Origin: Streptomyces sp. SUK 48
GTDB lineage: Bacteria; Actinomycetota; Actinomycetes; Streptomycetales; Streptomycetaceae
Length of the DNA: 64,000 nt
Reading direction: 5' to 3'
Assembly: GCF_009650765.1 (NCBI RefSeq)
Contig: NZ_CP045740.1
Span: 5,680,001-5,744,000, forward strand
Below, piece after piece: positions 1-64,000 of the stretch (position 1 is its first letter; each line of letters begins with the position of its first letter). The notes beneath the pieces are model-generated. The model had not been told where the DNA came from, searched no databases, and worked only from the letters and a program-made list of their open reading frames with translations. A program made the translations under genes and the position numbers.

Positions 1-1
1 C

Positions 2-376
2 TACCTCGTCCTCGAGCGCGAGCTGCTGCCCGAGGACTGGGTGAAGGAGCTGGCCGCCTGGGCCGAGGGCCGCGGCTGGACCGTCTCGCTCCAGGGCCGC
101 AAGCTCTACGCCGTGCCGAGGCCGCTCACCAAGAGCGCCGCCGTCCGCGAGGTGGCCCGCCGCACCGGCGCGGAGCTGACCCTGGCCGCAGGTGACTCCC
201 TGCTGGACGCCGATCTCCTGCTGGCCGCGGACCGGGGCTGGCGGCCGGGCCACGGCGAGCTGGCGGACACCGGATGGCTGGCGCCGGGGATCAGCGCGCT
301 GCCGGAGCGGGGGGTGCTGGCGGGGGAGCGCATCCTGAGAGAGTTCCTGAAGGCGACGCGCACGGCCGCCCCGTAG
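2..376 (+). CDS. HAD-superfamily hydrolase, 3' end only
   Basis: The open frame runs in from the left edge and ends at a TAG, so only about 124 C-terminal residues are present. The segment GDSLLDADLL matches the late HAD motif in which two acidic residues bind Mg2+, followed by the usual AADRGW..P..G stretch seen in sucrose-phosphate-phosphatase-like and phosphoglycerate-phosphatase-like HAD proteins. The substrate cannot be told from this fragment. A GTG at 41 gives an open frame but the homologous sequence continues upstream of it, so it is not the true start. Confidence 0.75.
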   Translation, partial: YLVLERELLPEDWVKELAAWAEGRGWTVSLQGRKLYAVPRPLTKSAAVREVARRTGAELTLAAGDSLLDADLLLAADRGWRPGHGELADTGWLAPGISALPERGVLAGERILREFLKATRTAAP

Positions 377-415
377 GTGACCCCCGGTGGGGGCCCGGTG
401 GGGCCCCGGCCGGGG

Positions 416-628
416 TCAGCCGCAGCAGCCCCCGCCGCAGCAGCCACCGCCCCCCTGGGGCGCGGAGGCCGAGGACGGGGCCGAACCGCCCACCGCGACC
501 GTGGACAGCAGCTTCACCGTGTCCGCGTGCCCGGCGGGGCACTGGGCCGGGGCCGCCGACTCCGACATCGGCCGGCTCAGTTCGAACGTGTCGCCGCAGC
601 TCCGGCAGCGGTATTCATAGCGAGGCAT
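416..628 (-). CDS. FmdB-family zinc ribbon protein
   Basis: A 70-residue protein starting MPRYEYRCRSCG. It carries the FmdB zinc ribbon: CRSC near residues 8-11 and a second pair spread over CPAGH, with a Gly/Cys-rich tail ending GGGGCCGGGCCG. The family is thought to be small zinc-binding regulators, first described near formamide/amide porin genes; no specific role can be assigned here. The ATG at 628 is preferred over the upstream in-frame start at 691 because MPRYEYRC is the conserved family N terminus. The cysteine-rich tail is common in actinobacterial members and may hold a second metal. Confidence 0.85.
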   Translation of the reverse strand: MPRYEYRCRSCGDTFELSRPMSESAAPAQCPAGHADTVKLLSTVAVGGSAPSSASAPQGGGGCCGGGCCG

Positions 629-801
629 GAGCACAGCGTAACCGTGGGGGCAAACGTGGCGTCTCAATGTTTGATGAGTGTTGGGATGCACCAGGTACTC
701 GTGCGGAGGAATCGAAAACTTCGCTGATAACTTGTGAACGCCGTAGCGAGGACGCTCAGCTCACCGCGCGAGCAGGAGCGAGTGCGGAGGGGAGACGCAT
801 A

Positions 802-3045
802 GTGACCGATGCGTCGCAAGGGGAGGGCCGTTCCGGCCAGGGCGAGCAGCCGCTCGACGCCGACCGGACCCTGCATCTGAGAGTGGACGCTCTCAGGGCC
901 GACGAGACCATGCAGCTGCGGGTGCCCGCGCCGCCCGAGGCGCCGTCCGGCGGCGGACGGGCCGAGCGCAGGCGCAGCGCGCGCCCCACCCCGCGGGAGC
1001 GTGCGGGCAGCGTGACGGCCCGAATAATGGGCCTGCCGGCGCCACTGACGCGCCGGCTCGCGCCGTACCTGCGCCCGCTCGCGCCCTACGCACGGCGCCT
1101 CAAGCCCGCCTACCCCCGCCCCGGCCGCAGCGGCTGGCGGCGCTGGATGCCCTCCTGGCGGCAGTGGCTCGGCGGCATCCTGGCCTCCTTCGGCCTGCTC
1201 GGCGCCTTCCTGATGACCGCGTACGCGCTCACCGACGTGCCGAGCGACCTGAACTCGTACGCCACCCAGCAGGACAACGTCTACTTCTGGTCCGACGGCA
1301 CCCCGATGGCCCGTACGGGCTGGGTGCAGCGGCAGGCGATGCCCCTGAAGGACATCCCCCCGGACGTCCGCTGGGCGGTGCTCGCCGCGGAGAACGAGAC
1401 CTTCTACTCCGACCCCGGAATTTCCGTGAAGGGCATCAGCCGCGCCCTGTTCCGCACCGTGGGAGAGGGGGACACCCAGGGCGGATCCACCATTACCCAG
1501 CAGTACGTGAAGAACGTCTATCTGAACCAGAACCAGACCGTCAGCCGTAAGTTCACCGAGGCGATGATCTCGCTCAAGCTCGACAACAAGATGAGCAAGG
1601 ACAAGATCCTCGAGGGCTATCTCAACACCAGCTGGTTCGGCCGCGGCACCTACGGCATCCAGCGCGCCTCCCAGGCGTACTACGGCAAGGACGTCAGCAA
1701 GCTCAACGTGTCCGAGGCGGCCATGCTCGCCGGACTCCTCAAGGGCGCGGGCCTGTACGACCCCACCCTGAGCAAGGCCAACCACCAGCGGGCCGAGGAA
1801 CGGTGGTCCTGGATCCTCGACCGCATGGTCAAGATCCACAAGCTGACGCCGGCCCAGCGCGCCCAGTACAAGACGTTTCCCGAGCCGCTGAAGTCCAACC
1901 CGCTGTACAACACCGGCGAGCAGAGCGACTACCTGGTGGAGCTGGCCTCCCAGTACGCCAAGAAGTCCGCCCACCTGACCGACCAGCAGTTCGACCTCGG
2001 CGGCTACCAGATCTACACCACCTTCGACCGCAAGCGGGAGAACGCGCTCACCGGCGCCGTCACCAAGGCCCGCAAGCAGGCCAAGCGGGACGACCCCGAC
2101 GCCGCGAAGAACGGCCACTACGGGGCCGCCTCCGTCGCCACCGACGGCCGGATCCTCGCCGTCTACGGCGGCCCCGACCACCGCACCCAGGGCTACAACG
2201 AGTCCAACGCGACCACCGTCCCGGCCGGCACCGCCTTCCTGCCCTTCGTCTACGCCGCCGGACTCGAACACGGCGTCCACAAGACCCGCGGCGGACCCGT
2301 CACCCCCGTCACCCCCGACAGCGTCTACGACGGCGACGACGCCGTCCCCGTCACCACCCCCGAGGGCCCCTACTGGGACCGCAGCGGCAAGAAAGTCTCC
2401 GCCCACAACGACGGCGACAAGTCGTACGGCAAGATCACCCTGCGCGAGGCCCTCGCCAAATCGGTCAACACGCCATTCATGCAGCTCGGCATGGACACCG
2501 GCCTCGGCCAGGTCCGCCGCACCGCCCAGGCGTCCGGGCTGCTGTCCACCAGCATCGGCCCCCAGGTGCCCACCCTCTCGCTCGGCAGCTCCACACCCAG
2601 CGCCATCCGCATGGCCAGCGGATACGCCACCTTCGCCGCCGACGGCACCCACACGGAGCCGTACTCGGTGCGCCGTATCACCCGCAACGGCGCCCCCGTC
2701 GCCCTGGCCACCCCGCGCCCCACCCGCGCGGTCGGCGCCGGCGTCGCGCAGGACGTCGACCAGGCGCTCACCGACTCCTTCCGGGCCGCCCACCCGGACG
2801 TCACCACCCCGGACGTGGCGGGCAAGGCCGGGACCGCCGACCAGGGCACCACCGACGAGAACGGCACGGGCCAGAACACCGCCGCCTGGTACGCCGGCAC
2901 GGCCGACTCCGTGTCCACGGCGGTCGTCGTCTACCGCATGGACCTGGCCAAGTCCCTGGAACCGCTGCCCCTGAAGGGACTCGCGGGCGCGTCGCCGGAC
3001 ACCGTGCCCTACGCCCTCTGGTCGGCCGCCATGGGCCTGGACTGA
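802..3045 (+). CDS. class A PBP-like transglycosylase with degenerate transpeptidase domain
   Basis: A 747-residue membrane protein of peptidoglycan synthesis. The GTG at 802 is chosen because a GGAGGGGAG ribosome site lies 7 bases upstream; a longer open frame to 667 has none. A cytoplasmic N-terminal region with two TxxLRV-type motifs is followed by a membrane segment at about residues 123-145. The GT51 domain has the catalytic Glu in ENETFY (about 197) and GGSTITQQ (about 227). The transpeptidase fold follows, but the nucleophile motif SxxK is replaced by TAFL (about 477-480), SxN is present as SVN (about 554), and KTG reads KAG (about 675). It is therefore probably a glycan polymerase with an inactive or altered transpeptidase. 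A deacetylase-like and an amidase-like gene follow on the same strand. Confidence 0.9.
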   Translation: MTDASQGEGRSGQGEQPLDADRTLHLRVDALRADETMQLRVPAPPEAPSGGGRAERRRSARPTPRERAGSVTARIMGLPAPLTRRLAPYLRPLAPYARRLKPAYPRPGRSGWRRWMPSWRQWLGGILASFGLLGAFLMTAYALTDVPSDLNSYATQQDNVYFWSDGTPMARTGWVQRQAMPLKDIPPDVRWAVLAAENETFYSDPGISVKGISRALFRTVGEGDTQGGSTITQQYVKNVYLNQNQTVSRKFTEAMISLKLDNKMSKDKILEGYLNTSWFGRGTYGIQRASQAYYGKDVSKLNVSEAAMLAGLLKGAGLYDPTLSKANHQRAEERWSWILDRMVKIHKLTPAQRAQYKTFPEPLKSNPLYNTGEQSDYLVELASQYAKKSAHLTDQQFDLGGYQIYTTFDRKRENALTGAVTKARKQAKRDDPDAAKNGHYGAASVATDGRILAVYGGPDHRTQGYNESNATTVPAGTAFLPFVYAAGLEHGVHKTRGGPVTPVTPDSVYDGDDAVPVTTPEGPYWDRSGKKVSAHNDGDKSYGKITLREALAKSVNTPFMQLGMDTGLGQVRRTAQASGLLSTSIGPQVPTLSLGSSTPSAIRMASGYATFAADGTHTEPYSVRRITRNGAPVALATPRPTRAVGAGVAQDVDQALTDSFRAAHPDVTTPDVAGKAGTADQGTTDENGTGQNTAAWYAGTADSVSTAVVVYRMDLAKSLEPLPLKGLAGASPDTVPYALWSAAMGLD

Positions 3046-3090
3046 CCGCCCGGGCCCCGAACCCACGACCACACGGAGATTGAGCCGCGC

Positions 3091-4389
3091 ATGTCTCGCA
3101 ACAAGCAACAGACGGGCCGGGGCCGGCGTCGCGCCCCCGGCCGCCGCCGCGTCCCCGCCGCCACCCGCCCGCAGATCTTCACGCTCGCGGCCTTCCTCGT
3201 CGTGGCCTCCCTGGTGGCCGGCTACCTCGCCCTGAGCCGCCCCGACGACACCACGCCCACCGCCGCCTCGGGCAAGGACGGCAAGGGCGGCCCCGCGCCC
3301 TCCGCGACCACCAAATGGGACGGCAAGACCCACGTCCTCGGCGACGGCTCCACCTCCTACACCGGACCGCAGAAGGGCACCCTGAAGCCCGTACCGCTCA
3401 AGCCCGGGGAGAAGCCCCCCCAGTTCGTCGTCTTCTCCTGGGACGGCGCCCTGCAGGGCGACGACCATCTCTTCTCGCACTACCGGGAGATGGCCAAGGA
3501 GTACAACGCCCACATGACCTTCTTCCTCACCGGCATCTACCTGCTGCCCAAGAGCAAGAAGGACCTCTACCACGGCCCGATGCACCAGCCCGGCGACGCC
3601 GCCATCGACTACCCCACCGACGAGCACATCCGCACCACCCTGGAACAGCTCCGCCTCGCCTACGAGCAGGGCAACGACATCGGCACCCACTTCAACGGCC
3701 ACTTCTGCGGCGCCAAGGGCGGCGGCGACTGGAGCGTCCAGGAGTGGAAGAGCGAGATCGACCAGTTCTACTCCTTCGTGGAGAACTGGAAGACGAACAC
3801 CGGCTACACCGACATCCCGCCCCTGCCCTTCGACTTCAAGCAGGAGGTCACCGGCGGCCGCGCGCCCTGCCTGGAGGGCCAGCCCAACCTGCTGAAGGCC
3901 ATCAAGAGCTACGGCTGGCGCTACGACGCCAGCTCCCCGGGCGACTTCCAGATATGGCCCGCCAAGAAGGACGGCGTCTGGGACTTCCCGCTCCAGATGC
4001 TCCCGTACGAGAACGGCAAGTTCCAGGGCCTGTCGATGGACTTCAACTTCCTCTACAACCAGTCCAACGGCGAGACCGACGGCGACCCCGCCAAGTACGC
4101 CCAGTGGGAACAGCAGACGGTCGACTCCTACATGGCCGGCTTCAACCGCGTCTACTACGGCAGCCGCGCACCGCTGTTCATCGGAAACCACTTCGAGCAC
4201 TGGAACGGCAGCATCTACATGAAGTCCATCGACCAGATCATCCCGCAGATCTGCACCAAGAAGGGCGTCAAGTGCGTCTCCTTCAAGGAACTCGCCGACT
4301 GGATGGACGTCCAGAAGCCCTCCACGCTGGCCGCGCTGCGCAGCCTCGACCCCGCCCAGTCCCCGGACTGGTCCACCGTCGTCAAGTGA
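3091..4389 (+). CDS. membrane-anchored polysaccharide deacetylase-like protein
   Basis: A 432-residue protein with a very basic cytoplasmic N terminus, one membrane segment at about residues 27-48, then a low-complexity linker and an extracytoplasmic NodB-like domain. The metal-binding HxxxH motif is visible as HFNGH (about residues 200-204). The motif I region reads FSWDGAL (about 114-120) rather than the usual TFDDGP, keeping only one Asp, so activity may differ from peptidoglycan or chitin deacetylases. It lies 45 bases after the PBP-like gene, so co-transcription is likely and a cell-wall substrate is reasonable. Start ATG preceded by GGAG about ten bases upstream. Confidence 0.8.
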   Translation: MSRNKQQTGRGRRRAPGRRRVPAATRPQIFTLAAFLVVASLVAGYLALSRPDDTTPTAASGKDGKGGPAPSATTKWDGKTHVLGDGSTSYTGPQKGTLKPVPLKPGEKPPQFVVFSWDGALQGDDHLFSHYREMAKEYNAHMTFFLTGIYLLPKSKKDLYHGPMHQPGDAAIDYPTDEHIRTTLEQLRLAYEQGNDIGTHFNGHFCGAKGGGDWSVQEWKSEIDQFYSFVENWKTNTGYTDIPPLPFDFKQEVTGGRAPCLEGQPNLLKAIKSYGWRYDASSPGDFQIWPAKKDGVWDFPLQMLPYENGKFQGLSMDFNFLYNQSNGETDGDPAKYAQWEQQTVDSYMAGFNRVYYGSRAPLFIGNHFEHWNGSIYMKSIDQIIPQICTKKGVKCVSFKELADWMDVQKPSTLAALRSLDPAQSPDWSTVVK

Positions 4390-4497
4390 CAGAAACGCAG
4401 ACCAGGTTCCACTTGTGCAACCCCCTTCACACGCGCCCAGCAGACCATGCGAAGATGCCCCCTCCCGGTAGGTGTACCGGCGTAGAGGGGAACATCA

Positions 4498-5688
4498 TTG
4501 AAGTCAAGAAGACTCAGCCGTAAGGGGCGTCGCACCACCATCGTCGGCGCCTCCGCCGCCGCAGTGGTCGCCGGCGTGGCGCTCATACCCAACTGGAGCG
4601 CGGGCGCGGCGGTCACCAACGACCCGACCGTGGACGCGGCCACCAAGGCGACCTTCCAGAAGCTCGCCGACGCGGTCTTCACCGACCGCACCCAGGCCCT
4701 GGTGGACGGCTCCACCGGCGCCCGCACCGAGCACACCAAGGGCTTCCACGGCTCCGTCCGCCTCTCCGGCGGCCAGAGCCACCAGCAGTCCTCCGCCCTC
4801 GGCCAGCTGCGCGCCCGCAAGGACCGCCTCGCCAAGCTGGGCGAGAAGTACAGCGCCGGCAGCACCACGGTGACGCTCGACGCCACCGAGGTGCACGGCC
4901 GCAGCGCCAAGGTCGCCGTCACCGAGACCACCTCGCTGACCTACAAGCCGGGCACCACCTCGGCCAAGGGCCCGAAGACCACCGGCTTCCAGGCCCACCA
5001 CGAGCTGACCTTCCAGTCCGGCCGGCACGGCGACTGGCAGCTCACGGGCATCAAGGACACCGACGACGGCTACCTCGCCGTCAACCAGGTCGCCACGCCT
5101 GCCGCGCCCAAGGACAAGACGCCCGCCACCTCCGACGACGGGCCGCCCACCGCGCCCCGCGCGGCCATCAGCTACCCGGGACCGGCGAACCCCAAGAAGC
5201 TCACCGGGGGTGCGTACGACTACAAGGCGATGGTCACGTACGCGCAGAAGTACTGGAACCACTACAACACCGCGTACCCGGACTACAACGGCGAAGGTGC
5301 CGGCGGCGACTGCACCAACTTCGTCAGCCAGGTGCTGAAGGCGGGCGGCTGGAAGCACGTCCCCGGCTACACCGACGACTACACCAAGTGGTTCGGCACC
5401 GCCGACATCCAGTCCGACTCCTTCGTCGGCGTCAACGAGTTCTCCTGGTTCGCGCTGGCCTCCAAGCGCGTCACCCCGCTCGCCGACGTGTACCAGGCGG
5501 ACCTCGGTGACGTGATCCAGATGGACTTCAACCGGGACGGGTCCAAGGACCACACCATGGTCGTCACCTACCGGGACGCCGCCGGCGTGCCGTACGTGAC
5601 CTACCACTCCACCAACACCTACAACAGGTCGGTGGCCAGCCTGGTCGCGTCCTACCCGACGGCGTACTACTACGCCTACAGGACCTGA
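4498..5688 (+). CDS. secreted amidase-domain (Amidase_6) protein
   Basis: A 396-residue exported protein that uses a TTG start with GAGGGGA just upstream. A typical Sec signal peptide covers the first 36 residues or so, ending around SAGAAV. The N-terminal half is a helical/beta region of unknown role. The C-terminal domain (about residues 240-396) has the Amidase_6 pattern: YAQKYW..YN, a Cys in GGDCTNFVSQ (about 272), a His in DHTMVV (about 352) and STNTYNR, which fits a Cys-His papain/NlpC-like catalytic arrangement. It is the third gene in a row with cell-envelope function. The substrate is unknown. Confidence 0.82.
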   Translation: MKSRRLSRKGRRTTIVGASAAAVVAGVALIPNWSAGAAVTNDPTVDAATKATFQKLADAVFTDRTQALVDGSTGARTEHTKGFHGSVRLSGGQSHQQSSALGQLRARKDRLAKLGEKYSAGSTTVTLDATEVHGRSAKVAVTETTSLTYKPGTTSAKGPKTTGFQAHHELTFQSGRHGDWQLTGIKDTDDGYLAVNQVATPAAPKDKTPATSDDGPPTAPRAAISYPGPANPKKLTGGAYDYKAMVTYAQKYWNHYNTAYPDYNGEGAGGDCTNFVSQVLKAGGWKHVPGYTDDYTKWFGTADIQSDSFVGVNEFSWFALASKRVTPLADVYQADLGDVIQMDFNRDGSKDHTMVVTYRDAAGVPYVTYHSTNTYNRSVASLVASYPTAYYYAYRT

Positions 5689-6272
5689 CCCCGCCGGTCC
5701 TGCCGCCCCGGGTCCTCCCCCACCTCACGCGTGCCGTGCGCTTCCCGCGCCCCGGCCGCGCCGTGCGGGGCGGCCTCGGGGTGGCGGGCCCGCCAGTACG
5801 GATTGTCGTGCGGCAGCGCGTGACCGACCCGGCCGTACATCCCGAAGGTCATCAGCAGCAGCCCCACCACGAAGCTGAACAGCACATTCTGGATCCTGAA
5901 CGCCAGGAAGTTGTTCGGGGTGTCCAGCAGGGCCAGGAACAGGAACCCGTTCAGCAGGAACAGGATGCCGAGCACCATGTTCAGCGTGGACGCGACGTTC
6001 CCCCCGATCACCATGCCGACCAGCAGCAGCGCGCCGATGCAGATCGACAGCACACTGAGCGTGCCGTTCGTGTTCAGACCGGCGACCGTCGCACCGCCGA
6101 TGTCGAAGAACCCGATGTGGTTGATCAGGCCCAGGATGCCGAAGACGACGAGGAACGCGCCGATCAGCCCCGCGCCGATCCGGTACACCAGATTCAGCTT
6201 GTGATCGACGGGGAGATGCTGATCGAACCGGATCCGCTGCTTGTCCTGCGTACGCGCTGCGTGCGTGGCCAT
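5676..6272 (-). CDS. DUF4383 membrane protein
   Basis: A 198-residue protein with four hydrophobic segments between about residues 25 and 145 and a hydrophilic, Arg/Glu-rich tail. The pattern YRIGAGLIGAFLVVFGILG followed by a GNVAS/NMVLG loop is characteristic of DUF4383 proteins in actinobacteria; the function is unknown. The ATG at 6272 has GGGAGG seven bases upstream and is preferred over the longer frame starting at 6362. The last 13 bases overlap the end of the convergent amidase-domain gene, so no terminator separates the two. Confidence 0.85.
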   Translation of the reverse strand: MATHAARTQDKQRIRFDQHLPVDHKLNLVYRIGAGLIGAFLVVFGILGLINHIGFFDIGGATVAGLNTNGTLSVLSICIGALLLVGMVIGGNVASTLNMVLGILFLLNGFLFLALLDTPNNFLAFRIQNVLFSFVVGLLLMTFGMYGRVGHALPHDNPYWRARHPEAAPHGAAGAREAHGTREVGEDPGRQDRRGQVL

Positions 6273-6418
6273 CCGGGCCTCCCTCGGGGCGCTGGCGGCG
6301 GCTGTCCATCCCAGAACATGGCTCTCATCAATATCCGCCCGAACCGGGGCAACCGGCAACATGACGCCCCACCGCCGCCATGAGCGCCCGGCGCCCCCGC
6401 CGGTGCGCGACGCCCCCG

Positions 6419-7822
6419 CTAGTGCGCGACGCCCCCGCGCTCCTCCCGGATACGGGCCACCACCTGCGCCGCCGCCTGCCGCACCGCGTCCGTCTCGGTC
6501 AGGAAGTGCCAGTAGTCCGGATGCCGGCCGCCCTCAAGGCCCGCGACCGCCCGCTCCAACTGGGCCACCGCGTCGTCCAGCGGCCGGGCATGACGCGGAT
6601 CCGGCGTCGCCCGCCCCGACATCGCCAGCCGCTGCGCGTCCCGGATCGCGAACCGCGTCCGCTCGATCTCCGCCTGCGGATCCTTCTGTACGGCGTTCAG
6701 CCGGGCCAGCCGGTCACCGGCCGCCGAGACCGCGTCGTCCGTCGCGTTCAGCAGCGCCCGCACCGTCGACAGCAGCGAGGCCGCGTCCGCCCAGCGCTGC
6801 GCGTCCCGCGCGGCCTGCGCCTCGCCCAGCTTCCGCTCGGCCTGCCCGACGTTCTCCACCGCCTGCGCCGGCACCTGCTGGAGGTCCTGCCAGCACGCCG
6901 CGGCGAACCGCCGCCGCAACTCGCTGAGCACGGGGTCCACCTGCCCGGCCCGCGTGGTCAGCGCCTGCGCGCGGGTCCGCAGCGAGACCAGCCGGTGGTC
7001 GATCTCCGCAGCCTTCTGCGGCAGCCCCTCGGCCTCGGCCCGGATCGCCCCGGCCTCCCGCTGCACCCGCTCGGCCCGCTCCAGCGTCTGCTGCACCCCG
7101 TGCTGGCCGGCGCCCTGGTTCAGCTTCGTCAGCTCCGGCGCCAGCGCGGCCAGCCGGCCCGCGAGGTCGTCGGCGCGCAGCCCCTGCGCGCGGACGCCGT
7201 CCAGCGCGTCGCTCGCCGCCAGCAGCGCCTGACGGGCCCGCTCCACGGCGGGCGCCACCCGGGCGAGCAGCGTCTCGGCCGAACCCAGCAGCGGGCCGAG
7301 GGAGCTGCCGAACCGGTCCAGCTCCTGCTTGACCCGCACCAGCTCGTCCCGCGCCGCGGTCAGCTCGGTGCGCGCCCGCGTCGCCGCGGCGGCCTCCAGG
7401 TCGGCCCGGTCCAGGTCATGGGCGTCGACCGCCTGGATATAGCGCCGGCTGACCTCGTCGATCCGCCGGCCCAGGCCCTCGAAGTCCGAGGCGGCACGCC
7501 GGGCGGCGGGGGAGTCGTCGACCGCCGTGATGGTCTCGATCGAGATCCGCAGATCCCGCTGCGCGGTGTCCAGTTCGTAGAACGCGGCCGCCGCCGCGTC
7601 CTTCGCCTCCTGCGCCTGCGCCCGCTGGCTCTCCGCCCGGCCGCCGAACCAGCGCCGGGTGCCGCCGCCCGCGAAGGCGGCGGGCAGCGCGAGCGCGACG
7701 AGCGCCGGAAGGCTCACCAGGGTGAGGGTGTCGCGGAGCGCGGCGGCTGCCCTATGCCGGGTCCTCGCGGTGGACGACGGTGGGTACGGCTGTGTCGCTG
7801 GCGTGCCCGGTCTCGCCGTCAC
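6419..7822 (-). CDS. membrane-anchored coiled-coil protein of unknown function
   Basis: A 467-residue protein starting at a GTG with GGAGAGGG upstream. After about 30 residues there is one hydrophobic segment (LVSLPALVALALPAAFAGG), then roughly 400 residues of almost uninterrupted Ala/Arg/Glu/Leu-rich helix that reads as long coiled coil. The C-terminal end (HPDYWHFLTETDAVRQAAAQVV) is more conserved-looking. I do not recognise a named family. The topology resembles cytoplasmic or periplasmic scaffolds that organise the envelope, but that is inference. The next gene upstream on this strand is a decayed DUF4097 gene. Confidence 0.7.
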   Translation of the reverse strand: MTARPGTPATQPYPPSSTARTRHRAAAALRDTLTLVSLPALVALALPAAFAGGGTRRWFGGRAESQRAQAQEAKDAAAAAFYELDTAQRDLRISIETITAVDDSPAARRAASDFEGLGRRIDEVSRRYIQAVDAHDLDRADLEAAAATRARTELTAARDELVRVKQELDRFGSSLGPLLGSAETLLARVAPAVERARQALLAASDALDGVRAQGLRADDLAGRLAALAPELTKLNQGAGQHGVQQTLERAERVQREAGAIRAEAEGLPQKAAEIDHRLVSLRTRAQALTTRAGQVDPVLSELRRRFAAACWQDLQQVPAQAVENVGQAERKLGEAQAARDAQRWADAASLLSTVRALLNATDDAVSAAGDRLARLNAVQKDPQAEIERTRFAIRDAQRLAMSGRATPDPRHARPLDDAVAQLERAVAGLEGGRHPDYWHFLTETDAVRQAAAQVVARIREERGGVAH

Positions 7823-7896
7823 ATCCCTCTCCCGTGCTGTGGTCGGCCCTGGGTGGTGCCATTCTCCCACCCCGTACAGACGAACACACGGGCCCG

Positions 7897-8230
7897 TCAG
7901 TTCACCGTATCCACGGTGACCTTTCCGTCGGCGGAACCGGCGGTCACCCGGTGCCCGCCGCGCGGATTCCCGCGGCACGGACAGCTGGACGCCCCCGTGG
8001 TCCGAGGTCGCAGCACCGTGAGGCTCCCGTCGTCGCCGCCCATGTCCACGCGGCCGGGTACGCGGCTCAGGCCCAGGCGCACCGAGCCGCTCTCGGCCCG
8101 GGCCCGCACCTGACGGGAGGCGACGTCCGCGTGCAACGAGCCGTCGTCCGGGCTCAGGTCGAGGGGACCGGTGAAGCCGGTGACGCGCACGGCGACGATC
8201 TCCAGCGCGGAGTCGTCCGAATCCCCCGAA
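7897..8230 (-). pseudogene. remnant of a DUF4097-type beta-repeat protein
   Basis: The minus-strand frame contains the repeating pattern SPDDGSLHADVASRQVRA..SGSVRLGL..VPGRVDMGGDDGSLTV and ends with VTAGSADGKVTVDTVN. This alternation of short beta strands with DDG/SGS turns is the signature of DUF4097 adhesin-like beta-helix proteins. The N-terminal membrane segment and start are missing, the middle is interrupted by an Arg/Cys/Pro-rich stretch (RPRTTGASSCPCRGNPRGG) that does not fit the fold, and the C terminus is short. It is best read as a decayed copy. Confidence 0.5.
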
Positions 8231-8404
8231 TCAGGTCTCACCCGACGGTGGAACCCAGCCGCCTCCCAACCCATCCGGCGGCCCACCGGAGACCAGCTGG
8301 GGACAACCCCCGGGCCGCCTCCGGTACCCCGCCGTCCGGGTTTGCCCCGCACCGGCTCGGGCAAGGTAGGCTGTCGACTCGACCTGGGCAGCCGCCCGGG
8401 ACTC

Positions 8405-8476
<72 letters not shown>

Positions 8477-8485
8477 CCGATGGGG

Positions 8486-8519
8486 AGAGCCCCCGGCCGA
8501 ATGCGGCCGGGGGCTCTTT
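8486..8519 (+). terminator. intrinsic terminator after tRNA-Val
   Basis: AGAGCCCCCGGCCG, loop AATG, and CGGCCGGGGGCTCT form a perfect 14-bp stem followed by TTT. It would stop tRNA transcription and also faces the end of the convergent YhhN-like gene. Confidence 0.9.
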
Positions 8520-8532
8520 GTGTCGGGGCGGG

Positions 8533-9243
8533 TTACGCCGGGGCGTTCGTGGGTGGGGGGTCGGTGGTGAAGGCGGTGACCAGGAGGGCCAGGGCGGCGA
8601 TGTAGGTGGTCATGCAGAGGGTGGAGCGGCCGGGGAAGTCGAGGCCCGCGGCGCCGAGGCCGATCAGGGAGTCGGAGGCGACGAAGACCAGGCCGCCCCA
8701 CAGGGCCCGGGTGCCGAGGGCGCGGGCGGTCAGGGCCATGGTGAGCAGGGCGAGGGCGTAGACGGCCACGGCGCAGCCCAGGGCGGGGCCGAGGGTGGGG
8801 GCGAGGGCGGCGACGGCGGCGGCCCAGACCGCGAGGTAGGCGGCGCAGACGGCGCGGCGGGTGCGCAGGTGGTCGAGGGCGCCGGCGCGCAGGAAGGCCG
8901 TGATCCAGCAGAGTTGGGCGCCCAGGAAGAGGGCGAGGCCGATGCCGAAGGCCGGGGTGCCGGGGATCAGCAGGGCGATGTCCCCGGCGGCGGCGAGCAG
9001 CAGTCCGGTCAGGACGCAGGCGTGCCGGGTGCCGGTCAGGCGCCACAGGTGGGCGGCCAGGAGCGGGGCCAGGAGGGGCTTGGCGATCCACTCCATGGCG
9101 TGCTTCCCGGTCGCCACCCCGATGAGCTCGACGAGGCACAGCACCGCGAAGACCACGATCAGCGGCGGCGCCCCTGCCGCCCGTGCCGGACGCTGGAGAG
9201 CCGGTCGTGGGCCGCCTCGCTCCGGTACCTGTCCCTCAGCCAT
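8533..9243 (-). CDS. YhhN-family membrane protein (lysoplasmalogenase-like)
   Basis: A protein of about 236 residues with eight hydrophobic helices, beginning with APPLIVVFAVLCLVELIGV. The motifs KPLLAPLLAAHLW, GDIALL and SDSLIGL correspond to the conserved KP, GD and SDS positions of the YhhN/TMEM86 family, whose animal and bacterial members hydrolyse lysoplasmalogen or act on related ether lipids. Substrate use in Streptomyces is not established. The start is uncertain: the ATG at 9243 and an in-frame TTG at 9279 both lack a good ribosome site. Confidence 0.8.
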   Translation of the reverse strand: MAEGQVPERGGPRPALQRPARAAGAPPLIVVFAVLCLVELIGVATGKHAMEWIAKPLLAPLLAAHLWRLTGTRHACVLTGLLLAAAGDIALLIPGTPAFGIGLALFLGAQLCWITAFLRAGALDHLRTRRAVCAAYLAVWAAAVAALAPTLGPALGCAVAVYALALLTMALTARALGTRALWGGLVFVASDSLIGLGAAGLDFPGRSTLCMTTYIAALALLVTAFTTDPPPTNAPA

Positions 9244-9300
9244 GGCGATCAGAGTGGGGACACCTGGGGTGGTGGTCAACTGGTTGGACCAGATCGGTCG

Positions 9301-9645
9301 TCAGGAGTTTCCGGGTGCCTGCCCCTCGTGGGCGTGCTTCAGGCGGCTGCGGGCCTGCATGCGCTGTTCGGCCGCGACCTCGGCCCAGAAGCGGTGGGTG
9401 CTGATGAACACCGCGAGTTCGTGTTCGCGGCGGCGGAGCTTCTCCACCTCGGCCTGTTCGTCGGCCGTCCAGCCCGGGGAGGCGGGGCGCTCCGCCTTGC
9501 GCCATCCGTTGTCGTCACTGAAGCCGTCGACCGGCTCGACCGACCAGGGCAGCCGCCTGAGCAGGGCCGACAGCTCGGCCCTGACCTGGTGCAGCTCCTC
9601 CTGACCGGCGAGGAGGTCACTGGGGAATTGGTAGGTCGTAGCCAC
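9301..9645 (-). CDS. conserved hypothetical protein, helical
   Basis: A 114-residue soluble protein with a GTG start. Most of it is predicted helix, with heptad-like regions LLAGQEELHQVRAELSALLRRL and EQAEVEKLRRREHELAVFISTHRFW. No domain is recognised and there is no signal peptide or membrane segment. It sits 51 bases after helR on the same strand, so it could be read through from the helR promoter. Confidence 0.65.
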   Translation of the reverse strand: MATTYQFPSDLLAGQEELHQVRAELSALLRRLPWSVEPVDGFSDDNGWRKAERPASPGWTADEQAEVEKLRRREHELAVFISTHRFWAEVAAEQRMQARSRLKHAHEGQAPGNS

Positions 9646-9696
9646 ACGGCAATGGTACGCCTGTTCGATTTACGGTTGCGAGGTCGATCGAGAGGT

Positions 9697-11913
9697 TCAT
9701 CCGAACGGGCGTTCATCGACGGCGGGGGCGGCGGAGGGGACAACGGTGGTGACGTCGGTCTCCGGGGCCGGGCTCGTGAGGATGACCAGCTGCCGGGTGG
9801 CCCGGGTCATCGCCACATAGCGGTCCACCGCGCCCGTGACACCCTCCCCGAACCGCTCCGGGTCGACCAGGACGACCAGATCGAACTCAAGGCCCTTCGA
9901 CAGGCTGGGGGTCAGGGAGCGGACGCGGGGGCTCGTCGGACGGAAGTCCGGGGCGCCGATGACACAGGCGGTGCCCTCGGGGTGGGCGGCGAGCCAGTCG
10001 TCGAGGACCGCGGCCAGCTCGGCCGCCGCGCCGCGGCGCACCGGCAGGCCGTTGCCGCGGATCGAGGTCGGCACGTTGGCGTCCGGCAGCGCGGCCCGTA
10101 CGACCGGCTCGGCCTCCGCCATGATCTCCTTCGGCGTACGGTAGTTGACGGTCAGACCGGCCAACTCGACCCGGCCGAAGCCGATACGGGCGAGCCGCTC
10201 CTGCCAGGACTCGGTGAAGCCGTGCCGGGCCTGGGCGCGGTCGCCGACGATGGTGAAGCTGCGCGAGGGGCACCGCGACAGCAGCATCTGCCATTCCGCG
10301 TCGGTGAGTTCCTGTGCCTCGTCCACCACGATGTGCGCGAACGGGCCCGCGAGCGCGTCCGGTTCGGCGGTGGGCAGCACCGTCTCGTCGATCAGGGCGT
10401 CCCGCAGATCCTGTCCGTGCAGCATCGTCACCGCCCCCTCGCCGTCGTGGTCGGCCTGGAGCATGTTGTCGATGACCCCGGCCATCCGCGCGTGTTCGGC
10501 GGCGACGGCCGCCTTGCGCCGGCGTTCGCGCACCGCTGCCTTCGGGTCGCCGAGCCGCTGCCGTGCCGCGTCCAGGAACGGCAGGTCGGACACCGTCCAC
10601 GCCTGGGCGTCCGGGCGCCGCAGCAGTCGTACCTCCTCGGGGGTGAGCCAGGGGGCGCACAGCCGCAGGTACGCCGGTACCGACCAGAGGTCGCCGACGA
10701 GGTCGGCCGCCTCCAGCAGGGGCCAGGAGCGGTCGAAGGCCGTGCGCAGCTCCCGGTCGCCCGCCAGCGATCTGCGCAGGAGTTCGGTGGGGGCGCCGTC
10801 GTGCCGGTCGGTCAGGAGGGTGAGGAGTTCGTCCCAGACCTGGGCGCGTGCCTCGTTGTGCGGGGTGCCGGGCTCGGCCGCGTCGAACGCCGACTCCCAG
10901 TCGGAGACGGTCACTTCGAGCTCGCCCCAGGGGGTGGTGACCTTCGACGGCTCGGTGGGCGGCTCCTCGTAGAACCGTACGGCCCGCTCGATCGCCCCCA
11001 CCAGCCGTGCGGACGCCTTCAGCCGGGCGACCCCGGGGTCGGGCTCGGTGCGCGCGGCGGCGCCCTCGGCGACGAGGTCCCGCAGGACGCAGGTCCGCAC
11101 GCCCTCCTCGCCGAGGCTCGGCAGCACATCGGAGACGTACGCCAGGTACGGCCGGTGCGGGCCGACGAACAGCACGCCGCCGCGCCGGTGGCCGAGGCGC
11201 GGGTCGGAGTAGAGGAGGTAGGCGGCGCGGTGCAGGGCGACGACCGTCTTGCCGGTGCCGGGGCCGCCGTCCACGACGAGGGCGCCGCGCGAGCCCGCCC
11301 GGATGATGGCGTCCTGGTCGGCCTGGATGGTGCCGAGCACGTCGCGCATCCGCGGTGAGCGCTCGCCGCCCAGGCTCGCGATGAACGCCGACTGGTCGTC
11401 CAGCGCGGCGTGCCCGTCCAGCGCGTCCGGGGCGAACACCTCGTCCCAGTAGTCGCGGATACGGCCGTCCGTCCAGCGGTATCTGCGGCGGCTCGCCAGG
11501 CCCATCGGGTTGCCGTGGGTGGCGCCGAAGAAGGGTTCCGCGGCCGGGGAGCGCCAGTCCAGCAGCAGCCGGCGGCCGGTGTGGTCGGTGAGGCCGAGCC
11601 GGCCGACGTAGACCGGCTCGTCGGGGTGCTCGGCGCTCACCATGCGGCCGAGGCACAGGTCGAGGCCGAAGCGGCGCAGGGCGCGCAGGCGGGAGGTCAG
11701 CCGGTGCACCTCGGCGTCCCGGTCCAGCGCCTGGCGGCCCAGTCCGCCGGGGGCCCGGCGCTCCTGGTCGAGCCGGCCGGAGACCTCGGCGATGGTCCGC
11801 TCCAGGCAGCGCGCGATCGCCGCGAAGTGCGCCTCGTCGGTGGCGATCAGCTCCGGGGCGGCCTTGGCGGACAGGCGGTCGGGGAGGTCGAAGGCGCTGG
11901 TGGCGGTGGGCAC
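9697..11913 (-). CDS. helR: HelR-type RNA polymerase recycling ATPase (HelD family)
   Basis: A 738-residue superfamily-1 helicase-like ATPase. The conserved N terminus TSAFDLPDRLSAKA is followed by an antiparallel coiled coil that in HelD proteins enters the RNA polymerase secondary channel. Walker A is GGPGTGKTVVALH, the DEAQ box is VVDEAQELTD, and VNYRTPKEI, SKGLEFDLVVLV and YVAMTRATR are the later helicase motifs. HelR proteins in actinobacteria displace rifamycins from RNA polymerase and give tolerance. The GTG at 11913 is chosen because GGAG lies upstream and TSAFDLPD is the family N terminus; the frame stays open to 12231 through low-complexity Pro-rich sequence that is probably untranslated leader. 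A rifamycin-associated-element-like palindrome lies 192 bases upstream. Confidence 0.92.
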   Translation of the reverse strand: MPTATSAFDLPDRLSAKAAPELIATDEAHFAAIARCLERTIAEVSGRLDQERRAPGGLGRQALDRDAEVHRLTSRLRALRRFGLDLCLGRMVSAEHPDEPVYVGRLGLTDHTGRRLLLDWRSPAAEPFFGATHGNPMGLASRRRYRWTDGRIRDYWDEVFAPDALDGHAALDDQSAFIASLGGERSPRMRDVLGTIQADQDAIIRAGSRGALVVDGGPGTGKTVVALHRAAYLLYSDPRLGHRRGGVLFVGPHRPYLAYVSDVLPSLGEEGVRTCVLRDLVAEGAAARTEPDPGVARLKASARLVGAIERAVRFYEEPPTEPSKVTTPWGELEVTVSDWESAFDAAEPGTPHNEARAQVWDELLTLLTDRHDGAPTELLRRSLAGDRELRTAFDRSWPLLEAADLVGDLWSVPAYLRLCAPWLTPEEVRLLRRPDAQAWTVSDLPFLDAARQRLGDPKAAVRERRRKAAVAAEHARMAGVIDNMLQADHDGEGAVTMLHGQDLRDALIDETVLPTAEPDALAGPFAHIVVDEAQELTDAEWQMLLSRCPSRSFTIVGDRAQARHGFTESWQERLARIGFGRVELAGLTVNYRTPKEIMAEAEPVVRAALPDANVPTSIRGNGLPVRRGAAAELAAVLDDWLAAHPEGTACVIGAPDFRPTSPRVRSLTPSLSKGLEFDLVVLVDPERFGEGVTGAVDRYVAMTRATRQLVILTSPAPETDVTTVVPSAAPAVDERPFG

Positions 11914-12104
11914 GGGAGGCTCCGGTTCGAGAGGGAGGAGGAGAGGAGGGGGAGGAGGGAGAGGAGGGGGAGGAGGGGGAGGAGGCGGAAGGGAGTGAGG
12001 GGGCCGTGCTCTCGGCTCCCCGGTTCCCCGGTTCGGAGGTTCGGTGGTTCTGCGGTTCGGTGTTTCGGCGGTTTTCGGGCCGGACGGGCGATTCTGCGGC
12101 ATCA
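11914..12104 (-). other. helR leader: polypyrimidine tract and octamer repeats
   Basis: About 190 bases between the palindrome and the helR start. Bases 11930-11995 are almost pure purine on the plus strand, hence a CU-rich tract in the transcript. Bases 12022-12077 are seven head-to-tail octamers of the form GGTTCGGT. No start with a good ribosome site lies in this part, although the helR frame stays open through it. Confidence 0.7.
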
Positions 12105-12129
12105 GGGGGGCCTTGCCGCAAGGCCCCCC
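12105..12129 (-). promoter_or_regulatory. rifamycin-associated element (RAE)-like palindrome
   Basis: GGGGGGCCTTGC and GCAAGGCCCCCC are perfect 12-base inverted repeats around one central base. This agrees with the RAE as I recall it (GGGGC..TTGC.GCAAG..CCCC), which controls rifamycin-inducible genes including helR in actinomycetes. A TATAGC-like -10 for the minus strand lies at about 12132-12137, so transcription would start next to or within the element. Confidence 0.85.
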
Positions 12130-12269
12130 GTGCGCTATATGTTGAAAGTGGCAAGGAGTCCTGTGACTTCCTTGCCTCTGCTTTTTCCGCCCGCGCCCCT
12201 CTCGGCCTCTCTCGCCCTCTCGCCCCCTCACCTCTTTCAGCGCTCCGGCCGCGGCGTGAGACTGAAGGC

Positions 12270-12518
12270 ATGTGCCGGAGTATCAAGACGCTGCGTCCGC
12301 CCGTGCTGCCCACCGAGGCCACGGAGGAGGACATCCACGCCGCCGCGCTGCAATACGTGCGCAAGGTCTCGGGCTTCCGCGCCCCCGCCGCCCACAACCG
12401 CGAGGTCTTCGACGCCGCCGTGGCCGCCGTCGCCCGCGCCACGGCCGAACTGCTCGGTGGCCTGGAGGTGCGCGGGCATGCGCCACGCGCTGTTACGGAA
12501 GCGGAAGAACGTCCGTAA
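12270..12518 (+). CDS. DUF2277 protein
   Basis: An 82-residue protein beginning MCRSIKTLRPP, with the DUF2277 core EEDIHAAALQYVRKVSGFRAP and AHNREVFDAAVAAVARAT. Family members are short, all-helical and widely conserved in actinobacteria and some proteobacteria; function is unknown. The ATG at 12270 has GAAGG just upstream. The frame is open further upstream but the family N terminus fixes the start. It is divergent from helR. Confidence 0.88.
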   Translation: MCRSIKTLRPPVLPTEATEEDIHAAALQYVRKVSGFRAPAAHNREVFDAAVAAVARATAELLGGLEVRGHAPRAVTEAEERP

Positions 12519-12519
12519 C
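12492..12519 (+). terminator. hairpin overlapping the DUF2277 stop codon
   Basis: GTTACGGA and TCCGTAAC form a perfect 8-bp stem around a 12-base loop, with the TAA stop inside the right arm. No T-run follows, so termination would rely on the hairpin alone. Confidence 0.45.
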
Positions 12520-12700
12520 ACCACGCCCGTAGCGTCCCTCGTGGCGCCTTTCCCGCGATCGATCCGGTCGGCCAGGGCGAGTTTCGGTCATATTTTCGGT
12601 TGCCCGCCCGTGCGCCCATGCCACCCTACATGCTGTCGGGTCAGGGGCAGGGCTCCCACCTGAAGTGGAACGCTGGCCAGAACTTGAACTTGCAAGCAAT

Positions 12701-12721
12701 GGTTAGGTGCACCTAACCTGT
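12701..12721. promoter_or_regulatory. iron-box-like palindrome (DmdR/IdeR type)
   Basis: GGTTAGGTGCACCTAACC is a perfect 18-base palindrome. Aligned from 12703, 13 of 19 positions agree with the DtxR/IdeR/DmdR consensus TTAGGTTAGGCTAACCTAA, including both TTAGGT and ACCT blocks. It sits 85 bases before the DoxX gene and could act as an iron-dependent operator. Confidence 0.55.
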
Positions 12722-12801
12722 ACCCCTCATTCGGTACCGCCACCCCCACCGGTCCGCCTGTCCCCGGCGGACTCGTCCGACACCGAGAGGGTCAACCTCC
12801 C

Positions 12802-13260
12802 ATGCCTTCCGCTCGCCTCAACTCCGCGCAGCCCTATGCCCTCGGGCTGTTCCGCATCGTCGTCGGCCTGCTCTTCACCGCGCACGGCGCCGCCTCGCTC
12901 TTCGGCGTCCTCGGCGGGGCCATGGGCACCCACGGCGGCACCGTGGCCACCGGCACCTGGCCCGGCTGGTACGCGGCCGTGATCCAGCTGGTCGCCGGCG
13001 CCCTGGTGCTCATCGGCCTCGGCACCCGCGGTGCCGCGCTGATCGCCTCCGGCTCGATGGCGTTCGCGTACTTCGACATCCACCAGCAGCACGCGCTGCT
13101 GCCCATCCAGAACGGCGGCGAGCCCGCGGTCATGTTCTGCTGGGCCTTCCTCCTGCTGGTCTTCACCGGTTCCGGCGCCTTCGGCCTCGACCGGCTCTTC
13201 GTCCGGCGCGCGGCGGCGCAGGACGAGCGCGTTCCGGAGCAGGCCCCGATAGCCGCGTGA
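12802..13260 (+). CDS. DoxX-family membrane protein
   Basis: A 152-residue protein with four membrane helices. The pattern ALGLFRIVVGLLFTAHGAASLFG at the N terminus and a central GWYAAVIQLVAGALVLIGLGTRGAALIASGSMAFAYF-type stretch match DoxX/SURF4-like proteins, some of which associate with redox or oxidase functions. The exact role is unknown. An iron-box-like palindrome upstream suggests iron-responsive expression, and a strong hairpin downstream suggests a monocistronic unit. Confidence 0.88.
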   Translation: MPSARLNSAQPYALGLFRIVVGLLFTAHGAASLFGVLGGAMGTHGGTVATGTWPGWYAAVIQLVAGALVLIGLGTRGAALIASGSMAFAYFDIHQQHALLPIQNGGEPAVMFCWAFLLLVFTGSGAFGLDRLFVRRAAAQDERVPEQAPIAA

Positions 13261-13283
13261 CGGGACCCTCCCGCGTCGTCCCC

Positions 13284-13322
13284 ACGGCGCCCCGCTCCGG
13301 CTCGGCCGGGGTGGGGCGCCGT
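13284..13322 (+). terminator. terminator after the DoxX gene
   Basis: ACGGCGCCCCGCTCCGGC, loop TCG, and GCCGGGGTGGGGCGCCGT form an 18-bp stem with two G-T pairs, 24 bases after the stop. There is no T-run, as is common in Streptomyces. Confidence 0.7.
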
Positions 13323-13417
13323 ACTGTTCGACCGGTTCCGTAGCCCCCCGCGCACCTCCTGTCACACCCTCGGCGTACGCTGTACGGCTGTCATCGGGGG
13401 AAGTAACAGGAGAAGAC

Positions 13418-14041
13418 GTGTTCGAGAGTGTGGGGTCGCTGGCGGCCGGACCGTGGATCTATGCCGTGGTGTCCCTGTCCGTGCTGCTCGACGTGTTCCT
13501 GCCGGTGCTGCCGAGCGGTGTGCTCGTCATCACGGCGGGCACCGCGGCGGCCGCGGGCTCGGGTGCGGCGACCGCCGCGACCGGCCGGGTCCCGCACGGG
13601 GTGCCGGATCTGCTGGCCCTGGTCCTGCTGGCCGCGGCGGCCTCGGTCCTCGGCGATCTGGTGGCCTACCGGCTGGCCTGGCGGGGCGGGGAGCGGCTGG
13701 ACCGCGCGATAGCCCGCTCCCGACGGCTGACCGTCGCGCAGGAACGTCTCGGTGACGCCCTCGCCCGCGGCGGCGGCGCGCTCGTCGTCCTCGCCCGCTT
13801 CGCGCCCGCCGGGCGCTCGGTCGTCTCCTTCTGTGCCGGCGCCGCTCACCGCAGGGCCCGCGACTTCCTCCCCTGGTCCGCCCTCGCCGGTCTGTCCTGG
13901 GCCGCCTACAGCGTCGCCCTCGGCTACTTCGGCGCCCGCTGGCTCGGCGCCACCTGGCTGGCGACCGGGGTGTCCCTGGCCGCGCTGTTCGGGGCGGGCG
14001 CGGCGGCGGGGTTCCTGGTGCGCAGGCAGCCCGCTTCCTGA
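13418..14041 (+). CDS. DedA/SNARE-associated (VTT-domain) membrane protein
   Basis: A 207-residue protein starting at GTG with AGGAGA upstream. It has about five hydrophobic segments. The feature PVLPSGVLVITAGT followed by VLGDLVAYRLAWRGGERLDR and FAPAGRSVVSFCAGAAHRRARDFLPWSALAGLSWAAY reproduces the DedA pattern with its re-entrant loops and conserved Arg. DedA proteins act as lipid scramblases or transporters in envelope homeostasis; the exact lipid is not known here. It appears to be a single-gene unit. Confidence 0.82.
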   Translation: MFESVGSLAAGPWIYAVVSLSVLLDVFLPVLPSGVLVITAGTAAAAGSGAATAATGRVPHGVPDLLALVLLAAAASVLGDLVAYRLAWRGGERLDRAIARSRRLTVAQERLGDALARGGGALVVLARFAPAGRSVVSFCAGAAHRRARDFLPWSALAGLSWAAYSVALGYFGARWLGATWLATGVSLAALFGAGAAAGFLVRRQPAS

Positions 14042-14067
14042 GGCCCCCGACCGCCGTGACTGGCGAG

Positions 14068-14098
14068 GAGCCCGGCCGGAGTCGCTCCGGCCGGGCTC
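14068..14098. terminator. bidirectional terminator between convergent genes
   Basis: GAGCCCGGCCGGAG, loop TCG, CTCCGGCCGGGCTC: a perfect 14-bp stem between the DedA-like gene (plus) and the HNH gene (minus). Confidence 0.85.
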
Positions 14099-14115
14099 GC
14101 GCGCGTGGGCCCGGG

Positions 14116-14760
14116 TCAGCAGCCCGAGAGGTCGTTCTGGAGCGCGGTCTTCTCCGCCGGGTCGACGGACAGGTTGTAGTAGTACTTCACCTGCACCCAG
14201 GCGCGGACGTACGTGCAGTCGTACGCGGTGCGGGACGGGATCCAGGTGGCCGGGTCCTGGTCGCCCTTGGACTGGTTGACGTTGTCGGTGACGGCGAGGA
14301 GCTGGGGGCGGGTGACGTCGTTGGCGAACGCCTGGCGCTGGGCGGTGGTCCACTTGCTCGCGCCGGAGTCCCAGGCTTCGGCCAGCGGCACCAGGTGGTC
14401 GATGTCCACGTCGGAGGCGGAGGTCCAGGTCGCGCCGTCGTACGGCGAGTACCAGCTGCCGCTGGTGGCGGTGCAGGCGGAGTTGGTGACGACGTTCGTG
14501 CCGTCCCGCTTGATGATGTACTCCCGGGTGTTGCAGGTGCCCTCGATGGTGATCCACGTCGGGAACTTGTCGCGGCTGTAACCGGTGCGGTCCTCGGCGG
14601 CGACGGTGAGCTGGGAGAGGTAGCCGCGGGCGGTGGACCCGCTGACCGGCGTCGGCAGGGCCGCGGAGGCGGTGGGGGAGTTGAACAGCGCGGCGGTGGC
14701 GACCAGGCCGGTGAGGCCGGCGAGGACACTGAGGCGTCGACGCGCGTAGAACTTGGGCAT
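14116..14760 (-). CDS. secreted HNH endonuclease-family protein (DUF1524-like)
   Basis: A 214-residue exported protein. The first 33 residues are a Sec signal peptide (RRRLSVLAGLTGLVATAAL, cleavage near ASA-AL). The mature part has the His-Me finger motif DIDHLVPLAEAWDSG, then FANDVTRPQLLAVTDNVNQSKGDQDPATWIP, where the later Asn and the D/E residues complete the nuclease site, and four Cys suited to disulphides. Such proteins are extracellular nucleases probably used for phosphate or nucleotide scavenging. The ATG has AAGGGAG upstream. A 16-base perfect palindrome overlaps its likely -35 region. Confidence 0.88.
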   Translation of the reverse strand: MPKFYARRRLSVLAGLTGLVATAALFNSPTASAALPTPVSGSTARGYLSQLTVAAEDRTGYSRDKFPTWITIEGTCNTREYIIKRDGTNVVTNSACTATSGSWYSPYDGATWTSASDVDIDHLVPLAEAWDSGASKWTTAQRQAFANDVTRPQLLAVTDNVNQSKGDQDPATWIPSRTAYDCTYVRAWVQVKYYYNLSVDPAEKTALQNDLSGC

Positions 14761-14857
14761 TGCTGAACTCCCTTGTGGGGGTGGGGTTTTGGGCCACGAG
14801 TCAGGGAATGCTCGCGACGTGGAGTTACCGGAGGGTGAGCGCCCGGTAAGAAGCTAG

Positions 14858-14873
14858 TGACATGATCATGTCA
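14858..14873 (-). promoter_or_regulatory. 16-bp palindromic operator overlapping a -35 box
   Basis: TGACATGATCATGTCA is a perfect palindrome. Read on the minus strand it is preceded by T to give TTGACA, a consensus -35, 17 bases before TCTTAC. A repressor bound here would block the HNH nuclease promoter, and it also lies upstream of the riboswitch on the other strand. Confidence 0.6.
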
Positions 14874-14918
14874 ATGCAAGGTCGAGGGAGGGACTTTGCC
14901 GTCCCGTATCATGGGGAG

Positions 14919-15028
14919 CGCAGAAGGGGAGTAGCTCTTCGCCGGACCGTCGACATACTGCTCAGCGAGCCTGAGCCGGCGCCCGGAGGCGGACCCTCGG
15001 TACCGCCAGCGAGACCTTCGGCAAAGCA
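14919..15028 (+). promoter_or_regulatory. yybP-ykoY manganese riboswitch
   Basis: The leader contains the two conserved loop blocks of this class: AAGGGGAGTAGCTC at 14924-14937 and the distal AGCGAGACCTT at 15008-15018. GAAGG and CCTTC pair to close P1. The middle (GTCGACATACTGCTCAG) fits the three-way junction arm. The class binds Mn2+ and turns on exporters of the MntP and UPF0016 families; the next gene, 110 bases downstream, is a UPF0016 member. Confidence 0.85.
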
Positions 15029-15137
15029 GTGCACGTCCGCGCGACCAGGCGCGGGCGCCGAGTGTGCTGCCGTGCCGAGGTGTCGTCGGAAGATGTATCG
15101 CACTCTCGGTGGGGTGGCCCCGACCGATTGAGGACCC

Positions 15138-15719
15138 TTGATCAGCATCACCGTGACGGCGCTCGTCTTCGGCGTCATCTTCCTCGCCGAACTGCCGGAC
15201 AAGACCGCGCTCGCCGGCCTCGTGCTCGGCACCCGCTACCGCGCCAGTTACGTCTTCGCGGGCGTCGCCGCGGCCTTCCTGGTGCATGTCGTGCTCGCGG
15301 TGGCCGCGGGCAGTGTGCTCACCCTGCTGCCCCAGCGGCTCGTGCACGCCATCACCGGCCTGCTCTTCCTCGGCGGCGCCGCGATGCTGCTGTTCGCCAA
15401 GGGCGAGGAAGAGGAGGAGATCAAGAAGCCCGCCGACCAGTCCTTCTGGAAGGTCGCGGGTACGGGCTTCATGCTCATCCTGGTCGCCGAGTTCGGCGAT
15501 CTCACCCAGATCATGACCGCCAACCTCGCCGCCCGCTACGACGACCCGATCTCCGTCGGCCTCGGCGCGGTGCTCGGTCTGTGGGCCGTCGCGGGTCTCG
15601 GCATCGTGGGCGGAAAGGCCCTGATGAAGAAGGTGCCGCTGCGGCTGATCACGCAGATCGCGGCGCTGCTGATGCTGGGTCTCGGCGCCTGGAGCCTGTA
15701 CGAGGCGGTCGCGGGCTGA
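15138..15719 (+). CDS. UPF0016/GDT1-family manganese exporter
   Basis: A 193-residue integral membrane protein with six or seven helices arranged as two repeats. The two signature ExGDxT motifs are present as ELPDKT near the N terminus and EFGDLT in the second half; the first carries Pro in place of Gly. The acidic residues form the cation site in this Ca/Mn transporter family (human TMEM165, yeast Gdt1, bacterial MneA). An acidic cytoplasmic loop (KGEEEEEIKK) separates the halves. The manganese riboswitch in the leader supports Mn2+ efflux as the function. Confidence 0.9.
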   Translation: MISITVTALVFGVIFLAELPDKTALAGLVLGTRYRASYVFAGVAAAFLVHVVLAVAAGSVLTLLPQRLVHAITGLLFLGGAAMLLFAKGEEEEEIKKPADQSFWKVAGTGFMLILVAEFGDLTQIMTANLAARYDDPISVGLGAVLGLWAVAGLGIVGGKALMKKVPLRLITQIAALLMLGLGAWSLYEAVAG

Positions 15720-15889
15720 GCTGAACGCCGGGTGAATCATCGCGGGGGGCGGTGGCGGGAAGGCCGCCGGGTTTTGTACCGTAGAAAAACAAAGTGGCTC
15801 CCGCCCGTTTTCCCTGACCGGCGGGCGGGGCCGCCTTGTCCCTCCCCGCCGCATCCGTGCGGGGCCTCTCGTTCCTGGAGCAACTGCCG

Positions 15890-16564
15890 ATGACGGCCAC
15901 CCCCGCGCCCACCCCCACCGTCCTCGATGCCGGCGCCCTGCTGCTCGACATGGACGGCACCCTCGTCAACTCGGATGCCGTGGTCGAACGCGTCTGGCGG
16001 CGCTGGGCGGGGCGGCACGGACTGGACGGCGACGCCGTGATGAAGGTCGTGCACGGCCGCCAGGGTCACGCCACGATGGCCGCGCTGCTGCCCCAGCGGC
16101 CCGTGGAGCAGAACCTCGCCGAGAACGCGCGCATGCTCGCCGAGGAGACCGCCGACATGGACGGCGTGGTCGAGATCGCCGGGGCTGCCGTCTTCCTGGC
16201 CGCGCTGCGTGAGCTGCCGCACGCCCTGGTGACCTCGGCGGACGTCGGCCTGTCCACCGCCCGGATGAACGCGGCGGGGCTGCCGCTGCCCGAGGTCCGG
16301 GTCACCGCCGAATCGGTCGGCGCGAGCAAGCCGGACCCCGAGGGCTTCCTCAAGGGCGCGGCGGAACTGGGCATCGCCCCGGCCGAGTGCGTCGTCTTCG
16401 AGGACTCCGGCGCGGGCATCGCGGCGGGACGCGCCGCGGGAATGGTCGTGGTGGGCGTGGGGCCCCGGGCGGCCGCGCACGGTCCCGATGTGGTCGTGCC
16501 CGATCTGACGTGCGTGCGGGTGGAGGGTGTGCCCGGGGGCGGCATCCGGCTGCACATCGGCTGA
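15890..16564 (+). CDS. HAD-family sugar-phosphatase-like hydrolase
   Basis: A 224-residue HAD hydrolase. Motif I DMDGTLVNSD holds the nucleophile Asp and the acid/base Asp; motif II is VTSAD, motif III Lys in GASKPDPEGF, and motif IV EDSGAGIAAGRAAGM. This is the beta-phosphoglucomutase/2-deoxyglucose-6-phosphatase/glycerol-3-phosphatase type (cap between motifs I and II). The ATG at 15890 has GGAG nine bases upstream and the family start is near here; an in-frame start at 15836 is less likely. The physiological substrate cannot be read from sequence. Confidence 0.88.
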   Translation: MTATPAPTPTVLDAGALLLDMDGTLVNSDAVVERVWRRWAGRHGLDGDAVMKVVHGRQGHATMAALLPQRPVEQNLAENARMLAEETADMDGVVEIAGAAVFLAALRELPHALVTSADVGLSTARMNAAGLPLPEVRVTAESVGASKPDPEGFLKGAAELGIAPAECVVFEDSGAGIAAGRAAGMVVVGVGPRAAAHGPDVVVPDLTCVRVEGVPGGGIRLHIG

Positions 16565-16600
16565 CGGCCGCAAGCTCCGGGGCGTACAAGGGGTCGACGG

Positions 16601-16663
16601 CCCCTACGGCCCCTACGGCCCCTACGGCCCCTACGGCCCCTACGGCCCCTACGGCCCCTACGG
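16601..16663. repeat. 9-bp tandem repeat, 7 perfect copies
   Basis: Seven exact head-to-tail copies of CCCCTACGG, followed by a partial CCCC. The stop codon of the next minus-strand gene falls inside the last copy, so the array occupies its 3' untranslated region, 37 bases from the end of the HAD gene. Confidence 0.97.
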
Positions 16664-17611
16664 CCCCGAGGTCTCCGATTCCAGGCTCGCCCGGGTCTGC
16701 GGCCCGTACACCCCCAGGGGGTCGCCCTGGATGCCGCGGGCCAGCTGGTACGAGCTGACGGCGTTCTCCACGGGATGCGTGTAGACGCCGTCCGCCTCAC
16801 CCTCGTACAGGTTCAACTCCCACAGCCGGTACTCCAGTTCGACGACCTGGGGGCCGGAGTCCCCGCGTTCCAGGACCGCCGCGCTCGCCGGGGCGCCCGG
16901 CGCGGCGGCGGTGGGGGAGGGTGCCATGGACGGCGTACGGCGCGGGGCCGGGGTCGGGGTCGGCGACGGGGACCGCGTCGGGGTGGGCGAGGGGCTCGGC
17001 GGGGGCGCGGGCACCGGGCGTGCCGCCGAGCGGGACGGGGCGGAGGTGCCGTGCGCCGAGGGGGTCGCGGTGGCCGGCGGCGGCACGTCCGGGACGCTCT
17101 CCCTGACCTCCGGGGCCGCGTCGTCCCTAGACGGCGTGTGGTACGAGAACAGCGCGACACCGGCCGCCGCGACGGCCGCCACGCCCACGCCCGCCGCCGC
17201 GATCAGCGCGGTACGGCCAAATCGGCGGCGCCGGGCCGGTACCTCGGGTGCTCCGGCGGTGAGGGACTCGGGGGACGGGCCGGGTCCGCCAGGGGCTTCC
17301 GCCAAGGGCCGTACGCCGGGCACGGCCACCGGGCGCAGCGGCATCGTGGCCTCGACGGGCGGGTGAGCGGGCGGGGTGGGCGGAGCGGGCGGGGGACACT
17401 CGCCGTCCCCGGACCCCTCGCCGTCCCCGGACCCCACATCCACGTAGGGCCGGATCCGCAGCGGGTCGAAGTCCTCCACCGCTGCCGCCTGCGCGGTCCG
17501 CGTCCGGCGCAGCGCCTCGCCCGTGCGCTCGGCGCAGTCGCAGCACGGGGCGCCCGCCGCGTCCCTCGGTGTGCCGCACTCCGGGCAGGCCGTGCCCTTC
17601 TCCCCGGTCAC
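16658..17611 (-). CDS. membrane protein with zinc ribbon and peptidoglycan-binding domain
   Basis: A 317-residue protein with a GTG start preceded by GGGGAGGGG. Order: a short cytoplasmic zinc ribbon (CPECGTP..APCCDC, residues about 7-24), a Pro-rich linker, one membrane segment (TALIAAAGVGVAAVAAAGVALF, about 140-162), a long Pro/Ser/Thr-rich wall-spanning region, and a C-terminal PG_binding_1 domain (LERGDSGPQVVELEYRLWELNLYEGEADGVY and AVSSYQLARGI). It should sit in the membrane and touch peptidoglycan. The stop lies in a tandem repeat. The C-terminal SETSGP tail is short, so shifts in the array could extend the protein. Confidence 0.8.
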   Translation of the reverse strand: MTGEKGTACPECGTPRDAAGAPCCDCAERTGEALRRTRTAQAAAVEDFDPLRIRPYVDVGSGDGEGSGDGECPPPAPPTPPAHPPVEATMPLRPVAVPGVRPLAEAPGGPGPSPESLTAGAPEVPARRRRFGRTALIAAAGVGVAAVAAAGVALFSYHTPSRDDAAPEVRESVPDVPPPATATPSAHGTSAPSRSAARPVPAPPPSPSPTPTRSPSPTPTPAPRRTPSMAPSPTAAAPGAPASAAVLERGDSGPQVVELEYRLWELNLYEGEADGVYTHPVENAVSSYQLARGIQGDPLGVYGPQTRASLESETSGP

Positions 17612-17753
17612 GTCCGTCCCCTCCCCTGGAACCCCCGAAGCCACACAGGGTATGCCCATTCCCTCCACATCCGCAGGACTCGACAGGCCATAAACGGCGA
17701 CACCGCCCAGGATGGAAGGGGCGCATCCCAGCCCCCAGCCCCGGGAGGTCTTC

Positions 17754-19814
17754 ATGGCCCTGGACACGCACGGTGCGGCGAAGGACGTGGGCGGGGAGGA
17801 ACACGTGGCGCGCGGCGTGTTCGTCTCGATCGGGGCGCTGCTCCTCGGGCTGCTGCTCGCCGCGCTCGACCAGACCATCGTGTCGACCGCGCTGCCCACC
17901 ATCGTCAGCGACCTCGGCGGCCTCGAACACCTGTCCTGGGTGGTCACCGCCTATCTGCTGGCCTCGACCGCCGCGACCCCGCTGTGGGGCAAACTCGGCG
18001 ACCAGTACGGGCGCAAGAAGCTGTTCCAGACCGCCATCGTGATCTTCCTGATCGGCTCGGCGCTGTGCGGCATGGCGCAGAACATGCCCCAGCTGATCGG
18101 CTTCCGCGCGCTCCAGGGCCTGGGCGGCGGCGGGCTGATGGTGCTGTCGATGGCGATCGTCGGCGACATCGTGCCGCCCCGCGACCGGGGCCGCTACCAG
18201 GGCCTGTTCGGTGCCGTGTTCGGCGCCACCAGCGTGCTCGGACCGCTGCTGGGCGGGCTGTTCACCGAACATCTGAGCTGGCGCTGGGTGTTCTACGTCA
18301 ACCTGCCGATCGGCATCGTGGCGCTCGCCGTGATCGCCGCCGCCCTGCGCATACCGGTCCGCAGCGCCCGCCACGTCATCGACTACCTCGGCACCTTCCT
18401 GATCGCCTGCGTCGCCACCTGCCTGGTCCTGGTGGCCTCCCTCGGCGGCACCACCTGGGCCTGGGGCTCCCCGCAGATCATCGCCCTCGCGGTGGCCGGG
18501 GTGCTGCTCGCGGTCGCGTTCGTGGCCGTGGAGCGCCGGGCCGCCGAACCGGTGCTGCCGCTCGGCCTGTTCCGCATCCGCACCTTCACCCTCGCCGCCG
18601 TCATCAGCTTCATCGTCGGCTTCGCCATGTTCGGCGCGATGACCTATCTGCCGACCTTCCTCCAGGTCGTGCACGGCGTCTCCCCGACCATGTCCGGCGT
18701 GTACATGCTGCCGATGGTCTTCGGGCTGCTGCTGTCCTCCACCGTCTCCGGGCAGATCGTCAGCCGCACCGGCCGCTGGAAGGTCTTCCCGGTCACCGGC
18801 ACCGCCGTCACCGCCATCGGCCTGCTCCTGCTGCACCGCCTGGACGAGACCAGCTCCACCGCCGAGATGAGCACCTACTTCTTCGTCTTCGGTCTCGGCC
18901 TCGGCCTGGTCATGCAGGTCCTGGTGCTGATCGTGCAGAACGCCGTCTCGTACGAGGACCTGGGCGTCGCCACCTCCGGGGCGACCTTCTTCCGCTCCAT
19001 CGGGGCCTCCTTCGGCGTCGCCATCTTCGGCACCGTCTTCGCGAGCCGGCTCGCCGAGAAGCTCACCGCCGCCTTCGCGGGCGTCCGGCTGCCGCCCGGG
19101 GTGGACGCGGACACCCTCAAGGCCGACCCGCGCGGCATCGCCGCCCTGCCGCCCGCCCTGCGCCCCGCCGCCCTGCACGCCTACGCGTCGTCCATCACCG
19201 ACGTCTTCCTCTACGCCGCCCCCGTCGCCCTTCTCGGCTTCCTGCTGGCCTGGCTGCTGAAGGAGGACCCGCTGCGCGGCTCGGTCACCGCGCCGGACGC
19301 CTCCGAGACCCTCCCGCCCAACCCGGTCCAGCGCTCCTCGTACGACGAGGTGTGCCGCGCCCTGTCCGCGCTCGGCACCCGCGAGGGGCGGCGCGAGATC
19401 TACCGGGACATCACCGAGCGGGCCGGGTACGACCTGCTGCCCGCGGCCAGCTGGATGCTGCTGCGCATCCGCCGCAACGGCTCCGTGGAACCCGGGGTGC
19501 TCGCCGAGCGCAGCCCCGTCCCGCTGGAGGCCGTCATGGCCGCCGCCCGCCAGGTCGAGGAGCGGCGGCTGGCCGAACGCCGGGGTCTGGACCTGTACTT
19601 GACCGCGACCGGACGCGAGGCCGCCGAACGGCTCGCCGTGGCCCGCGAGGAGTCGCTCGCCGAACTGCTCGGCGACTGGTGGCAGCCCGGCCGCTCCACC
19701 GACCTGGTGAAACTGGTCAGGGAACTGTCGGCGGAACTGTGCGGCGCCGAACGCGAACGCCCGCACACCGTGCCCGAGCACCCGCACAACGCGCCGCAGG
19801 AGAGGCTCAGTTGA
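17754..19814 (+). CDS. MFS drug exporter (DHA2 type) fused to a MarR-like domain
   Basis: A 686-residue protein. The first 530 residues are a 14-helix DHA2/EmrB-QacA exporter: LDQTIVSTALPTI (motif D1), GKLGDQYGRKK (motif A), GRYQGLFGAVFGATSVLGPLLGG (motif C). The remaining ~150 residues, from SSYDEVCRALSALGTREGRR onwards, are soluble and read as a winged-helix MarR-like fold (MLLRIRRNGSVEPGVLAERSPVPLEAVMAAARQVEERRLAERRGLDLYLTATGREAAERL in pieces). Start ATG has GGGAGG seven bases upstream. The domain would face the cytoplasm and could sense the drug or bind DNA; either is inference. The 3' end overlaps the convergent GNAT gene by 8 bases. Confidence 0.88.
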   Translation: MALDTHGAAKDVGGEEHVARGVFVSIGALLLGLLLAALDQTIVSTALPTIVSDLGGLEHLSWVVTAYLLASTAATPLWGKLGDQYGRKKLFQTAIVIFLIGSALCGMAQNMPQLIGFRALQGLGGGGLMVLSMAIVGDIVPPRDRGRYQGLFGAVFGATSVLGPLLGGLFTEHLSWRWVFYVNLPIGIVALAVIAAALRIPVRSARHVIDYLGTFLIACVATCLVLVASLGGTTWAWGSPQIIALAVAGVLLAVAFVAVERRAAEPVLPLGLFRIRTFTLAAVISFIVGFAMFGAMTYLPTFLQVVHGVSPTMSGVYMLPMVFGLLLSSTVSGQIVSRTGRWKVFPVTGTAVTAIGLLLLHRLDETSSTAEMSTYFFVFGLGLGLVMQVLVLIVQNAVSYEDLGVATSGATFFRSIGASFGVAIFGTVFASRLAEKLTAAFAGVRLPPGVDADTLKADPRGIAALPPALRPAALHAYASSITDVFLYAAPVALLGFLLAWLLKEDPLRGSVTAPDASETLPPNPVQRSSYDEVCRALSALGTREGRREIYRDITERAGYDLLPAASWMLLRIRRNGSVEPGVLAERSPVPLEAVMAAARQVEERRLAERRGLDLYLTATGREAAERLAVAREESLAELLGDWWQPGRSTDLVKLVRELSAELCGAERERPHTVPEHPHNAPQERLS

Positions 19815-20310
19815 CCGTCTCCAACTCCTTGGCGAACCAGTGCTCGGCGTACCGGTCGGCGTTGTGGGGGCCGGTCTCGGTATAGCCGAGGCGGGCGTAC
19901 AGGGCGCGGGCCTCGACCAGGTCGCCGCGGGTGTCGAGGACGAGCCGGCGGACGCCGAGCGCGCGGGCCGCGTCCTCCGCCGCGGCCACCAGGAGCGCCG
20001 CCCCGCCCTTGCCGCGCCGGTCCTCGGCCACGAACACCCGGGTCAGTTCGGCGGTTTCGGGATCGAGGAGCCGTACGCCCGCGCTGCCGGCCGGTGTCCC
20101 GTCGTACCACCCCACCAGCAACTGCCCGTGCGGCGGGGCGAGTTCGGCGCCGGGGTCGGCCGCGATCCCCCGCTCCAGCTCCGCCGGGTCGGTGCGGTGG
20201 CCCTCGTACAGCAGGTACCAGCGGTCGCTGACCTCGGTGTAGTACGCCCGCCACAGCGCGGTGGCGACCGGCGAGCCGGGCGCCTGCGGGGTGATCGTCC
20301 ACGTCGTCAT
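19807..20310 (-). CDS. GNAT-family N-acetyltransferase
   Basis: A 167-residue GNAT protein. The acetyl-CoA binding motif appears as VFVAEDRRGKGGAALLVAAAEDAARALG (the RxGxG/A loop), followed by LDTRGDLVEARALYARLGYTE for the last strand and helix. The N-terminal region (WRAYYTEVSDRWY) would shape the acceptor site, which is unknown. An in-frame ATG at 20319 adds three residues; neither start has a clear ribosome site. Confidence 0.85.
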   Translation of the reverse strand: MTTWTITPQAPGSPVATALWRAYYTEVSDRWYLLYEGHRTDPAELERGIAADPGAELAPPHGQLLVGWYDGTPAGSAGVRLLDPETAELTRVFVAEDRRGKGGAALLVAAAEDAARALGVRRLVLDTRGDLVEARALYARLGYTETGPHNADRYAEHWFAKELETVN

Positions 20311-20466
20311 GCGGCTCATTGTGGGGCGCGGGCCGGACCGGGCCGAGCGGTTTTCCGGGCCGGACGACCCGGTGTGCCGTTGCGCCGTTTGTGAGCGGGC
20401 TTCCGGGTGACCCGCTAGGGGGGACCGGTCCGCCGGACCGGTCCGCGATCCGAGCGGAAGGCAACC

Positions 20467-21060
20467 ATGTCCACTGGCTTGATCATCTTGTTGGTCGTGA
20501 TCGTGGCGCTCGTGGTCGTCGCCGCGCTGGTGACGGTGCTGATCGGCCGCCGCCGCGGCGCCGGACCCGGTCTGAAGCGGCGCTTCGGTCCGGAGTACGA
20601 GCGCACCGTGGCCGCCCACGACGGGGACACCCAGGCCGCCGAGCGCGAGCTGAACCAGCGCGTCGAACGCCACGGCGACCTGCGGGAGCGTCCCCTCGCC
20701 CAGGACGAGCGGGACCGGTACGCGGCCCGCTGGTCGAGCGTCCAGGAACATTTCGTGGAGTCCCCGCGGCAGGCGGTGGCCGAGGCCGACCAGCTGCTCG
20801 GCGAGGTCGCCACGGTGCGCGGCTATCCCGACGGCGGACGGTACGACGAGCAGCTGGCCGCGCTGTCCGTGCACCACGCCGACCACGTCGACGGCTACCG
20901 CCGGGTGCACCGGATGGCACAGGCGGCGGGTGGTCCCGCCACGCCGGGTGCCGGGACCGAGGAGATGCGGTCGGCCCTGGTCGGCGCGCACGAGCTGTTC
21001 GACGACCTGACCGGCGCCGGGAGCGACGCGTCGACGGCCGGGCGGCACCGCGCCGCCTGA
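20467..21060 (+). CDS. membrane-anchored protein with FVxxPRxAVxEAD helical domain
   Basis: A 197-residue protein. Residues 4-27 form one membrane helix, followed by a basic patch and a cytoplasmic helical domain. RDRYAARWSSVQEHFVESPRQAVAEADQLL (about residues 78-107) carries a motif, W..vQ..FVe.PR.AV.EAD.LL, that recurs in many Streptomyces proteins and in the next gene. No catalytic residues are evident. The next gene starts 60 bases downstream on the same strand, so they are probably co-expressed and may interact. Confidence 0.75.
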   Translation: MSTGLIILLVVIVALVVVAALVTVLIGRRRGAGPGLKRRFGPEYERTVAAHDGDTQAAERELNQRVERHGDLRERPLAQDERDRYAARWSSVQEHFVESPRQAVAEADQLLGEVATVRGYPDGGRYDEQLAALSVHHADHVDGYRRVHRMAQAAGGPATPGAGTEEMRSALVGAHELFDDLTGAGSDASTAGRHRAA

Positions 21061-21119
21061 CCGGGACCGCCCCGGCGAAGCTTCACCAAGCCTCAGCGAA
21101 GAAGGAAGGGACGAACACC

Positions 21120-22226
21120 ATGCCGGACAGGAAGAACGGCCCTGGTGACGAGCGGTACTCCAGCAGCCGCTACGCCCGCCCGCCGGACGGCGAGTGGGCG
21201 CCGGAGACCGAGCAGCAGCGAGAACACGGTACGGAGGGGCTGCGCCCCGGTACCGAGGGGATGGCCGGGCGCGACCCCGGGATGGCGGGGCGCGACCCCG
21301 GGACGGCGGGGCGTGAGCCGGGGACGGCAGGCCCCGGACGGGACCTGGGGACGGCCAGACGCGATCCCGCCGGTACGGCCGGGCGTGAGCCGGGGATGGC
21401 CGGGCCTGGGCGGGACCCGGGGATGGCTGGGCGTGACCCCGAGACGGCCGGGCGCGAGCCGGGGATGGGCGGGTACGACCCGGAGATGGCCGGGCGCGAG
21501 CCGGGTATGGCTGGGCGCGACCCGGAGATGGCCGGGCGCGAGCCGGGTATGGCTGGGCGCGACCCGGAGATGGCCGGGCGTGAGCCGGGTATGGCTGGGC
21601 GCGACCCGGAGATGGCCGGGCGTGAGCCGGGTATGGCTGGGTCCGGGCAGGAGCCGGGGATGGCCGGGTACGACCCTGAGACGGCTGGGCGCGAGCCGGG
21701 TATGGCCGGGTACGACCCGGAGATGGCCGGGCGTGAGGCGTCCATGACCGGGCGCGGTGAGCCCGGCCTCGGGACGCCTGCGGCCGCCCCGGACGCGGCG
21801 CGGATGCAGGACGACGGGCTCGGCGCGCCCTCGCCCGGGGACCTCAGCGGGCGCGAGGCGCGCACCACGGAGGGCACCGCGCCGGACGCCTGGCCGGCGA
21901 CGGCGGGCGACGGGGCCGCGGGCGCGTCCTCGGAAGCCGCCGCCCCGCTGCTGCCGCACGAGGAGACCGAGCGGTGGGAGGAGCGGATACGGCAGCTGGC
22001 GGCCGGGTTCGTGGACCGGCCCAGGGCGGCCGTGGAGGAGGCCGACCGGGCGCTGGAGGAGATCGCCGCCCGGTTCGGCGAGGCCGTGACCCGGCGCCGG
22101 CGCAGCCTGCGGATGTCCTGGGAGAATGGCGAGGAGCGGAGCGCGGGGAACGAGACCGACACCGAGCAGCTGCGGCTGGCGATGCGGGACTACCGCGACC
22201 TGGCGGAACGGCTGCTGCACGGCTAG
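21120..22226 (+). CDS. repeat-rich protein with FVxxPRxAVxEAD C-terminal domain
   Basis: A 368-residue soluble protein with AAGGAAGGGA before its ATG. Residues about 46-212 are a low-complexity block built from MAGRDPE/MAGREPG heptads, in which 14-residue pairs repeat almost exactly. Residues about 275-365 are a helical domain starting EETERWEERIRQLAAGFVDRPRAAVEEADRALEEIA, the same motif as in the preceding protein. Charged alternation of R, D and E in the repeat predicts a disordered, weakly interacting linker. The function is unknown; the pairing suggests one membrane-bound and one soluble partner. Confidence 0.75.
   Translation: MPDRKNGPGDERYSSSRYARPPDGEWAPETEQQREHGTEGLRPGTEGMAGRDPGMAGRDPGTAGREPGTAGPGRDLGTARRDPAGTAGREPGMAGPGRDPGMAGRDPETAGREPGMGGYDPEMAGREPGMAGRDPEMAGREPGMAGRDPEMAGREPGMAGRDPEMAGREPGMAGSGQEPGMAGYDPETAGREPGMAGYDPEMAGREASMTGRGEPGLGTPAAAPDAARMQDDGLGAPSPGDLSGREARTTEGTAPDAWPATAGDGAAGASSEAAAPLLPHEETERWEERIRQLAAGFVDRPRAAVEEADRALEEIAARFGEAVTRRRRSLRMSWENGEERSAGNETDTEQLRLAMRDYRDLAERLLHG
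21258..21757 (+). repeat. in-gene tandem repeat, 42-bp units
   Basis: Units starting at 21483, 21525, 21567 and 21609 are almost identical over 42 bases, each coding EMAGREPGMAGRDP. More diverged 21-bp half-units fill the rest of the block. All length changes keep the frame. Confidence 0.95.
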
Positions 22227-22244
22227 GGTCTTCCGTTTGGATCA

Positions 22245-22275
22245 GGCCGGCACGCCTCGGACGGGCGTGCCGGCC
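22245..22275. terminator. bidirectional terminator
   Basis: GGCCGGCACGCC and GGCGTGCCGGCC form a perfect 12-bp stem around seven bases, 18 bases after the repeat-rich gene and before the end of the minus-strand dehydrogenase gene. Confidence 0.75.
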
Positions 22276-22355
22276 CCGGCCGCTCCGAGATGATCCGGCG
22301 GACAGCCCTGGCGGCGCGCCGGTGACGCGGTCCCGCGCCGGAGGCGGGCGGTCCG

Positions 22356-23399
22356 TCAGAAGGCGATCCGGACCTTCAGCGCCGAGCGGTCGTCCATGGC
22401 GCGATAGCCGTCCGGTACGCCGTCGAGGCCGACGGTCCGGTCGAACACCGGGCCGGGGTCGATGACGCCCGCCAGTACGTCGGTGAGCAGCTCGGGTATG
22501 TAGGCGCGGGCCGGGGCGACGCCGCCCGCCAGCGTGATGTTGCGGTTGAACATCTGGCTGATGTCCACCCCCGCGCTGCCGCCGTGGGGCACGCCGACGT
22601 AGCCCACGGCGCCGCCGTCGCGGGCGATGGAGAGGGCGGTGCGCATCGATTCCTCGGTGCCGACCGCCTCCAGCACGGCGTGGGCGCCCTGCCCGCCGGT
22701 CAGTTCACGGATCGCCTCGATCGCCGCCTCGCCCCGCTCCGCGACGACATCGGTGGCACCGAACGAGCGGGCGATGTCCGTGCGGGCCTGGTGGCGGCCG
22801 AGGGTGATGATCCGGTCGGCGCCGAGGCGGCGGGCGGCGAGCACACCGCACAGGCCGACGGCGCCGTCACCGACGACCGCGACCGTGGCACCGGGCCGGA
22901 CCCGCGCCGAGACGGCGGCGTGGTGCCCGGTGCTCATCACGTCGGACAGGGCCAGCAGGCCGGGCAGGAGCTTGTCGTCGGTGGCGGCGTCCCTGGGCAG
23001 CTGGACGAGGGTTCCGTCGGCGTACGGCACGCGCACAGCCTCGCCCTGGCCGCCGTCGGAGCCGACCTCGCCCCAGAAGCCGCCGTGCGGGCAGGAAGTC
23101 TGAAGGCCCTCTCGGCAGTGGTCGCAGGTGCCGTCGGACCAGACGAAGGGCGCGACCACGAAATCGCCGGGCGCGAAGCCGGTGACCTCGGAGCCAGTCT
23201 CCTCGACGACGCCCAGGAACTCGTGCCCGATGCGCTGCCCCGGTACGCGCGCGGCGACCCCCCGGTAGGCCCACAGGTCGCTGCCGCAGATACAGGCGCT
23301 CACCACCCGCACCACCGCGTCGCAAGGATGCTGGACGCGGGGATCCGGTACCTCTTCGATCCGGATGTCGTTCGGGCCGTGGATCACGGTGGCGCGCAT
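22356..23399 (-). CDS. zinc-dependent alcohol dehydrogenase family protein
   Basis: A 347-residue medium-chain dehydrogenase. Catalytic zinc ligands are visible as CICGSD and GHEFLG; the structural-zinc lobe is reduced, reading GTCDHCREGLQTSC with fewer spaced cysteines than classical ADHs. The Rossmann motif is VVGDGAVGLCGVLAA and GRHQAR follows at the cofactor-selective strand end, where Arg favours NADP(H). It probably reduces an aldehyde or oxidises an alcohol; the substrate is unknown. It is divergent from a LysR regulator with 111 bases between starts, the classical arrangement of a LysR-controlled gene. Confidence 0.9.
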   Translation of the reverse strand: MRATVIHGPNDIRIEEVPDPRVQHPCDAVVRVVSACICGSDLWAYRGVAARVPGQRIGHEFLGVVEETGSEVTGFAPGDFVVAPFVWSDGTCDHCREGLQTSCPHGGFWGEVGSDGGQGEAVRVPYADGTLVQLPRDAATDDKLLPGLLALSDVMSTGHHAAVSARVRPGATVAVVGDGAVGLCGVLAARRLGADRIITLGRHQARTDIARSFGATDVVAERGEAAIEAIRELTGGQGAHAVLEAVGTEESMRTALSIARDGGAVGYVGVPHGGSAGVDISQMFNRNITLAGGVAPARAYIPELLTDVLAGVIDPGPVFDRTVGLDGVPDGYRAMDDRSALKVRIAF

Positions 23400-23510
23400 G
23401 CGGGGAACTCCTGGTGCTGCGGGACGGAACGGGGGGAGACGCCCAGCGTCGCCGCCCGGGGTTCCTTCTGTCCAGCTACATCGTCTTCACCATGGGTTTA
23501 AGCTCAGCTG

Positions 23511-24434
23511 ATGCTCGATGTCCGACGGCTCGTCCTCCTGCGCGATCTGGCCGCCCACGGCACCGTGACCGCCGTGGCCGAACTGCACCGTGTCACCCCC
23601 TCCGCCGTCTCGCAGCAGCTCCGGCTCCTGGAGGAGGAGACCCGGACCCGTCTGCTGGAACGCACCGGGCGCTCCATCCACCTCACGGCCGCCGGGCGCC
23701 GCCTGGCCGAGGACACCGAGCACGTGCTCGACGCCCTGGAACAGGCGCGGAGCCACCTGCGCGGCGCGGCCGCGGAACCGGCCGGGCCGCTCCACCTCGC
23801 CTGCTTCCCCAGCGCTCTCGTCCCGCTGGCCGCGCCGCTCGCCCAAGCGCTGCGGGCCACCCATCCGGGCCTGGACCTGCACATCACCGAGGCCGAGCCC
23901 GAGCCGGCGGCGCGCCTGCTGCTCCAGCGGCGCGCCGACCTCGCGCTGACCTACCGCTACACCAACCTGGCCGACCCCACCCCCTCCGGTGTCGAGTCCC
24001 TCGTCCTCGGGGTCGACCCGCTGGTCGCCGTCCTGCGGCGCGACCACCCGGCGGCCCGCGCGAAGGGCTCACCCGTCGCGCTGCGGGAGCTCGCGGACAG
24101 CGAGTGGATCTCCGCCCCCGCGCACACCGCGTGCGGGGCGGCCGTCCTGCACGCCTGCCGGTCCGCGGGGTTCACCCCGCGGGTGCGGCACACCTGCACC
24201 GACTTCACCGCCATGATCGCCCTGACCGCGAGCTGCGGCCTCCCCGTGGTCCTCCCGCGCATGGCGGCGGCCCACCTCCCGCCCGGGCTCGCCGTCCGGC
24301 CGGTGGCCGATCCCTCGCTCGCCCGCACCATCGAGGTCGCCGTACGGCACGGAGCGAGCCAGGAGCCCCCGGTCGCGGCCTGCGTCGAGGCGGTACGAGC
24401 CCTCGTCCCGGGCGGCGCGGCCGAGGGCGGCTGA
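23511..24434 (+). CDS. LysR-family transcriptional regulator
   Basis: A 307-residue LysR regulator. The winged helix-turn-helix is at residues about 4-62 (TVTAVAELHRVTPSAVSQQLRLLEEETRTRLLERTGRSIHLTAAG in pieces), followed by a linker helix and two periplasmic-binding-fold halves. The subgroup with LDVRRLVLLRDLAAHGTV at the start is common in Streptomyces. It likely controls the divergent alcohol dehydrogenase; the region between them contains TTTAAGCTCAG near the regulator start but no convincing T-N11-A dyad. Confidence 0.9.
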   Translation: MLDVRRLVLLRDLAAHGTVTAVAELHRVTPSAVSQQLRLLEEETRTRLLERTGRSIHLTAAGRRLAEDTEHVLDALEQARSHLRGAAAEPAGPLHLACFPSALVPLAAPLAQALRATHPGLDLHITEAEPEPAARLLLQRRADLALTYRYTNLADPTPSGVESLVLGVDPLVAVLRRDHPAARAKGSPVALRELADSEWISAPAHTACGAAVLHACRSAGFTPRVRHTCTDFTAMIALTASCGLPVVLPRMAAAHLPPGLAVRPVADPSLARTIEVAVRHGASQEPPVAACVEAVRALVPGGAAEGG

Positions 24435-24454
24435 GCCACGTCGGGCGGCGGGAT

Positions 24455-24718
24455 CTACGCGGCCCAGGCACGCTCCAGCTCGGTGCGGAAGGCGGCGGGC
24501 CCGCGGCCGATCCGTTCGGCGAGCGCCGGGTCGACCGCGGCGAACTCGCCGTCGCGCGCGGCGGCGAAGACGCCGGGCATCAGGGCGGCGACCGGCGCCG
24601 GGGCGCCGCGCGGCGGCGAGGTCCTCGGCCTTGCGGGGGTCGCGGACGCTGACACCGGCGCGTTCGGCGGGGACGCGCTCCAGGAGGCGTCCGACGGTGC
24701 GGCCTGGAGATCCTGCAC
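24455..24718 (-). pseudogene. remnant of an NAD(P)H-binding SDR (NmrA/QorB-like)
   Basis: Two minus-strand frames join to give pieces of one protein. RTVGRLLERVPAERAGVSVRDPRKAEDLAA is the start of an NmrA/QorB-like SDR, and ALMPGVFAAARDGEFAAVDPALAERIGR is its C-terminal end. The whole middle is absent, a frame change lies near 24600, and no start or glycine motif remains. It is a deleted, frameshifted relic next to the tandem repeats. Confidence 0.6.
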
Positions 24719-24740
24719 GGGCGGGTGCGCCGGTTGGCGG

Positions 24741-25229
24741 GTGGCCGCGGGTCGGCGGGGAACCGGTCGCCCAGGTCATCCGGGCGGCCGGCCTGGGGGC
24801 ACCACCTGGCGCTCCATCCCTGCCGAGCGCGGCGATCCGGTGCTGCCGACCGTCCTGCGCGGGGTCATTGGTCGCGGCCGTCACCCGCGTCGGCCGGCGG
24901 GTGTCCGCGGGTCGGCGGGGAACCGGCCGCCCAGGTCATCCGGGCGGCCGGCCTGGGCGGGGTCACCACCTGGCGCTGCTCCATCCCTGCCGAGCGCGGC
25001 GATCCGGTGCTGCCGACCGTCCTGCGCGGGGTCATTGGTCGCGGCCGTCACCCGCGCCGGCCGGCGGGTGTCCGCGGGTCGGCGAGGGACCGGCCGCCCA
25101 GGTCATCCGGGCGGCCGGCCTGGGCGGGGTCACCACCTGGCGCTGCTCCATCCCTGCCGAGCGCCGCGATCCGGTGCTGCCGACCGTCCTGCGCGGGGTC
25201 ATTGGTCGCGGCCGTCACCCGCGCCGAAC
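24741..25229. repeat. three tandem copies of a ~167-bp unit
   Basis: Copies begin at 24741, 24901 and 25068 (each GTG followed by CCGCGGGTCGGCG). The last two are 167 bases apart and nearly identical; the first has lost about seven bases. Each contains CCCAGGTCATCCGGGCGGCC, CACCACCTGGCGCT and GGGGTCATTGGTCGCGGCC. Long frames exist only because GC-rich DNA lacks stops; none looks like a protein I recognise. Confidence 0.92.
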
Positions 25230-25409
25230 CAGGCGGTCCCCGCCGCGGAGTCCGGTCCCGCCGGGGCGGCCCGCGCGCTGCGCGCCGCCCTCCCCGACGA
25301 CGCCGGGGTGCTGCGCGAGTGGCTCATCCGCCCGGCGGCGGACGGTGGCACGCCGCCCGTCCGAGCGCGTCGGGCGCCCGCGCGACGGGGCCGGGGTCGC
25401 GTGTCCGGA
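25230..25409. other. non-coding or degenerate stretch
   Basis: Between the last tandem copy and the DUF1992 gene. One plus frame reads AARALRAALPDDAGVLREWLIRPAADGG, which has protein-like composition but no start, ribosome site or family I can name; it may be another decayed gene piece. Confidence 0.4.
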
Positions 25410-25820
25410 TCAGGCCCGGGCCTCCCGCAGCCGCCGCCACTCCGTCACGACCTCTTCCACGTCGTACGGCTTCTTCCCCAGCGGGGGACCGGGCGGCGGC
25501 TTGAACATCATGTCGCGAATCCTGACGTTCACGTCCTCGATGATCTTCCGGGCCATCCGCTCCGAGGGCGCCGCGTACGCCGCCGTCAGCGCGTCCTCGG
25601 CCTCCTTGCGCAGGGCCAGGGCGGGCGGCAGCACCGCGAGGCCCTCGCGCGCCATCTTCCGCTTGACCCACCACAGCTCGTCGTAGGCGGACTCGACCTC
25701 GGTGGGCAGCGGCTCGCCCACGCCCGGCAGCCGCTCGAACTCGCCGCGCGCCTGCGCGTCCTGGATCTGCTTGTCGACCCAGCTCTCGAACGGCACGCCA
25801 GGTGGCTTTCGCTCGGTCAT
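25410..25820 (-). CDS. DUF1992 (DnaJC28-like conserved region) protein
   Basis: A 136-residue protein. FESWVDKQIQDAQARGEFERLPGVGEPLP is the hallmark of DUF1992, shared with the C-terminal part of eukaryotic DNAJC28. The rest is helical (ELWWVKRKMAREGLAVLPPALALRKEAEDAL). The molecular role is unknown. ATG at 25820 preceded by a G-run; another ATG at 25829 would add three residues. Confidence 0.88.
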   Translation of the reverse strand: MTERKPPGVPFESWVDKQIQDAQARGEFERLPGVGEPLPTEVESAYDELWWVKRKMAREGLAVLPPALALRKEAEDALTAAYAAPSERMARKIIEDVNVRIRDMMFKPPPGPPLGKKPYDVEEVVTEWRRLREARA

Positions 25821-25923
25821 GACCCCCATTGTGCCGGACGGCGCCCGGCCGCGCGTTCTATCATGCGGCGGCGGCGCGCGGGGCAACGGCCCGTCGCGCA
25901 ACGAGGTTTCAGGGGGAACGCAG

Positions 25924-26316
25924 GTGCTCGAACTCACCATGGCCACCATCTCCGCGGCCGACGCGGGGGCCACGGCCGGCATGACGATGGCGCAGGCGCC
26001 GAGCGAGCCGGGCGCGGTGCTGCGGGTCGGCCGGGACGCCGCCGGATGCCGGCTGGTCACCCCCGAGGACTGGCTGTTCGTCTCCCGTGTCCATCTGGAG
26101 TTTCGCTGCGGCCCCGACGGCACCTGGCGGCTGACCTGGCTGCGCGGCTCCCAGCCCGACCCGGCGTCCGAGGTGCGGCTGACGGCCGGGGGGAGCACCC
26201 AGCCGCTGGGCTACGGCGCCACCGTGCCACTGCCGCGCGGGGGCTCCGGCGAGATAGTCGTCCAGGACCGCAGCGGCCCGCGCATCGTCAACGTCGGCTT
26301 CTACCAGGAGGTTTGA
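25924..26316 (+). CDS. FHA-domain protein
   Basis: A 130-residue protein that is essentially one FHA domain. LRVGRDAAGCRLVTPEDWLFVSRVHLEF contains the GR and SRVH residues that bind phosphothreonine, and the C-terminal beta strands end ...SGPRIVNVGFYQEV. A GTG start at 25924 follows AGGGGGAACGCAG. Small single-domain FHA proteins act as adapters for Ser/Thr kinases. Divergent from the DUF1992 gene. Confidence 0.75.
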   Translation: MLELTMATISAADAGATAGMTMAQAPSEPGAVLRVGRDAAGCRLVTPEDWLFVSRVHLEFRCGPDGTWRLTWLRGSQPDPASEVRLTAGGSTQPLGYGATVPLPRGGSGEIVVQDRSGPRIVNVGFYQEV

Positions 26317-26326
26317 GCGCCCGGCG

Positions 26327-26998
26327 TCAGCCCAGCACCCGGGCGAGCGCGAAGCCGTCGTACCCCTTGGCGCCGACCGTCTGGATGGCCGTACCGCTGA
26401 GCCTCGGGTGGGAGGCGATCAGCTCGATGGCCGTACGGGTGCCGACCACGTCCGGCTCGGTGGCGCCCGGGTCGACGACCCGGCCGCCGCGCACCACGTT
26501 GTCCAGCACGATCAGGCTGCCCGCCCGGGTCAGACGCAGCGCCCACTCCACGTAGTGGGCGTTGTTGGCCTTGTCCGCGTCGATGAAGACCAGGTCGAAG
26601 GGGGCCGGGTTCTCGTCGGCCAGCTTGGGCAGCGACTCCAGGGCCGGGCCCACCCGCACCTGCGCGATCCGGTCCAGGCCCGCGCGCGCGATGTTGCGGG
26701 TGGCCACCTCGGCGTGCCGGGCGCTGTATTCCAGGGTGACCAGCCTGCCGTCCTCGGGCAGGGCGCGGGCCAGCCAGATGGTGCTGTAGCCGCCGAGCGT
26801 GCCGATCTCCAGGATGGTCCGCGCGCCCTGCACCTGGGCGAGCAGCTGGAGCAGCTTGCCCTGGGCCGCGGTGACCCCGATGGGCGGCAGCCCGGCGGCG
26901 TCGTTCTCCCGCAGGGCCGCCCGCAGCGCCTCGTCGTCGGGCGAGAGGTTGCTGATGAAGTAGTCGTCGACGTCGTCCCAGAGCTGCTGCCCGCTCAT
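26327..26998 (-). CDS. O-methyltransferase, caffeoyl-CoA/COMT family
   Basis: A 223-residue class I methyltransferase of the metal-dependent family 3. The SAM motif is ILEIGTLGGYSTIWLA, followed by LVTLEYSARHAEVA, and the acidic metal-site residues are in FDLVFIDADKANN and IVLDNVVRGG. Members methylate catechol-type hydroxyls or unrelated small molecules; the substrate here is unknown. It ends 10 bases from the convergent FHA gene. Confidence 0.9.
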   Translation of the reverse strand: MSGQQLWDDVDDYFISNLSPDDEALRAALRENDAAGLPPIGVTAAQGKLLQLLAQVQGARTILEIGTLGGYSTIWLARALPEDGRLVTLEYSARHAEVATRNIARAGLDRIAQVRVGPALESLPKLADENPAPFDLVFIDADKANNAHYVEWALRLTRAGSLIVLDNVVRGGRVVDPGATEPDVVGTRTAIELIASHPRLSGTAIQTVGAKGYDGFALARVLG

Positions 26999-27123
26999 GC
27001 GCCTGCTGCCTTTCCCGAGTGCCTGCCGAGGCCGCGTCGCAGCCGTCGACCCGATCATCTCAGCCGGGCGGCGGGGAGGGACAGGGAATCGGCCGGGCGC
27101 GCGGGATCGCCGGCCCGCCGGGA

Positions 27124-28236
27124 TCAGGCCAGGGGCGGGGGTGGGGCGAGCGGCGGCGGGGGCGGCACGGGCCGCCGTGCGTGTCGTACGGCGAGCGCGG
27201 CGAGCGCGCCCGCGAGGAGCACGGCGAGGCCGCCGGCCGTGAGCAGCCAGGCCGGGACGCCCGCCACCCGGTCCAGCTCGTCCTCGTGGACCACCTGCTG
27301 GACGGGGGTGTCCGAGGCGGCCCGGCGCAGTTCGTGGTCGCCGGAGATCCGGGCGGGCCGGGGGAACCGCTGGGTGAGCGCGGTCAGGTACGGCGTGCCG
27401 CGGGCGAGGGTGCCGAGGGCGCCGCCGGGGGCGGTGAGGCGGCCGGCGTAGACCGTGCGGGGCGGCAGCCCGCCGATCGCCGTGGCCGGCTCCATGCGGT
27501 GCGCGGCGAGCACGTACAGGCCGAGCGACTGCGGGGTGGCGGCCAGCCGGGACAGCCGCATCGGGTAGACGGCGCGGTCGGCGGCGAAGGTGAGGTGCAG
27601 CGGGTCGAGGGCGCCGTGCAGGGCCGTGCCCGCGGTGCCGGGGGCGAGGCGGACGGCGACGTACTCCCAGTGCTCGGCCACGTACGGCGCGAGGGCCGTC
27701 CGCAGCCGGGCGGGGAGCGTGAAGCCGTTCGCGTGCAGCCAGGTGGCCAGGGCGGCCGGGTCGGTGGCGGTCAGCCGCGCCACGTCGAACGGGCCGAGGC
27801 GCTGGCGTCCGACGACCCCCACGGCGGCGCCGGGCGCCGGGGCGCCGGCCGCGGCGCCGGCCGCGCGGTCGTCGAAGGGCCAGTCGCCGTCCTGCGGCCA
27901 GAAATGGTGCCGGACGCGGTGCACGGGCGCGACGGCGCGGGCCAGCTGGTCGAAGACGGCGGGGTCCCCGAGGCGGACGGTGGCGCGGTGCGGGACGGGC
28001 ATGATCCAGGCGGCGTCGCGGGCGTCGCCGGTGACGGTCAGGCGCATCACGATCTGTTCCTGGCGGCCGTCCCAGCGCAGCACGGACTCCTCGTCCGACA
28101 CGGCGATCCGCTGGGCCGGGTCCACGACCATGGCACCGCAGCCGCAGGCCCAGGCGGGCGAGATCAGCCAGGTGAGCTGGATGCCGAGGAGTGCGAGGAC
28201 GACCGAGAGGATTCGTCCGGTTCTTGGCGTGCGCAA
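27124..28236 (-). CDS. DUF2330 secreted, C-terminally anchored protein
   Basis: A 370-residue protein with a signal peptide ending near SPAWA-CGCG, so the mature N terminus begins CGCGAMV. The core (DPAQRIAVSDEESVLRWDGRQEQIVMRLTVTGDARDAAWIMPVP in pieces) is DUF2330, a family of surface proteins of unknown function. Near the C terminus there is one membrane helix (PAWLLTAGGLAVLLAGALAALAV) and a basic Pro-rich tail, so the domain faces outward. Cys residues immediately after the signal could be lipid-modified or metal-binding. Confidence 0.85.
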   Translation of the reverse strand: MRTPRTGRILSVVLALLGIQLTWLISPAWACGCGAMVVDPAQRIAVSDEESVLRWDGRQEQIVMRLTVTGDARDAAWIMPVPHRATVRLGDPAVFDQLARAVAPVHRVRHHFWPQDGDWPFDDRAAGAAAGAPAPGAAVGVVGRQRLGPFDVARLTATDPAALATWLHANGFTLPARLRTALAPYVAEHWEYVAVRLAPGTAGTALHGALDPLHLTFAADRAVYPMRLSRLAATPQSLGLYVLAAHRMEPATAIGGLPPRTVYAGRLTAPGGALGTLARGTPYLTALTQRFPRPARISGDHELRRAASDTPVQQVVHEDELDRVAGVPAWLLTAGGLAVLLAGALAALAVRHARRPVPPPPPLAPPPPLA

Positions 28237-28320
28237 TGTCCGTCCCCCGTCGTGCGGTTACGACCGGTACGGACGAGGAGGGTGAGGTCTCGGTTCCCTC
28301 GGCGGGGGCGGTACCCGAAA

Positions 28321-28380
28321 GGGGGCGCGGGGAACCGCGCGGCCGGCCACGGCGGACCCGCGACCGGCGACGCACCCGCA
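28321..28380. repeat. Streptomyces-type intergenic repeat
   Basis: The core GGGGGCGCGGGGAACCGCGC followed by GGCCGGCCACGGCGGACCCGCGACC resembles a short GC-rich element found in many Streptomyces intergenic regions. The same 20-base core recurs inside the ecfT-like gene at 40178. Here it lies between two minus-strand genes. Confidence 0.6.
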
Positions 28381-28392
28381 CCCCCGCGGCGC

Positions 28393-29772
28393 CTAGCGGC
28401 CTTCCACCGCCGGGGCGGAACCGGGCAGCGGGCGACCCGCCGTCTCCGACATCCGCCACACCGCGAACCCGCCGACCACGGCCGCGCCCATCATGTAGTA
28501 CGCGGGCATCATCATGTTGCCGGTCGCCCCGATCAGCGCCGTCACCACCAGCGGCGTCGTGCCGCCGAACAGCGACACGGACACGTTGAAGCCGATGGAC
28601 AGCGACCCGTACCGCACCCGCGTCGGGAACAGCGCGGGCAGCGCCGCCGGCATGGCCGCCGTGAAGCAGACGAGCAGCAGGCCCAGCGCGCCCATGCCGA
28701 GGCCCACCGCGAGCAGGCTGCCCTGGCGGATCAGCAGCAGCGCCGGGACGGACAGGAACAGGAAGCCCGCGCACCCGGCCGCGATCACCGGGCGGCGGCC
28801 GATCCGGTCGGTCAGCGCACCGGCGAACGGCTGGACGATCATCATCAGCGCCATCACGGCGAGCACGACGAGCAGGCCGTGCGTCTCGTCGTACTTCAGC
28901 TCACTGGTGAGGTAGCTCGGCATGTACGACAGCAGCATGTAGTCGGTGACGTTGAAGACCAGCACCAGGCCCACGCACAGCAGCAGCGCCTTCCACTGGC
29001 CCGCCACCATCTCGCGCAGCGGCACCTTCGGGCGCGACGCCTCCGCCTTCTCGACCTCCGCCGCGAACGCCGGGGTCTCCTCCAGGCGCATCCGCAGATA
29101 CAGGCCGATGATGCCCATCGGACCGGCGATCAGGAACGGGATGCGCCAGCCCCAGGAGAGCAGGTCGGCGGAGGACAGCAGCGCCGTCATCAGCGTCACC
29201 AGGCCCGCGCCGCCGATGTACCCCGCGAGCGTGCCGAACTCCAGCCAGCTCCCGAAGAAGCCGCGCTTCTTGTCGGGGGCGTACTCGGCGATGAAGGTGG
29301 AGGCGCCGGCGTACTCGCCACCGGTGGAGAATCCCTGCACCAGCCGTGCCGCGAGCAGCAGCAGCGGTGCGCCCACGCCGATCGAGGCGTAGGAGGGGAT
29401 CAGCCCGATCGCGAACGTGCCCGCCGCCATCATGATCATGGTGAGCGCGAGGACCTTCTGCCGGCCGACCCGGTCGCCGAGCGGTCCGAAGACCATGCCG
29501 CCGAGCGGGCGCACCAGGAACGCCGCCGCGAAGGCGCCGAACGTCGACAGCAGCTGGGCCGTCGGGTTGCCGGAGGGGAAGAAGACCTTGCCGAGGGTGA
29601 CCGCGATGTAGCTGTAGACACCGAAGTCGAACCATTCCATGGCGTTGCCGAGCGCGGCGGCCTTCACGGCGCGCTTGACGAGCGCGGGATCGGTGACGGT
29701 GACGTCGCGGGCGGCTGCCGGAGCGGCCCCGCGGGCCTTCATCGGGGGAGTGACGGCTGTGACGGTCGCCAA
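28393..29772 (-). CDS. MHS-family (ProP-like) proton symporter
   Basis: A 459-residue, 12-helix MFS protein of the metabolite:H+ symporter group. ALGNAMEWFDFGVYSYIAVTLGK is the typical helix 1, FGPLGDRVGRQKVLALTMIMMA the motif A loop, and QGFSTGGEYAGASTFIAEYAP the helix 4-5 region. Relatives carry proline, glycine betaine, shikimate, citrate or ketoglutarate. The annotated TTG start at 29772 is tentative; the ATG at 29742 lacks a ribosome site. Confidence 0.88.
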   Translation of the reverse strand: MATVTAVTPPMKARGAAPAAARDVTVTDPALVKRAVKAAALGNAMEWFDFGVYSYIAVTLGKVFFPSGNPTAQLLSTFGAFAAAFLVRPLGGMVFGPLGDRVGRQKVLALTMIMMAAGTFAIGLIPSYASIGVGAPLLLLAARLVQGFSTGGEYAGASTFIAEYAPDKKRGFFGSWLEFGTLAGYIGGAGLVTLMTALLSSADLLSWGWRIPFLIAGPMGIIGLYLRMRLEETPAFAAEVEKAEASRPKVPLREMVAGQWKALLLCVGLVLVFNVTDYMLLSYMPSYLTSELKYDETHGLLVVLAVMALMMIVQPFAGALTDRIGRRPVIAAGCAGFLFLSVPALLLIRQGSLLAVGLGMGALGLLLVCFTAAMPAALPALFPTRVRYGSLSIGFNVSVSLFGGTTPLVVTALIGATGNMMMPAYYMMGAAVVGGFAVWRMSETAGRPLPGSAPAVEGR

Positions 29773-30182
29773 AACGGGGCTCGCCTGCCTTTCGTCGGGG
29801 ACAAGGGCACGGCCCCCGACGACGGCGTGGGAACACCGGACGTGCGAAGGGCCGAAAATCGACCATAGGCGCGGAAAGCGCCGTTACGTGACGTGCACGG
29901 ATGCGTGCATAGTGCAGCTAAAGGGCGCGTCAGCTGGTAACTCTGCCCCCTCGCGGCCATCTGATCCCCGCTCCCGCTGTGATGCTTCTCGCGCCCCCGT
30001 GCCGCAACCGAACCCCCCGCGCACTATCGTCATCCGGACAAAAGGGGAGGGTGGGGCGGGTGAACCGGGGGTTGCCCGCTTCCCCTTCCAGGGGGTCTGC
30101 GAGCCTCGTAGGGTTGCGCAGAGGTGACCCGGCGTGAACGACACACGACCGGGACGAAAACGGGGCGGGAGGCCGACGAGGC
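29773..30182. other. divergent promoter region
   Basis: A 410-base gene-free stretch between the MHS transporter (minus) and GT87-PAP2 gene (plus). It holds the dyad TGCACG-GATG-CGTGCA at 29894-29909 and a third TGCA nearby, which could be an operator. I see no RNA gene or coding potential in it. Confidence 0.5.
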
Positions 30183-32210
30183 GTGGCGAACGTGGAACAC
30201 GGTGGGGGACCGAGCGACGGCTTCGGGACCCCGGACGCCGAAGGACGGCTGCGGGCGGCGCGGCTCGCGCTGTGGGCGGTGGCCGCAGTCCTCGCGGTCC
30301 GGCAGCTGACCGCCGTCCTCACCACCCCGAGCGGCAAACGCCTGACCGACCTGGAGACCTGGGTCGGACCGAACGGCGTGCTGCACGTCAAGGGCTCCCT
30401 GTACGACTCCACGCAGTTCACCGGCACCCCCTTCGCCGGGCTCGTGCTCAAGCCGCTCACCCGGGCCGCGGAGGCCGCCCTCGGCTGGAGCTGGACCTTC
30501 GCCAGCCTGCTGCTGGTGGTCGCGCTCGGCATGATCGCCGCCCGCGCGCTGCCCCAGCCGGTGAGCCGGCGCACCTCCCTGCTGGCCGCGCCGGTCGCGA
30601 TCAGCCTGCTCATGCTGTCGCTCCCGGTGCGCAACGCGCTCTGGCTCGGCCAGACCAGCATCATCCCGGTCCTGCTGGTCCTGCTCGCCTGCTTCGCCGT
30701 GCGGGGGCAGCGGGCCGCCGGGCTGTGCCTGGGCCTCGCCGCCGCGCTCCAGCCGACCGTGCTGCTGTTCGCGCCGCTGCTGTGGTTCACCGGCCGCCGC
30801 CGGGCCGCGCTCAGCGGCGCCGGCACCTTCGCCGCGCTGACCGCGCTCGCCTGGGCCGCGCTGCCGCACGACTCGGTCACCTACTGGCTCCAGCACACCG
30901 CGGGCGTGGGCCTCGGCGGCAAGGCCGACGCCCTCGGCAACCAGTCCCTGCACGGCGCCCTGCTCCGCCTCGGCCTCACCGGCCCGCTGGAGATCGCGCT
31001 GTTCCTGCTGCTCGGCGCGGCCGTCTCCGTCCTCGCCCTGCGCCGCGCGGTCCGCTACGCGCACGACGGGCAGCTGCTGCTCGCCGTGGCGATCACCGGC
31101 TGCGCCGCGGTCGCCGTCTCGCCCACCACCTGGCAGCACCAGCTGCTGTGGCTGCTGCTCGCGGTGGTCGGCCGGGTCGGCCGCCGGGCCTCGGACCGCA
31201 GTGTGTGGCCGGTCGCGGTGGTGCTGGTGATGACCCTGCCGGCGAAGATGATGCTGCCGAACACCCCGGCGCTGTACGCGCTCCGCGACGACCTGGTGCT
31301 GGTCGCGGCGCTGGCCGCCGCCGTCGCCGTACCGTTCCTGTCGCGCACCTCGCCGTACTACCGGGAGCCCGTCCCCACCGAGTACGCCCCCGCGGTCCCC
31401 GCCCGCTTCCGGCACATCCCGCTGCTGCCCTTCCTGCGCCGGGTTCTCACCCGCCCGAACCTCCTGCTGGAGCTGCTGCTGATCCGCGTCGTGTACGCCG
31501 CGTACGCGAAGGTCCGGCTGGCCGCGGGCGCGAGCGGGGACGACCGGGGGCGGGCGGCCGCGGAGCACCACGGGCGGATCGTGGTCGACATCGAGCGGTT
31601 CCTGCACATAGACATCGAGCACTGGCTCAACCACACGGTGGCGGGGATCGGCTGGCTGCGGGACTTCTTCGACTTCTACTACGAGTCCTTCCACTTCGTG
31701 CTGCCGCTCACGGTCCTCGCGGTCCTGTACTGGCGCCGCCCCGTGGACTACCGCTGGGCCCGCACCTCCCTCGGCTTCGCCACCTTCCTCGCCCTGATCG
31801 GCTTCTGGCTCTTCCCGCTGGCCCCGCCGCGGCTGATGCCGGGCCTCGGCTTCATCGACACCGTGCACGGCGCGCAGGACCTCGCCCACCCGGACTACGG
31901 CGCGATGACGGCCCTCACCAACCAGTACGCGGCGATGCCGTCGCTGCACTTCGGCTGGTCCCTGTGGTGCGGCATCGTCATCGTGGTCCTCGCCCCCAAG
32001 TGGTGGATGAAGGCCCTCGGCCTGCTGCACCCCCTGTGCACCATCTCCGCCATCCTCGCCACCGCCAACCACTGGGTCCTCGACGCGGTCGGCGGCGCCG
32101 TGGTGGTCACCGCGGGCTTCGCCCTGTCGTACGTGGTCCAGGGGCCGCGGGCGGCACGGGCCCCGGCGCTCACCGAGTCGGGGCTGATGGAACCGGTGCC
32201 GGTGAAGTAG
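30183..32210 (+). CDS. GT87 polyprenol-sugar mannosyltransferase fused to PAP2 phosphatase
   Basis: A 675-residue integral membrane protein, GTG start with GGGAGG upstream. Residues ~20-400 are a multi-helix GT-C fold of the GT87/DUF2029 type, including RNALWLGQTSIIPVLLVLLACF and the conserved QPTVLLFAPLLW. From about residue 410 a PAP2 domain of the Aur1/inositolphosphotransferase type follows: AAMPSLHFGWSLW carries one catalytic His and NHWVLDAVGG the second His and Asp. The fusion suggests that a lipid-linked sugar is transferred and the released polyprenyl phosphate, or a lipid phosphate, is processed in the same place. Confidence 0.88.
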   Translation: MANVEHGGGPSDGFGTPDAEGRLRAARLALWAVAAVLAVRQLTAVLTTPSGKRLTDLETWVGPNGVLHVKGSLYDSTQFTGTPFAGLVLKPLTRAAEAALGWSWTFASLLLVVALGMIAARALPQPVSRRTSLLAAPVAISLLMLSLPVRNALWLGQTSIIPVLLVLLACFAVRGQRAAGLCLGLAAALQPTVLLFAPLLWFTGRRRAALSGAGTFAALTALAWAALPHDSVTYWLQHTAGVGLGGKADALGNQSLHGALLRLGLTGPLEIALFLLLGAAVSVLALRRAVRYAHDGQLLLAVAITGCAAVAVSPTTWQHQLLWLLLAVVGRVGRRASDRSVWPVAVVLVMTLPAKMMLPNTPALYALRDDLVLVAALAAAVAVPFLSRTSPYYREPVPTEYAPAVPARFRHIPLLPFLRRVLTRPNLLLELLLIRVVYAAYAKVRLAAGASGDDRGRAAAEHHGRIVVDIERFLHIDIEHWLNHTVAGIGWLRDFFDFYYESFHFVLPLTVLAVLYWRRPVDYRWARTSLGFATFLALIGFWLFPLAPPRLMPGLGFIDTVHGAQDLAHPDYGAMTALTNQYAAMPSLHFGWSLWCGIVIVVLAPKWWMKALGLLHPLCTISAILATANHWVLDAVGGAVVVTAGFALSYVVQGPRAARAPALTESGLMEPVPVK

Positions 32211-32229
32211 GGCGACGGGGGCGGCCGGG

Positions 32230-32250
32230 CCGCCGGGGCGCGCCCGGCGG
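32230..32250. terminator. hairpin between convergent genes
   Basis: CCGCCGGG, loop GCGCG, CCCGGCGG, 20 bases after the GT87-PAP2 stop and just before the end of the thiolase gene. Confidence 0.6.
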
Positions 32251-32254
32251 TCCG

Positions 32255-34941
<2,687 letters not shown>

Positions 34942-34958
34942 GAACGGTCACCCGGGCC

Positions 34959-35687
34959 TCACTCCTTCCCGGAGGCGGACACCGCGAGCACCGCGGAGGC
35001 GGCGGCCGCGATCAGCAGCGGGATGCCCAGGCCGTGGTGCAGCACCAGCCACGCCCCGGCGAAGGCCCCGACGAGCATGGCGAGCACGGAGGCGGTACGG
35101 CGCGGGGAGCGGTGCCCCGTGCCGTTGCCGAGGCGGGAGTCGGCGGCCAGGCCGGTCAGGGTCATGGTCAGGACCGTGGTGGTCAGATCGGGGACCCCGA
35201 GCCTGCGGACCGTCGCGTTGCGCACGCCCATCGCGAAGGCGGTGAGGGCGATGAGGGCGTAGACCGTGCCGCCCCGGCCCGGCCAGGCGAAGGCGGCCGC
35301 CGCCGACAGCCCCACCAGGACCGCCTCGGCCGCCAGCGTCAGCCGCGCCCAGCGGCGCCGGGACCCGCCGTCCCCGAACCGGGTGGCCACCCGGCCGCCC
35401 GCCACCGCGCCGACGAGGAAGCAGCACAGCGAGGTCGCGGTGCGCGGCACCGAGAACCCGGGCGCCCCGGCCGCCGCGAAGCCCAGCACCACCACGTTGC
35501 CGGTCATGTTCGCGGTGAAGACGCGGCCCAGGCCCAGATAGCTGACGGCGTCGATCAGGCCGCTCACCACGGTCAGCGTGATCAGAACGAGCACCAGCCG
35601 CAGCCCGCGCGCCTCCGGGTCCGGCGCGGCTTCGGGGGCGGGCGGCGGCGTCGTCGGGGGTGTCGGGGGTGGCGGCGGTGTCGTCAC
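34959..35687 (-). CDS. DUF1275 (YoaK-like) membrane protein
   Basis: A 242-residue protein with six to seven helices. GLIDAVSYLGLGRVFTANMTGNVVVLGFA is the DUF1275 signature near the N terminus, and MGVRNATVRRLGVPDLTTTVLTMTLTGLAADSR the second conserved block. It is thought to be a small-molecule carrier, with no known substrate. GTG at 35687 has GGAGGA close upstream. It ends 17 bases from the convergent CYP125 gene. Confidence 0.88.
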   Translation of the reverse strand: MTTPPPPPTPPTTPPPAPEAAPDPEARGLRLVLVLITLTVVSGLIDAVSYLGLGRVFTANMTGNVVVLGFAAAGAPGFSVPRTATSLCCFLVGAVAGGRVATRFGDGGSRRRWARLTLAAEAVLVGLSAAAAFAWPGRGGTVYALIALTAFAMGVRNATVRRLGVPDLTTTVLTMTLTGLAADSRLGNGTGHRSPRRTASVLAMLVGAFAGAWLVLHHGLGIPLLIAAAASAVLAVSASGKE

Positions 35688-35762
35688 GGTTCCTCCGGTG
35701 CGCCGGACGGACAGGGGCGGGAACCACTTCACCACGCGCCGCCCGGCCATGCCCGGACATGC

Positions 35763-35800
35763 GGAAAGCACCCTCGCCGAACGGGGCGAGGGTGCTTTCC
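35763..35800 (-). terminator. strong terminator after the lytic transglycosylase gene
   Basis: GGAAAGCACCCTCGCC and GGCGAGGGTGCTTTCC form a perfect 16-bp stem around six bases, 25 bases past the stop of the secreted transglycosylase gene and before the DUF1275 gene. Confidence 0.88.
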
Positions 35801-35825
35801 GAAGTTCTGGCTGCCGGGGGCCGGC

Positions 35826-36236
35826 TTAGTACCAGTGGTTGGCCTGCCAGAAGGCCCACGCCTTGGCGGGGCTGCCGTAGCGGGAGTTCATGTAGTCCAG
35901 GCCCCACTTGATCTGGGTGGCCGGGTTGGTCTTCCAGTCCGCGCCGGCGGACGACATCTTCGAACCCGGCAGCGCCTGGACCAGGCCGTAGGCGCCGGAG
36001 GAGGCGTTGGTGGCGCTCGGGTTCCAGCCGCTCTCGCGCTGGACGATCTGGCTGAACGCGTTGAACTGCGCGGCGTCCGGGATCATCTTGTGCGCGATCG
36101 CCTGGGCCGAGGAGGCCGAGGCCGGGGCGGCGGCCTGGGCGGGGGCGGCGGACAGCGCCATGCCGGCGGTGGCGGCGGCCACGGCGGCGACGGTGAGGGC
36201 CTTCTTCGGGGAGGCGAAGCGACGGATGACGGACAC
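35826..36236 (-). CDS. secreted lysozyme-fold transglycosylase (SLT-like)
   Basis: A 136-residue secreted protein with a GTG start and AAGAGGTG upstream. A signal peptide ends near AQA-AAP (about residue 35). The mature domain has the catalytic Glu in FSQIVQRESGWNPSATN, followed by SSGAYGLVQALPGSKM and the C-terminal WGLDYMNSRYGSPAKAWAFWQANHWY, the usual small Streptomyces SLT/Rpf-like fold. It should cleave peptidoglycan glycan strands. No c-di-AMP riboswitch, often found before such genes, is apparent in the 290-base upstream region. Confidence 0.9.
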   Translation of the reverse strand: MSVIRRFASPKKALTVAAVAAATAGMALSAAPAQAAAPASASSAQAIAHKMIPDAAQFNAFSQIVQRESGWNPSATNASSGAYGLVQALPGSKMSSAGADWKTNPATQIKWGLDYMNSRYGSPAKAWAFWQANHWY

Positions 36237-36528
36237 GGAGCACCTCTTGCGTCGGGGACGGGGATGGCCGGCGTGAACCCTGAGGGCTCGTGGTGCCTGG
36301 CGACGCCGACCAGATAAGCAGCCCGGAAATCCGTCCGCAATCACCCCTTTTACTAGTTGTGGCCGGATGGAGCGGGAATGAGCGTTCTGTGGCGCAGCTC
36401 TCAAACCCCAGGTCGGCGGGGGTGCGGCACGGAACGTATCGGACATAACCCACTACGACCCCGGTTCGTAGGTGAGCTGCGTCATGTGGGGTGCCTCACC
36501 GGCCCGCTCACCGCGTGGGTACGGCCCC
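36237..36528. other. gene-free region upstream of the transglycosylase
   Basis: Contains CAACTAGTAAAAGGGGTGATTG-like AT-richer DNA at about 36335-36362 on the minus strand, where the transglycosylase promoter should lie, and the 3' end of the ECF operon. No riboswitch or repeat is evident. Confidence 0.45.
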
Positions 36529-37416
36529 TCACGCCCCGGGGTCGTCGAAGGTGACCGGCGTCTCGAACGCGGCCCGGCGGGTGGCCCGGCGCAGCGCGCG
36601 CAGCACGGCGGGGCCGAGCGCGAAGGTCAGCACCACCGTGCACAGGGCCCGGCCCAGGTCCCAGCCGAGGGAGGTGGCCAGGCAGTAGGCGACGAAGCGG
36701 GCCAGGTTGGCGGCGACCGAGCCGCCCGGGTGGAAGGAGATGCCCGAGGCGGTGGCGCCCATGAAGGGCCAGCCGGCCAGGTTCATGACCGTGCCGTAGG
36801 CGAGGGAGGCGAGGAAGCCGTACCCGGCCAGGAGCAGCAGCTCGGCCCGGCCGCGCAGCCGCACCGGTCCCGGCAGCAGGCCCGCGCCCATCGCGAACCA
36901 GCCCATCGACAGCATCTGGAACGGCAGCCAGGGGCCGACGCCGCCGGTCAGCAGCGCGGACGCGAACATCGTCACCGAGCCCAGCGCGAAGCCGAAGCCG
37001 GGGCCCAGGACGCGGCCGCTGAGCACCAGCAGGAAGAACATCGGCTCGATCCCGGCCGTGCCCGCGCCGATCGGGCGCAGCGCGGCACCCGTGGCGGCGA
37101 GCACGCCCAGCATCGCGACCGCCTTCGGACCGAGGTCCGACTCCGAGATCGTCGCCGCGACCACCGCCACCAGCAGGATCAGCAGACCGGCGAACAGCCA
37201 GGGGGCGTCCTGGGCGTGCGCGCTCAGCTGGGAGGCGGGCGGGGCGAGGAAGGGCCAGCCGAAGGCGATCACGCCGACGGCGGTGACGAGGGCGAGGGCG
37301 GCGACGGAGCGGGGGCCGAGGCGGACGGCACGCACGGCGCGGACGCGCGGGGGTGCGGCGGTCGCGGCGGGCGCGGTGGTGGGAGCGTGCGGGGTGGTGG
37401 GGGAGGGCGGGGTCAT
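36529..37416 (-). CDS. ECF transporter S (substrate-binding) component, probably cobalamin
   Basis: A 295-residue protein with a Pro/Thr/Ala-rich cytoplasmic N terminus of about 45 residues, then six to seven helices (LGPRSVAALALVTAVGVIAFGWPF, ...FALGSVTMFASALLTGGVGPWLPFQMLSMGWFAMGAGLL in pieces). GGVGPWLPFQMLSMGW is a typical S-component segment that contacts EcfT. Its ATG overlaps the ATPase TGA by 4 bases (ATGA), so the two are translationally coupled. The cobalamin riboswitch at the head of the operon argues that the substrate is B12 or a precursor. Confidence 0.85.
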   Translation of the reverse strand: MTPPSPTTPHAPTTAPAATAAPPRVRAVRAVRLGPRSVAALALVTAVGVIAFGWPFLAPPASQLSAHAQDAPWLFAGLLILLVAVVAATISESDLGPKAVAMLGVLAATGAALRPIGAGTAGIEPMFFLLVLSGRVLGPGFGFALGSVTMFASALLTGGVGPWLPFQMLSMGWFAMGAGLLPGPVRLRGRAELLLLAGYGFLASLAYGTVMNLAGWPFMGATASGISFHPGGSVAANLARFVAYCLATSLGWDLGRALCTVVLTFALGPAVLRALRRATRRAAFETPVTFDDPGA

Positions 37417-39104
37417 CCCAGGGCCTCCCGGACCTGGGACACGGTCAGCCACTGCTGGGGGGCGAGGATCTTGGTCACCTGGGGGGCGAAGGAGGGGGAG
37501 GACACGACGATCTCCGCCGTCGGACCGTCCGCGATCACCTCGCCCTCGGCGAGCAGCACCACCCGGTGGGCGATCTCCGCGGCCAGCTCCACGTCGTGCG
37601 TGGCCAGCACGATCGCGTGCCCCTCGGCGGCGAGTTCGCGCAGCGCGGTGACCAGGCGGGCCTTCGCGGCGTAGTCCAGGCCGCGGGTCGGCTCGTCCAG
37701 GAGGAGCAGGGGCGGGCGGGCGGTCAGTACGACGGCCAGCGCGAGGGCGAGGCACTGGCCCTCGGAGAGGTCGCGGGGGTGGGTGTCGTCGGCGATGCCC
37801 GGCAGGAGCCGGTCCAGCAGGGCGCGGCAGGTCCCCAGGGCCGCGGCGGTGTCCTGGTCGGCGGCGGCGCACTCCGCCGCCACGGTGTCGGCGTAGAGGA
37901 GGTCCCGCGGTTCCTGGGGGACCAGGCCGACGTGGCGGATCAGGTCGCGGGGCGGGGTGCGGTGGGGGGTCCGGCCGCCGACGGTCACCGTGCCGGTGGA
38001 GGGTTCGAGGAGGCCGACGAAGCTGTTGAGGAGGGTCGACTTGCCGGCGCCGTTGCGGCCCATGAGGGCGATGGTCTCGCCGGGGGTGACGGTGAGGCTG
38101 ACGCGGTGGAGGGCGGTGACCTGGGCGCGGCGGACGGTGAGGTCGTGGGCGTCGGCGGTGCGGGGCGGTCGGTCCTCGGGGGTGGGACGGCGCCGGAAGC
38201 GGCGCCCGGCGTTGCTGGTGGCCGGGGGCGGGGCCGCTTGTCCGCGCGGGCGGGGTGCCGCGAGGGCCGCCGGGCCGCCCGCGGGTGCCTGGGCGAGGCG
38301 GTCGCGCAGGTCACCGGCCTTGCGGCGGGCGTCGCGCACGGTCAGCGGCAGCGGGGACCAGCCGGCCAGCCGGCCCAGGGCGACGACCGGGGGGTGGACC
38401 GGGGAGACGGCCATGATGTCGGACGGGGCGCCGGTGACGGGGGGTGCGCCGGGGGTGGGGAGGAGGACGACGCGGTCGGCGTAGTGGATGACGCGTTCGA
38501 GGCGGTGCTCGGCCATCAGGACGGTCGTACCGAGGTCGTGCACGAGACGCTGGAGCACCGCGAGGACCTCCTCCGCGGCGGCGGGGTCCAGCGCGGAGGT
38601 CGGTTCGTCGAGCACGAGGACCCGGGGGTGCGGGGTGAGCACGGAGCCGATGGCGACGCGCTGGCGCTGGCCGCCGGAGAGAGTGGCGATGGGGCGGTCG
38701 CGCAGCCCCGCGAGGCCCAGCAGATCGAGGGTCTCCTCGACCCGGCGGCGCATCACCTCCGGCGCCAGGCCCAACGACTCCATGCCGTAGGCGAGTTCGT
38801 CCTCGACGGTGTCGGTGACGAAATGGGCGAGCGGATCCTGGCCCACCGTGCCGACCACGTCGGCGAGTTCACGGGGCTTGTGGGTGCGGGTGTCGCGCCC
38901 GGCCACGGTCACACGGCCGCCGAGGGTGCCGCCGGTGAAGTGCGGGACGAGCCCGCTGACCGCGCCGAGCACGGTGGACTTGCCGACCCCGGACGGCCCG
39001 ACGAGCAGCGCCAGTTCGCCCTCCGGCACCTCGAAGTCGACGTCGCGGACGGTGGGTTCGGGGGCACCGTCGTACGTGACGCTGACCTTCTCGAAGCGGA
39101 TCAC
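37413..39104 (-). CDS. ECF transporter ATPase, two fused ATPase domains (EcfA-A')
   Basis: A 563-residue protein with two ABC ATPase domains in tandem. Domain 1: Walker A GPSGVGKST, signature LSGGQRQRVAIG, Walker B VLVLDEPTSALDP. Domain 2: Walker A GRNGAGKST, signature LSEGQCLALALA (a variant of LSGGQ), Walker B LLLLDEPTRGLDY. A Pro/Arg-rich linker lies between them, about residues 235-310. The GTG start overlaps the EcfT stop (GTGA). It should energise the importer as a built-in heterodimer. The second signature is degenerate, so one of the two sites may be weak. Confidence 0.92.
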   Translation of the reverse strand: MIRFEKVSVTYDGAPEPTVRDVDFEVPEGELALLVGPSGVGKSTVLGAVSGLVPHFTGGTLGGRVTVAGRDTRTHKPRELADVVGTVGQDPLAHFVTDTVEDELAYGMESLGLAPEVMRRRVEETLDLLGLAGLRDRPIATLSGGQRQRVAIGSVLTPHPRVLVLDEPTSALDPAAAEEVLAVLQRLVHDLGTTVLMAEHRLERVIHYADRVVLLPTPGAPPVTGAPSDIMAVSPVHPPVVALGRLAGWSPLPLTVRDARRKAGDLRDRLAQAPAGGPAALAAPRPRGQAAPPPATSNAGRRFRRRPTPEDRPPRTADAHDLTVRRAQVTALHRVSLTVTPGETIALMGRNGAGKSTLLNSFVGLLEPSTGTVTVGGRTPHRTPPRDLIRHVGLVPQEPRDLLYADTVAAECAAADQDTAAALGTCRALLDRLLPGIADDTHPRDLSEGQCLALALAVVLTARPPLLLLDEPTRGLDYAAKARLVTALRELAAEGHAIVLATHDVELAAEIAHRVVLLAEGEVIADGPTAEIVVSSPSFAPQVTKILAPQQWLTVSQVREALG

Positions 39105-40384
39105 GAGTGCTCCCTCGGGACGACGAAGGCAGGCAGCAGGGCGAGGAGGACCGACGCGGCCGGCCACAGCGGCAGGGTGGGGGCGGCCAGCGGGACCACG
39201 CCCGGGTGCAGGGCGTCCGGGGCGCGGGACGCGGCGAGCGTCAGCAGCGCGGCCACGGCGATGCCGGAACCGGCGACCAGCCAGGCGCGGGGGCCCCAGG
39301 GGTCGGGCCGGTACCGGGTGCGCGGCGAACGGCGGCCGCCGAGGCGCAGTCCGGCGAGGGCGGCGAGGACCCCGGCGAGCAGCAGCGGGGCGCCGTAGCC
39401 GCCGCCCGCCGCGGTGAGCAGCCCGTACGTGCCCGCGCAGACGCCGAGCAGGCCGCCGAGGGTGAGGGCGGCGGTCGTACGGCGGACCCGGGCCGGGACG
39501 TCGGCGGTGCGGCCGTAGCCGCGGGCCTCCATGGCGGCGGCGAGGGCGACGGAGCGTTCCAGCGCGCCCTCCAGGACCGGGAGTCCGACCTGGAGCAGCC
39601 CCCGGACGCCCCGGTCCGGGCGGCCGCGCAGCCGGCGGGCGGCGCGCAGCCGCTGGACGTCGGCGATGAGATGCGGTGCGAAGGTGAGGGCGACGACGAC
39701 GGCGACACCGGTCTCGTACAGCGCGCCGGGCAGCGACTTCAGCAGCCGGGACGGGCTGGCGAGGGCGTTCGCGGCGCCGACGCAGATCAGCAGGGTGGCC
39801 AGCTTCAGCCCGTCGTACGCCGCGAAGACGAGCGCCTCCGCGGTGACCTCGCCGCCGAGCCGGATGCCCTGGGCCCAGTGCGGCAGCGGGATCTCCGGCA
39901 GGGTGAGCAGGACATGGGTGCCGGGGATCGGGGAGCCGAGGGCCACCGCGAAGACCAGGCGGATGAGCAGCACGGCGAACGCGAGCTTGGCGAACGCGGA
40001 GTAGGAACGCGCCCAGGGGGCGGGGGAGCGGTGCGTCGCCACGACGTACGCCGACACGGCGATGAGCAGGGCGAGCAGCAGCGGGTTGGTGGTCCGGGTG
40101 GCCGCCGTACCCAGGGATATCGCCCAGATCCACCAGGCCCCGGGGTGCACGCCGCTCCGGCGCCGCTCCCGTCCCGAGGGGGCGCGGGGAACCGCGCGCT
40201 CGGCCACGGACGGCCCGCGCTCGGCCACGGACGGCCCGCGCTCGGCCACGGACGGCCCGCGCTCGGCCACGGACGGCCCGCGGCCGGGCACGGCGGCCGG
40301 GGCGGGACGGCCGCCGCTCCCGACGCCCTCCCGCCCGCGCGAAACCGCGCGCTCCGCCCCCACCGGCCGCTCCGGCGGAGTCAT
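39101..40384 (-). CDS. ECF transporter T (coupling) component with unusual N-terminal extension
   Basis: A 427-residue protein. The helical core begins near WWIWAISLGTAATRTTNPLLLALLIAV (about residue 85); the coupling helices carry the Ala-Arg-Gly motif in AAAMEARGYGRTADVPARVRR. Ahead of the core about 80 residues are low-complexity, including four exact GPSVAER heptads and an insertion-like RAVPRAPSGRERRRSG. The ATG overlaps the preceding TGA by 4 bases. The extension is not part of the usual EcfT fold and reads as DNA repeat expansion in the 5' end of the gene. Confidence 0.9.
   Translation of the reverse strand: MTPPERPVGAERAVSRGREGVGSGGRPAPAAVPGRGPSVAERGPSVAERGPSVAERGPSVAERAVPRAPSGRERRRSGVHPGAWWIWAISLGTAATRTTNPLLLALLIAVSAYVVATHRSPAPWARSYSAFAKLAFAVLLIRLVFAVALGSPIPGTHVLLTLPEIPLPHWAQGIRLGGEVTAEALVFAAYDGLKLATLLICVGAANALASPSRLLKSLPGALYETGVAVVVALTFAPHLIADVQRLRAARRLRGRPDRGVRGLLQVGLPVLEGALERSVALAAAMEARGYGRTADVPARVRRTTAALTLGGLLGVCAGTYGLLTAAGGGYGAPLLLAGVLAALAGLRLGGRRSPRTRYRPDPWGPRAWLVAGSGIAVAALLTLAASRAPDALHPGVVPLAAPTLPLWPAASVLLALLPAFVVPREHS
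40178..40281. repeat. intragenic copy of the intergenic repeat plus four 21-bp tandem units
   Basis: The 20-base core GGGGGCGCGGGGAACCGCGC (also at 28321) begins at 40178 and overlaps the first of four exact 21-bp units, GCTCGGCCACGGACGGCCCG plus C, at 40198-40281. They keep the reading frame of the ecfT-like gene. Confidence 0.95.
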
Positions 40385-41021
40385 CCGCGACGCCGCCGGA
40401 ACTGCCACACCGCCGCGCCCGCCAGGACGGCGACGACACCGGCCCCGATCGGCAGCCCCAACGACGGGCCACCGGACGAAGCGGCGGGCTTTGCGGAGGC
40501 GGCCGGACCGGCGGAGCCGACCTGCTCCCCGCACCCCTGCCGCGGATACCCGGAGATCGCGCACAGCAGCGCGTTCGTGTCGTACCGCAGCGGCTTGGCC
40601 ACCGCGGCCAGCGCCTCGGCGGCGGAGGCCGACGGCGCGACGCGCGCGCACGCCGTGCGGCCGGCCGGCGGGGTCTCGCCGGAGGGCGCGTCCGCCCGGA
40701 CGCCGAAGTCGACGACCAGCGCCACCCGCTTCGTGCCCGGCTTCGCGGCCGTCCCCGAACAGATCGTGGCGAAGTCCGCCGTACCGCGCGGCTTGCTCGC
40801 GTCGCCCGAGTCCGCGCTCACGGAGAAGCGGAAGCCCTCCACGGAGCCGTCCTCGGGCGGGCGAGCGAGGGGCCCTGGGTGGCGTACGTCCAGTGGCCGC
40901 CGGAGCGTTCCCAGAACGACCAGTAGCGGTACCCCGTGGCCGCCGCCTGCCCGGCGCCCGTGCCGAGCAGCAGGGCGAGCGCGGCCAGCAGCACCGGCAC
41001 GGCACGGCGGACGGCCGTCAC
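40381..41021 (-). pseudogene. secreted, C-terminally anchored protein of the ECF operon (SCO2322-like), frameshifted
   Basis: The N-terminal part (signal peptide VPVLLAALALLLGTGAGQAAA, then YRYWSFWERSGGHWTYATQGPSLARP) and the C-terminal part (EGFRFSVSADSGDASKPRGTADF ... GLPIGAGVVAVLAGAAVWQFRRRRG, one membrane helix with a basic stop) lie in different frames. They join if one C is restored in the run near 40853-40861, giving ...SLARPEDGSVEGF. Start GTG overlaps the upstream TGA (GTGA) and the stop overlaps the EcfT ATG, so the coding unit is clearly one gene. Its fold is not obvious to me; similar proteins are found beside this ECF operon in Streptomyces. Confidence 0.75.
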
Positions 41022-42226
41022 GGCTGCCGCTTCTTGCGGGTGCTCAGCAGGAAGCCGATGCCGATGCCCGCGACCAGGCAGATGCCGACGCTCCACCAGA
41101 CCCCGGCGTGCGAGCCGCCGTCGGACGCCTTGGCCTGCTGCGCGGCGGCCTGCATCCGCGGCTCGGGGCCGAGGGCGTTGAGGGAGGTGACGAGGCTGGT
41201 GCCGCCGAAGTCGCCGGGCTGGGCGCCGACGGCGTGCGCGGCGAGGATCAGCTGCGCGTACGCCGCCGGGCCGGTCCGGGCGGCCCAGGGTCCGGCGCTC
41301 TTCTCCAGGAAGGCGTACGCCTTCTTCGCCGCCGCGGTCCGCCCGTCGGCGGCGAGGGCGACGACGGTGTCGGCGGTGTTGCCGTAGTCGGGCTGGTCCG
41401 TGGCGCCGGGCATCGCGGACATGAGGTGGCCGCTCTTCGCGATCGCGGCCGCCAGGTACGCGCCGCCGTTGTCGGCGAGCTGGGCCGGGGCCGGGTGCCC
41501 GGCCTTGGCGCAGGCGTCCGACGCCGGGGCCTTGCCGGCCTCCGCCACGAAGCCCTTGCCGAGCGCGGCGGTCACACCGGCCGCGGTGGCGTCGGCGTTG
41601 GCGGCCAGCTCGCCCTTCTTGTCCGGCTGGTAGGCGAGCGCGCCGCCGCCGTCGTGGCCGCACGGGATGGACCAGGTGGCCAGCGCGTCGTACGGGGACT
41701 TGCCGTCCTTCTCGACGCCCGCCGGGTCGGCGCCGGTCGCGGCGAGCGCGCCGATGACGACGGAGGTGGAGTTGGTGTCGCTGGGGCTGCCCGGGTTGTA
41801 GCCCCAGCCGCCGTCCTTGTTCTGCACGGACTTCAGCCAGTCCACGGCCTTGGTGACGGCGGCGTCGTGGCCGCCGGTCGCGTGCAGGGCCTGGACCGCG
41901 GCGGCCGTGCTGTTGGTGTCCACCATGGTCTTGGCGCCGCAGGACGCGGCGGGGGTGGCGCGGAACGCGGCGAAGGAGCCGTTCGCGCACTGCTGGCCGG
42001 TGAGCCAGTCCACGGCGGCGGCGGCCGGGCGGTAGCCGAGGGTGCGCTGCGCGACGAGGGTGAGCGACTGGCGCCACACACCGTCGTAGGTGGGGTCCGA
42101 CTTGCCGTAGAGACCGGCCGGGACCGATGCCTTGGGGGAAGGGGACGGGCCGGCGGCCACGGCGGGTGCGGCGGCTGCCAGCACACCTATGGCGGCGAGA
42201 GCCGCGGCGTTGCGGCGGACGTTCAT
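41018..42226 (-). CDS. secreted alpha/alpha-toroid (prenyltransferase-repeat) protein, C-terminally anchored
   Basis: A 402-residue exported protein. A signal peptide (AALAAIGVLAAAAPAVAA) precedes a series of helical repeats of the squalene-cyclase/prenyltransferase type: AAAVDWLTGQQCANGSF, DTNSTAAAVQALHATGG, AVDWLKSVQNKDGGWGYNP, DTNSTSVVIGALAATGADP, YGNTADTVVALAADG. A single helix (VWWSVGICLVAGIGIGFLL) and KKRQP follow at the C terminus, so it is displayed outside the membrane. The same barrel fold forms the cobalamin-binding half of animal intrinsic factor and transcobalamin. Placed first in an operon under a cobalamin riboswitch, it is a good candidate B12-binding receptor; that is inference. 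Confidence 0.85.
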   Translation of the reverse strand: MNVRRNAAALAAIGVLAAAAPAVAAGPSPSPKASVPAGLYGKSDPTYDGVWRQSLTLVAQRTLGYRPAAAAVDWLTGQQCANGSFAAFRATPAASCGAKTMVDTNSTAAAVQALHATGGHDAAVTKAVDWLKSVQNKDGGWGYNPGSPSDTNSTSVVIGALAATGADPAGVEKDGKSPYDALATWSIPCGHDGGGALAYQPDKKGELAANADATAAGVTAALGKGFVAEAGKAPASDACAKAGHPAPAQLADNGGAYLAAAIAKSGHLMSAMPGATDQPDYGNTADTVVALAADGRTAAAKKAYAFLEKSAGPWAARTGPAAYAQLILAAHAVGAQPGDFGGTSLVTSLNALGPEPRMQAAAQQAKASDGGSHAGVWWSVGICLVAGIGIGFLLSTRKKRQP

Positions 42227-42339
42227 GGTCGGCGACTGCCTCTCCCTGCGGGGAGCCGGGCAGCGCACGGGGAGGGACCCGGGCGGCTCGACTCCGTATA
42301 CCTCGACGGTGCCGTGCGCGGCGGGGGCCGACGCACGCG

Positions 42340-42515
42340 AGCCGGTCACGTCCGCCCCGGGGCGTTCCGGCTCACCGGTTCCCGCGGGAACGGCTCACGG
42401 ATTGGGGCCTCCCCGCTTCGAGCGAAGCCGAGAAGCGGGGAAGGGCCAGCGCCGGAATTGCACCGGCTTCCCCCCGTACGGGTGTGATGACGACCCCGCC
42501 ACTTTACCGGCAGCC
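42340..42515 (-). promoter_or_regulatory. cobalamin riboswitch
   Basis: On the minus strand the leader contains GGGGAAGCCGGTGCAATTCC followed by GGCGCTGGCCC, the conserved P3-P4 core of the cobalamin riboswitch. About 90 bases later AGCCGGAACGCCCCG corresponds to the B12-box (AGCCCGAAGACCTGCC in E. coli btuB). GC-rich hairpins fill the interval. The first gene of the ECF operon starts about 115 bases downstream. High cobalamin should reduce expression. Confidence 0.85.
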
Positions 42516-42572
42516 CGGCGGAGGCCGGGGAGTGCCCGTGAGCACACCGTGACGGTGACTAGGGTCACGGCC

Positions 42573-43244
42573 ATGACAACACCGGGAGAGCTCCTCGGAT
42601 CGGGCCGCACGGCCGACGTCTACGTGCTCGACACGGGGTGGGTGCTGCGCCGCGACCGCGAGGGCCGGGGGGACGCGGCGGCCGAGGCGGCCGTGATGAC
42701 GTACGTACGACGGCACGGCTACCCGGCGCCCCGGGTGCGCCCCACCGGCTCGCGCACCGAACTGGTCCTGGAGCGGCTGTCCGGGCCGACCCTGCTCGCC
42801 GCCCTCGTCGCGGGCCGGGTGGGTCCGGCGGAGGCGGGCGCGCTGCTCGCCGGGCTGCTGCGGCGGCTGCACGCCCTGCCCGGACGGGACCCGGCCGATC
42901 CCGGGGCGCGGGTGCTGCACCTGGATCTGCATCCCGACAACGTGATGCTCACCCCGGACGGGCCCCGCGTCATCGACTGGTCCAACGCCGAGGACGGCGG
43001 CCCCGGCCTGGACTGGGGCATGTCGGCGGTGATCCTCGGCCAGGTCGCCGTGGGTTCCACCGCGCTGGCCGAACCGGCCCGCGCCTCGCTCGTCGCACTG
43101 CTCGCCGGACCGTCCCCGCTCGGCCGGGAGGCGGTCGCGGAGGCGTTGCGGCGCAGGGCGGCGAATCCGACGATGAGCGCGGAGGAGACGGAATCGCTCC
43201 GAGAAGCGGGCGAGTTGGTGCGAAAGGTGGCACAACTGACCTGA
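42573..43244 (+). CDS. aminoglycoside-phosphotransferase-fold kinase
   Basis: A 223-residue APH-like kinase. VLRRDREGRG follows the short Gly-rich GSGRTADVY loop, the catalytic loop is HLDLHPDNVML, and the metal-binding Asp is in RVIDWSNAEDG. Family members phosphorylate antibiotics, choline or other small alcohols; no substrate can be assigned. ATG with AGGG eight bases upstream. Divergent from the cobalamin operon. Confidence 0.88.
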   Translation: MTTPGELLGSGRTADVYVLDTGWVLRRDREGRGDAAAEAAVMTYVRRHGYPAPRVRPTGSRTELVLERLSGPTLLAALVAGRVGPAEAGALLAGLLRRLHALPGRDPADPGARVLHLDLHPDNVMLTPDGPRVIDWSNAEDGGPGLDWGMSAVILGQVAVGSTALAEPARASLVALLAGPSPLGREAVAEALRRRAANPTMSAEETESLREAGELVRKVAQLT

Positions 43245-43409
43245 GCGGACTTGCGTGTTGGCTGAAAGTACGGGTACCCCACCGGAGCGCGCATGGCTGT
43301 TTCGGCCAGAGGGTGGGGTGGGTGGTGTCCCGTTGGCGAGGTACATCGCATTTGTGCCGGCCGGGCTCCCCGGGTGAAGGTGGCCCGAGCGGCGCGGAGT
43401 TGGCATATT

Positions 43410-43427
43410 GCGGTCAGACGTGACCGC
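43410..43427. promoter_or_regulatory. dyad upstream of the peptidase/MAB_1171c cassette
   Basis: GCGGTCA and TGACCGC are perfect inverted repeats around GACG, 18 bases before the first start codon of the cassette, well placed for a repressor. Confidence 0.5.
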
Positions 43428-43444
43428 TCGCAGCCTCCGGGGGA

Positions 43445-43984
43445 ATGGTGCGGACAACCAGGAAGATGCGCCGGTTCGCCAACGAGCTGATCGACCCCCT
43501 GCGCGTGTCGATCCCCGCCGACCCCGCCGACCTGCTGGACGCCCTGGTCGAGTCCGCGATCCGCTGGCGCGGGCGCCCCATCGTCGTCCATCAGGCGAAC
43601 TTTCCGCCGGGGACCTCCGCGACCGGACTGTGGATCGAGCGCGCCGGCCGCGACGACATCGTCATCGAGGCCGACGCCCCGCCCTGGATGAAGCTCGTGA
43701 TCCTCGGCCACGAGCTGTGGCACATGGCCGACGACGACCCCGCCCACCGGGCCGCGCACACCGAGGCCGCCCCCGCGCCCGACGGCACCGTGGCGACCGC
43801 CGCCCGCACCCGTTTCCTGGAGGCCGCCGAGCAGCGCGCCGACCTCTTCGGCATGCTGATCGGCGACCGGCTGCGGCCCTGGCTGAAAGCGTCCCCCGAC
43901 TCCGTGTACGCGGCGCACACCTCCGGCCACGACGACCTCGCCGGACGCATCGGCGCGGCCCTCAACTACCGCGGGGCCAGATGA
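43445..43984 (+). CDS. ImmA/IrrE-like HExxH metallopeptidase-type protein (toxin-component family)
   Basis: A 179-residue protein. LVILGHELWHMADDD is an HExxH zinc motif (HELWH), with a downstream Glu in AAEQRADLFGML as the likely third ligand. Actinobacterial proteins of this type are often labelled toxin component. ATG with GGGGGA just before it. The stop overlaps the next ATG (ATGA). Proteases of this type cut repressors or partner proteins in response to a signal; here the partner would be expected among the following genes or a regulator elsewhere. Confidence 0.8.
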   Translation: MVRTTRKMRRFANELIDPLRVSIPADPADLLDALVESAIRWRGRPIVVHQANFPPGTSATGLWIERAGRDDIVIEADAPPWMKLVILGHELWHMADDDPAHRAAHTEAAPAPDGTVATAARTRFLEAAEQRADLFGMLIGDRLRPWLKASPDSVYAAHTSGHDDLAGRIGAALNYRGAR

Positions 43985-45117
43985 GCGACGTGATCAACTA
44001 CGCCAGCTGCGGGCTGCTCTGGCTCGGCCTGCTGACCAAGGCGCCCGACCTGGCGCGCCGCTGGCGGGACCCCTTCCTGCTCACCCTCAGCGCGGTGCTG
44101 GCCCTCGCCTCGCTGGGCTTCCTGCTCGGCGCCCCCGGCACGGTCGGCTTCGTCAACGACGCGAGCGGCGTGCCCAACCTCGCCGCGCCGCTGACCTACG
44201 GGTCCGTCACCGCGTACGGCGCCGCCTCCCTCGCGCTCGTCATGCGCTGGCGCGGCGGCCCCGGCACCGGCCGCGCGATCCGCCGCTGGACCCTCGGCTA
44301 CACCGCCGTACTCGCGGGCGTCGCCGCCCTGTTCCTGCTCGGCGACGCCGCCGTGGAGCGCCGTACGGACTTCGACACGTACTACGCCACCACGCCGTAC
44401 ATCGCCGAGATGATCGTCCTGTACCTCGGCGCGCATCTGACCGCCGTCGTCGTCACCGCGTGCCGCTCCCTGTCCTGGGCCCGGCAGCTGCGCGGCCCGC
44501 TGCGCGCCGGACTGGTCACGATGGGCGCGGGAAACCTCGTCGGCTGCGGCTACAGCGTGGCCAAACTCCTCGCCGTGGGCGCCCGTTGGTGCGGCCGGGA
44601 CTGGGTCGTGCTCGGTACGACGTTCCCGGCGGCCTGCGCCGGACTCGGGGCCGCGATCACCGTGATCGGCATCGTGATCCCGCTGCTCGCCCCCTTCCTG
44701 GCCGTACGGGCCCGCTGCTGGCGGGCGTTCGCGCGGCTCGGTCCGCTGGAGCGGACGCTGACCGGGCTGCTCACCCGCGAGGGCCTGCGCGCGCCGCGCC
44801 CGCTGTGGCCCTCCGCCACCCGCTGGCTGACCTGGCGGCAGAGCTCCATCTACAACGGACTGCACCACCTGGGGCGCCACTTGGACGAGGGGCTGTTCCG
44901 GCAGACGTACGCCGACCGGGCGCGGGCGGGCGCCGATCCGCAGGACGCGGAGGCCGCCGCGTGGGCCGCCGTCATCGCCGCCGCCCTGCGGGCACCGCGC
45001 GACGGGGGGCCGGAGACGGTCGTCCCGCTCACCGGCCGGCCCGACCTCCCGGTGCTGCTGCGCATCTCCGACGCCCTCGCCGAGGGCACCGGCCACCGCG
45101 CCCTGGCCGTGTGCTGA
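43981..45117 (+). CDS. MAB_1171c-family multi-helix membrane protein, copy 1
   Basis: A 378-residue protein. Residues 1-240 contain seven hydrophobic helices, with FVNDASGVPNLAAPLTYGSVTAYGAA and DTYYATTPYIAEMIVLYLGAH as conserved landmarks. The remaining ~140 residues are soluble (LGPLERTLTGLLTREGLRAPRP, IYNGLHHLGRHLDEGLFRQTYADRAR) and presumably cytoplasmic. These proteins are labelled putative transporters, but no transport has been shown to my knowledge; seven helices plus a soluble tail also suits a receptor. Translationally coupled to the preceding gene. Confidence 0.82.
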   Translation: MSDVINYASCGLLWLGLLTKAPDLARRWRDPFLLTLSAVLALASLGFLLGAPGTVGFVNDASGVPNLAAPLTYGSVTAYGAASLALVMRWRGGPGTGRAIRRWTLGYTAVLAGVAALFLLGDAAVERRTDFDTYYATTPYIAEMIVLYLGAHLTAVVVTACRSLSWARQLRGPLRAGLVTMGAGNLVGCGYSVAKLLAVGARWCGRDWVVLGTTFPAACAGLGAAITVIGIVIPLLAPFLAVRARCWRAFARLGPLERTLTGLLTREGLRAPRPLWPSATRWLTWRQSSIYNGLHHLGRHLDEGLFRQTYADRARAGADPQDAEAAAWAAVIAAALRAPRDGGPETVVPLTGRPDLPVLLRISDALAEGTGHRALAVC

Positions 45118-45133
45118 GGGGGCCCGCCGCACC

Positions 45134-46315
45134 ATGAGCCTGATCGTGTACACGGTGGCGAGCCTGTTCACCGTGACCGCCCTGCTGATCTTCCGCCGGC
45201 CGCGCCTGGCCCTGCGGGACCCGCTGACCGCCTCCACCTGTGTGTCGATCTTCCTCGGCGGGCTCTGCTTCTTCTGCTCGGCCCCCGTCACCCTGGGCGC
45301 GGTCAACGACCTCACCCACGTCCCCAACTTCGGCGCCCCGATGACCTACAGCGTCATCTCCGCCTACAGCGCCTCCCTGCTGATCCTGCTGATCAACTGG
45401 CGCGGGGGCCCCGCCGAGCGGGTGCGCGGCCAGGTGGTGCGGGTCGCCACCGTGTACAGCCTGCTGATCATCGCCGTGATCACGCTGTTCGCGCTCGCCC
45501 ACGCGCCCGTCGAACGGCTGCGGGACCTCGACACCTACTACGCGAACACGCCGTACATGCGCGAGATGATCGTGCTGTACCTCCTCGGGCACGGCGCCTG
45601 CGCGGTGATCACCATCTATGTGTGTCTGCGCTGGTCCCGGGAGGTGACCGGCATCCTGCGGACCGGGCTGCGGCTCATCATGGCGGGCCTGGCCGTGGAC
45701 GTGCTCGGCTTCGAGGGCGCCAAGGCGACCGCGGTGATGGCCCGTTGGGCGGGGTACGACCTGGACCGGCTGTCCACCGGGCTGGCCCCGCGCGCCGCCG
45801 CGCTGGGCGCCCTGCTGTGCGCGGCGGGCTTCGTGCTGCCCCGGCTGCTGCCCGCGACCCTCGCCCAGTGGCGCAGCATCTGGGACTACCGGGCGCTCGG
45901 TCCCCTGTGGGCGGAGCTGCGCAACGTGCCGACCGCGCCCAAACCCGCCCCGCCGCGCTGGCAGTTGCCGCGCGGCCGGCTCTACTACCGCGAGCTGCGC
46001 ATCCTCGACGCGCTGCTCGCCCTCCAGTCCCGCTGCGACGGCCGGGTGCGCGAGACGGCGTACCGGCAGGCCCGCGGCCAGGGCAGCCCGCCGGGCGAGG
46101 CGCACTTCATCGCGGCGGCCGCGATGGTCGTGGACGCGGCCCACCAGGCGGGCAGTCCGCGGCCCCCGGCGGGCCCCGAGCAGGCGGGCGGCTCCCGGCT
46201 GCACACCGCGCTCTTCTCCGACACGGGTGAACTGGTGCGGCTGGCCCGGGCGCTGGCCGGCTCGCCGGTCGTCCGGGCGGCCCGGGAGGGCGCGGCCCGC
46301 ACCGCCCGCGGCTGA
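45134..46315 (+). CDS. MAB_1171c-family multi-helix membrane protein, copy 2
   Basis: A 393-residue paralogue of the preceding protein with the same architecture: AVNDLTHVPNFGAPMTYSVISAYSAS and DTYYANTPYMREMIVLYLLGH match positions in copy 1, then a soluble tail (YRALGPLWAELRNV, LYYRELRILDALLALQSRCDGRVRETAYRQA). GAGGGGG precedes the ATG by about ten bases and only 16 bases separate the genes. The pair may form a heterodimer. The conserved DTYYA..PY..EMIVLYL block in helix 5 is likely to be functional. Confidence 0.82.
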   Translation: MSLIVYTVASLFTVTALLIFRRPRLALRDPLTASTCVSIFLGGLCFFCSAPVTLGAVNDLTHVPNFGAPMTYSVISAYSASLLILLINWRGGPAERVRGQVVRVATVYSLLIIAVITLFALAHAPVERLRDLDTYYANTPYMREMIVLYLLGHGACAVITIYVCLRWSREVTGILRTGLRLIMAGLAVDVLGFEGAKATAVMARWAGYDLDRLSTGLAPRAAALGALLCAAGFVLPRLLPATLAQWRSIWDYRALGPLWAELRNVPTAPKPAPPRWQLPRGRLYYRELRILDALLALQSRCDGRVRETAYRQARGQGSPPGEAHFIAAAAMVVDAAHQAGSPRPPAGPEQAGGSRLHTALFSDTGELVRLARALAGSPVVRAAREGAARTARG

Positions 46316-46459
46316 GGGGCCGGTCCGGAACCCGGCGCCCGCCGGTGCGGGCGCCGGGAGCGAGGTCCATGCGCACGTGTCACCTGACGTCCCACCGGGC
46401 GTCCCACCGGGACGTCCGACCAGGAGAATCCGGACGTCTCACCAGAAGAATGGGGAACC

Positions 46460-47866
46460 GTGAACGCACGAAGAGCCGTTGTCATCGGGGCCGGACCGGC
46501 CGGTCTGCTGGCCGCCGCCGCGCTCGCGCCGGCCGTGGCCGAGGTCGTCGTACTCGACCACGACGAACTGCCCGAGACGCCCGGGCACCGCAAGGGGGTG
46601 CCCCAGTCCCGGCACGCCCATCTGCTGATGCCCGGGGGCATGGCGGTGATGGAGGAACTGCTCGCCGGGGCCGACCTGCGGGGGCGGCTGGTGGCGGCCG
46701 GGGCCAGGGAGACCGCGCTGAGCTCGGACCTGCTGACCCTCGCCCCGATGGGCTGGTTCCGGCGCTGGCGGCACCGCACCTTCATCACCATGACCGCGAG
46801 CCGCCCGCTGCTGGAGTGGGGTGTGCGCCGGGCGGTACTGGACACGCACCCCCAGGTCAGGGTGCGCCGCGCCCGGGTGAGCGGGCTGCGCGGCAGCGCC
46901 CTGCGGGTGACCGGCGTCCGCCTGGCCGGGCAGGGCGGCGGCCCGCCCGAGGACCTGGACGCCGACTGGGTGGTGGACGCGAGCGGCCGGGGCACCCGGC
47001 TGCTGCCCTGGCTCGACGCCCTCGGCGTGGGCGGCATCCGCGAGCGCCATGTCGACAGCGGCCTGGCCAACGCCACCCGCGTCTACCGCACCCCGCCCGG
47101 CGCCCGCGACTGGCCGATGACCCTGATGCAGGCCGACCCCTGGAGCGGGCGGCCCGGACGCAGCGGCATGATCGTGCCGATCGAGGACGGCAAGTGGATG
47201 GTGAGCCTCGGCGGGATGCGGGGCAGCGAGCCGCCGAAGGACCCGGACGCCTTCGTGGCCTACGCGCTGGACCTGCCGAGTCCCCTGGTGGGCCGGCTGA
47301 TCGAGGCCGCCGAGCCGCTCGGCCCGGTGCACGTCAGCCGCAGCACCAGCAACTCCCGCCGGTACCTGGAGGACGCGCGCCGGTGGCCGGAGCGCCTGGT
47401 GGCGATCGGGGACGCGGCGGCCACGTTCAACCCGATCTACGGGCAGGGCATGTCCGCCGCCGCGTTCGGCGCCCGCGCCCTGGCGGAGGCGGTGCGCGCG
47501 TACGGCGTCGAGGCGCCGGGGCTGGCGCGGCGGGTGCAGCGCGCGGTGGCCCGCGCGGGGCAGGGGGCGTGGACGGCGGCCGTCAGCACCGATGTCCTCT
47601 ACCCGGGGGTTCAGGGCGCCCGCGCGACGCTCGGGGACCGGCTGGCCGCCGCCTACTCCCGGCGCCTGAACCACGCGGCCACCGGCTCCTACAGCGCGGC
47701 CTCCGCCCTCTGGGACGTCACCACCCTGCGCACCTCGCCCGCCCGGCTGTTCCGCCCCGACGCCCTCCTCCACGCCCTCACCGGCCCCCCGCTCCCCGCC
47801 CTGTCGGGCCCCCCGCTGACGACCGCCGAACGCGCCTTCCTGTCCGACCTCACACCCGGGTCGTAG
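46460..47866 (+). CDS. FAD-dependent monooxygenase (aromatic-hydroxylase/halogenase-like fold)
   Basis: A 468-residue flavoprotein. The dinucleotide motif AVVIGAGPAGLLAAAALAP is at the N terminus, DASGRGTR in the middle, and the second FAD motif LVAIGDAAATFNPIYGQGMSAAAFGARALA near residue 315. RKGVPQSRHAHLLMPGGM is typical of a Streptomyces subgroup related to geranylgeranyl-reductase and halogenase-like monooxygenases. GTG start with GGGGAA upstream. It follows the MAB_1171c pair on the same strand after 144 bases that contain short repeats. The substrate is unknown; a signalling or secondary metabolite is possible. Confidence 0.85.
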   Translation: MNARRAVVIGAGPAGLLAAAALAPAVAEVVVLDHDELPETPGHRKGVPQSRHAHLLMPGGMAVMEELLAGADLRGRLVAAGARETALSSDLLTLAPMGWFRRWRHRTFITMTASRPLLEWGVRRAVLDTHPQVRVRRARVSGLRGSALRVTGVRLAGQGGGPPEDLDADWVVDASGRGTRLLPWLDALGVGGIRERHVDSGLANATRVYRTPPGARDWPMTLMQADPWSGRPGRSGMIVPIEDGKWMVSLGGMRGSEPPKDPDAFVAYALDLPSPLVGRLIEAAEPLGPVHVSRSTSNSRRYLEDARRWPERLVAIGDAAATFNPIYGQGMSAAAFGARALAEAVRAYGVEAPGLARRVQRAVARAGQGAWTAAVSTDVLYPGVQGARATLGDRLAAAYSRRLNHAATGSYSAASALWDVTTLRTSPARLFRPDALLHALTGPPLPALSGPPLTTAERAFLSDLTPGS

Positions 47867-47966
47867 GACCGCCGAAGGGCAGGTGGAGCACCCGGAAGGC
47901 GAGCAGCTGCCGCACAGCGTTCATGTGCCCGTGTACCAGTCCAGGAACCATGGCCGCGAAAGGAAT

Positions 47967-48998
47967 TCACACCGCCGCGTACGTCACCGGATCGCTTCCC
48001 GGCACCTGTTCCACCCGGCCCCGCTCGAGGAGGTGGCGCAGATGGGCCTCGGCCTCCGAGACGGCGATGGTGCGGGAGGCGGGCGGGATGTCGGCCCAGG
48101 GCCGGTTCCAGCGCATGCGCTCGGCCAGCTGCCAGGGGGTGAGCGGGACGGCCAGCAGGGCGAGCAGGCCCCGCAGCCGCTTCTCGTGGTGGTCCAGCAA
48201 CTCCCGTACCCGGGCGGGCGCGTCGGTGAAGGCGTGCCGGTGCGCGGGCAGCACCTCGGCCGGGCCGAGGCGGCCTACCCGCTCCAGGGAGCCGAGGTAG
48301 TCGCCGAGCGGGTCGGTCACGGTGGCGTCGTCCGGATCCTCGTACAGGCCGATGTGCGGGGTGATCCCGGGCAGCATGTGGTCGCCGCTGAACAGGCGGC
48401 CCCGGCCCGGGAGTCCGCCCGGGTGCGCCTCCTCCAGGTGCAGGCAGACATGGCCGGGGGTGTGCCCCGGGGTCCAGACCGCGCGCAGCCGGCGGCCCGG
48501 CAGGTCGAGGAGTTCACCGGGGACGATCTCCCGGTCCGGCGCGGCGGGGGAGAAGCGGGGCAGCGCACGGCCGCCCGCCGCGGCCGCCCGCAGCGGTGCC
48601 ACCTGCTCCCGCGGCGCCCCCGCCGCCGTCAGCTTGGCGGCCATGTACGCGTACCACCGCTCGGGCCGCGCCTCGCGCGTCCTGCGGACGATCGCCGCGT
48701 CCGCCGCGTGCATCGCCACCCACGCCCCGGACACCTCGCGCACCCGCCCGCACAGCCCGTGGTGGTCCGGGTGGTGATGGGTGACGACCACCCCGGTCAC
48801 CTCCGACACCCCGGTGCCGCAGGCGGCGAGGCCCGCCACCAGGGTGTCCCAGGAGTCCGGGTCGTCCCAGCCGGTGTCGACGAGCACCGGCCCCCGGCCG
48901 GTGTCCACCACGTACACCAGCGTGTAGCCGAGCGGGTTGTCCGGGATGGGCACCCGGATCGACCGCACGCCCCCGCCGTGATCGAACGTCCGCGCCAT
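47967..48998 (-). CDS. MBL-fold metallo-hydrolase
   Basis: A 343-residue metallo-beta-lactamase-fold protein. The metal motif is VVVTHHHPDHHG (HxHxDH), further ligands appear in TPGHTPGHVC, LFSGDHMLPG and LPAHRHAF. The C-terminal helical part (MRWNRPWADIPPASRTIAVSEAEAHLRHLLERG) is common in the LACTB2/hydroxyacylglutathione-hydrolase-like group. ATG at 48998 preceded by AAGGGGCGG. Divergent from the aldehyde dehydrogenase across a perfect palindrome. The substrate, probably a thioester or lactone, is unknown. Confidence 0.88.
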   Translation of the reverse strand: MARTFDHGGGVRSIRVPIPDNPLGYTLVYVVDTGRGPVLVDTGWDDPDSWDTLVAGLAACGTGVSEVTGVVVTHHHPDHHGLCGRVREVSGAWVAMHAADAAIVRRTREARPERWYAYMAAKLTAAGAPREQVAPLRAAAAGGRALPRFSPAAPDREIVPGELLDLPGRRLRAVWTPGHTPGHVCLHLEEAHPGGLPGRGRLFSGDHMLPGITPHIGLYEDPDDATVTDPLGDYLGSLERVGRLGPAEVLPAHRHAFTDAPARVRELLDHHEKRLRGLLALLAVPLTPWQLAERMRWNRPWADIPPASRTIAVSEAEAHLRHLLERGRVEQVPGSDPVTYAAV

Positions 48999-49051
48999 GG
49001 TCCGCCCCTTCGCCCGCCGGTCTCCGACCCGCCCATTGCCCACCATTACCG

Positions 49052-49067
49052 GAACTGATATCAGTTC
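49052..49067. promoter_or_regulatory. 16-bp palindrome between MBL and aldehyde dehydrogenase genes
   Basis: GAACTGATATCAGTTC is perfectly symmetrical and lies about 55 bases from the MBL start and 67 from the dehydrogenase start, as expected for a TetR-type operator controlling both. Confidence 0.6.
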
Positions 49068-49133
49068 TGATGCAGCGTCAGAAAGTGCATCGCCAGAAGT
49101 GGTGTGCGGCAGGCGGCGCGGTGGGAGGCAGCC

Positions 49134-50585
49134 ATGACCGGGCTCGTGGAACACGGACAGCTCTACATCGGCGGGGAGTTGACGGAGCCGCTGGGCGAGG
49201 ACGTCATCGAGGTGATCTCCCCGCACACCGAGGAGGTCATCGGCCGGGTGCCACACGCCTCGCGCGCGGACGTGGACCGGGCGGTGGCCGCGGCGCGCCG
49301 GGCCTTCGACGAGGGGCCCTGGCCACGCATGACCCCCGAGGAACGGATCGGCGTCGTCACCCGGATCAAGGACGGCATCGCCGCCCGGCACGAGGAGATC
49401 GCCCGGGTGATCTCCGCCGAGAACGGCTCCCCGTACTCCTGGAGCGTCCTCGCCCAGGCGCTCGGCGCGATGATGGTGTGGGACTCGGCGATCCGCGTCG
49501 CCCGGGAGTACGTGTACGAGGAGCGGCGCGACGGCGCCCTCGGGCCGCTGCTGGTGCGCCGGGAGCCGGTCGGCGTGGTGGCCGCCGTGGTGCCGTGGAA
49601 CGTGCCCCAGTTCGTCGCCGCCGCCAAGCTCGCGCCCGCGCTGCTGACCGGCTGCACCGCCGTACTCAAACCGTCCCCGGAATCCCCGCTGGACGCCTAC
49701 CTGCTCGGTGAGATCGCCCGCGAGGCCGGGCTGCCCGAAGGGGTGCTGTCCATCCTGCCCGCCGACCGGGAGGTCGGCGAGTACCTGGTCGGGCATCCGG
49801 GCCTGGACAAGGTGTCCTTCACCGGGTCGGTCGCGGCCGGCAAACGCGTGATGGCGGTCGCGGCCCGGCAACTCACCCGGGTCACCCTGGAGCTGGGCGG
49901 CAAGTCGGCGGCGATCGTGCTGCCGGACGCGGACCTCGCGACGGCGGTCGCGGGGATCGTACCGGCGGCCTGGATGAACAACGGGCAGGCGTGCGTGGCC
50001 CAGACCCGCGTCCTCGTGCCGCGCGCCCGCTACGACGAGTTCGCCGACGCCCTCGCCCGCGCCGCGGACGGGCTCGTGGTCGGCGACCCGCTGGACCCCG
50101 CCACCCAGATCGGCCCGCTGGTCGCCCGCCGCCAGCAGGCGCGCAGCCTCGACTACATCCGCCTCGGCCAGGAGGAGGGCGCCAAGGTCCTGTGCGGCGG
50201 CGGCCGTCCGGTCGGCCTGGAGCGCGGCTGGTACGTCGAGCCGACGCTCTTCGGGGACGTCGACAACTCCATGCGGATCGCCCGCGAGGAGATCTTCGGG
50301 CCGGTCGTCTGCCTGCTGCCGTACGGCGACGAGCGGGAGGCCGTACGGATCGCCGACGACTCCGAGTACGGCCTCTCCGGCAGTGTGTGGACTTCCGACG
50401 TCGAGCGCGGTATCGACGTCGCCCGCCGGGTGCGCACCGGCACCTACAGCGTCAACACCTTCAGCCTGGACATGCTGGGCCCCTTCGGCGGCTACAAGAA
50501 CTCCGGGATCGGGCGGGAGTTCGGGCCCGAGGGCTACGGCGCCTATCTGGAGCACAAGATGATCCACCTCCCGGCGGGGGCGTGA
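49134..50585 (+). CDS. aldehyde dehydrogenase
   Basis: A 483-residue NAD(P)-dependent aldehyde dehydrogenase. VVPWNVPQFVAAAKLAPALLTGCTAVLKPSPESPL is the cofactor site region, LELGGKSA carries the general-base Glu, and NNGQACVAQTR the nucleophile Cys; EEIFGPVVCLLPYGDE is near the C terminus. ATG with GGGAGG upstream. The ferredoxin gene follows after 3 bases and a KstR-like regulator ends close by, so oxidation of a steroid-derived or alicyclic aldehyde is a reasonable guess. Confidence 0.92.
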   Translation: MTGLVEHGQLYIGGELTEPLGEDVIEVISPHTEEVIGRVPHASRADVDRAVAAARRAFDEGPWPRMTPEERIGVVTRIKDGIAARHEEIARVISAENGSPYSWSVLAQALGAMMVWDSAIRVAREYVYEERRDGALGPLLVRREPVGVVAAVVPWNVPQFVAAAKLAPALLTGCTAVLKPSPESPLDAYLLGEIAREAGLPEGVLSILPADREVGEYLVGHPGLDKVSFTGSVAAGKRVMAVAARQLTRVTLELGGKSAAIVLPDADLATAVAGIVPAAWMNNGQACVAQTRVLVPRARYDEFADALARAADGLVVGDPLDPATQIGPLVARRQQARSLDYIRLGQEEGAKVLCGGGRPVGLERGWYVEPTLFGDVDNSMRIAREEIFGPVVCLLPYGDEREAVRIADDSEYGLSGSVWTSDVERGIDVARRVRTGTYSVNTFSLDMLGPFGGYKNSGIGREFGPEGYGAYLEHKMIHLPAGA

Positions 50586-50588
50586 ACC

Positions 50589-50822
50589 ATGGCCGACCGC
50601 TGGCACATCGAGGTCGACCGGTCCCTGTGCGTCGGCTCCGGCCAGTGCCTGCACCACGCGCCGGGCCGCTTCCGCCTCGACTCCGCCCGCCAGTCCCACC
50701 CGGTGGACCCCGACACCGACGCCGCCGAACCCGTCCTCACGGCGGCCGAGACCTGCCCGGCGGAGGCCATCTCCCTCACCCTCGAAGGCAGCGGGGAGCC
50801 GGTGTTCCCGCCCGAGGAGTGA
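50589..50822 (+). CDS. 3Fe-4S ferredoxin
   Basis: A 77-residue ferredoxin: CVGSGQC (CxxxxxC) and the distal CPAEAI give the three-cysteine pattern of the [3Fe-4S] type that feeds actinobacterial P450s. It starts three bases after the aldehyde dehydrogenase stop, so it is part of that operon. The only P450 in this window is the CYP125 at 33706, which makes it a candidate partner. Confidence 0.92.
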   Translation: MADRWHIEVDRSLCVGSGQCLHHAPGRFRLDSARQSHPVDPDTDAAEPVLTAAETCPAEAISLTLEGSGEPVFPPEE

Positions 50823-50834
50823 GCGCGCCGGGCG

Positions 50835-51449
50835 CTATCGAGCCGGGCCGGTCAGGTCGATCAGCCGGCAGACCGTCTCGATGTCGATCTTCACCTGGGC
50901 GATGGAGGCACGGCCGGAGAGCCAGGTGACGAGGGCCGAGTGCCAGGTGTGCTCGATGACCCGGACGGCGGAGAGCTGCTCGGGACTCGGGTCGTCCAGG
51001 CCCATCGCGTCCAGGATGATCGCCGTGGTCTGCCGGGAGACCTGGTCCACGTCGGGGCTGACACTGCGGTCCGCGAAGGTCAGGGCGCGGACCATCGCGT
51101 CGGCCAGATGCGGCTCGCGCTGCAACGCCCGGAAGGCCCGCATCAGGGTCTCGGCGACCCGCTCGGCGGCGGTGTCACCGGCGGGCGGCTTGCGGCGCAG
51201 GGTGCCGTGCATGCGCTCCAGCTGGTCCTGCATCGTGGCCACCAGCAGATGCACCTTGGACGGGAAGTACCGGTACAGCGTGCCGAGGGCCACCTGGGAG
51301 GACTCGGCCACCTCGCGCATCTGCACCGCGTCGAAACCACCCCGGCCCGCCAGCCGCGCGCTCGCGTGCAGGATGCGGCGACGGCGGGCTTCCTGACGCT
51401 CCGTCAGGGGCGGCGGGGGAGTGCGCGACGTACTGGCTTCCGCAGGCAT
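50835..51449 (-). CDS. kstR: KstR-like TetR-family regulator
   Basis: A 204-residue TetR regulator. The DNA-binding part reads ILHASARLAGRGGFDAVQMREVAESSQVALGTLYRYFPSKVHLL in pieces; FDAVQM, VALGTLYRYFPSKVHLLVA, AMVRALTFAD and HSALVTWLSGRAS match mycobacterial KstR, the repressor of the cholesterol regulon whose ligand is a 3-oxo-cholestenoyl-CoA type thioester. An exact KstR-box consensus lies 153 bases upstream. It ends 13 bases from the ferredoxin gene (convergent). Confidence 0.85.
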   Translation of the reverse strand: MPAEASTSRTPPPPLTERQEARRRRILHASARLAGRGGFDAVQMREVAESSQVALGTLYRYFPSKVHLLVATMQDQLERMHGTLRRKPPAGDTAAERVAETLMRAFRALQREPHLADAMVRALTFADRSVSPDVDQVSRQTTAIILDAMGLDDPSPEQLSAVRVIEHTWHSALVTWLSGRASIAQVKIDIETVCRLIDLTGPAR

Positions 51450-51601
51450 GGGTCCCGTTCCGTGACAATCGGTGAGGGTGTCGGTAGGGCACGTGATCGG
51501 ACAGCATGGCAGGGCCGCGCGCCGTGGCGCGAATCACCTGATCCACTGCTCACAGCACCCCTACCTGCCGGTAGATTCAGAGGCTCTTGAACGATCAAGT
51601 C

Positions 51602-51615
51602 TGAAACTTGTTCTA
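51602..51615. promoter_or_regulatory. KstR box, exact consensus match
   Basis: TGAAACTTGTTCTA agrees with TNNAACNNGTTNNA at every fixed position. It lies between the kstR-like gene and the divergent glycosyltransferase gene, so it may control either. Nearby CTTGAACGATCAAG (51586) is a second small dyad. Confidence 0.7.
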
Positions 51616-51669
51616 GATTAGCGTCCCGTCGTAGTCTCGCGGGACAGTGCAGGCAGAAGGGGGCACAGA

Positions 51670-53100
51670 GTGACCGCCGAGGCCCGGCAAGCGGGTGCCC
51701 GTGAGGACTTCGCCGCCGACGGGGAGCGACCGCTCGACATCGCGCTCCTCACCTATAAGGGGAACCCGTTCTGCGGCGGGCAGGGCGTCTACGTACGGCA
51801 CCTCTCGCGCGAACTGGCCCGCCTCGGACACCGCGTCGAGGTCATCGGCTCCCAGCCCTACCCCGTGCTCGACGAGGGCTACCCCGCGCTCACCCTGACC
51901 GAGCTGCCGAGCCTCGACCTCTACCGCCAGCCCGACCCCTTCCGCACCCCCGGCCGCGGCGAGTACCGGGACTGGATCGACGCCCTCGAAGTGGGCACGA
52001 TGTGGACCGGCGGCTTCCCCGAGCCGCTCACCTTCTCGCTGCGCGCCCGCCGGCTGCTGCGGGCCCGGCGCGGCGACTTCGACGTCGTCCACGACAACCA
52101 GACCCTCGGCTACGGCCTCCTCGGCGACGTCGGCGCCCCGCTGGTCACCACCATCCACCACCCCATCACCGTGGACCGGCAATTGGAGCTGGACGCGGCC
52201 GAGGGCTGGCAGCGGCGGTACTCGGTGCGGCGCTGGTACGCCTTCACCCGGATGCAGAAGCGGGTCGCGCGCCGGCTGCCCTCGGTGCTCACCGTCTCCG
52301 GCAGCTCCCGGCAGGAGATCGTCGACCACCTCGGGGTGCGGCAGGACCGCGTCCATGTGGTGCACATCGGCGCCGACACCGATCTGTTCGCGCCGAATCC
52401 GGCGGTGCCCGAGGTGCCGGGGCGGATCGTCACCACCTCCAGCGCCGATGTGCCGCTCAAGGGGCTGGTGTTCCTCGTGGAGGCGCTGGCCAAGGTGCGC
52501 ACCGAGCACCCGGCCGCGCATCTCGTCGTCGTCGGCAAGCGCCCCGAGGAGGGGCCGGTCGCCCAGGCGATGGAGCGGTACGGCCTGGATGGCGCCGTCG
52601 AGTTCGTCAAGGGCATCTCGGACGCCGAACTGGTCGACCTGATCCGCTCCGCCGAGGTCGCCTGCGTGCCCTCGCTGTACGAGGGGTTCTCGCTGCCCGC
52701 CGCCGAGGCCATGGCCACCGGCACCCCGCTGCTCGCCACGACCGGCGGCGCGATCCCCGAGGTCGCGGGCCGCGACGGCGAGACCTGCCTCGCGGTGCCG
52801 CCCGGCGACGCGGGGGCGCTGGCCGCGGGCCTCGGCCGGCTGCTGGGCGACGCCGGACTGCGCGCCCGGCTCGGCGCGGCGGGCCGCGAGCGCGTCCTGG
52901 CCAACTTCACCTGGGCCCGGGCGGCCCAGGGCACGGTGGCGAGGTACCGCGAGGCCATCGCCGCCCGCGGCTCCGCCGCCGGCACCCGCCGCCCCGCGCC
53001 CGAGACCCCCGGCCGCTCCGCGGCCCCTTCGGTCGCCGCGCTCTCCGCGGCCGCCCCGAGTGACACCAGCGTCTATCCCGAAAGCAGGGCCACGTGCTGA
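51670..53100 (+). CDS. GT4-family glycosyltransferase
   Basis: A 476-residue GT-B glycosyltransferase. The N-terminal domain has YKGNPFCGGQGVYVRHLSRELARLGHRVEVI, typical of GT4; the donor site is at SSADVPLKGLVFLVEAL and in the C-terminal EX7E motif EGFSLPAAEAMATGTPLLATTGGAIPE. The last ~50 residues are Ala/Pro-rich. GTG start after GGGGG. The stop overlaps the next gene by 7 bases. The acceptor is unknown; the two coupled genes suggest a glycosylated, methylated lipid or polysaccharide. Confidence 0.9.
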   Translation: MTAEARQAGAREDFAADGERPLDIALLTYKGNPFCGGQGVYVRHLSRELARLGHRVEVIGSQPYPVLDEGYPALTLTELPSLDLYRQPDPFRTPGRGEYRDWIDALEVGTMWTGGFPEPLTFSLRARRLLRARRGDFDVVHDNQTLGYGLLGDVGAPLVTTIHHPITVDRQLELDAAEGWQRRYSVRRWYAFTRMQKRVARRLPSVLTVSGSSRQEIVDHLGVRQDRVHVVHIGADTDLFAPNPAVPEVPGRIVTTSSADVPLKGLVFLVEALAKVRTEHPAAHLVVVGKRPEEGPVAQAMERYGLDGAVEFVKGISDAELVDLIRSAEVACVPSLYEGFSLPAAEAMATGTPLLATTGGAIPEVAGRDGETCLAVPPGDAGALAAGLGRLLGDAGLRARLGAAGRERVLANFTWARAAQGTVARYREAIAARGSAAGTRRPAPETPGRSAAPSVAALSAAAPSDTSVYPESRATC

Positions 53101-53840
53101 CCGTCGACTTCTCCCGGTTCCCGATCGCCCCGGGAGACCGCGTGCTGGACCTCGGCTGCGGAGCCGGCCGGCACGCGTTCGAGTGCTACCGGCGCGGCGC
53201 CCGGGTCGTGGCCCTCGACCAGAACCCCGAGGAGATCCGCGAGGTCACCAAGTGGTTCGCGGCGATGAAGGAGGCCGGCGAGGCCCCCGAGGGCGCCACC
53301 GCCACCGCGATGGAGGGCGACGCGCTGGCGCTGCCGTTCCCGGACGACTCGTTCGACGTGGTGATCATCTCCGAGGTGATGGAGCACATCCCCGACGACA
53401 AGGGCGTGCTCGCCGAGATGGTGCGCGTGCTGCGCCCCGGCGGCCGGATCGCGGTCACCGTGCCCCGCTACGGCCCGGAGAAGGTCTGCTGGGCGCTGTC
53501 CGACGCCTACCACGAGGTCGAGGGCGGCCACATCCGCATCTACAAGGCGGACGAGCTGGTGGCGAAGGTCCGCGGGGCCGGTCTGAAGCCGTACGGCAGC
53601 CACCACGCGCACGCCCTGCACTCGCCGTACTGGTGGCTGAAGTGCGCCTTCGGCGTCGACAACGACAAGGCGCTGCCGGTGCGCGCGTACCACAAGCTCC
53701 TGGTCTGGGACATCATGAAGAAGCCGCTGGCCACCCGGCTCGCCGAGCGCACCCTCAACCCGGTGATGGGCAAGAGCTTCGTGGTCTACGCGACCAAGCC
53801 CCACCTGCCCCGGCTCGCCGAGGAGGCGGCCGCCCAGTGA
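53094..53840 (+). CDS. class I SAM-dependent methyltransferase
   Basis: A 248-residue methyltransferase. The SAM motif is VLDLGCGAGRHAFECYRRGARVVALDQN, followed by ALALPFPDDSFDVVIISEVMEHIPD and LAEMVRVLRPGGRIAVTVPRYGPE. The C-terminal part has HALHSPYWWLKCAFGVDND, which probably shapes the acceptor site. GTG start overlaps the glycosyltransferase stop and its own TGA overlaps the next GTG. Substrate unknown. Confidence 0.9.
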   Translation: MLTVDFSRFPIAPGDRVLDLGCGAGRHAFECYRRGARVVALDQNPEEIREVTKWFAAMKEAGEAPEGATATAMEGDALALPFPDDSFDVVIISEVMEHIPDDKGVLAEMVRVLRPGGRIAVTVPRYGPEKVCWALSDAYHEVEGGHIRIYKADELVAKVRGAGLKPYGSHHAHALHSPYWWLKCAFGVDNDKALPVRAYHKLLVWDIMKKPLATRLAERTLNPVMGKSFVVYATKPHLPRLAEEAAAQ

Positions 53841-54907
53841 CCACCCCCCGGACAGAACACCTCGTCCTGCCCGGGGTCCTCACCGCCGAGCAGGCCGCCG
53901 CGACCGTACGCGGCATCCTCGCGGTGCAGCGGGAGGACGGCGCGATCCCGTGGTTCCGGGGTCACCACCTGGACCCGTGGGACCACACCGAGGCCGCGAT
54001 GGCCCTGGACGCGGCCGGTGAGCACGAGGCCGCCGAGCGCGCCTACCTGTGGCTCGCCCGGCACCAGAACGAGGACGGCTCCTGGTACGCGGCCTACGCG
54101 GACGGCGCCCACGACGAGGTCACCGACCGCGGCCGCGAGTCCAACTTCGTGGCGTACATAGCCGTCGGCGTCTGGCACCACTACCTGTCCACGGGCGACG
54201 ACACGTTCCTGGACCGCATGTGGCCCTGCGTCTACGCGGCCATGGAGTGGGTGCTCGGCCTCCAGCAGCCCGGCGGCCAGATCGGCTGGCGGCGCGACGA
54301 GGACGGAACGCCCACCGCGGACGCCCTGCTCACCGGCAGCTCCTCCATTCACCACGCGCTGCGCTGTGCGCTCGCCATCGCCGAGCAGCGTGAAGAGGCG
54401 CAGCCGGACTGGGAGTTGGCGGCCGGCGCGCTGCGGCACGCGATCCGCAGGCACCCAAAGCGGTTCCTGGACAAGAACCGCTACTCGATGGACTGGTACT
54501 ACCCGGTCCTCGGCGGCGCCCTGACCGGCGCGGAGGCCGAGGCGCGGATAGCCGGCTCCTGGGACCGGTTCGTGGTCCCGGGCCTCGGGGTGCGCTGCGT
54601 CGTCCCCAATCCCTGGGTGACCGGCGGCGAGTCCTGCGAACTGGCGCTCGCGCTGTGGGCGGTGGGGGAGTCGGACCGGGCGCTGGAGATCCTCAAGTCC
54701 GTGCAGCATCTGCGGGACGCCGACTCCGGTCTGTACTGGACGGGTTACGTCTTCGACGACGAGGCGATCTGGCCGCGCGAACTGACCACCTGGACCGCGG
54801 GTTCGCTGCTGCTCGCGGTCGCCGCGCTCGGCGGTCACGAGGCGACCTGCGCGGTCTTCGGCGGCACGTACCTCCCGGCGGGCCTGGACCCGGACTGCTG
54901 CCGCTGA
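53837..54907 (+). CDS. alpha/alpha-toroid protein of a GT4-methyltransferase operon
   Basis: A 356-residue protein of paired helices without signal peptide or membrane segment. TVRGILAVQREDGAIPWFRGHHLDPWDHTEAAMALDAAGE and AERAYLWLARHQNEDGSWYAAYADG are (alpha/alpha)6-barrel repeats as in prenyltransferase/squalene-cyclase and glycosidase families; YSMDWYYPVLGGALTG and WVTGGESCELALALWAVGE are further conserved blocks. DxDD cyclase motifs are not seen, so terpene cyclisation is unlikely; a carbohydrate-active role fits the operon better. GTGA overlap with the methyltransferase. Confidence 0.8.
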   Translation: MTTPRTEHLVLPGVLTAEQAAATVRGILAVQREDGAIPWFRGHHLDPWDHTEAAMALDAAGEHEAAERAYLWLARHQNEDGSWYAAYADGAHDEVTDRGRESNFVAYIAVGVWHHYLSTGDDTFLDRMWPCVYAAMEWVLGLQQPGGQIGWRRDEDGTPTADALLTGSSSIHHALRCALAIAEQREEAQPDWELAAGALRHAIRRHPKRFLDKNRYSMDWYYPVLGGALTGAEAEARIAGSWDRFVVPGLGVRCVVPNPWVTGGESCELALALWAVGESDRALEILKSVQHLRDADSGLYWTGYVFDDEAIWPRELTTWTAGSLLLAVAALGGHEATCAVFGGTYLPAGLDPDCCR

Positions 54908-55071
54908 CCCGACCCGACCCCACCGCTGACCCGACCTGACCTGGCCTGACCCGGTCCCGTCCGGTCCTTGGCGTGGTCCCCCGGCGTTTGCCCCGAGTGG
55001 CGTAACCGCGTGTGCGGAGTGACGGTGGAGAAGGAAGCTCCCCACTCGGAAAGACACGTCGGGAGGACCTC

Positions 55072-55659
55072 GTGCCTGTACCGATACGGCGTCTCTGTCT
55101 GGCGCTGGCCGTCTGCTGCGCCCTGGTGGCCGGTGGCACGGCCTGCGGAAACAGCAACGCCGGTGCCCACCCCAGCACCAAGACGGCGGTCACCACCGTG
55201 GCGCTGAACCAGCCCGCGGCCGAGCCCAGTCCCACCACTTCCGCCGAGAAGCAGAAGTTCGCCAAGACCAGGTTCGTGGCGAACGCGGGCCTCGCGGCCG
55301 GTGCCACCTACCAGTGGATCTACAAGCCGTGGAAGGCGGGCAAGTTCAAGAAGGGCGCCCATGGCCGCAAGCTGGCCCTGGTGAAGGCCGGTGCCGCCGG
55401 TCTGTTCACCTACAACCGGCTGAAGGCCGCCGAGCGCAACGCCAAGGGCGACCCGCTGCTCTCCAAGGCCCTCGCGCCGCTGAGCAAGAGCATCGAGAGC
55501 CTGAAGGACCTGTCGACCAAGCTGCGGCACGGTGACACCGGCGCGGCGGGCGGCTTCAACGACGTCATCAACAACGTGAAGGACGCCGGGAAGAGCGCGG
55601 GCGCACCCGTGCAGAACAAGGTGCCGTCGGCGGGCCAGCTCCGCAGCGGCAGCCAGTAA
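55072..55659 (+). CDS. exported hypothetical protein, possible lipoprotein
   Basis: A 195-residue protein with a GTG start and GGGAGG upstream. The signal region RRLCLALAVCCALVAGGTACGNS ends at a Cys, though the -3 position of the lipobox is Gly rather than Leu. The mature part is Lys/Ala-rich and helical (AKTRFVANAGLAAGATYQWIYKPWKAGKFKKGAHGRKLALVKAGAAGLFTYNRLKAAERNA in pieces) and resembles small Streptomyces surface proteins of unknown role. Confidence 0.7.
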   Translation: MPVPIRRLCLALAVCCALVAGGTACGNSNAGAHPSTKTAVTTVALNQPAAEPSPTTSAEKQKFAKTRFVANAGLAAGATYQWIYKPWKAGKFKKGAHGRKLALVKAGAAGLFTYNRLKAAERNAKGDPLLSKALAPLSKSIESLKDLSTKLRHGDTGAAGGFNDVINNVKDAGKSAGAPVQNKVPSAGQLRSGSQ

Positions 55660-55673
55660 GTCCCCCGGAGAGC

Positions 55674-56684
55674 CTAGGAGTTCAGCTCCGCCAGTACGCG
55701 GAGTGTGCAGGGGTCCGGTGACAGGGCCAGCAGGTCGGTCACCGGGCCCCTTCGCCACGACTCCAGCCGCTTTGCGATCCGTTCGCGCGGGCCGATGAGC
55801 GAGATCTCGTCGGCGAAGGCGTCCGGCACGGCGAGCACCGCCTCCTCGCGCCGCCCCGCCAGGAACAACTCCTGTACCCGGCGGGCCGCTTCGGGATATC
55901 CCATCCGGGCCATGAGGTCGGCGTGGAAGTTGCGGGAGGCGTGTCCCATGCCGCCGATGTAGAAGCCCAGCATCGCCTTCACCGGCAGCAGCCCCTCGGC
56001 CACGTCCTCGCACACCTTCACCCGGACCATGGGCGCCACCCGGAACCCCTCGGGCAGGTCGCGCACCGCGTCGCCGTACACCTCGGGCCGGTCCGGCGCC
56101 CAGTACAGCGGCAGCCAGCCGTCGGCGATCCGCGCGGTCTGCGCCACGTTCCGGGGGCCCTCCGCGCCGAGCAGCACGGGGAGGTCCGGCCGCAGCGGAT
56201 GCGTGATCGGCCTGAGCGGCTTGCCGAGCCCCGTGCCGTCCGGCCCCCGGTACGGCAGCGGATGGAACCGCCCGTCCAGCGACACCGGCGCGGCGCGGCG
56301 CAGCACCTGCCGTACGACGTCCACGTACTCCCGGGTCGCGGTCAGCGGCGACGCGGGGAACGGGCGGCCGTACCAGCCCTCCACCACCTGCGGCCCGGAC
56401 AGCCCGAGCCCCAGCGTCATCCGGCCGCCGGAGAGGTGGTCCAGGGTGAGCGCGTGCATCGCGGTGGTGACCGGGGAGCGCGCTGCCATCTGGGCAACCG
56501 CCGTACCCAGCTCGATCGTGGACGTCCGCGCGGCGATCCAGGTGAGCGGGGTGAAGGCGTCCGAGCCCCAGGACTCGGCCGTCCACACGGAGCCGTAACC
56601 GAGCCGTTCCGCCTCCTGGGCGAGCGGCACATGGGCGGCGTCGGGGCCGCGTCCCCAGTACCCGAGCGCGAGACCGAGCCGCAT
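55674..56684 (-). CDS. LLM-class F420-dependent oxidoreductase
   Basis: A 336-residue TIM-barrel protein of the luciferase-like monooxygenase class. LALGYWGRGPDAAHVPLAQEAERLGYGSVWTAESWG at the start and TSTIELGTAVAQMAARSPVTTAMHALTLDHLSGGRMTLGLGLSGPQVVEGWYG form the F420/FMN site typical of the F420-dependent group in actinobacteria. The ATG at 56684 is chosen because AGGAGG lies seven bases before it; the GTG at 56690 is too close to that site. An interrupted palindrome is immediately upstream. Confidence 0.88.
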   Translation of the reverse strand: MRLGLALGYWGRGPDAAHVPLAQEAERLGYGSVWTAESWGSDAFTPLTWIAARTSTIELGTAVAQMAARSPVTTAMHALTLDHLSGGRMTLGLGLSGPQVVEGWYGRPFPASPLTATREYVDVVRQVLRRAAPVSLDGRFHPLPYRGPDGTGLGKPLRPITHPLRPDLPVLLGAEGPRNVAQTARIADGWLPLYWAPDRPEVYGDAVRDLPEGFRVAPMVRVKVCEDVAEGLLPVKAMLGFYIGGMGHASRNFHADLMARMGYPEAARRVQELFLAGRREEAVLAVPDAFADEISLIGPRERIAKRLESWRRGPVTDLLALSPDPCTLRVLAELNS

Positions 56685-56695
56685 GCGCACTCCTC

Positions 56696-56710
56696 CTGAC
56701 GTACCGTCAG
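56696..56710. promoter_or_regulatory. interrupted palindrome at the LLM gene start
   Basis: CTGACG-TAC-CGTCAG, six-base perfect arms, 12 bases upstream of the LLM start codon; TGACG..CGTCA sites of this type are common TetR-family operators. Confidence 0.5.
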
Positions 56711-56740
56711 TTCACCGTGCAGGGGAGCGACTGTACGACA

Positions 56741-56772
56741 ACGGCCCCCCGCCCGGAAGGGCGAGGGGCCGT
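56741..56772 (-). terminator. terminator after the DUF5336-like gene
   Basis: ACGGCCCC and GGGGCCGT with an inner CGCCC/GGGCG stem form a long hairpin 17 bases past the stop of the minus-strand membrane protein gene. Confidence 0.7.
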
Positions 56773-56788
56773 GGCCCTGGAGGGTCGG

Positions 56789-57589
56789 TCAGCCGCGCTG
56801 GATGCCCGAGGTGTCCTGGAGCACGCCGCGACGGCCGTCCTGGGTCTGGGCGATCAGCGTGGCACCACGCTGCTCGACCGCCAAGTACCAGGTGCCCGGC
56901 GCCAGTTCGGCGATCGGGGTGGGCGAGCCGTCCTCCGCGAACAGCGGACGGGTCACCGGCACCGCGAACCAGAACGGCGAGAAGTCCGCCGGCGCGGCCT
57001 GCTGCGGCGCGGCACCCTGCGTGGGCGCCGGCTGCGGCGCGCCGTACGGCTGGCCCTGCTGCGGCTGGGCGCCGTACGGCTGCTGCGGGGCACCCTGGGC
57101 ACCCGGGTAGCCGTAACCGCTGGGCTGCTGGGCGCCGTACGGGCTCGGAGCGGCCGGCTTGGGCGCCGGGATCAGCGCGCCCTGGAGCGCCGGGACCAGC
57201 GGGGTGGCGACGGCGGCACCGGCGAGGACCAGCGCGGCGATGAACCCGAGCACGAGCCCGGCGCCCGCGTCGACCCCGTTCGGCACGTCCACCAGCGTCC
57301 AGAACAGGGTCCAGGCGGCGAGGATCGTGAAGGCCGTGCCCACCACGCCGAGATCCAGGCCCAGCACCTTGCGCGGCTGCGGCAGGCAGCGGTTGAGCAC
57401 GATCAGCGCGGCACCGATGACGGCCCCCATGTACGTGCCGAGGCCCGTCCCGAGGTTGTCCCACACGCTCTGGCTGCCCGAGTATCCGGCGGCCGAGTAG
57501 GAGTAGAGATCGAGGAACGACGCGATGAACAGCAACACCGCTGCTCCGATCACCACGCCGTCGCCTCTAGTGAGGGAGCGGATGTTCAC
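56789..57589 (-). CDS. DUF5336-like four-helix membrane protein with Pro/Gln/Tyr-rich segment
   Basis: A 266-residue protein. Four hydrophobic helices in the first 150 residues (GDGVVIGAAVLLFIASFLDLYS, GTYMGAVIGAALIVL, GTAFTILAAWTLFWTLVDVP, GLVLGFIAALVLAGAAVA) are followed by a Tyr/Pro/Gly/Gln-rich disordered stretch (QQPYGAQPQQGQPYGAP) and a folded end, FAVPVTRPLFAEDGSPTPIAELAPGTWYLAVEQRG. GTG start with AAGGAC upstream. Function unknown; YGxP repeats resemble phase-separating linkers. Confidence 0.75.
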   Translation of the reverse strand: MNIRSLTRGDGVVIGAAVLLFIASFLDLYSYSAAGYSGSQSVWDNLGTGLGTYMGAVIGAALIVLNRCLPQPRKVLGLDLGVVGTAFTILAAWTLFWTLVDVPNGVDAGAGLVLGFIAALVLAGAAVATPLVPALQGALIPAPKPAAPSPYGAQQPSGYGYPGAQGAPQQPYGAQPQQGQPYGAPQPAPTQGAAPQQAAPADFSPFWFAVPVTRPLFAEDGSPTPIAELAPGTWYLAVEQRGATLIAQTQDGRRGVLQDTSGIQRG

Positions 57590-57671
57590 TTCAGGTCCTT
57601 CGTGAGTCGTCTCGTCGTCGCTAGACCCTACCGTCCGCAAGATCCGGCTGTCCGGCCGGTCGAGGCGCCGG

Positions 57672-58568
57672 TCAGGACCCGCGCAGGAAACTCACGATTC
57701 CCTCAGACATCCCCTGCGCGGCCTTCTGCCGCCAGGTCCCGCTGGTCAGTAGTGCCGCGTCCTTGGTATCGCGCATGTTGCCGCACTCGATGAACACCTT
57801 GGGAACCGTTGACAGATTGAGACCGCCGAGATCGGTGCGGGTGTCGAGCGCGGTGCCGTGGCCGATGTAGTTGGACGGCGGCTCACCGGTCACCCGGCGG
57901 AAGTCCGACGCGATCCGCTCGCCCAGCGCGCGCGAGGGCCCGACGATCGGCCGGGTGTCCGCGCCGCCCGCGTGCACGGCGCCCGGCAGGATCACATGGA
58001 AGCCCCGGTCGCCCGCCGGCGCCCCGTCGGCGTGGATCGAGATCGCCGCGTCCGCGTGCGCCTTGTTGCCGATCGCCGCCCGCTCGTCCACGCACGGCCC
58101 CCACTCCGGGCCCTTCTCGTCATGGGTCAGCCGCACGGTGGCACCCTGCCGCTCCAGCAGCGCGCGCAGCCGGTGCGCCACATCGAGCGTGAACCGGGCC
58201 TCCGGGTAACCGTCGTTCGTGGACGTACCCGTGGTGTCGCACTCCTTGCGGCCGTTGCCGACGTCCACCTGGCGGTTGATCTCGGCCGGGTGCCGGAAGT
58301 TGTCGACGTTGTGCCCCGGATCGACGACCACGACCTTCCCCGCGAGCGGGGCGGCCGCCTTGTCATCGGCGCCCGGGGCAGCGGCCGGCGCACTGCGCCC
58401 GGCCGGCTTCGCCGCGTCCTCGCCCGCCCCGCCGCCCGCCGCGTACGCCCCCCACCCGACGAGCCCCCCGGCCACCAGGGCACCCCCGGCCACGACGATC
58501 GGCACCCGCCAGGAACGACGCTGCTTCGGGGGTTCGGACTCCGGACCTGTGTATGACACGTCAGCCAC
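57672..58568 (-). CDS. membrane-anchored N-acetylmuramoyl-L-alanine amidase (Amidase_3)
   Basis: A 298-residue peptidoglycan amidase. One N-terminal membrane segment (VPIVVAGGALVAGGLVGWGAYAAGG) is followed by a linker and the Amidase_3 domain: VVVDPGHN (first zinc His), EARFTLDVAHRL (Glu), AISIHADGAP (second His) and VFIECGNMRDTKDAALL (catalytic Glu). It cleaves the lactyl-amide bond between MurNAc and the stem peptide. Two Cys in the domain may form a disulphide. GTG start. Confidence 0.93.
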   Translation of the reverse strand: MADVSYTGPESEPPKQRRSWRVPIVVAGGALVAGGLVGWGAYAAGGGAGEDAAKPAGRSAPAAAPGADDKAAAPLAGKVVVVDPGHNVDNFRHPAEINRQVDVGNGRKECDTTGTSTNDGYPEARFTLDVAHRLRALLERQGATVRLTHDEKGPEWGPCVDERAAIGNKAHADAAISIHADGAPAGDRGFHVILPGAVHAGGADTRPIVGPSRALGERIASDFRRVTGEPPSNYIGHGTALDTRTDLGGLNLSTVPKVFIECGNMRDTKDAALLTSGTWRQKAAQGMSEGIVSFLRGS

Positions 58569-58704
58569 CCTAACGGCAGTCCGGAGTGCCCGGACGGTTC
58601 AGGCGGGCCCTACGGGTGACCCGCGCATCCGGGCCCCGCGTCGGGGCTCCCGCGCGGCAGCCGCTTGCGCGCAATCGCTGATTTCACTTGGCCGTGCGCA
58701 ATCT

Positions 58705-58730
58705 CCCGCAATCGCACGGCGTCGCCTCGC
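58705..58730. promoter_or_regulatory. GCGCAATC repeat site upstream of the DUF6879/HTH pair
   Basis: GCGCAATC at 58697-58704 is followed after three bases by CGCAATCGC; a further GCGCAATCGC lies near 58671. The same octamers occur upstream of the gene at 60485, which suggests one regulator binds both. Confidence 0.55.
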
Positions 58731-58776
58731 CCGTCCCGCGCATCCTGGGACCCCGACCGCCGAAGACGGAGACGGC

Positions 58777-59514
58777 ATGGCCCTCAGGTTCATCGGCACC
58801 ACCAGTGACGAAGGTGACTGCCCCACCCTGTACGAGATCGAAGGCACCGACGAGATCCTCGTCCAGGGGGATCGCGAGACCGATCCCCGGCACCTGGCAC
58901 GGTTGCGGGACGTGAAGCCCTGCGAGACGTTCGTCCGCGTCCCCCGCGATCTCCTCGCCCGCTACGCGCCGAGAAGTCCGGCCCCCGAGCTCCGGCCGTT
59001 CTCGGCGATCTCGCACCTCTTCCGCGAGTTCCGGCACACGGCCTGGCGGCTGGAGACCCGCCGCGGGTACGCCTCCGACCGGCACGGCCCGAAATGGACG
59101 CGCTGGCAGGCCGGTGCGGACATCACCGCCGGGACCAGCGGGTGGCTGGAGAACGTCGCCGAACAGACGGCGGCCGGGAAGCGGTTCGAGCGGGTGCGCC
59201 TGGTCGACGAACCGGCCACCGAGGGCCAGCGTTTCCTGCTCGCGTGCGCGCCGGCCAACGTCGCCGTCGGCGAGGACATCCGCAACCTGACCCGCGCACA
59301 GGCCGCGCGGCTGCGCCTGCCCGACGACGACTTCTGGCTGTTCGACGCGAAGACCCTGGCCCGGTTCGCCTTCGACGAGGACGACGTCACCCTCGGCGTG
59401 TACGTCACCGAGGACCCCGCCGAGGTGCTCGCGGCCTGCCAGGCCCGGGATGCCGCCTGGCATCACGCCGTGCCCACACGGGAGTTCGCCCGCGGGGTAG
59501 CTTCGACCGTGTGA
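58777..59514 (+). CDS. DUF6879-family protein
   Basis: A 245-residue protein of the DUF6879 family, which is found in Streptomyces beside HTH-DUF5753 regulators. ISHLFREFRHTAWRLETRRGYASDRHGPKWTRWQAG is the conserved block. An N-terminal ~70-residue extension (RFIGTTSDEGDCPTLYEIEGTDEILVQG) looks like a separate small beta domain, so this copy is longer than the single-domain members. No catalytic motif is visible. Its TGA overlaps the next GTG. Confidence 0.82.
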   Translation: MALRFIGTTSDEGDCPTLYEIEGTDEILVQGDRETDPRHLARLRDVKPCETFVRVPRDLLARYAPRSPAPELRPFSAISHLFREFRHTAWRLETRRGYASDRHGPKWTRWQAGADITAGTSGWLENVAEQTAAGKRFERVRLVDEPATEGQRFLLACAPANVAVGEDIRNLTRAQAARLRLPDDDFWLFDAKTLARFAFDEDDVTLGVYVTEDPAEVLAACQARDAAWHHAVPTREFARGVASTV

Positions 59515-60359
59515 CCACCGACTTCCAGACGGCCCGTGAAGCTCTCGGTGCCCGGCTGCGCGAGCTGCGCACCGAGGCCGGACTGGAGGGCAAGGAGCTC
59601 GCCGCCCGCATCGGCTGGCAGACGTCGAAGGTCAGCCGCTTGCAGAACGGCAAGCAGACACCCACTCGCGGTGATCTGACCGCGTGGGCCGGCGCCGTCG
59701 GCCGGCCGGGCGTCGCGGACGAACTGCACGGGCTGCTGGCCGGCCTGGACATGAAGCAGCGCAATCGGTCCTGGCGCAAGCAGCTGGCCGGCGGCCACCG
59801 AGGACGGCAGGAGATCGCCGTCCGGCTCACCGAGAACACCCGGCAGATCCGCGGCCTCGAAGTCTCCCGTGTCCCCGGCTTGTTCCAGACGCCCGAATAC
59901 GCACGGGTCGTCTTCGACTCGCTCGCCGAGTTCCGGGGCATCCCCTCGACCACCGACGCGGCCGTCGAACGGCGGATGCGCCGGCAAGAGGCCCTGTACG
60001 ACCCGGAGAAGACGTTCCGTTTCCTCGTCTGCGAGGCCGCCCTGTACCACCGCCCGTGCCCGGCCGACGTGATGGCCGAGCAGCTCGACCGCCTCTACAA
60101 CCTCGTCGGGCAGAAGCGCGTCGAACTCGGGATCATCCCGTTCGGCGCGCAGCTGCGCCGCACGGCACCGCACGCGTTCTGGATCTACGACCGCCGGCTG
60201 GTCATCGTGGAGACCATCGGCGAGGAACTCTGGCTGACCGGCGACGAGGACGTGGCGCTGTACGAGCGGGCATGGGACTGGTTCGCCGAATCCGCCGAGT
60301 ACGGGCCCCCGGCACGGCGCCTGATCGGCCGTGCCCGGGCCGCCCTCGGCCTTTCGTAG
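59511..60359 (+). CDS. XRE-type HTH regulator with DUF5753 (Scr1/WhiJ-like)
   Basis: A 282-residue regulator. The helix-turn-helix is at about residues 10-60 (LRELRTEAGLEGKELAARIGWQTSKVSRLQNGKQTPTRGDL in pieces) and DUF5753 fills the rest, beginning RQIRGLEVSRVPGLFQTPEYARVVFDSL. WhiJ-like proteins of this type control Streptomyces development or local cassettes, usually with a small partner; the coupled DUF6879 protein fills that place here. GTGA overlap gives translational coupling. Direct octamer repeats upstream may be its sites. Confidence 0.9.
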   Translation: MTTDFQTAREALGARLRELRTEAGLEGKELAARIGWQTSKVSRLQNGKQTPTRGDLTAWAGAVGRPGVADELHGLLAGLDMKQRNRSWRKQLAGGHRGRQEIAVRLTENTRQIRGLEVSRVPGLFQTPEYARVVFDSLAEFRGIPSTTDAAVERRMRRQEALYDPEKTFRFLVCEAALYHRPCPADVMAEQLDRLYNLVGQKRVELGIIPFGAQLRRTAPHAFWIYDRRLVIVETIGEELWLTGDEDVALYERAWDWFAESAEYGPPARRLIGRARAALGLS

Positions 60360-60385
60360 GCAATCACCGCCAACTCCGCCGACGG

Positions 60386-60410
60386 TGCGCGCAATCCCGC
60401 GCAATCGCCG
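60386..60410. promoter_or_regulatory. GCGCAATC repeat site upstream of the GRDP-like gene
   Basis: Two direct copies, GCGCAATC CC GCGCAATCGC, about 75 bases before the start at 60485. The same octamer lies upstream of the DUF6879 gene. Confidence 0.55.
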
Positions 60411-60484
60411 CGAGGCCGGGCGATCTCTCCGCATACGGTCGGGGCCAGGGCATTTCAGCAGCCCTCCGACCAGAGGAGTGAGCC

Positions 60485-60970
60485 TTGTCCGCACCCGTCA
60501 TCGAGGCCGTGCTCGGCAGGTCCCTCGTGGACGCCCTCTTCTTCGGGCGGCTCAGCCGCCGTGTGGCCAGGAACCACGGACTGGACATGACCAGGGCCGA
60601 GGAGATCACCGACCAGGCCCTCGCCTACCTCGCCACCGCCGCCCGGAAGCCCGCGGGCGCTCCCACGCTGTACATGAGCGCGGCCGTCGACCCGGCCTGG
60701 CACGAGTTCATGCACGACACCTTCGAGTACGACCGGTTCTTCGAGCGCCACGGCTGGCCCAAGGTCCACCACCAGCCCTGCGACGGAGGTCCGGACGGCG
60801 CGCGTGTCTACCCGCCGGGGACCGAGGCGCTTCCCCCGACCGTGGCGGCGATCGAGGCCGCGGGCTACCGGGTGGAGCCCGGGCTGTGGACGGCCGGCAC
60901 GGACTGCGGGGACACCTGCGGCGACGACGGCGTGCCCGGGAATCCGCCCGACTGCGGGCACGGCGTCTGA
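60485..60970 (+). CDS. small protein with GRDP-like WHxFM motif and Cys-rich tail
   Basis: A 161-residue protein with a TTG start and GAGGAGTGAG upstream. MSAAVDPAWHEFMHDTFEYDRFFERHGWPKVHHQP resembles the conserved DxxWHxF..hT..Y..F....G..IHH.P segment of the glycine-rich-domain protein family (PF07173-like), known mainly from plants and fungi. The C-terminal TDCGDTCGDDGVPGNPPDCGHGV has three Cys and a His, possibly a metal site. Function unknown; it shares octamer sites with the upstream regulator pair. Confidence 0.65.
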   Translation: MSAPVIEAVLGRSLVDALFFGRLSRRVARNHGLDMTRAEEITDQALAYLATAARKPAGAPTLYMSAAVDPAWHEFMHDTFEYDRFFERHGWPKVHHQPCDGGPDGARVYPPGTEALPPTVAAIEAAGYRVEPGLWTAGTDCGDTCGDDGVPGNPPDCGHGV

Positions 60971-60999
60971 CGGGGTGCGACCGCACCGGGAGCGAACAC

Positions 61000-61458
61000 G
61001 TGGCAAGGACCATCACGGGGACCGGGCGAGTGACGATCTTCAGCCTGCTGCACGACTGGGAGACCGCCTCGCGGTGCGTCCTCGCCTACACCACCGCCGA
61101 CAACGGCCTCACCGCCGTCCTCGGATGTGTCCCCGTGGCAGGCAATGTCTTCGAGCCGGGCGATCTGTTCGCGACGGCCGTACGGCACGGGTTCGTCGGG
61201 GAGTGGAAAGGGGCGCGCGAACAGCGGGCCGCCTGCTGGCTGGCCTGTACCGGGTCGGGCTCCCGCACGGTACGGAAGCCGGACACGATCGACGCGCAGG
61301 AGGCGGCCTGGACGCTGGACATGGCACGGACCGTCGACCTCGACGGCTCCTACTACGGGCACCATCGGGTGCACGCGGGCCGGTTCACGCTGGGCGATCC
61401 GGAGCTGACGGCACGGGCACGGGCGCTGCTGCCCGAACGCGTGACGACGGCGGGGTGA
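61000..61458 (+). CDS. hypothetical protein
   Basis: A 152-residue soluble protein with a GTG start after GGGAG. It has mixed beta/alpha composition (RVTIFSLLHDWETASRCVLAYTTADNGLTAVLG, FRVHAGRF-type end) and no signal peptide, membrane segment or recognised motif. It follows the GRDP-like gene after 29 bases and is probably in the same transcript. Confidence 0.6.
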   Translation: MARTITGTGRVTIFSLLHDWETASRCVLAYTTADNGLTAVLGCVPVAGNVFEPGDLFATAVRHGFVGEWKGAREQRAACWLACTGSGSRTVRKPDTIDAQEAAWTLDMARTVDLDGSYYGHHRVHAGRFTLGDPELTARARALLPERVTTAG

Positions 61459-61464
61459 GGGACC

Positions 61465-62205
61465 TCAGATCCCCGTCCCCGTTCGGCGCAGGACGCGCAG
61501 GGAACCGGTGGCCGAGGTTTCCGTGAAGGCGCCGGAGGCGAGGGCGCGCAGGTAGATACGGTAGGGGGCCTGGCCGGTGAACTCGTCCTTCGGGTCGGGG
61601 AACACGTCGTGGATGGCGAGCAGTCCGCCGTCGGCGAGGTGCGGGGCCCAGCCCTCGTAGTCGGCGCTCGCGTGCTCGTCGGTGTGGCCGCCGTCGATGA
61701 ACACGAAGCCGAGCGGGCCGCCCCACACCGCCGCGACCTGCGGCGACCGGCCGACCAGCGCGACCACGTGCTCCTCCAGACCCGCCCTGAACAGCGTGCG
61801 CCGGAAGGCGGGCAGCGTGTCCATCAGCCCGACCTCGGCGTCCACGGTCTCCGGGTCGTGGTAGTCCCAGCCCGGCTGCTGCTCCTCGCTGCCCCGGTGG
61901 TGGTCCACGGTCAGCGCGGTCACCCCGGCCGCCCGCGCGGCGTCGGCCACCAGCAGGGTCGACCGCCCGCAGTACGTCCCCACCTCCAGCAGGGGCAGCC
62001 CCAGCGCCCCCGCCTCCACCGCCGCCGCGTACAGGGCGAGCCCCTCGTCCACGGGCATGAACCCCTTGGCCGCCTCGAACGCGGCGAGTGTCTCGGGCTG
62101 GGGGCGATGGCCATAGGACGCCTTTCGGGGTGGCACGGCTGTTCGGGCCCATGCTGCCGCACCGCCGTGAACGGGCGTGACGTGGGGCGCCCTTCCGCGG
62201 GGCAC
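61465..62205 (-). CDS. class I SAM-dependent methyltransferase (Methyltransf_24 type)
   Basis: A protein of up to 246 residues. LLEVGTYCGRSTLLVADAARAAGVTALTVDHHRGSEEQQPG is the SAM-binding region and LGFVFIDGGHTDEHASADYEGWAPHLADGGLLAIHDVFPDP the second half, matching the Methyltransf_24 group that includes cephalosporin-hydroxylase-like and sugar methyltransferases. The start is unsure: the GTG at 62205 has no ribosome site, and another GTG at 62136 would remove 23 residues. Confidence 0.82.
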   Translation of the reverse strand: MPRGRAPHVTPVHGGAAAWARTAVPPRKASYGHRPQPETLAAFEAAKGFMPVDEGLALYAAAVEAGALGLPLLEVGTYCGRSTLLVADAARAAGVTALTVDHHRGSEEQQPGWDYHDPETVDAEVGLMDTLPAFRRTLFRAGLEEHVVALVGRSPQVAAVWGGPLGFVFIDGGHTDEHASADYEGWAPHLADGGLLAIHDVFPDPKDEFTGQAPYRIYLRALASGAFTETSATGSLRVLRRTGTGI

Positions 62206-62285
62206 GAGGAACGGCGCGATCGGCCACGACGCGGCGCACGCCGCGCCCCGGCCGGTCGCACCACGGCGATCCGCTACGAGATCGG

Positions 62286-64000
62286 CTACAGACTCACCGT
62301 CTCACCCGGCAGCGAGAGGTCCAGTTCGACCGCCCGCTCCTCGCCGTGGTGCGTCGCCGAAGAGGCGAGCGGTCCATGGCCGAGGGCCCGTGCCGCGAGG
62401 ACGTACGCCCCCTCCATCGGCACCGCGAGCGCGTACCGGCCCGCCTCGTCGGAGACGGCCGACCCGGCCTGCCGCCCCCGGTGGTCGATCAGCGTCACCT
62501 TGGCCCGGGCGACGGGCACACCGGTGGCGTCCAGCACCCGCCCCGGAACCCCGCAGCACCTCCTCCGCCAGCTCCAGCACGGCATCGTCCTGCGCGCTGC
62601 TGGCCCGCAGCCGCACCTCCCGCACCGGGCGGCCCGCCTTCGGCAGGAACAGGGCGAGCACCAGGCCCGCCGCCACCGCGCCCGTCGCGATGAGGAACGA
62701 CACCCGGAACCCGTGCATCGTCGGGATCGCCATGCCCCCACGGTGTGCGCCGTGTTGGCGAGCACCATGCCGACGACGGCGCTCGACACCGACGTGCCGA
62801 TCGAGCGCATCAGCGTGTTGAGCCCGTTCGCCGCGCCCGTCTCCGACGCCGGGACCGCGCCGACGATCAGCGCGGGCAGCGAGGAGTACGCGAGCCCGAT
62901 GCCCGCGCCGAGGATCACGGACGTGAGGATCGTCTGCCAGGCCGCCTGCATCAGGCCGAGCCCGCCGCCGTAGCCGATCGCGATGATCAGGAGGCCGATG
63001 ATCAGGGTGGTCCTGGGGCCGTAGCGGGCGGAGAGCCGGGCGTACACCGGCGCGGTGAACATCATCGTCAGGCCCAGCGGCGCCACGCACAGACCGGCGA
63101 CGACCATCGACTGACCGAGCCCGTACCCCGTGGCCTTCGGCAGCTGGAGCAGCTGGGGCAGGACGAGCGAGACGACGTAGAACGCGACGCCGACCATGAT
63201 CGACGCCAGGTTGGTGAAGAGCACCGCGGGGCGCGCGGTGGTGCGCAGGTCGACCAGCGGCGCCTCGGCGCGCAGCTCGTACAGGCCCACAGGAGGAGGA
63301 CCACGACGGACGCGACGAACAGGCCGAGCGTGGTCGCCGAGGACCAGCCCCAGTCGCTGCCCTTGGTGATGGGCAGCAGGAGCAGCACCAGACCGGCGGA
63401 CAGCCCGAGCGCGCCGGGCAGGTCGAAGGAGCCCGCCGCGCGCATCGGGGACTCGGGGACGGTGAGCAGGGTGAGGGCGATGGCGAGCACGCCGAGACCG
63501 GCGGCGCCGTAGAACAGCGCGTGCCAGTTCATGTGCTGGGCGACCAGCGCGGCGGCGGGCAGGGCGAGGCCACCGCCCACGCCTATGGAGGAGCTCATCA
63601 GGGCCATGGCGGAGCCGAGCCGCTCGCGCGGCAGCATGTCCCGCATCAGGCCGATGCCGAGGGGGATCGCGCCCATGGCGAAGCCCTGGAGGGTACGGCC
63701 CGCGATCATGACGAGCAGCTGGCTGGTGAGCGCGCTGACCAGCGCGCCGATCACCATCACGGCGAGGCTGGCGATCAGCATGCGCCGCTTGCCGTACAGG
63801 TCGCCGAGCCGGCCCATGATCGGGGTGGCGACGGCGCCGGACAGCAGGGTCGAGGTGAGCACCCAGGTGGCGTTGCTGGGCGCGGTGTGCAGCAGTTGGG
63901 GCAGGTCTTTGATGACCGGCACGAGCAGGGTCTGCATCACCGCGACCACGATGCCCGCGAAGGCGAGCACCGGGACGACGGCCCCGCTGGCCTCGCGGCG
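62286..64000 (-). pseudogene. MFS transporter with carboxypeptidase-regulatory-like tail, frameshifted, 5' end outside window
   Basis: The N-terminal half (GRLGDLYGKRRMLIASLAVMVIGALVSALTS, motif A; 14-helix DHA2-like) runs in from the right edge to about 63286. The frame then shifts to SVVVLLLW/GLYELRAEAPLVDLRTT, again near 62735 (NTAHTVG/MAIPTMHGFRVSFLIA) and near 62549 (ELAEEVLRG/VPGRVLDATG). After the last helix the protein continues into a soluble domain (GRVLDATGVPVARAKVTLIDHRGRQAGSAVSDEAGRYAL), a carboxypeptidase regulatory-like beta fold that would lie on one face of the membrane. The shifts are all in G/C runs, so an intact gene with sequence errors is as likely as a true pseudogene. 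Confidence 0.75.

Follow-up and report, generated by a model that had tools for sequence, protein, structure and literature searches.

A probable cobalamin-regulated ECF importer operon of Streptomyces with a predicted two-piece surface receptor that includes a permuted transcobalamin-type domain

What would an ECF importer behind a cobalamin-riboswitch-like leader do with two secreted, anchored proteins encoded in the same operon? The question is raised by a minus-strand locus in the window, that is, the whole 64,000-nucleotide stretch of DNA that was analysed, in a Streptomyces-like host genome of 8.34 Mb on one contig, the named relatives of which are Streptomyces. A single leader is followed by genes for a toroid protein, a beta protein, EcfT, a fused EcfA-A' and an S component (Table 1), and all four gene junctions overlap as had been described beforehand (GTGA, ATGA, GTGA and ATGA in operon order). 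The order and strand of the five genes are conserved in 67 of 80 Streptomyces loci, an arrangement that exceeds chance; among the 13 loci without the full set, 12 reach the end of the available DNA and one (L050) is a locus in which no S gene was found. The naming of the last three genes also held, with a CbiQ match, two ABC_tran stretches and a sub-threshold ECF_trnsprt match, respectively, and the fused ATPase scores 291.8 bits against NCBIfam ECF_ATPase_2, under the equivalog cut-off of 330. EcfT, two ATPase domains and the S component, the last by its sub-threshold Pfam match, together form an ECF importer with a dedicated energy module in a single operon. The 5' part of the EcfT gene also contains a tandem repeat of about 21 nt (window positions ~40199-40280; four copies by eye, peptide GPSVAER), and the operon is flanked by an APH-family phosphotransferase gene (42573-43244, plus strand) and by a gene for a transglycosylase-SLT secreted protein (35826-36446, minus strand). 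Beside one orthologous operon (L024, 3081-3255), there is a sub-threshold TPP riboswitch match (35.6 bits against a cut-off of 54.3).

Table 1. Features of the operon in the window and of the second operon in the same genome
Feature	Position	Strand	Basis or remark
Cobalamin-riboswitch-like aptamer core	42361..42473	-	RF00174 match 42405-42473
B12-box-like GAGCCGGAACGCC	42361-42373	-	within aptamer core
39-nt hairpin insertion inside aptamer, after GCTGGCCC	42404..42442	-	by eye
Toroid gene, SCO2321 family, 402 aa, secreted, C-terminally anchored	41018..42226	-	NCBIfam
Beta-domain gene, SCO2322 family, secreted, C-terminally anchored, permuted transcobalamin-type (predicted)	40381..41021	-	NCBIfam; frame change in window
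EcfT transmembrane component, CbiQ family	39101..40384	-	PF02361 35.5 bits, cut-off 25
Fused EcfA-A' ATPase, two ABC domains	37413..39104	-	PF00005 (ABC_tran), two stretches
ECF importer S component	36529..37416	-	PF12822 (ECF_trnsprt) 27.4 bits, cut-off 30.7
Second, paralogous operon	L040 3802-13069 = G000:C1:1095802-1105069		ordinary-order beta domains

The leader had been described as a cobalamin riboswitch core with a B12-box, to be checked by a covariance match, and here the evidence is divided. The window's own leader scores 20.2 bits against RF00174 (E 0.0092 in 1 kb), under the gathering cut-off of 31.5, and the whole-window Rfam scan at curated cut-offs gave no cobalamin riboswitch, its sole match being a tRNA gene at 8405-8476. 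The orthologous leaders, on the other hand, do match: a cobalamin-clan match (E ≤ 0.05) lies just upstream of the toroid gene in 21 of the 30 best toroid loci, a set of 27 loci from the same genus and 3 others in which the window's own locus (L020) is included and is among the 9 misses, and the RF00174 cut-off is passed at 12 of these 30. By sequence pattern, the aptamer core is present in 77 of 80 related loci as well as in the window, and a hairpin was seen by eye at the same position of the aptamer in 18 of 78 segments, the window's included. Because three insert-bearing relatives score as low as 20.8, 21.0, and 23.4 bits, whereas the insert-free leader of L049 reaches 43.3, the hairpin insert probably explains the low score of the window's leader. 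These comparisons support the leader family as a cobalamin riboswitch, with the functioning of the interrupted aptamer in the window being putative. The hairpin was also considered as a dispersed repeat of this genome and rejected, as its exact core pattern and a looser pattern each occur once; a related pattern recurs elsewhere in some relatives' loci, and in appearance it is as if a small hairpin had landed recurrently in this riboswitch.

The beta protein had been proposed as a second secreted, anchored protein once its reading frame was repaired, and this was borne out: NCBIfam SCO2322_fam matches 40384-40842 at 165 bits (cut-off 85), the window gene is not one frame, with a frame change between ~40842 and 40853, and copies in relatives are intact, including that of the near-twin P0228 in the protein search. 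The NCBI records examined name the family just "SCO2322 family" or hypothetical, SCO2322 was not found in the open-licence literature searched, and the Pfam label PF28005 already covers permuted and ordinary-order homologues alike among precomputed labels. Other actinobacteria have single ORFs that the SCO2322 profile matches with its two parts exchanged. In G054, G013, and G036, the stretch of model positions from ~94-97 to 140-141 precedes that from 5 to 63-65, and in G140 positions 72-141 precede 4-53; the two-stretch matches to ordinary-order domains have E values of 6.1e-15, 7.4e-10, and 1.2e-15. When SCO2322 is compared by profile in its natural order, each half matches separately and the two are in swapped order (P 7.5e-13 and 1.1e-11), whereas swapping its halves yields a single collinear match over 116 columns (P 3e-24). 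The permutation break, as located from the alignments and from the strands of a modelled ordinary-order homologue, falls between the conserved GCG that follows the hairpin region and the YW opening strand 3. The strand order in the SCO2322 family is S3-S4-S5 followed by S1-S2-helix-hairpin, in place of the ordinary order S1-S2-helix-hairpin-S3-S4-S5, and it is because of this difference in linear order that the family is filed as a permuted derivative rather than as an ordinary member.

The fold evidence comes from structure prediction of an ordinary-order homologue, P0241, to which the SCO2322 proteins are tied by sequence. The model of P0241 shows strands at residues 42-50 and 58-66, a helix at 71-77, small strands at 82-84 and 90-93, and strands at 109-115 and 139-145, which is a beta-grasp core having a single helix and, between this helix and strand 3, a strand insert, as judged against a table in the available part of PMC1949818, and its best fold matches are transcobalamin, haptocorrin, and intrinsic factor (PDB 2bb5, 4kki, and 2pmv). 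PDB profile searches with the beta family, permuted or ordinary-order (profiles A4, A5, and A6), returned no transcobalamin; the link between the two is therefore drawn from the fold, the sequence profiles failing to connect them. Pfam DUF4430 (PF14478) matched neither the window beta protein nor the ordinary-order homologues, and because even the ordinary-order form escapes this model, divergence and permutation together appear to have hidden the family. The sequence and model data strongly support reading the SCO2322 protein as a transcobalamin-type beta domain that has undergone circular permutation, so that the earlier idea of a bacterial analogue of this domain is kept as to its type, whereas the relationship would be one of homology rather than mere analogy and the domain is permuted. 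No description of a permuted transcobalamin-type domain, including the split actinobacterial form, was found in the accessible open-licence literature, and the available text of PMC1949818 mentions permutation for another beta-grasp family only.

Another such operon exists in the same genome (L040, G000:C1:1092001-1112000). In it, a 928-aa secreted protein consists of an ordinary-order beta domain fused to toroid repeats that follow it, and the other genes are those for a beta protein of ordinary order (301 aa), for EcfT and EcfA-A', and for an S component; the leader of this operon stays at 25.7 bits, under the cobalamin riboswitch cut-off. Divergently oriented in L040, a leader over the cut-off (34.3 bits) stands ahead of a gene for a 470-aa toroid-like secreted protein with weak cyclase-type matches and a weakly DUF4430-like C-terminus (E 0.13), and a riboswitch-linked 213-aa secreted protein encoded at ~14581-15282 on the minus strand matches DUF4430 at 27.7 bits (cut-off 23.8). 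Riboswitches over the cut-off in this genome precede metE, cobN, cbiB, nrdA-like, and NiCoT-like genes, of which metE, nrdA, and NiCoT were named by eye, only CbiB passed its curated cut-off among five products scanned, and CobN was scanned as a piece rather than at full length; two sub-cut-off riboswitches precede an ABC set of the FecCD/BtuCDF type and a CbtA-like gene, which at 27.9 bits does not reach its own cut-off. Because cobN and cbiB stand behind cobalamin riboswitches, the organism is probably B12-making and not uptake-dependent, and, judging from its gene content, it may scavenge corrinoid as well. The top-scoring cobalamin riboswitch of the genome (G000:C1:1095549-1095722, 92.2 bits) precedes genes for an aldehyde dehydrogenase (methylmalonate-semialdehyde type by eye) and an acyl-CoA dehydrogenase, which are perhaps a B12-independent route of propionate metabolism.

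For an organism that probably makes B12, the uptake of a precursor or of a foreign cobamide would make sense, and this, together with the presence of two such operons and of further riboswitch-linked secreted proteins, speaks for the alternative that the ligands of the surface proteins would be incomplete or foreign corrinoids (cobinamide, pseudo-B12), captured for salvage, or that these proteins would keep B12 from competitors, rather than delivering cobalamin. However, the available text of PMC5301498 states that acI freshwater actinobacteria in which a riboswitch heads an ECF module do not synthesize B12, which favours uptake of the whole cofactor there, and we regard salvage or withholding as a possible but rather unlikely role. 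The present evidence does not separate cobalamin from other corrinoids as the predicted ligand, and the preferred reading, which we hold to be probable, is that of an ECF importer which takes up corrinoid under cobalamin regulation and has a surface receptor in two pieces.

A different cargo altogether, cobalt or another metal, with the surface proteins serving some other role, is much harder to sustain. EcfT belongs to the CbiQ family, and CbiMNQO-type cobalt importers also occur under cobalamin riboswitches, both of which would fit a metal importer. On the other hand, the sole Pfam match of the fifth gene is ECF_trnsprt, sub-threshold, with no CbiM model among its Pfam matches, the neighbouring protein is a predicted transcobalamin-type beta domain, and the genome has other riboswitch-linked genes that resemble cobalt transporters, namely the NiCoT-type gene (by eye) and the sub-cut-off CbtA-like gene, so that we consider metal import highly improbable. 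As for the S component itself, sequence matches up to E 10 (7 and 0 rows) included no solved S component, CbrT being among those looked for, and no placement in a known vitamin family was found by sequence.

The first surface protein matches NCBIfam SCO2321_fam over 41021-42226 at 582 bits (cut-off 300) and is predicted to be an alpha6/alpha6 toroid, its model having twelve helices that form a barrel over residues 49-352, with a mean pLDDT of 62.3 and ten-residue blocks at 62-94 except for 35-59 around residues 191-250. The transcobalamin-like barrel of the preliminary description is thus retained as a predicted toroid, its particular closeness to transcobalamin being doubtful: among the matches listed, the toroid alone is nearest to terpene cyclases in the PDB, by fold and by sequence, the other listed neighbours include prenyltransferases and sugar epimerases, and transcobalamin and intrinsic factor are absent from the best 50 of 962 chains aligned to the model. 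These neighbours, together with the Pfam matches to SQHop_cyclase_C and Prenyltrans, would fit a secreted enzyme, a terpene cyclase or a prenyl-binding one, that is merely co-regulated, but this reading is highly improbable, given that DxDD, the catalytic motif of class II terpene cyclases, is missing in 120 of 120 homologues, that the toroid carries a signal peptide and a C-terminal anchor, and that a beta match lies within 2.5 kb of 69 of the 73 toroid places above 100 bits (beta rows over or below the cut-off, with G034:C1 and G052:C45 counted as without a beta row and the second piece of the G252 toroid not counted apart). The sole item on SCO2321 in the accessible open-licence literature was a skin-delivery peptide paper.

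Across the class, the beta family is found over its cut-off in 103 of 296 genomes and a homologue of the S component (E ≤ 1e-10) in 158 of 296. Among the matches listed, the S gene lies within 6.5 kb of at least 87 of 104 beta places; for the remaining 17, the S gene is on another contig in 9, the genome has an S match at a place outside the 150 listed in another 6, and the last 2 (G131 and G275) are in genomes without an S match. A toroid above 100 bits lies within 2.5 kb of 64 of the 104 beta genes, and since the other 40 are without one, the proposed two-piece clamp is not universal. The minimal form is seen in a small genome that resembles acI in size and gene content (L132, 5549-9465), with an AdoCbl riboswitch over the cut-off, a permuted beta domain, EcfT, EcfA-A', and an S component and, unlike in the window, no toroid gene beside the operon. 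This agrees with the acI module in PMC5301498, an ECF module behind cobalamin and AdoCbl riboswitches that was predicted to be a cobalamin importer, the beta protein not being mentioned in the available text of that paper. A cobalamin-clan match at curated cut-offs was found in 7 of 10 loci scanned, some of these matches not being immediately upstream of the operon, and L129, L131, and L133 were without one.

The animal carriers transcobalamin, haptocorrin, and intrinsic factor share the combination of an alpha6/alpha6 toroid and a beta domain, the latter being the best fold match, but they are one polypeptide that is not known to carry a membrane anchor, whereas here there are two polypeptides and the strand order is swapped; among the matches listed, the SCO2321 toroid is not seen to be especially close to them. 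In prokaryotes, surface proteins combining a secreted or anchored beta-grasp domain with an alpha/alpha toroid had already been predicted by Burroughs et al. (2007; PMC1796856), who placed them in predicted operons alongside CbiQ- and CbiO-like genes and proposed that they scavenge B12, the hosts named in the available text being low-GC Gram-positives, planctomycetes, and some archaea, and the words Streptomyces and permut- being absent from the main text. In view of that prediction, the premise from which the preliminary description started, that ECF systems for B12 work without an outside receptor, appears dated. The likeness to the transcobalamin-like SLBB clade of that paper lies in the surface beta-grasp and toroid and in the CbiQ-/CbiO-like operon partners, whereas in the present case a permuted beta domain occupies a separate polypeptide and the leaders of the orthologous operons match the cobalamin riboswitch. 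ECF-CbrT of lactobacilli is likewise an ECF-type vitamin B12 importer, for which the available text of PMC5997447 describes no surface receptor, whereas the operon here encodes two surface proteins and an S component with no detectable sequence match to a solved S component. Relative to the literature found, the permuted, split actinobacterial form appears new, its overall logic having been predicted earlier (PMC1796856, as far as available).

The operon, the riboswitch family, the toroid fold, and the permuted beta domain, the two folds as predicted, are established or strongly supported, and the importer reading would connect them as follows. The two surface proteins, toroid and permuted beta domain, each held by a C-terminal hydrophobic helix, would enclose a corrinoid on the outer side of the membrane, like the two domains of transcobalamin, and would release it to the S component, from which EcfT and EcfA-A' would drive it inward. 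Cobalamin riboswitches usually lower expression when cobalamin is plentiful, and the leader may do the same for this operon. A wider proposal, for which we see the balance as even, is that of a split "intrinsic factor" of actinobacteria, in which the permuted beta domain would be the core receptor docking on the S component and the toroid an optional lid; streamlined lineages would keep the beta domain only, and Streptomyces would keep both, with this genome adding a second, ordinary-order operon in which the beta domain is once fused to a toroid.

From a biological point of view, it is a largely open question how a bulky, rare cofactor crosses the thick wall of Gram-positives to reach an ECF importer; this locus addresses it, and the finding also touches the origin of the animal B12 carriers, likewise largely open. 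It is now possible to interpret a widespread actinobacterial family as a transcobalamin-type domain in permuted order, a reading that is directly testable in a laboratory Streptomyces.
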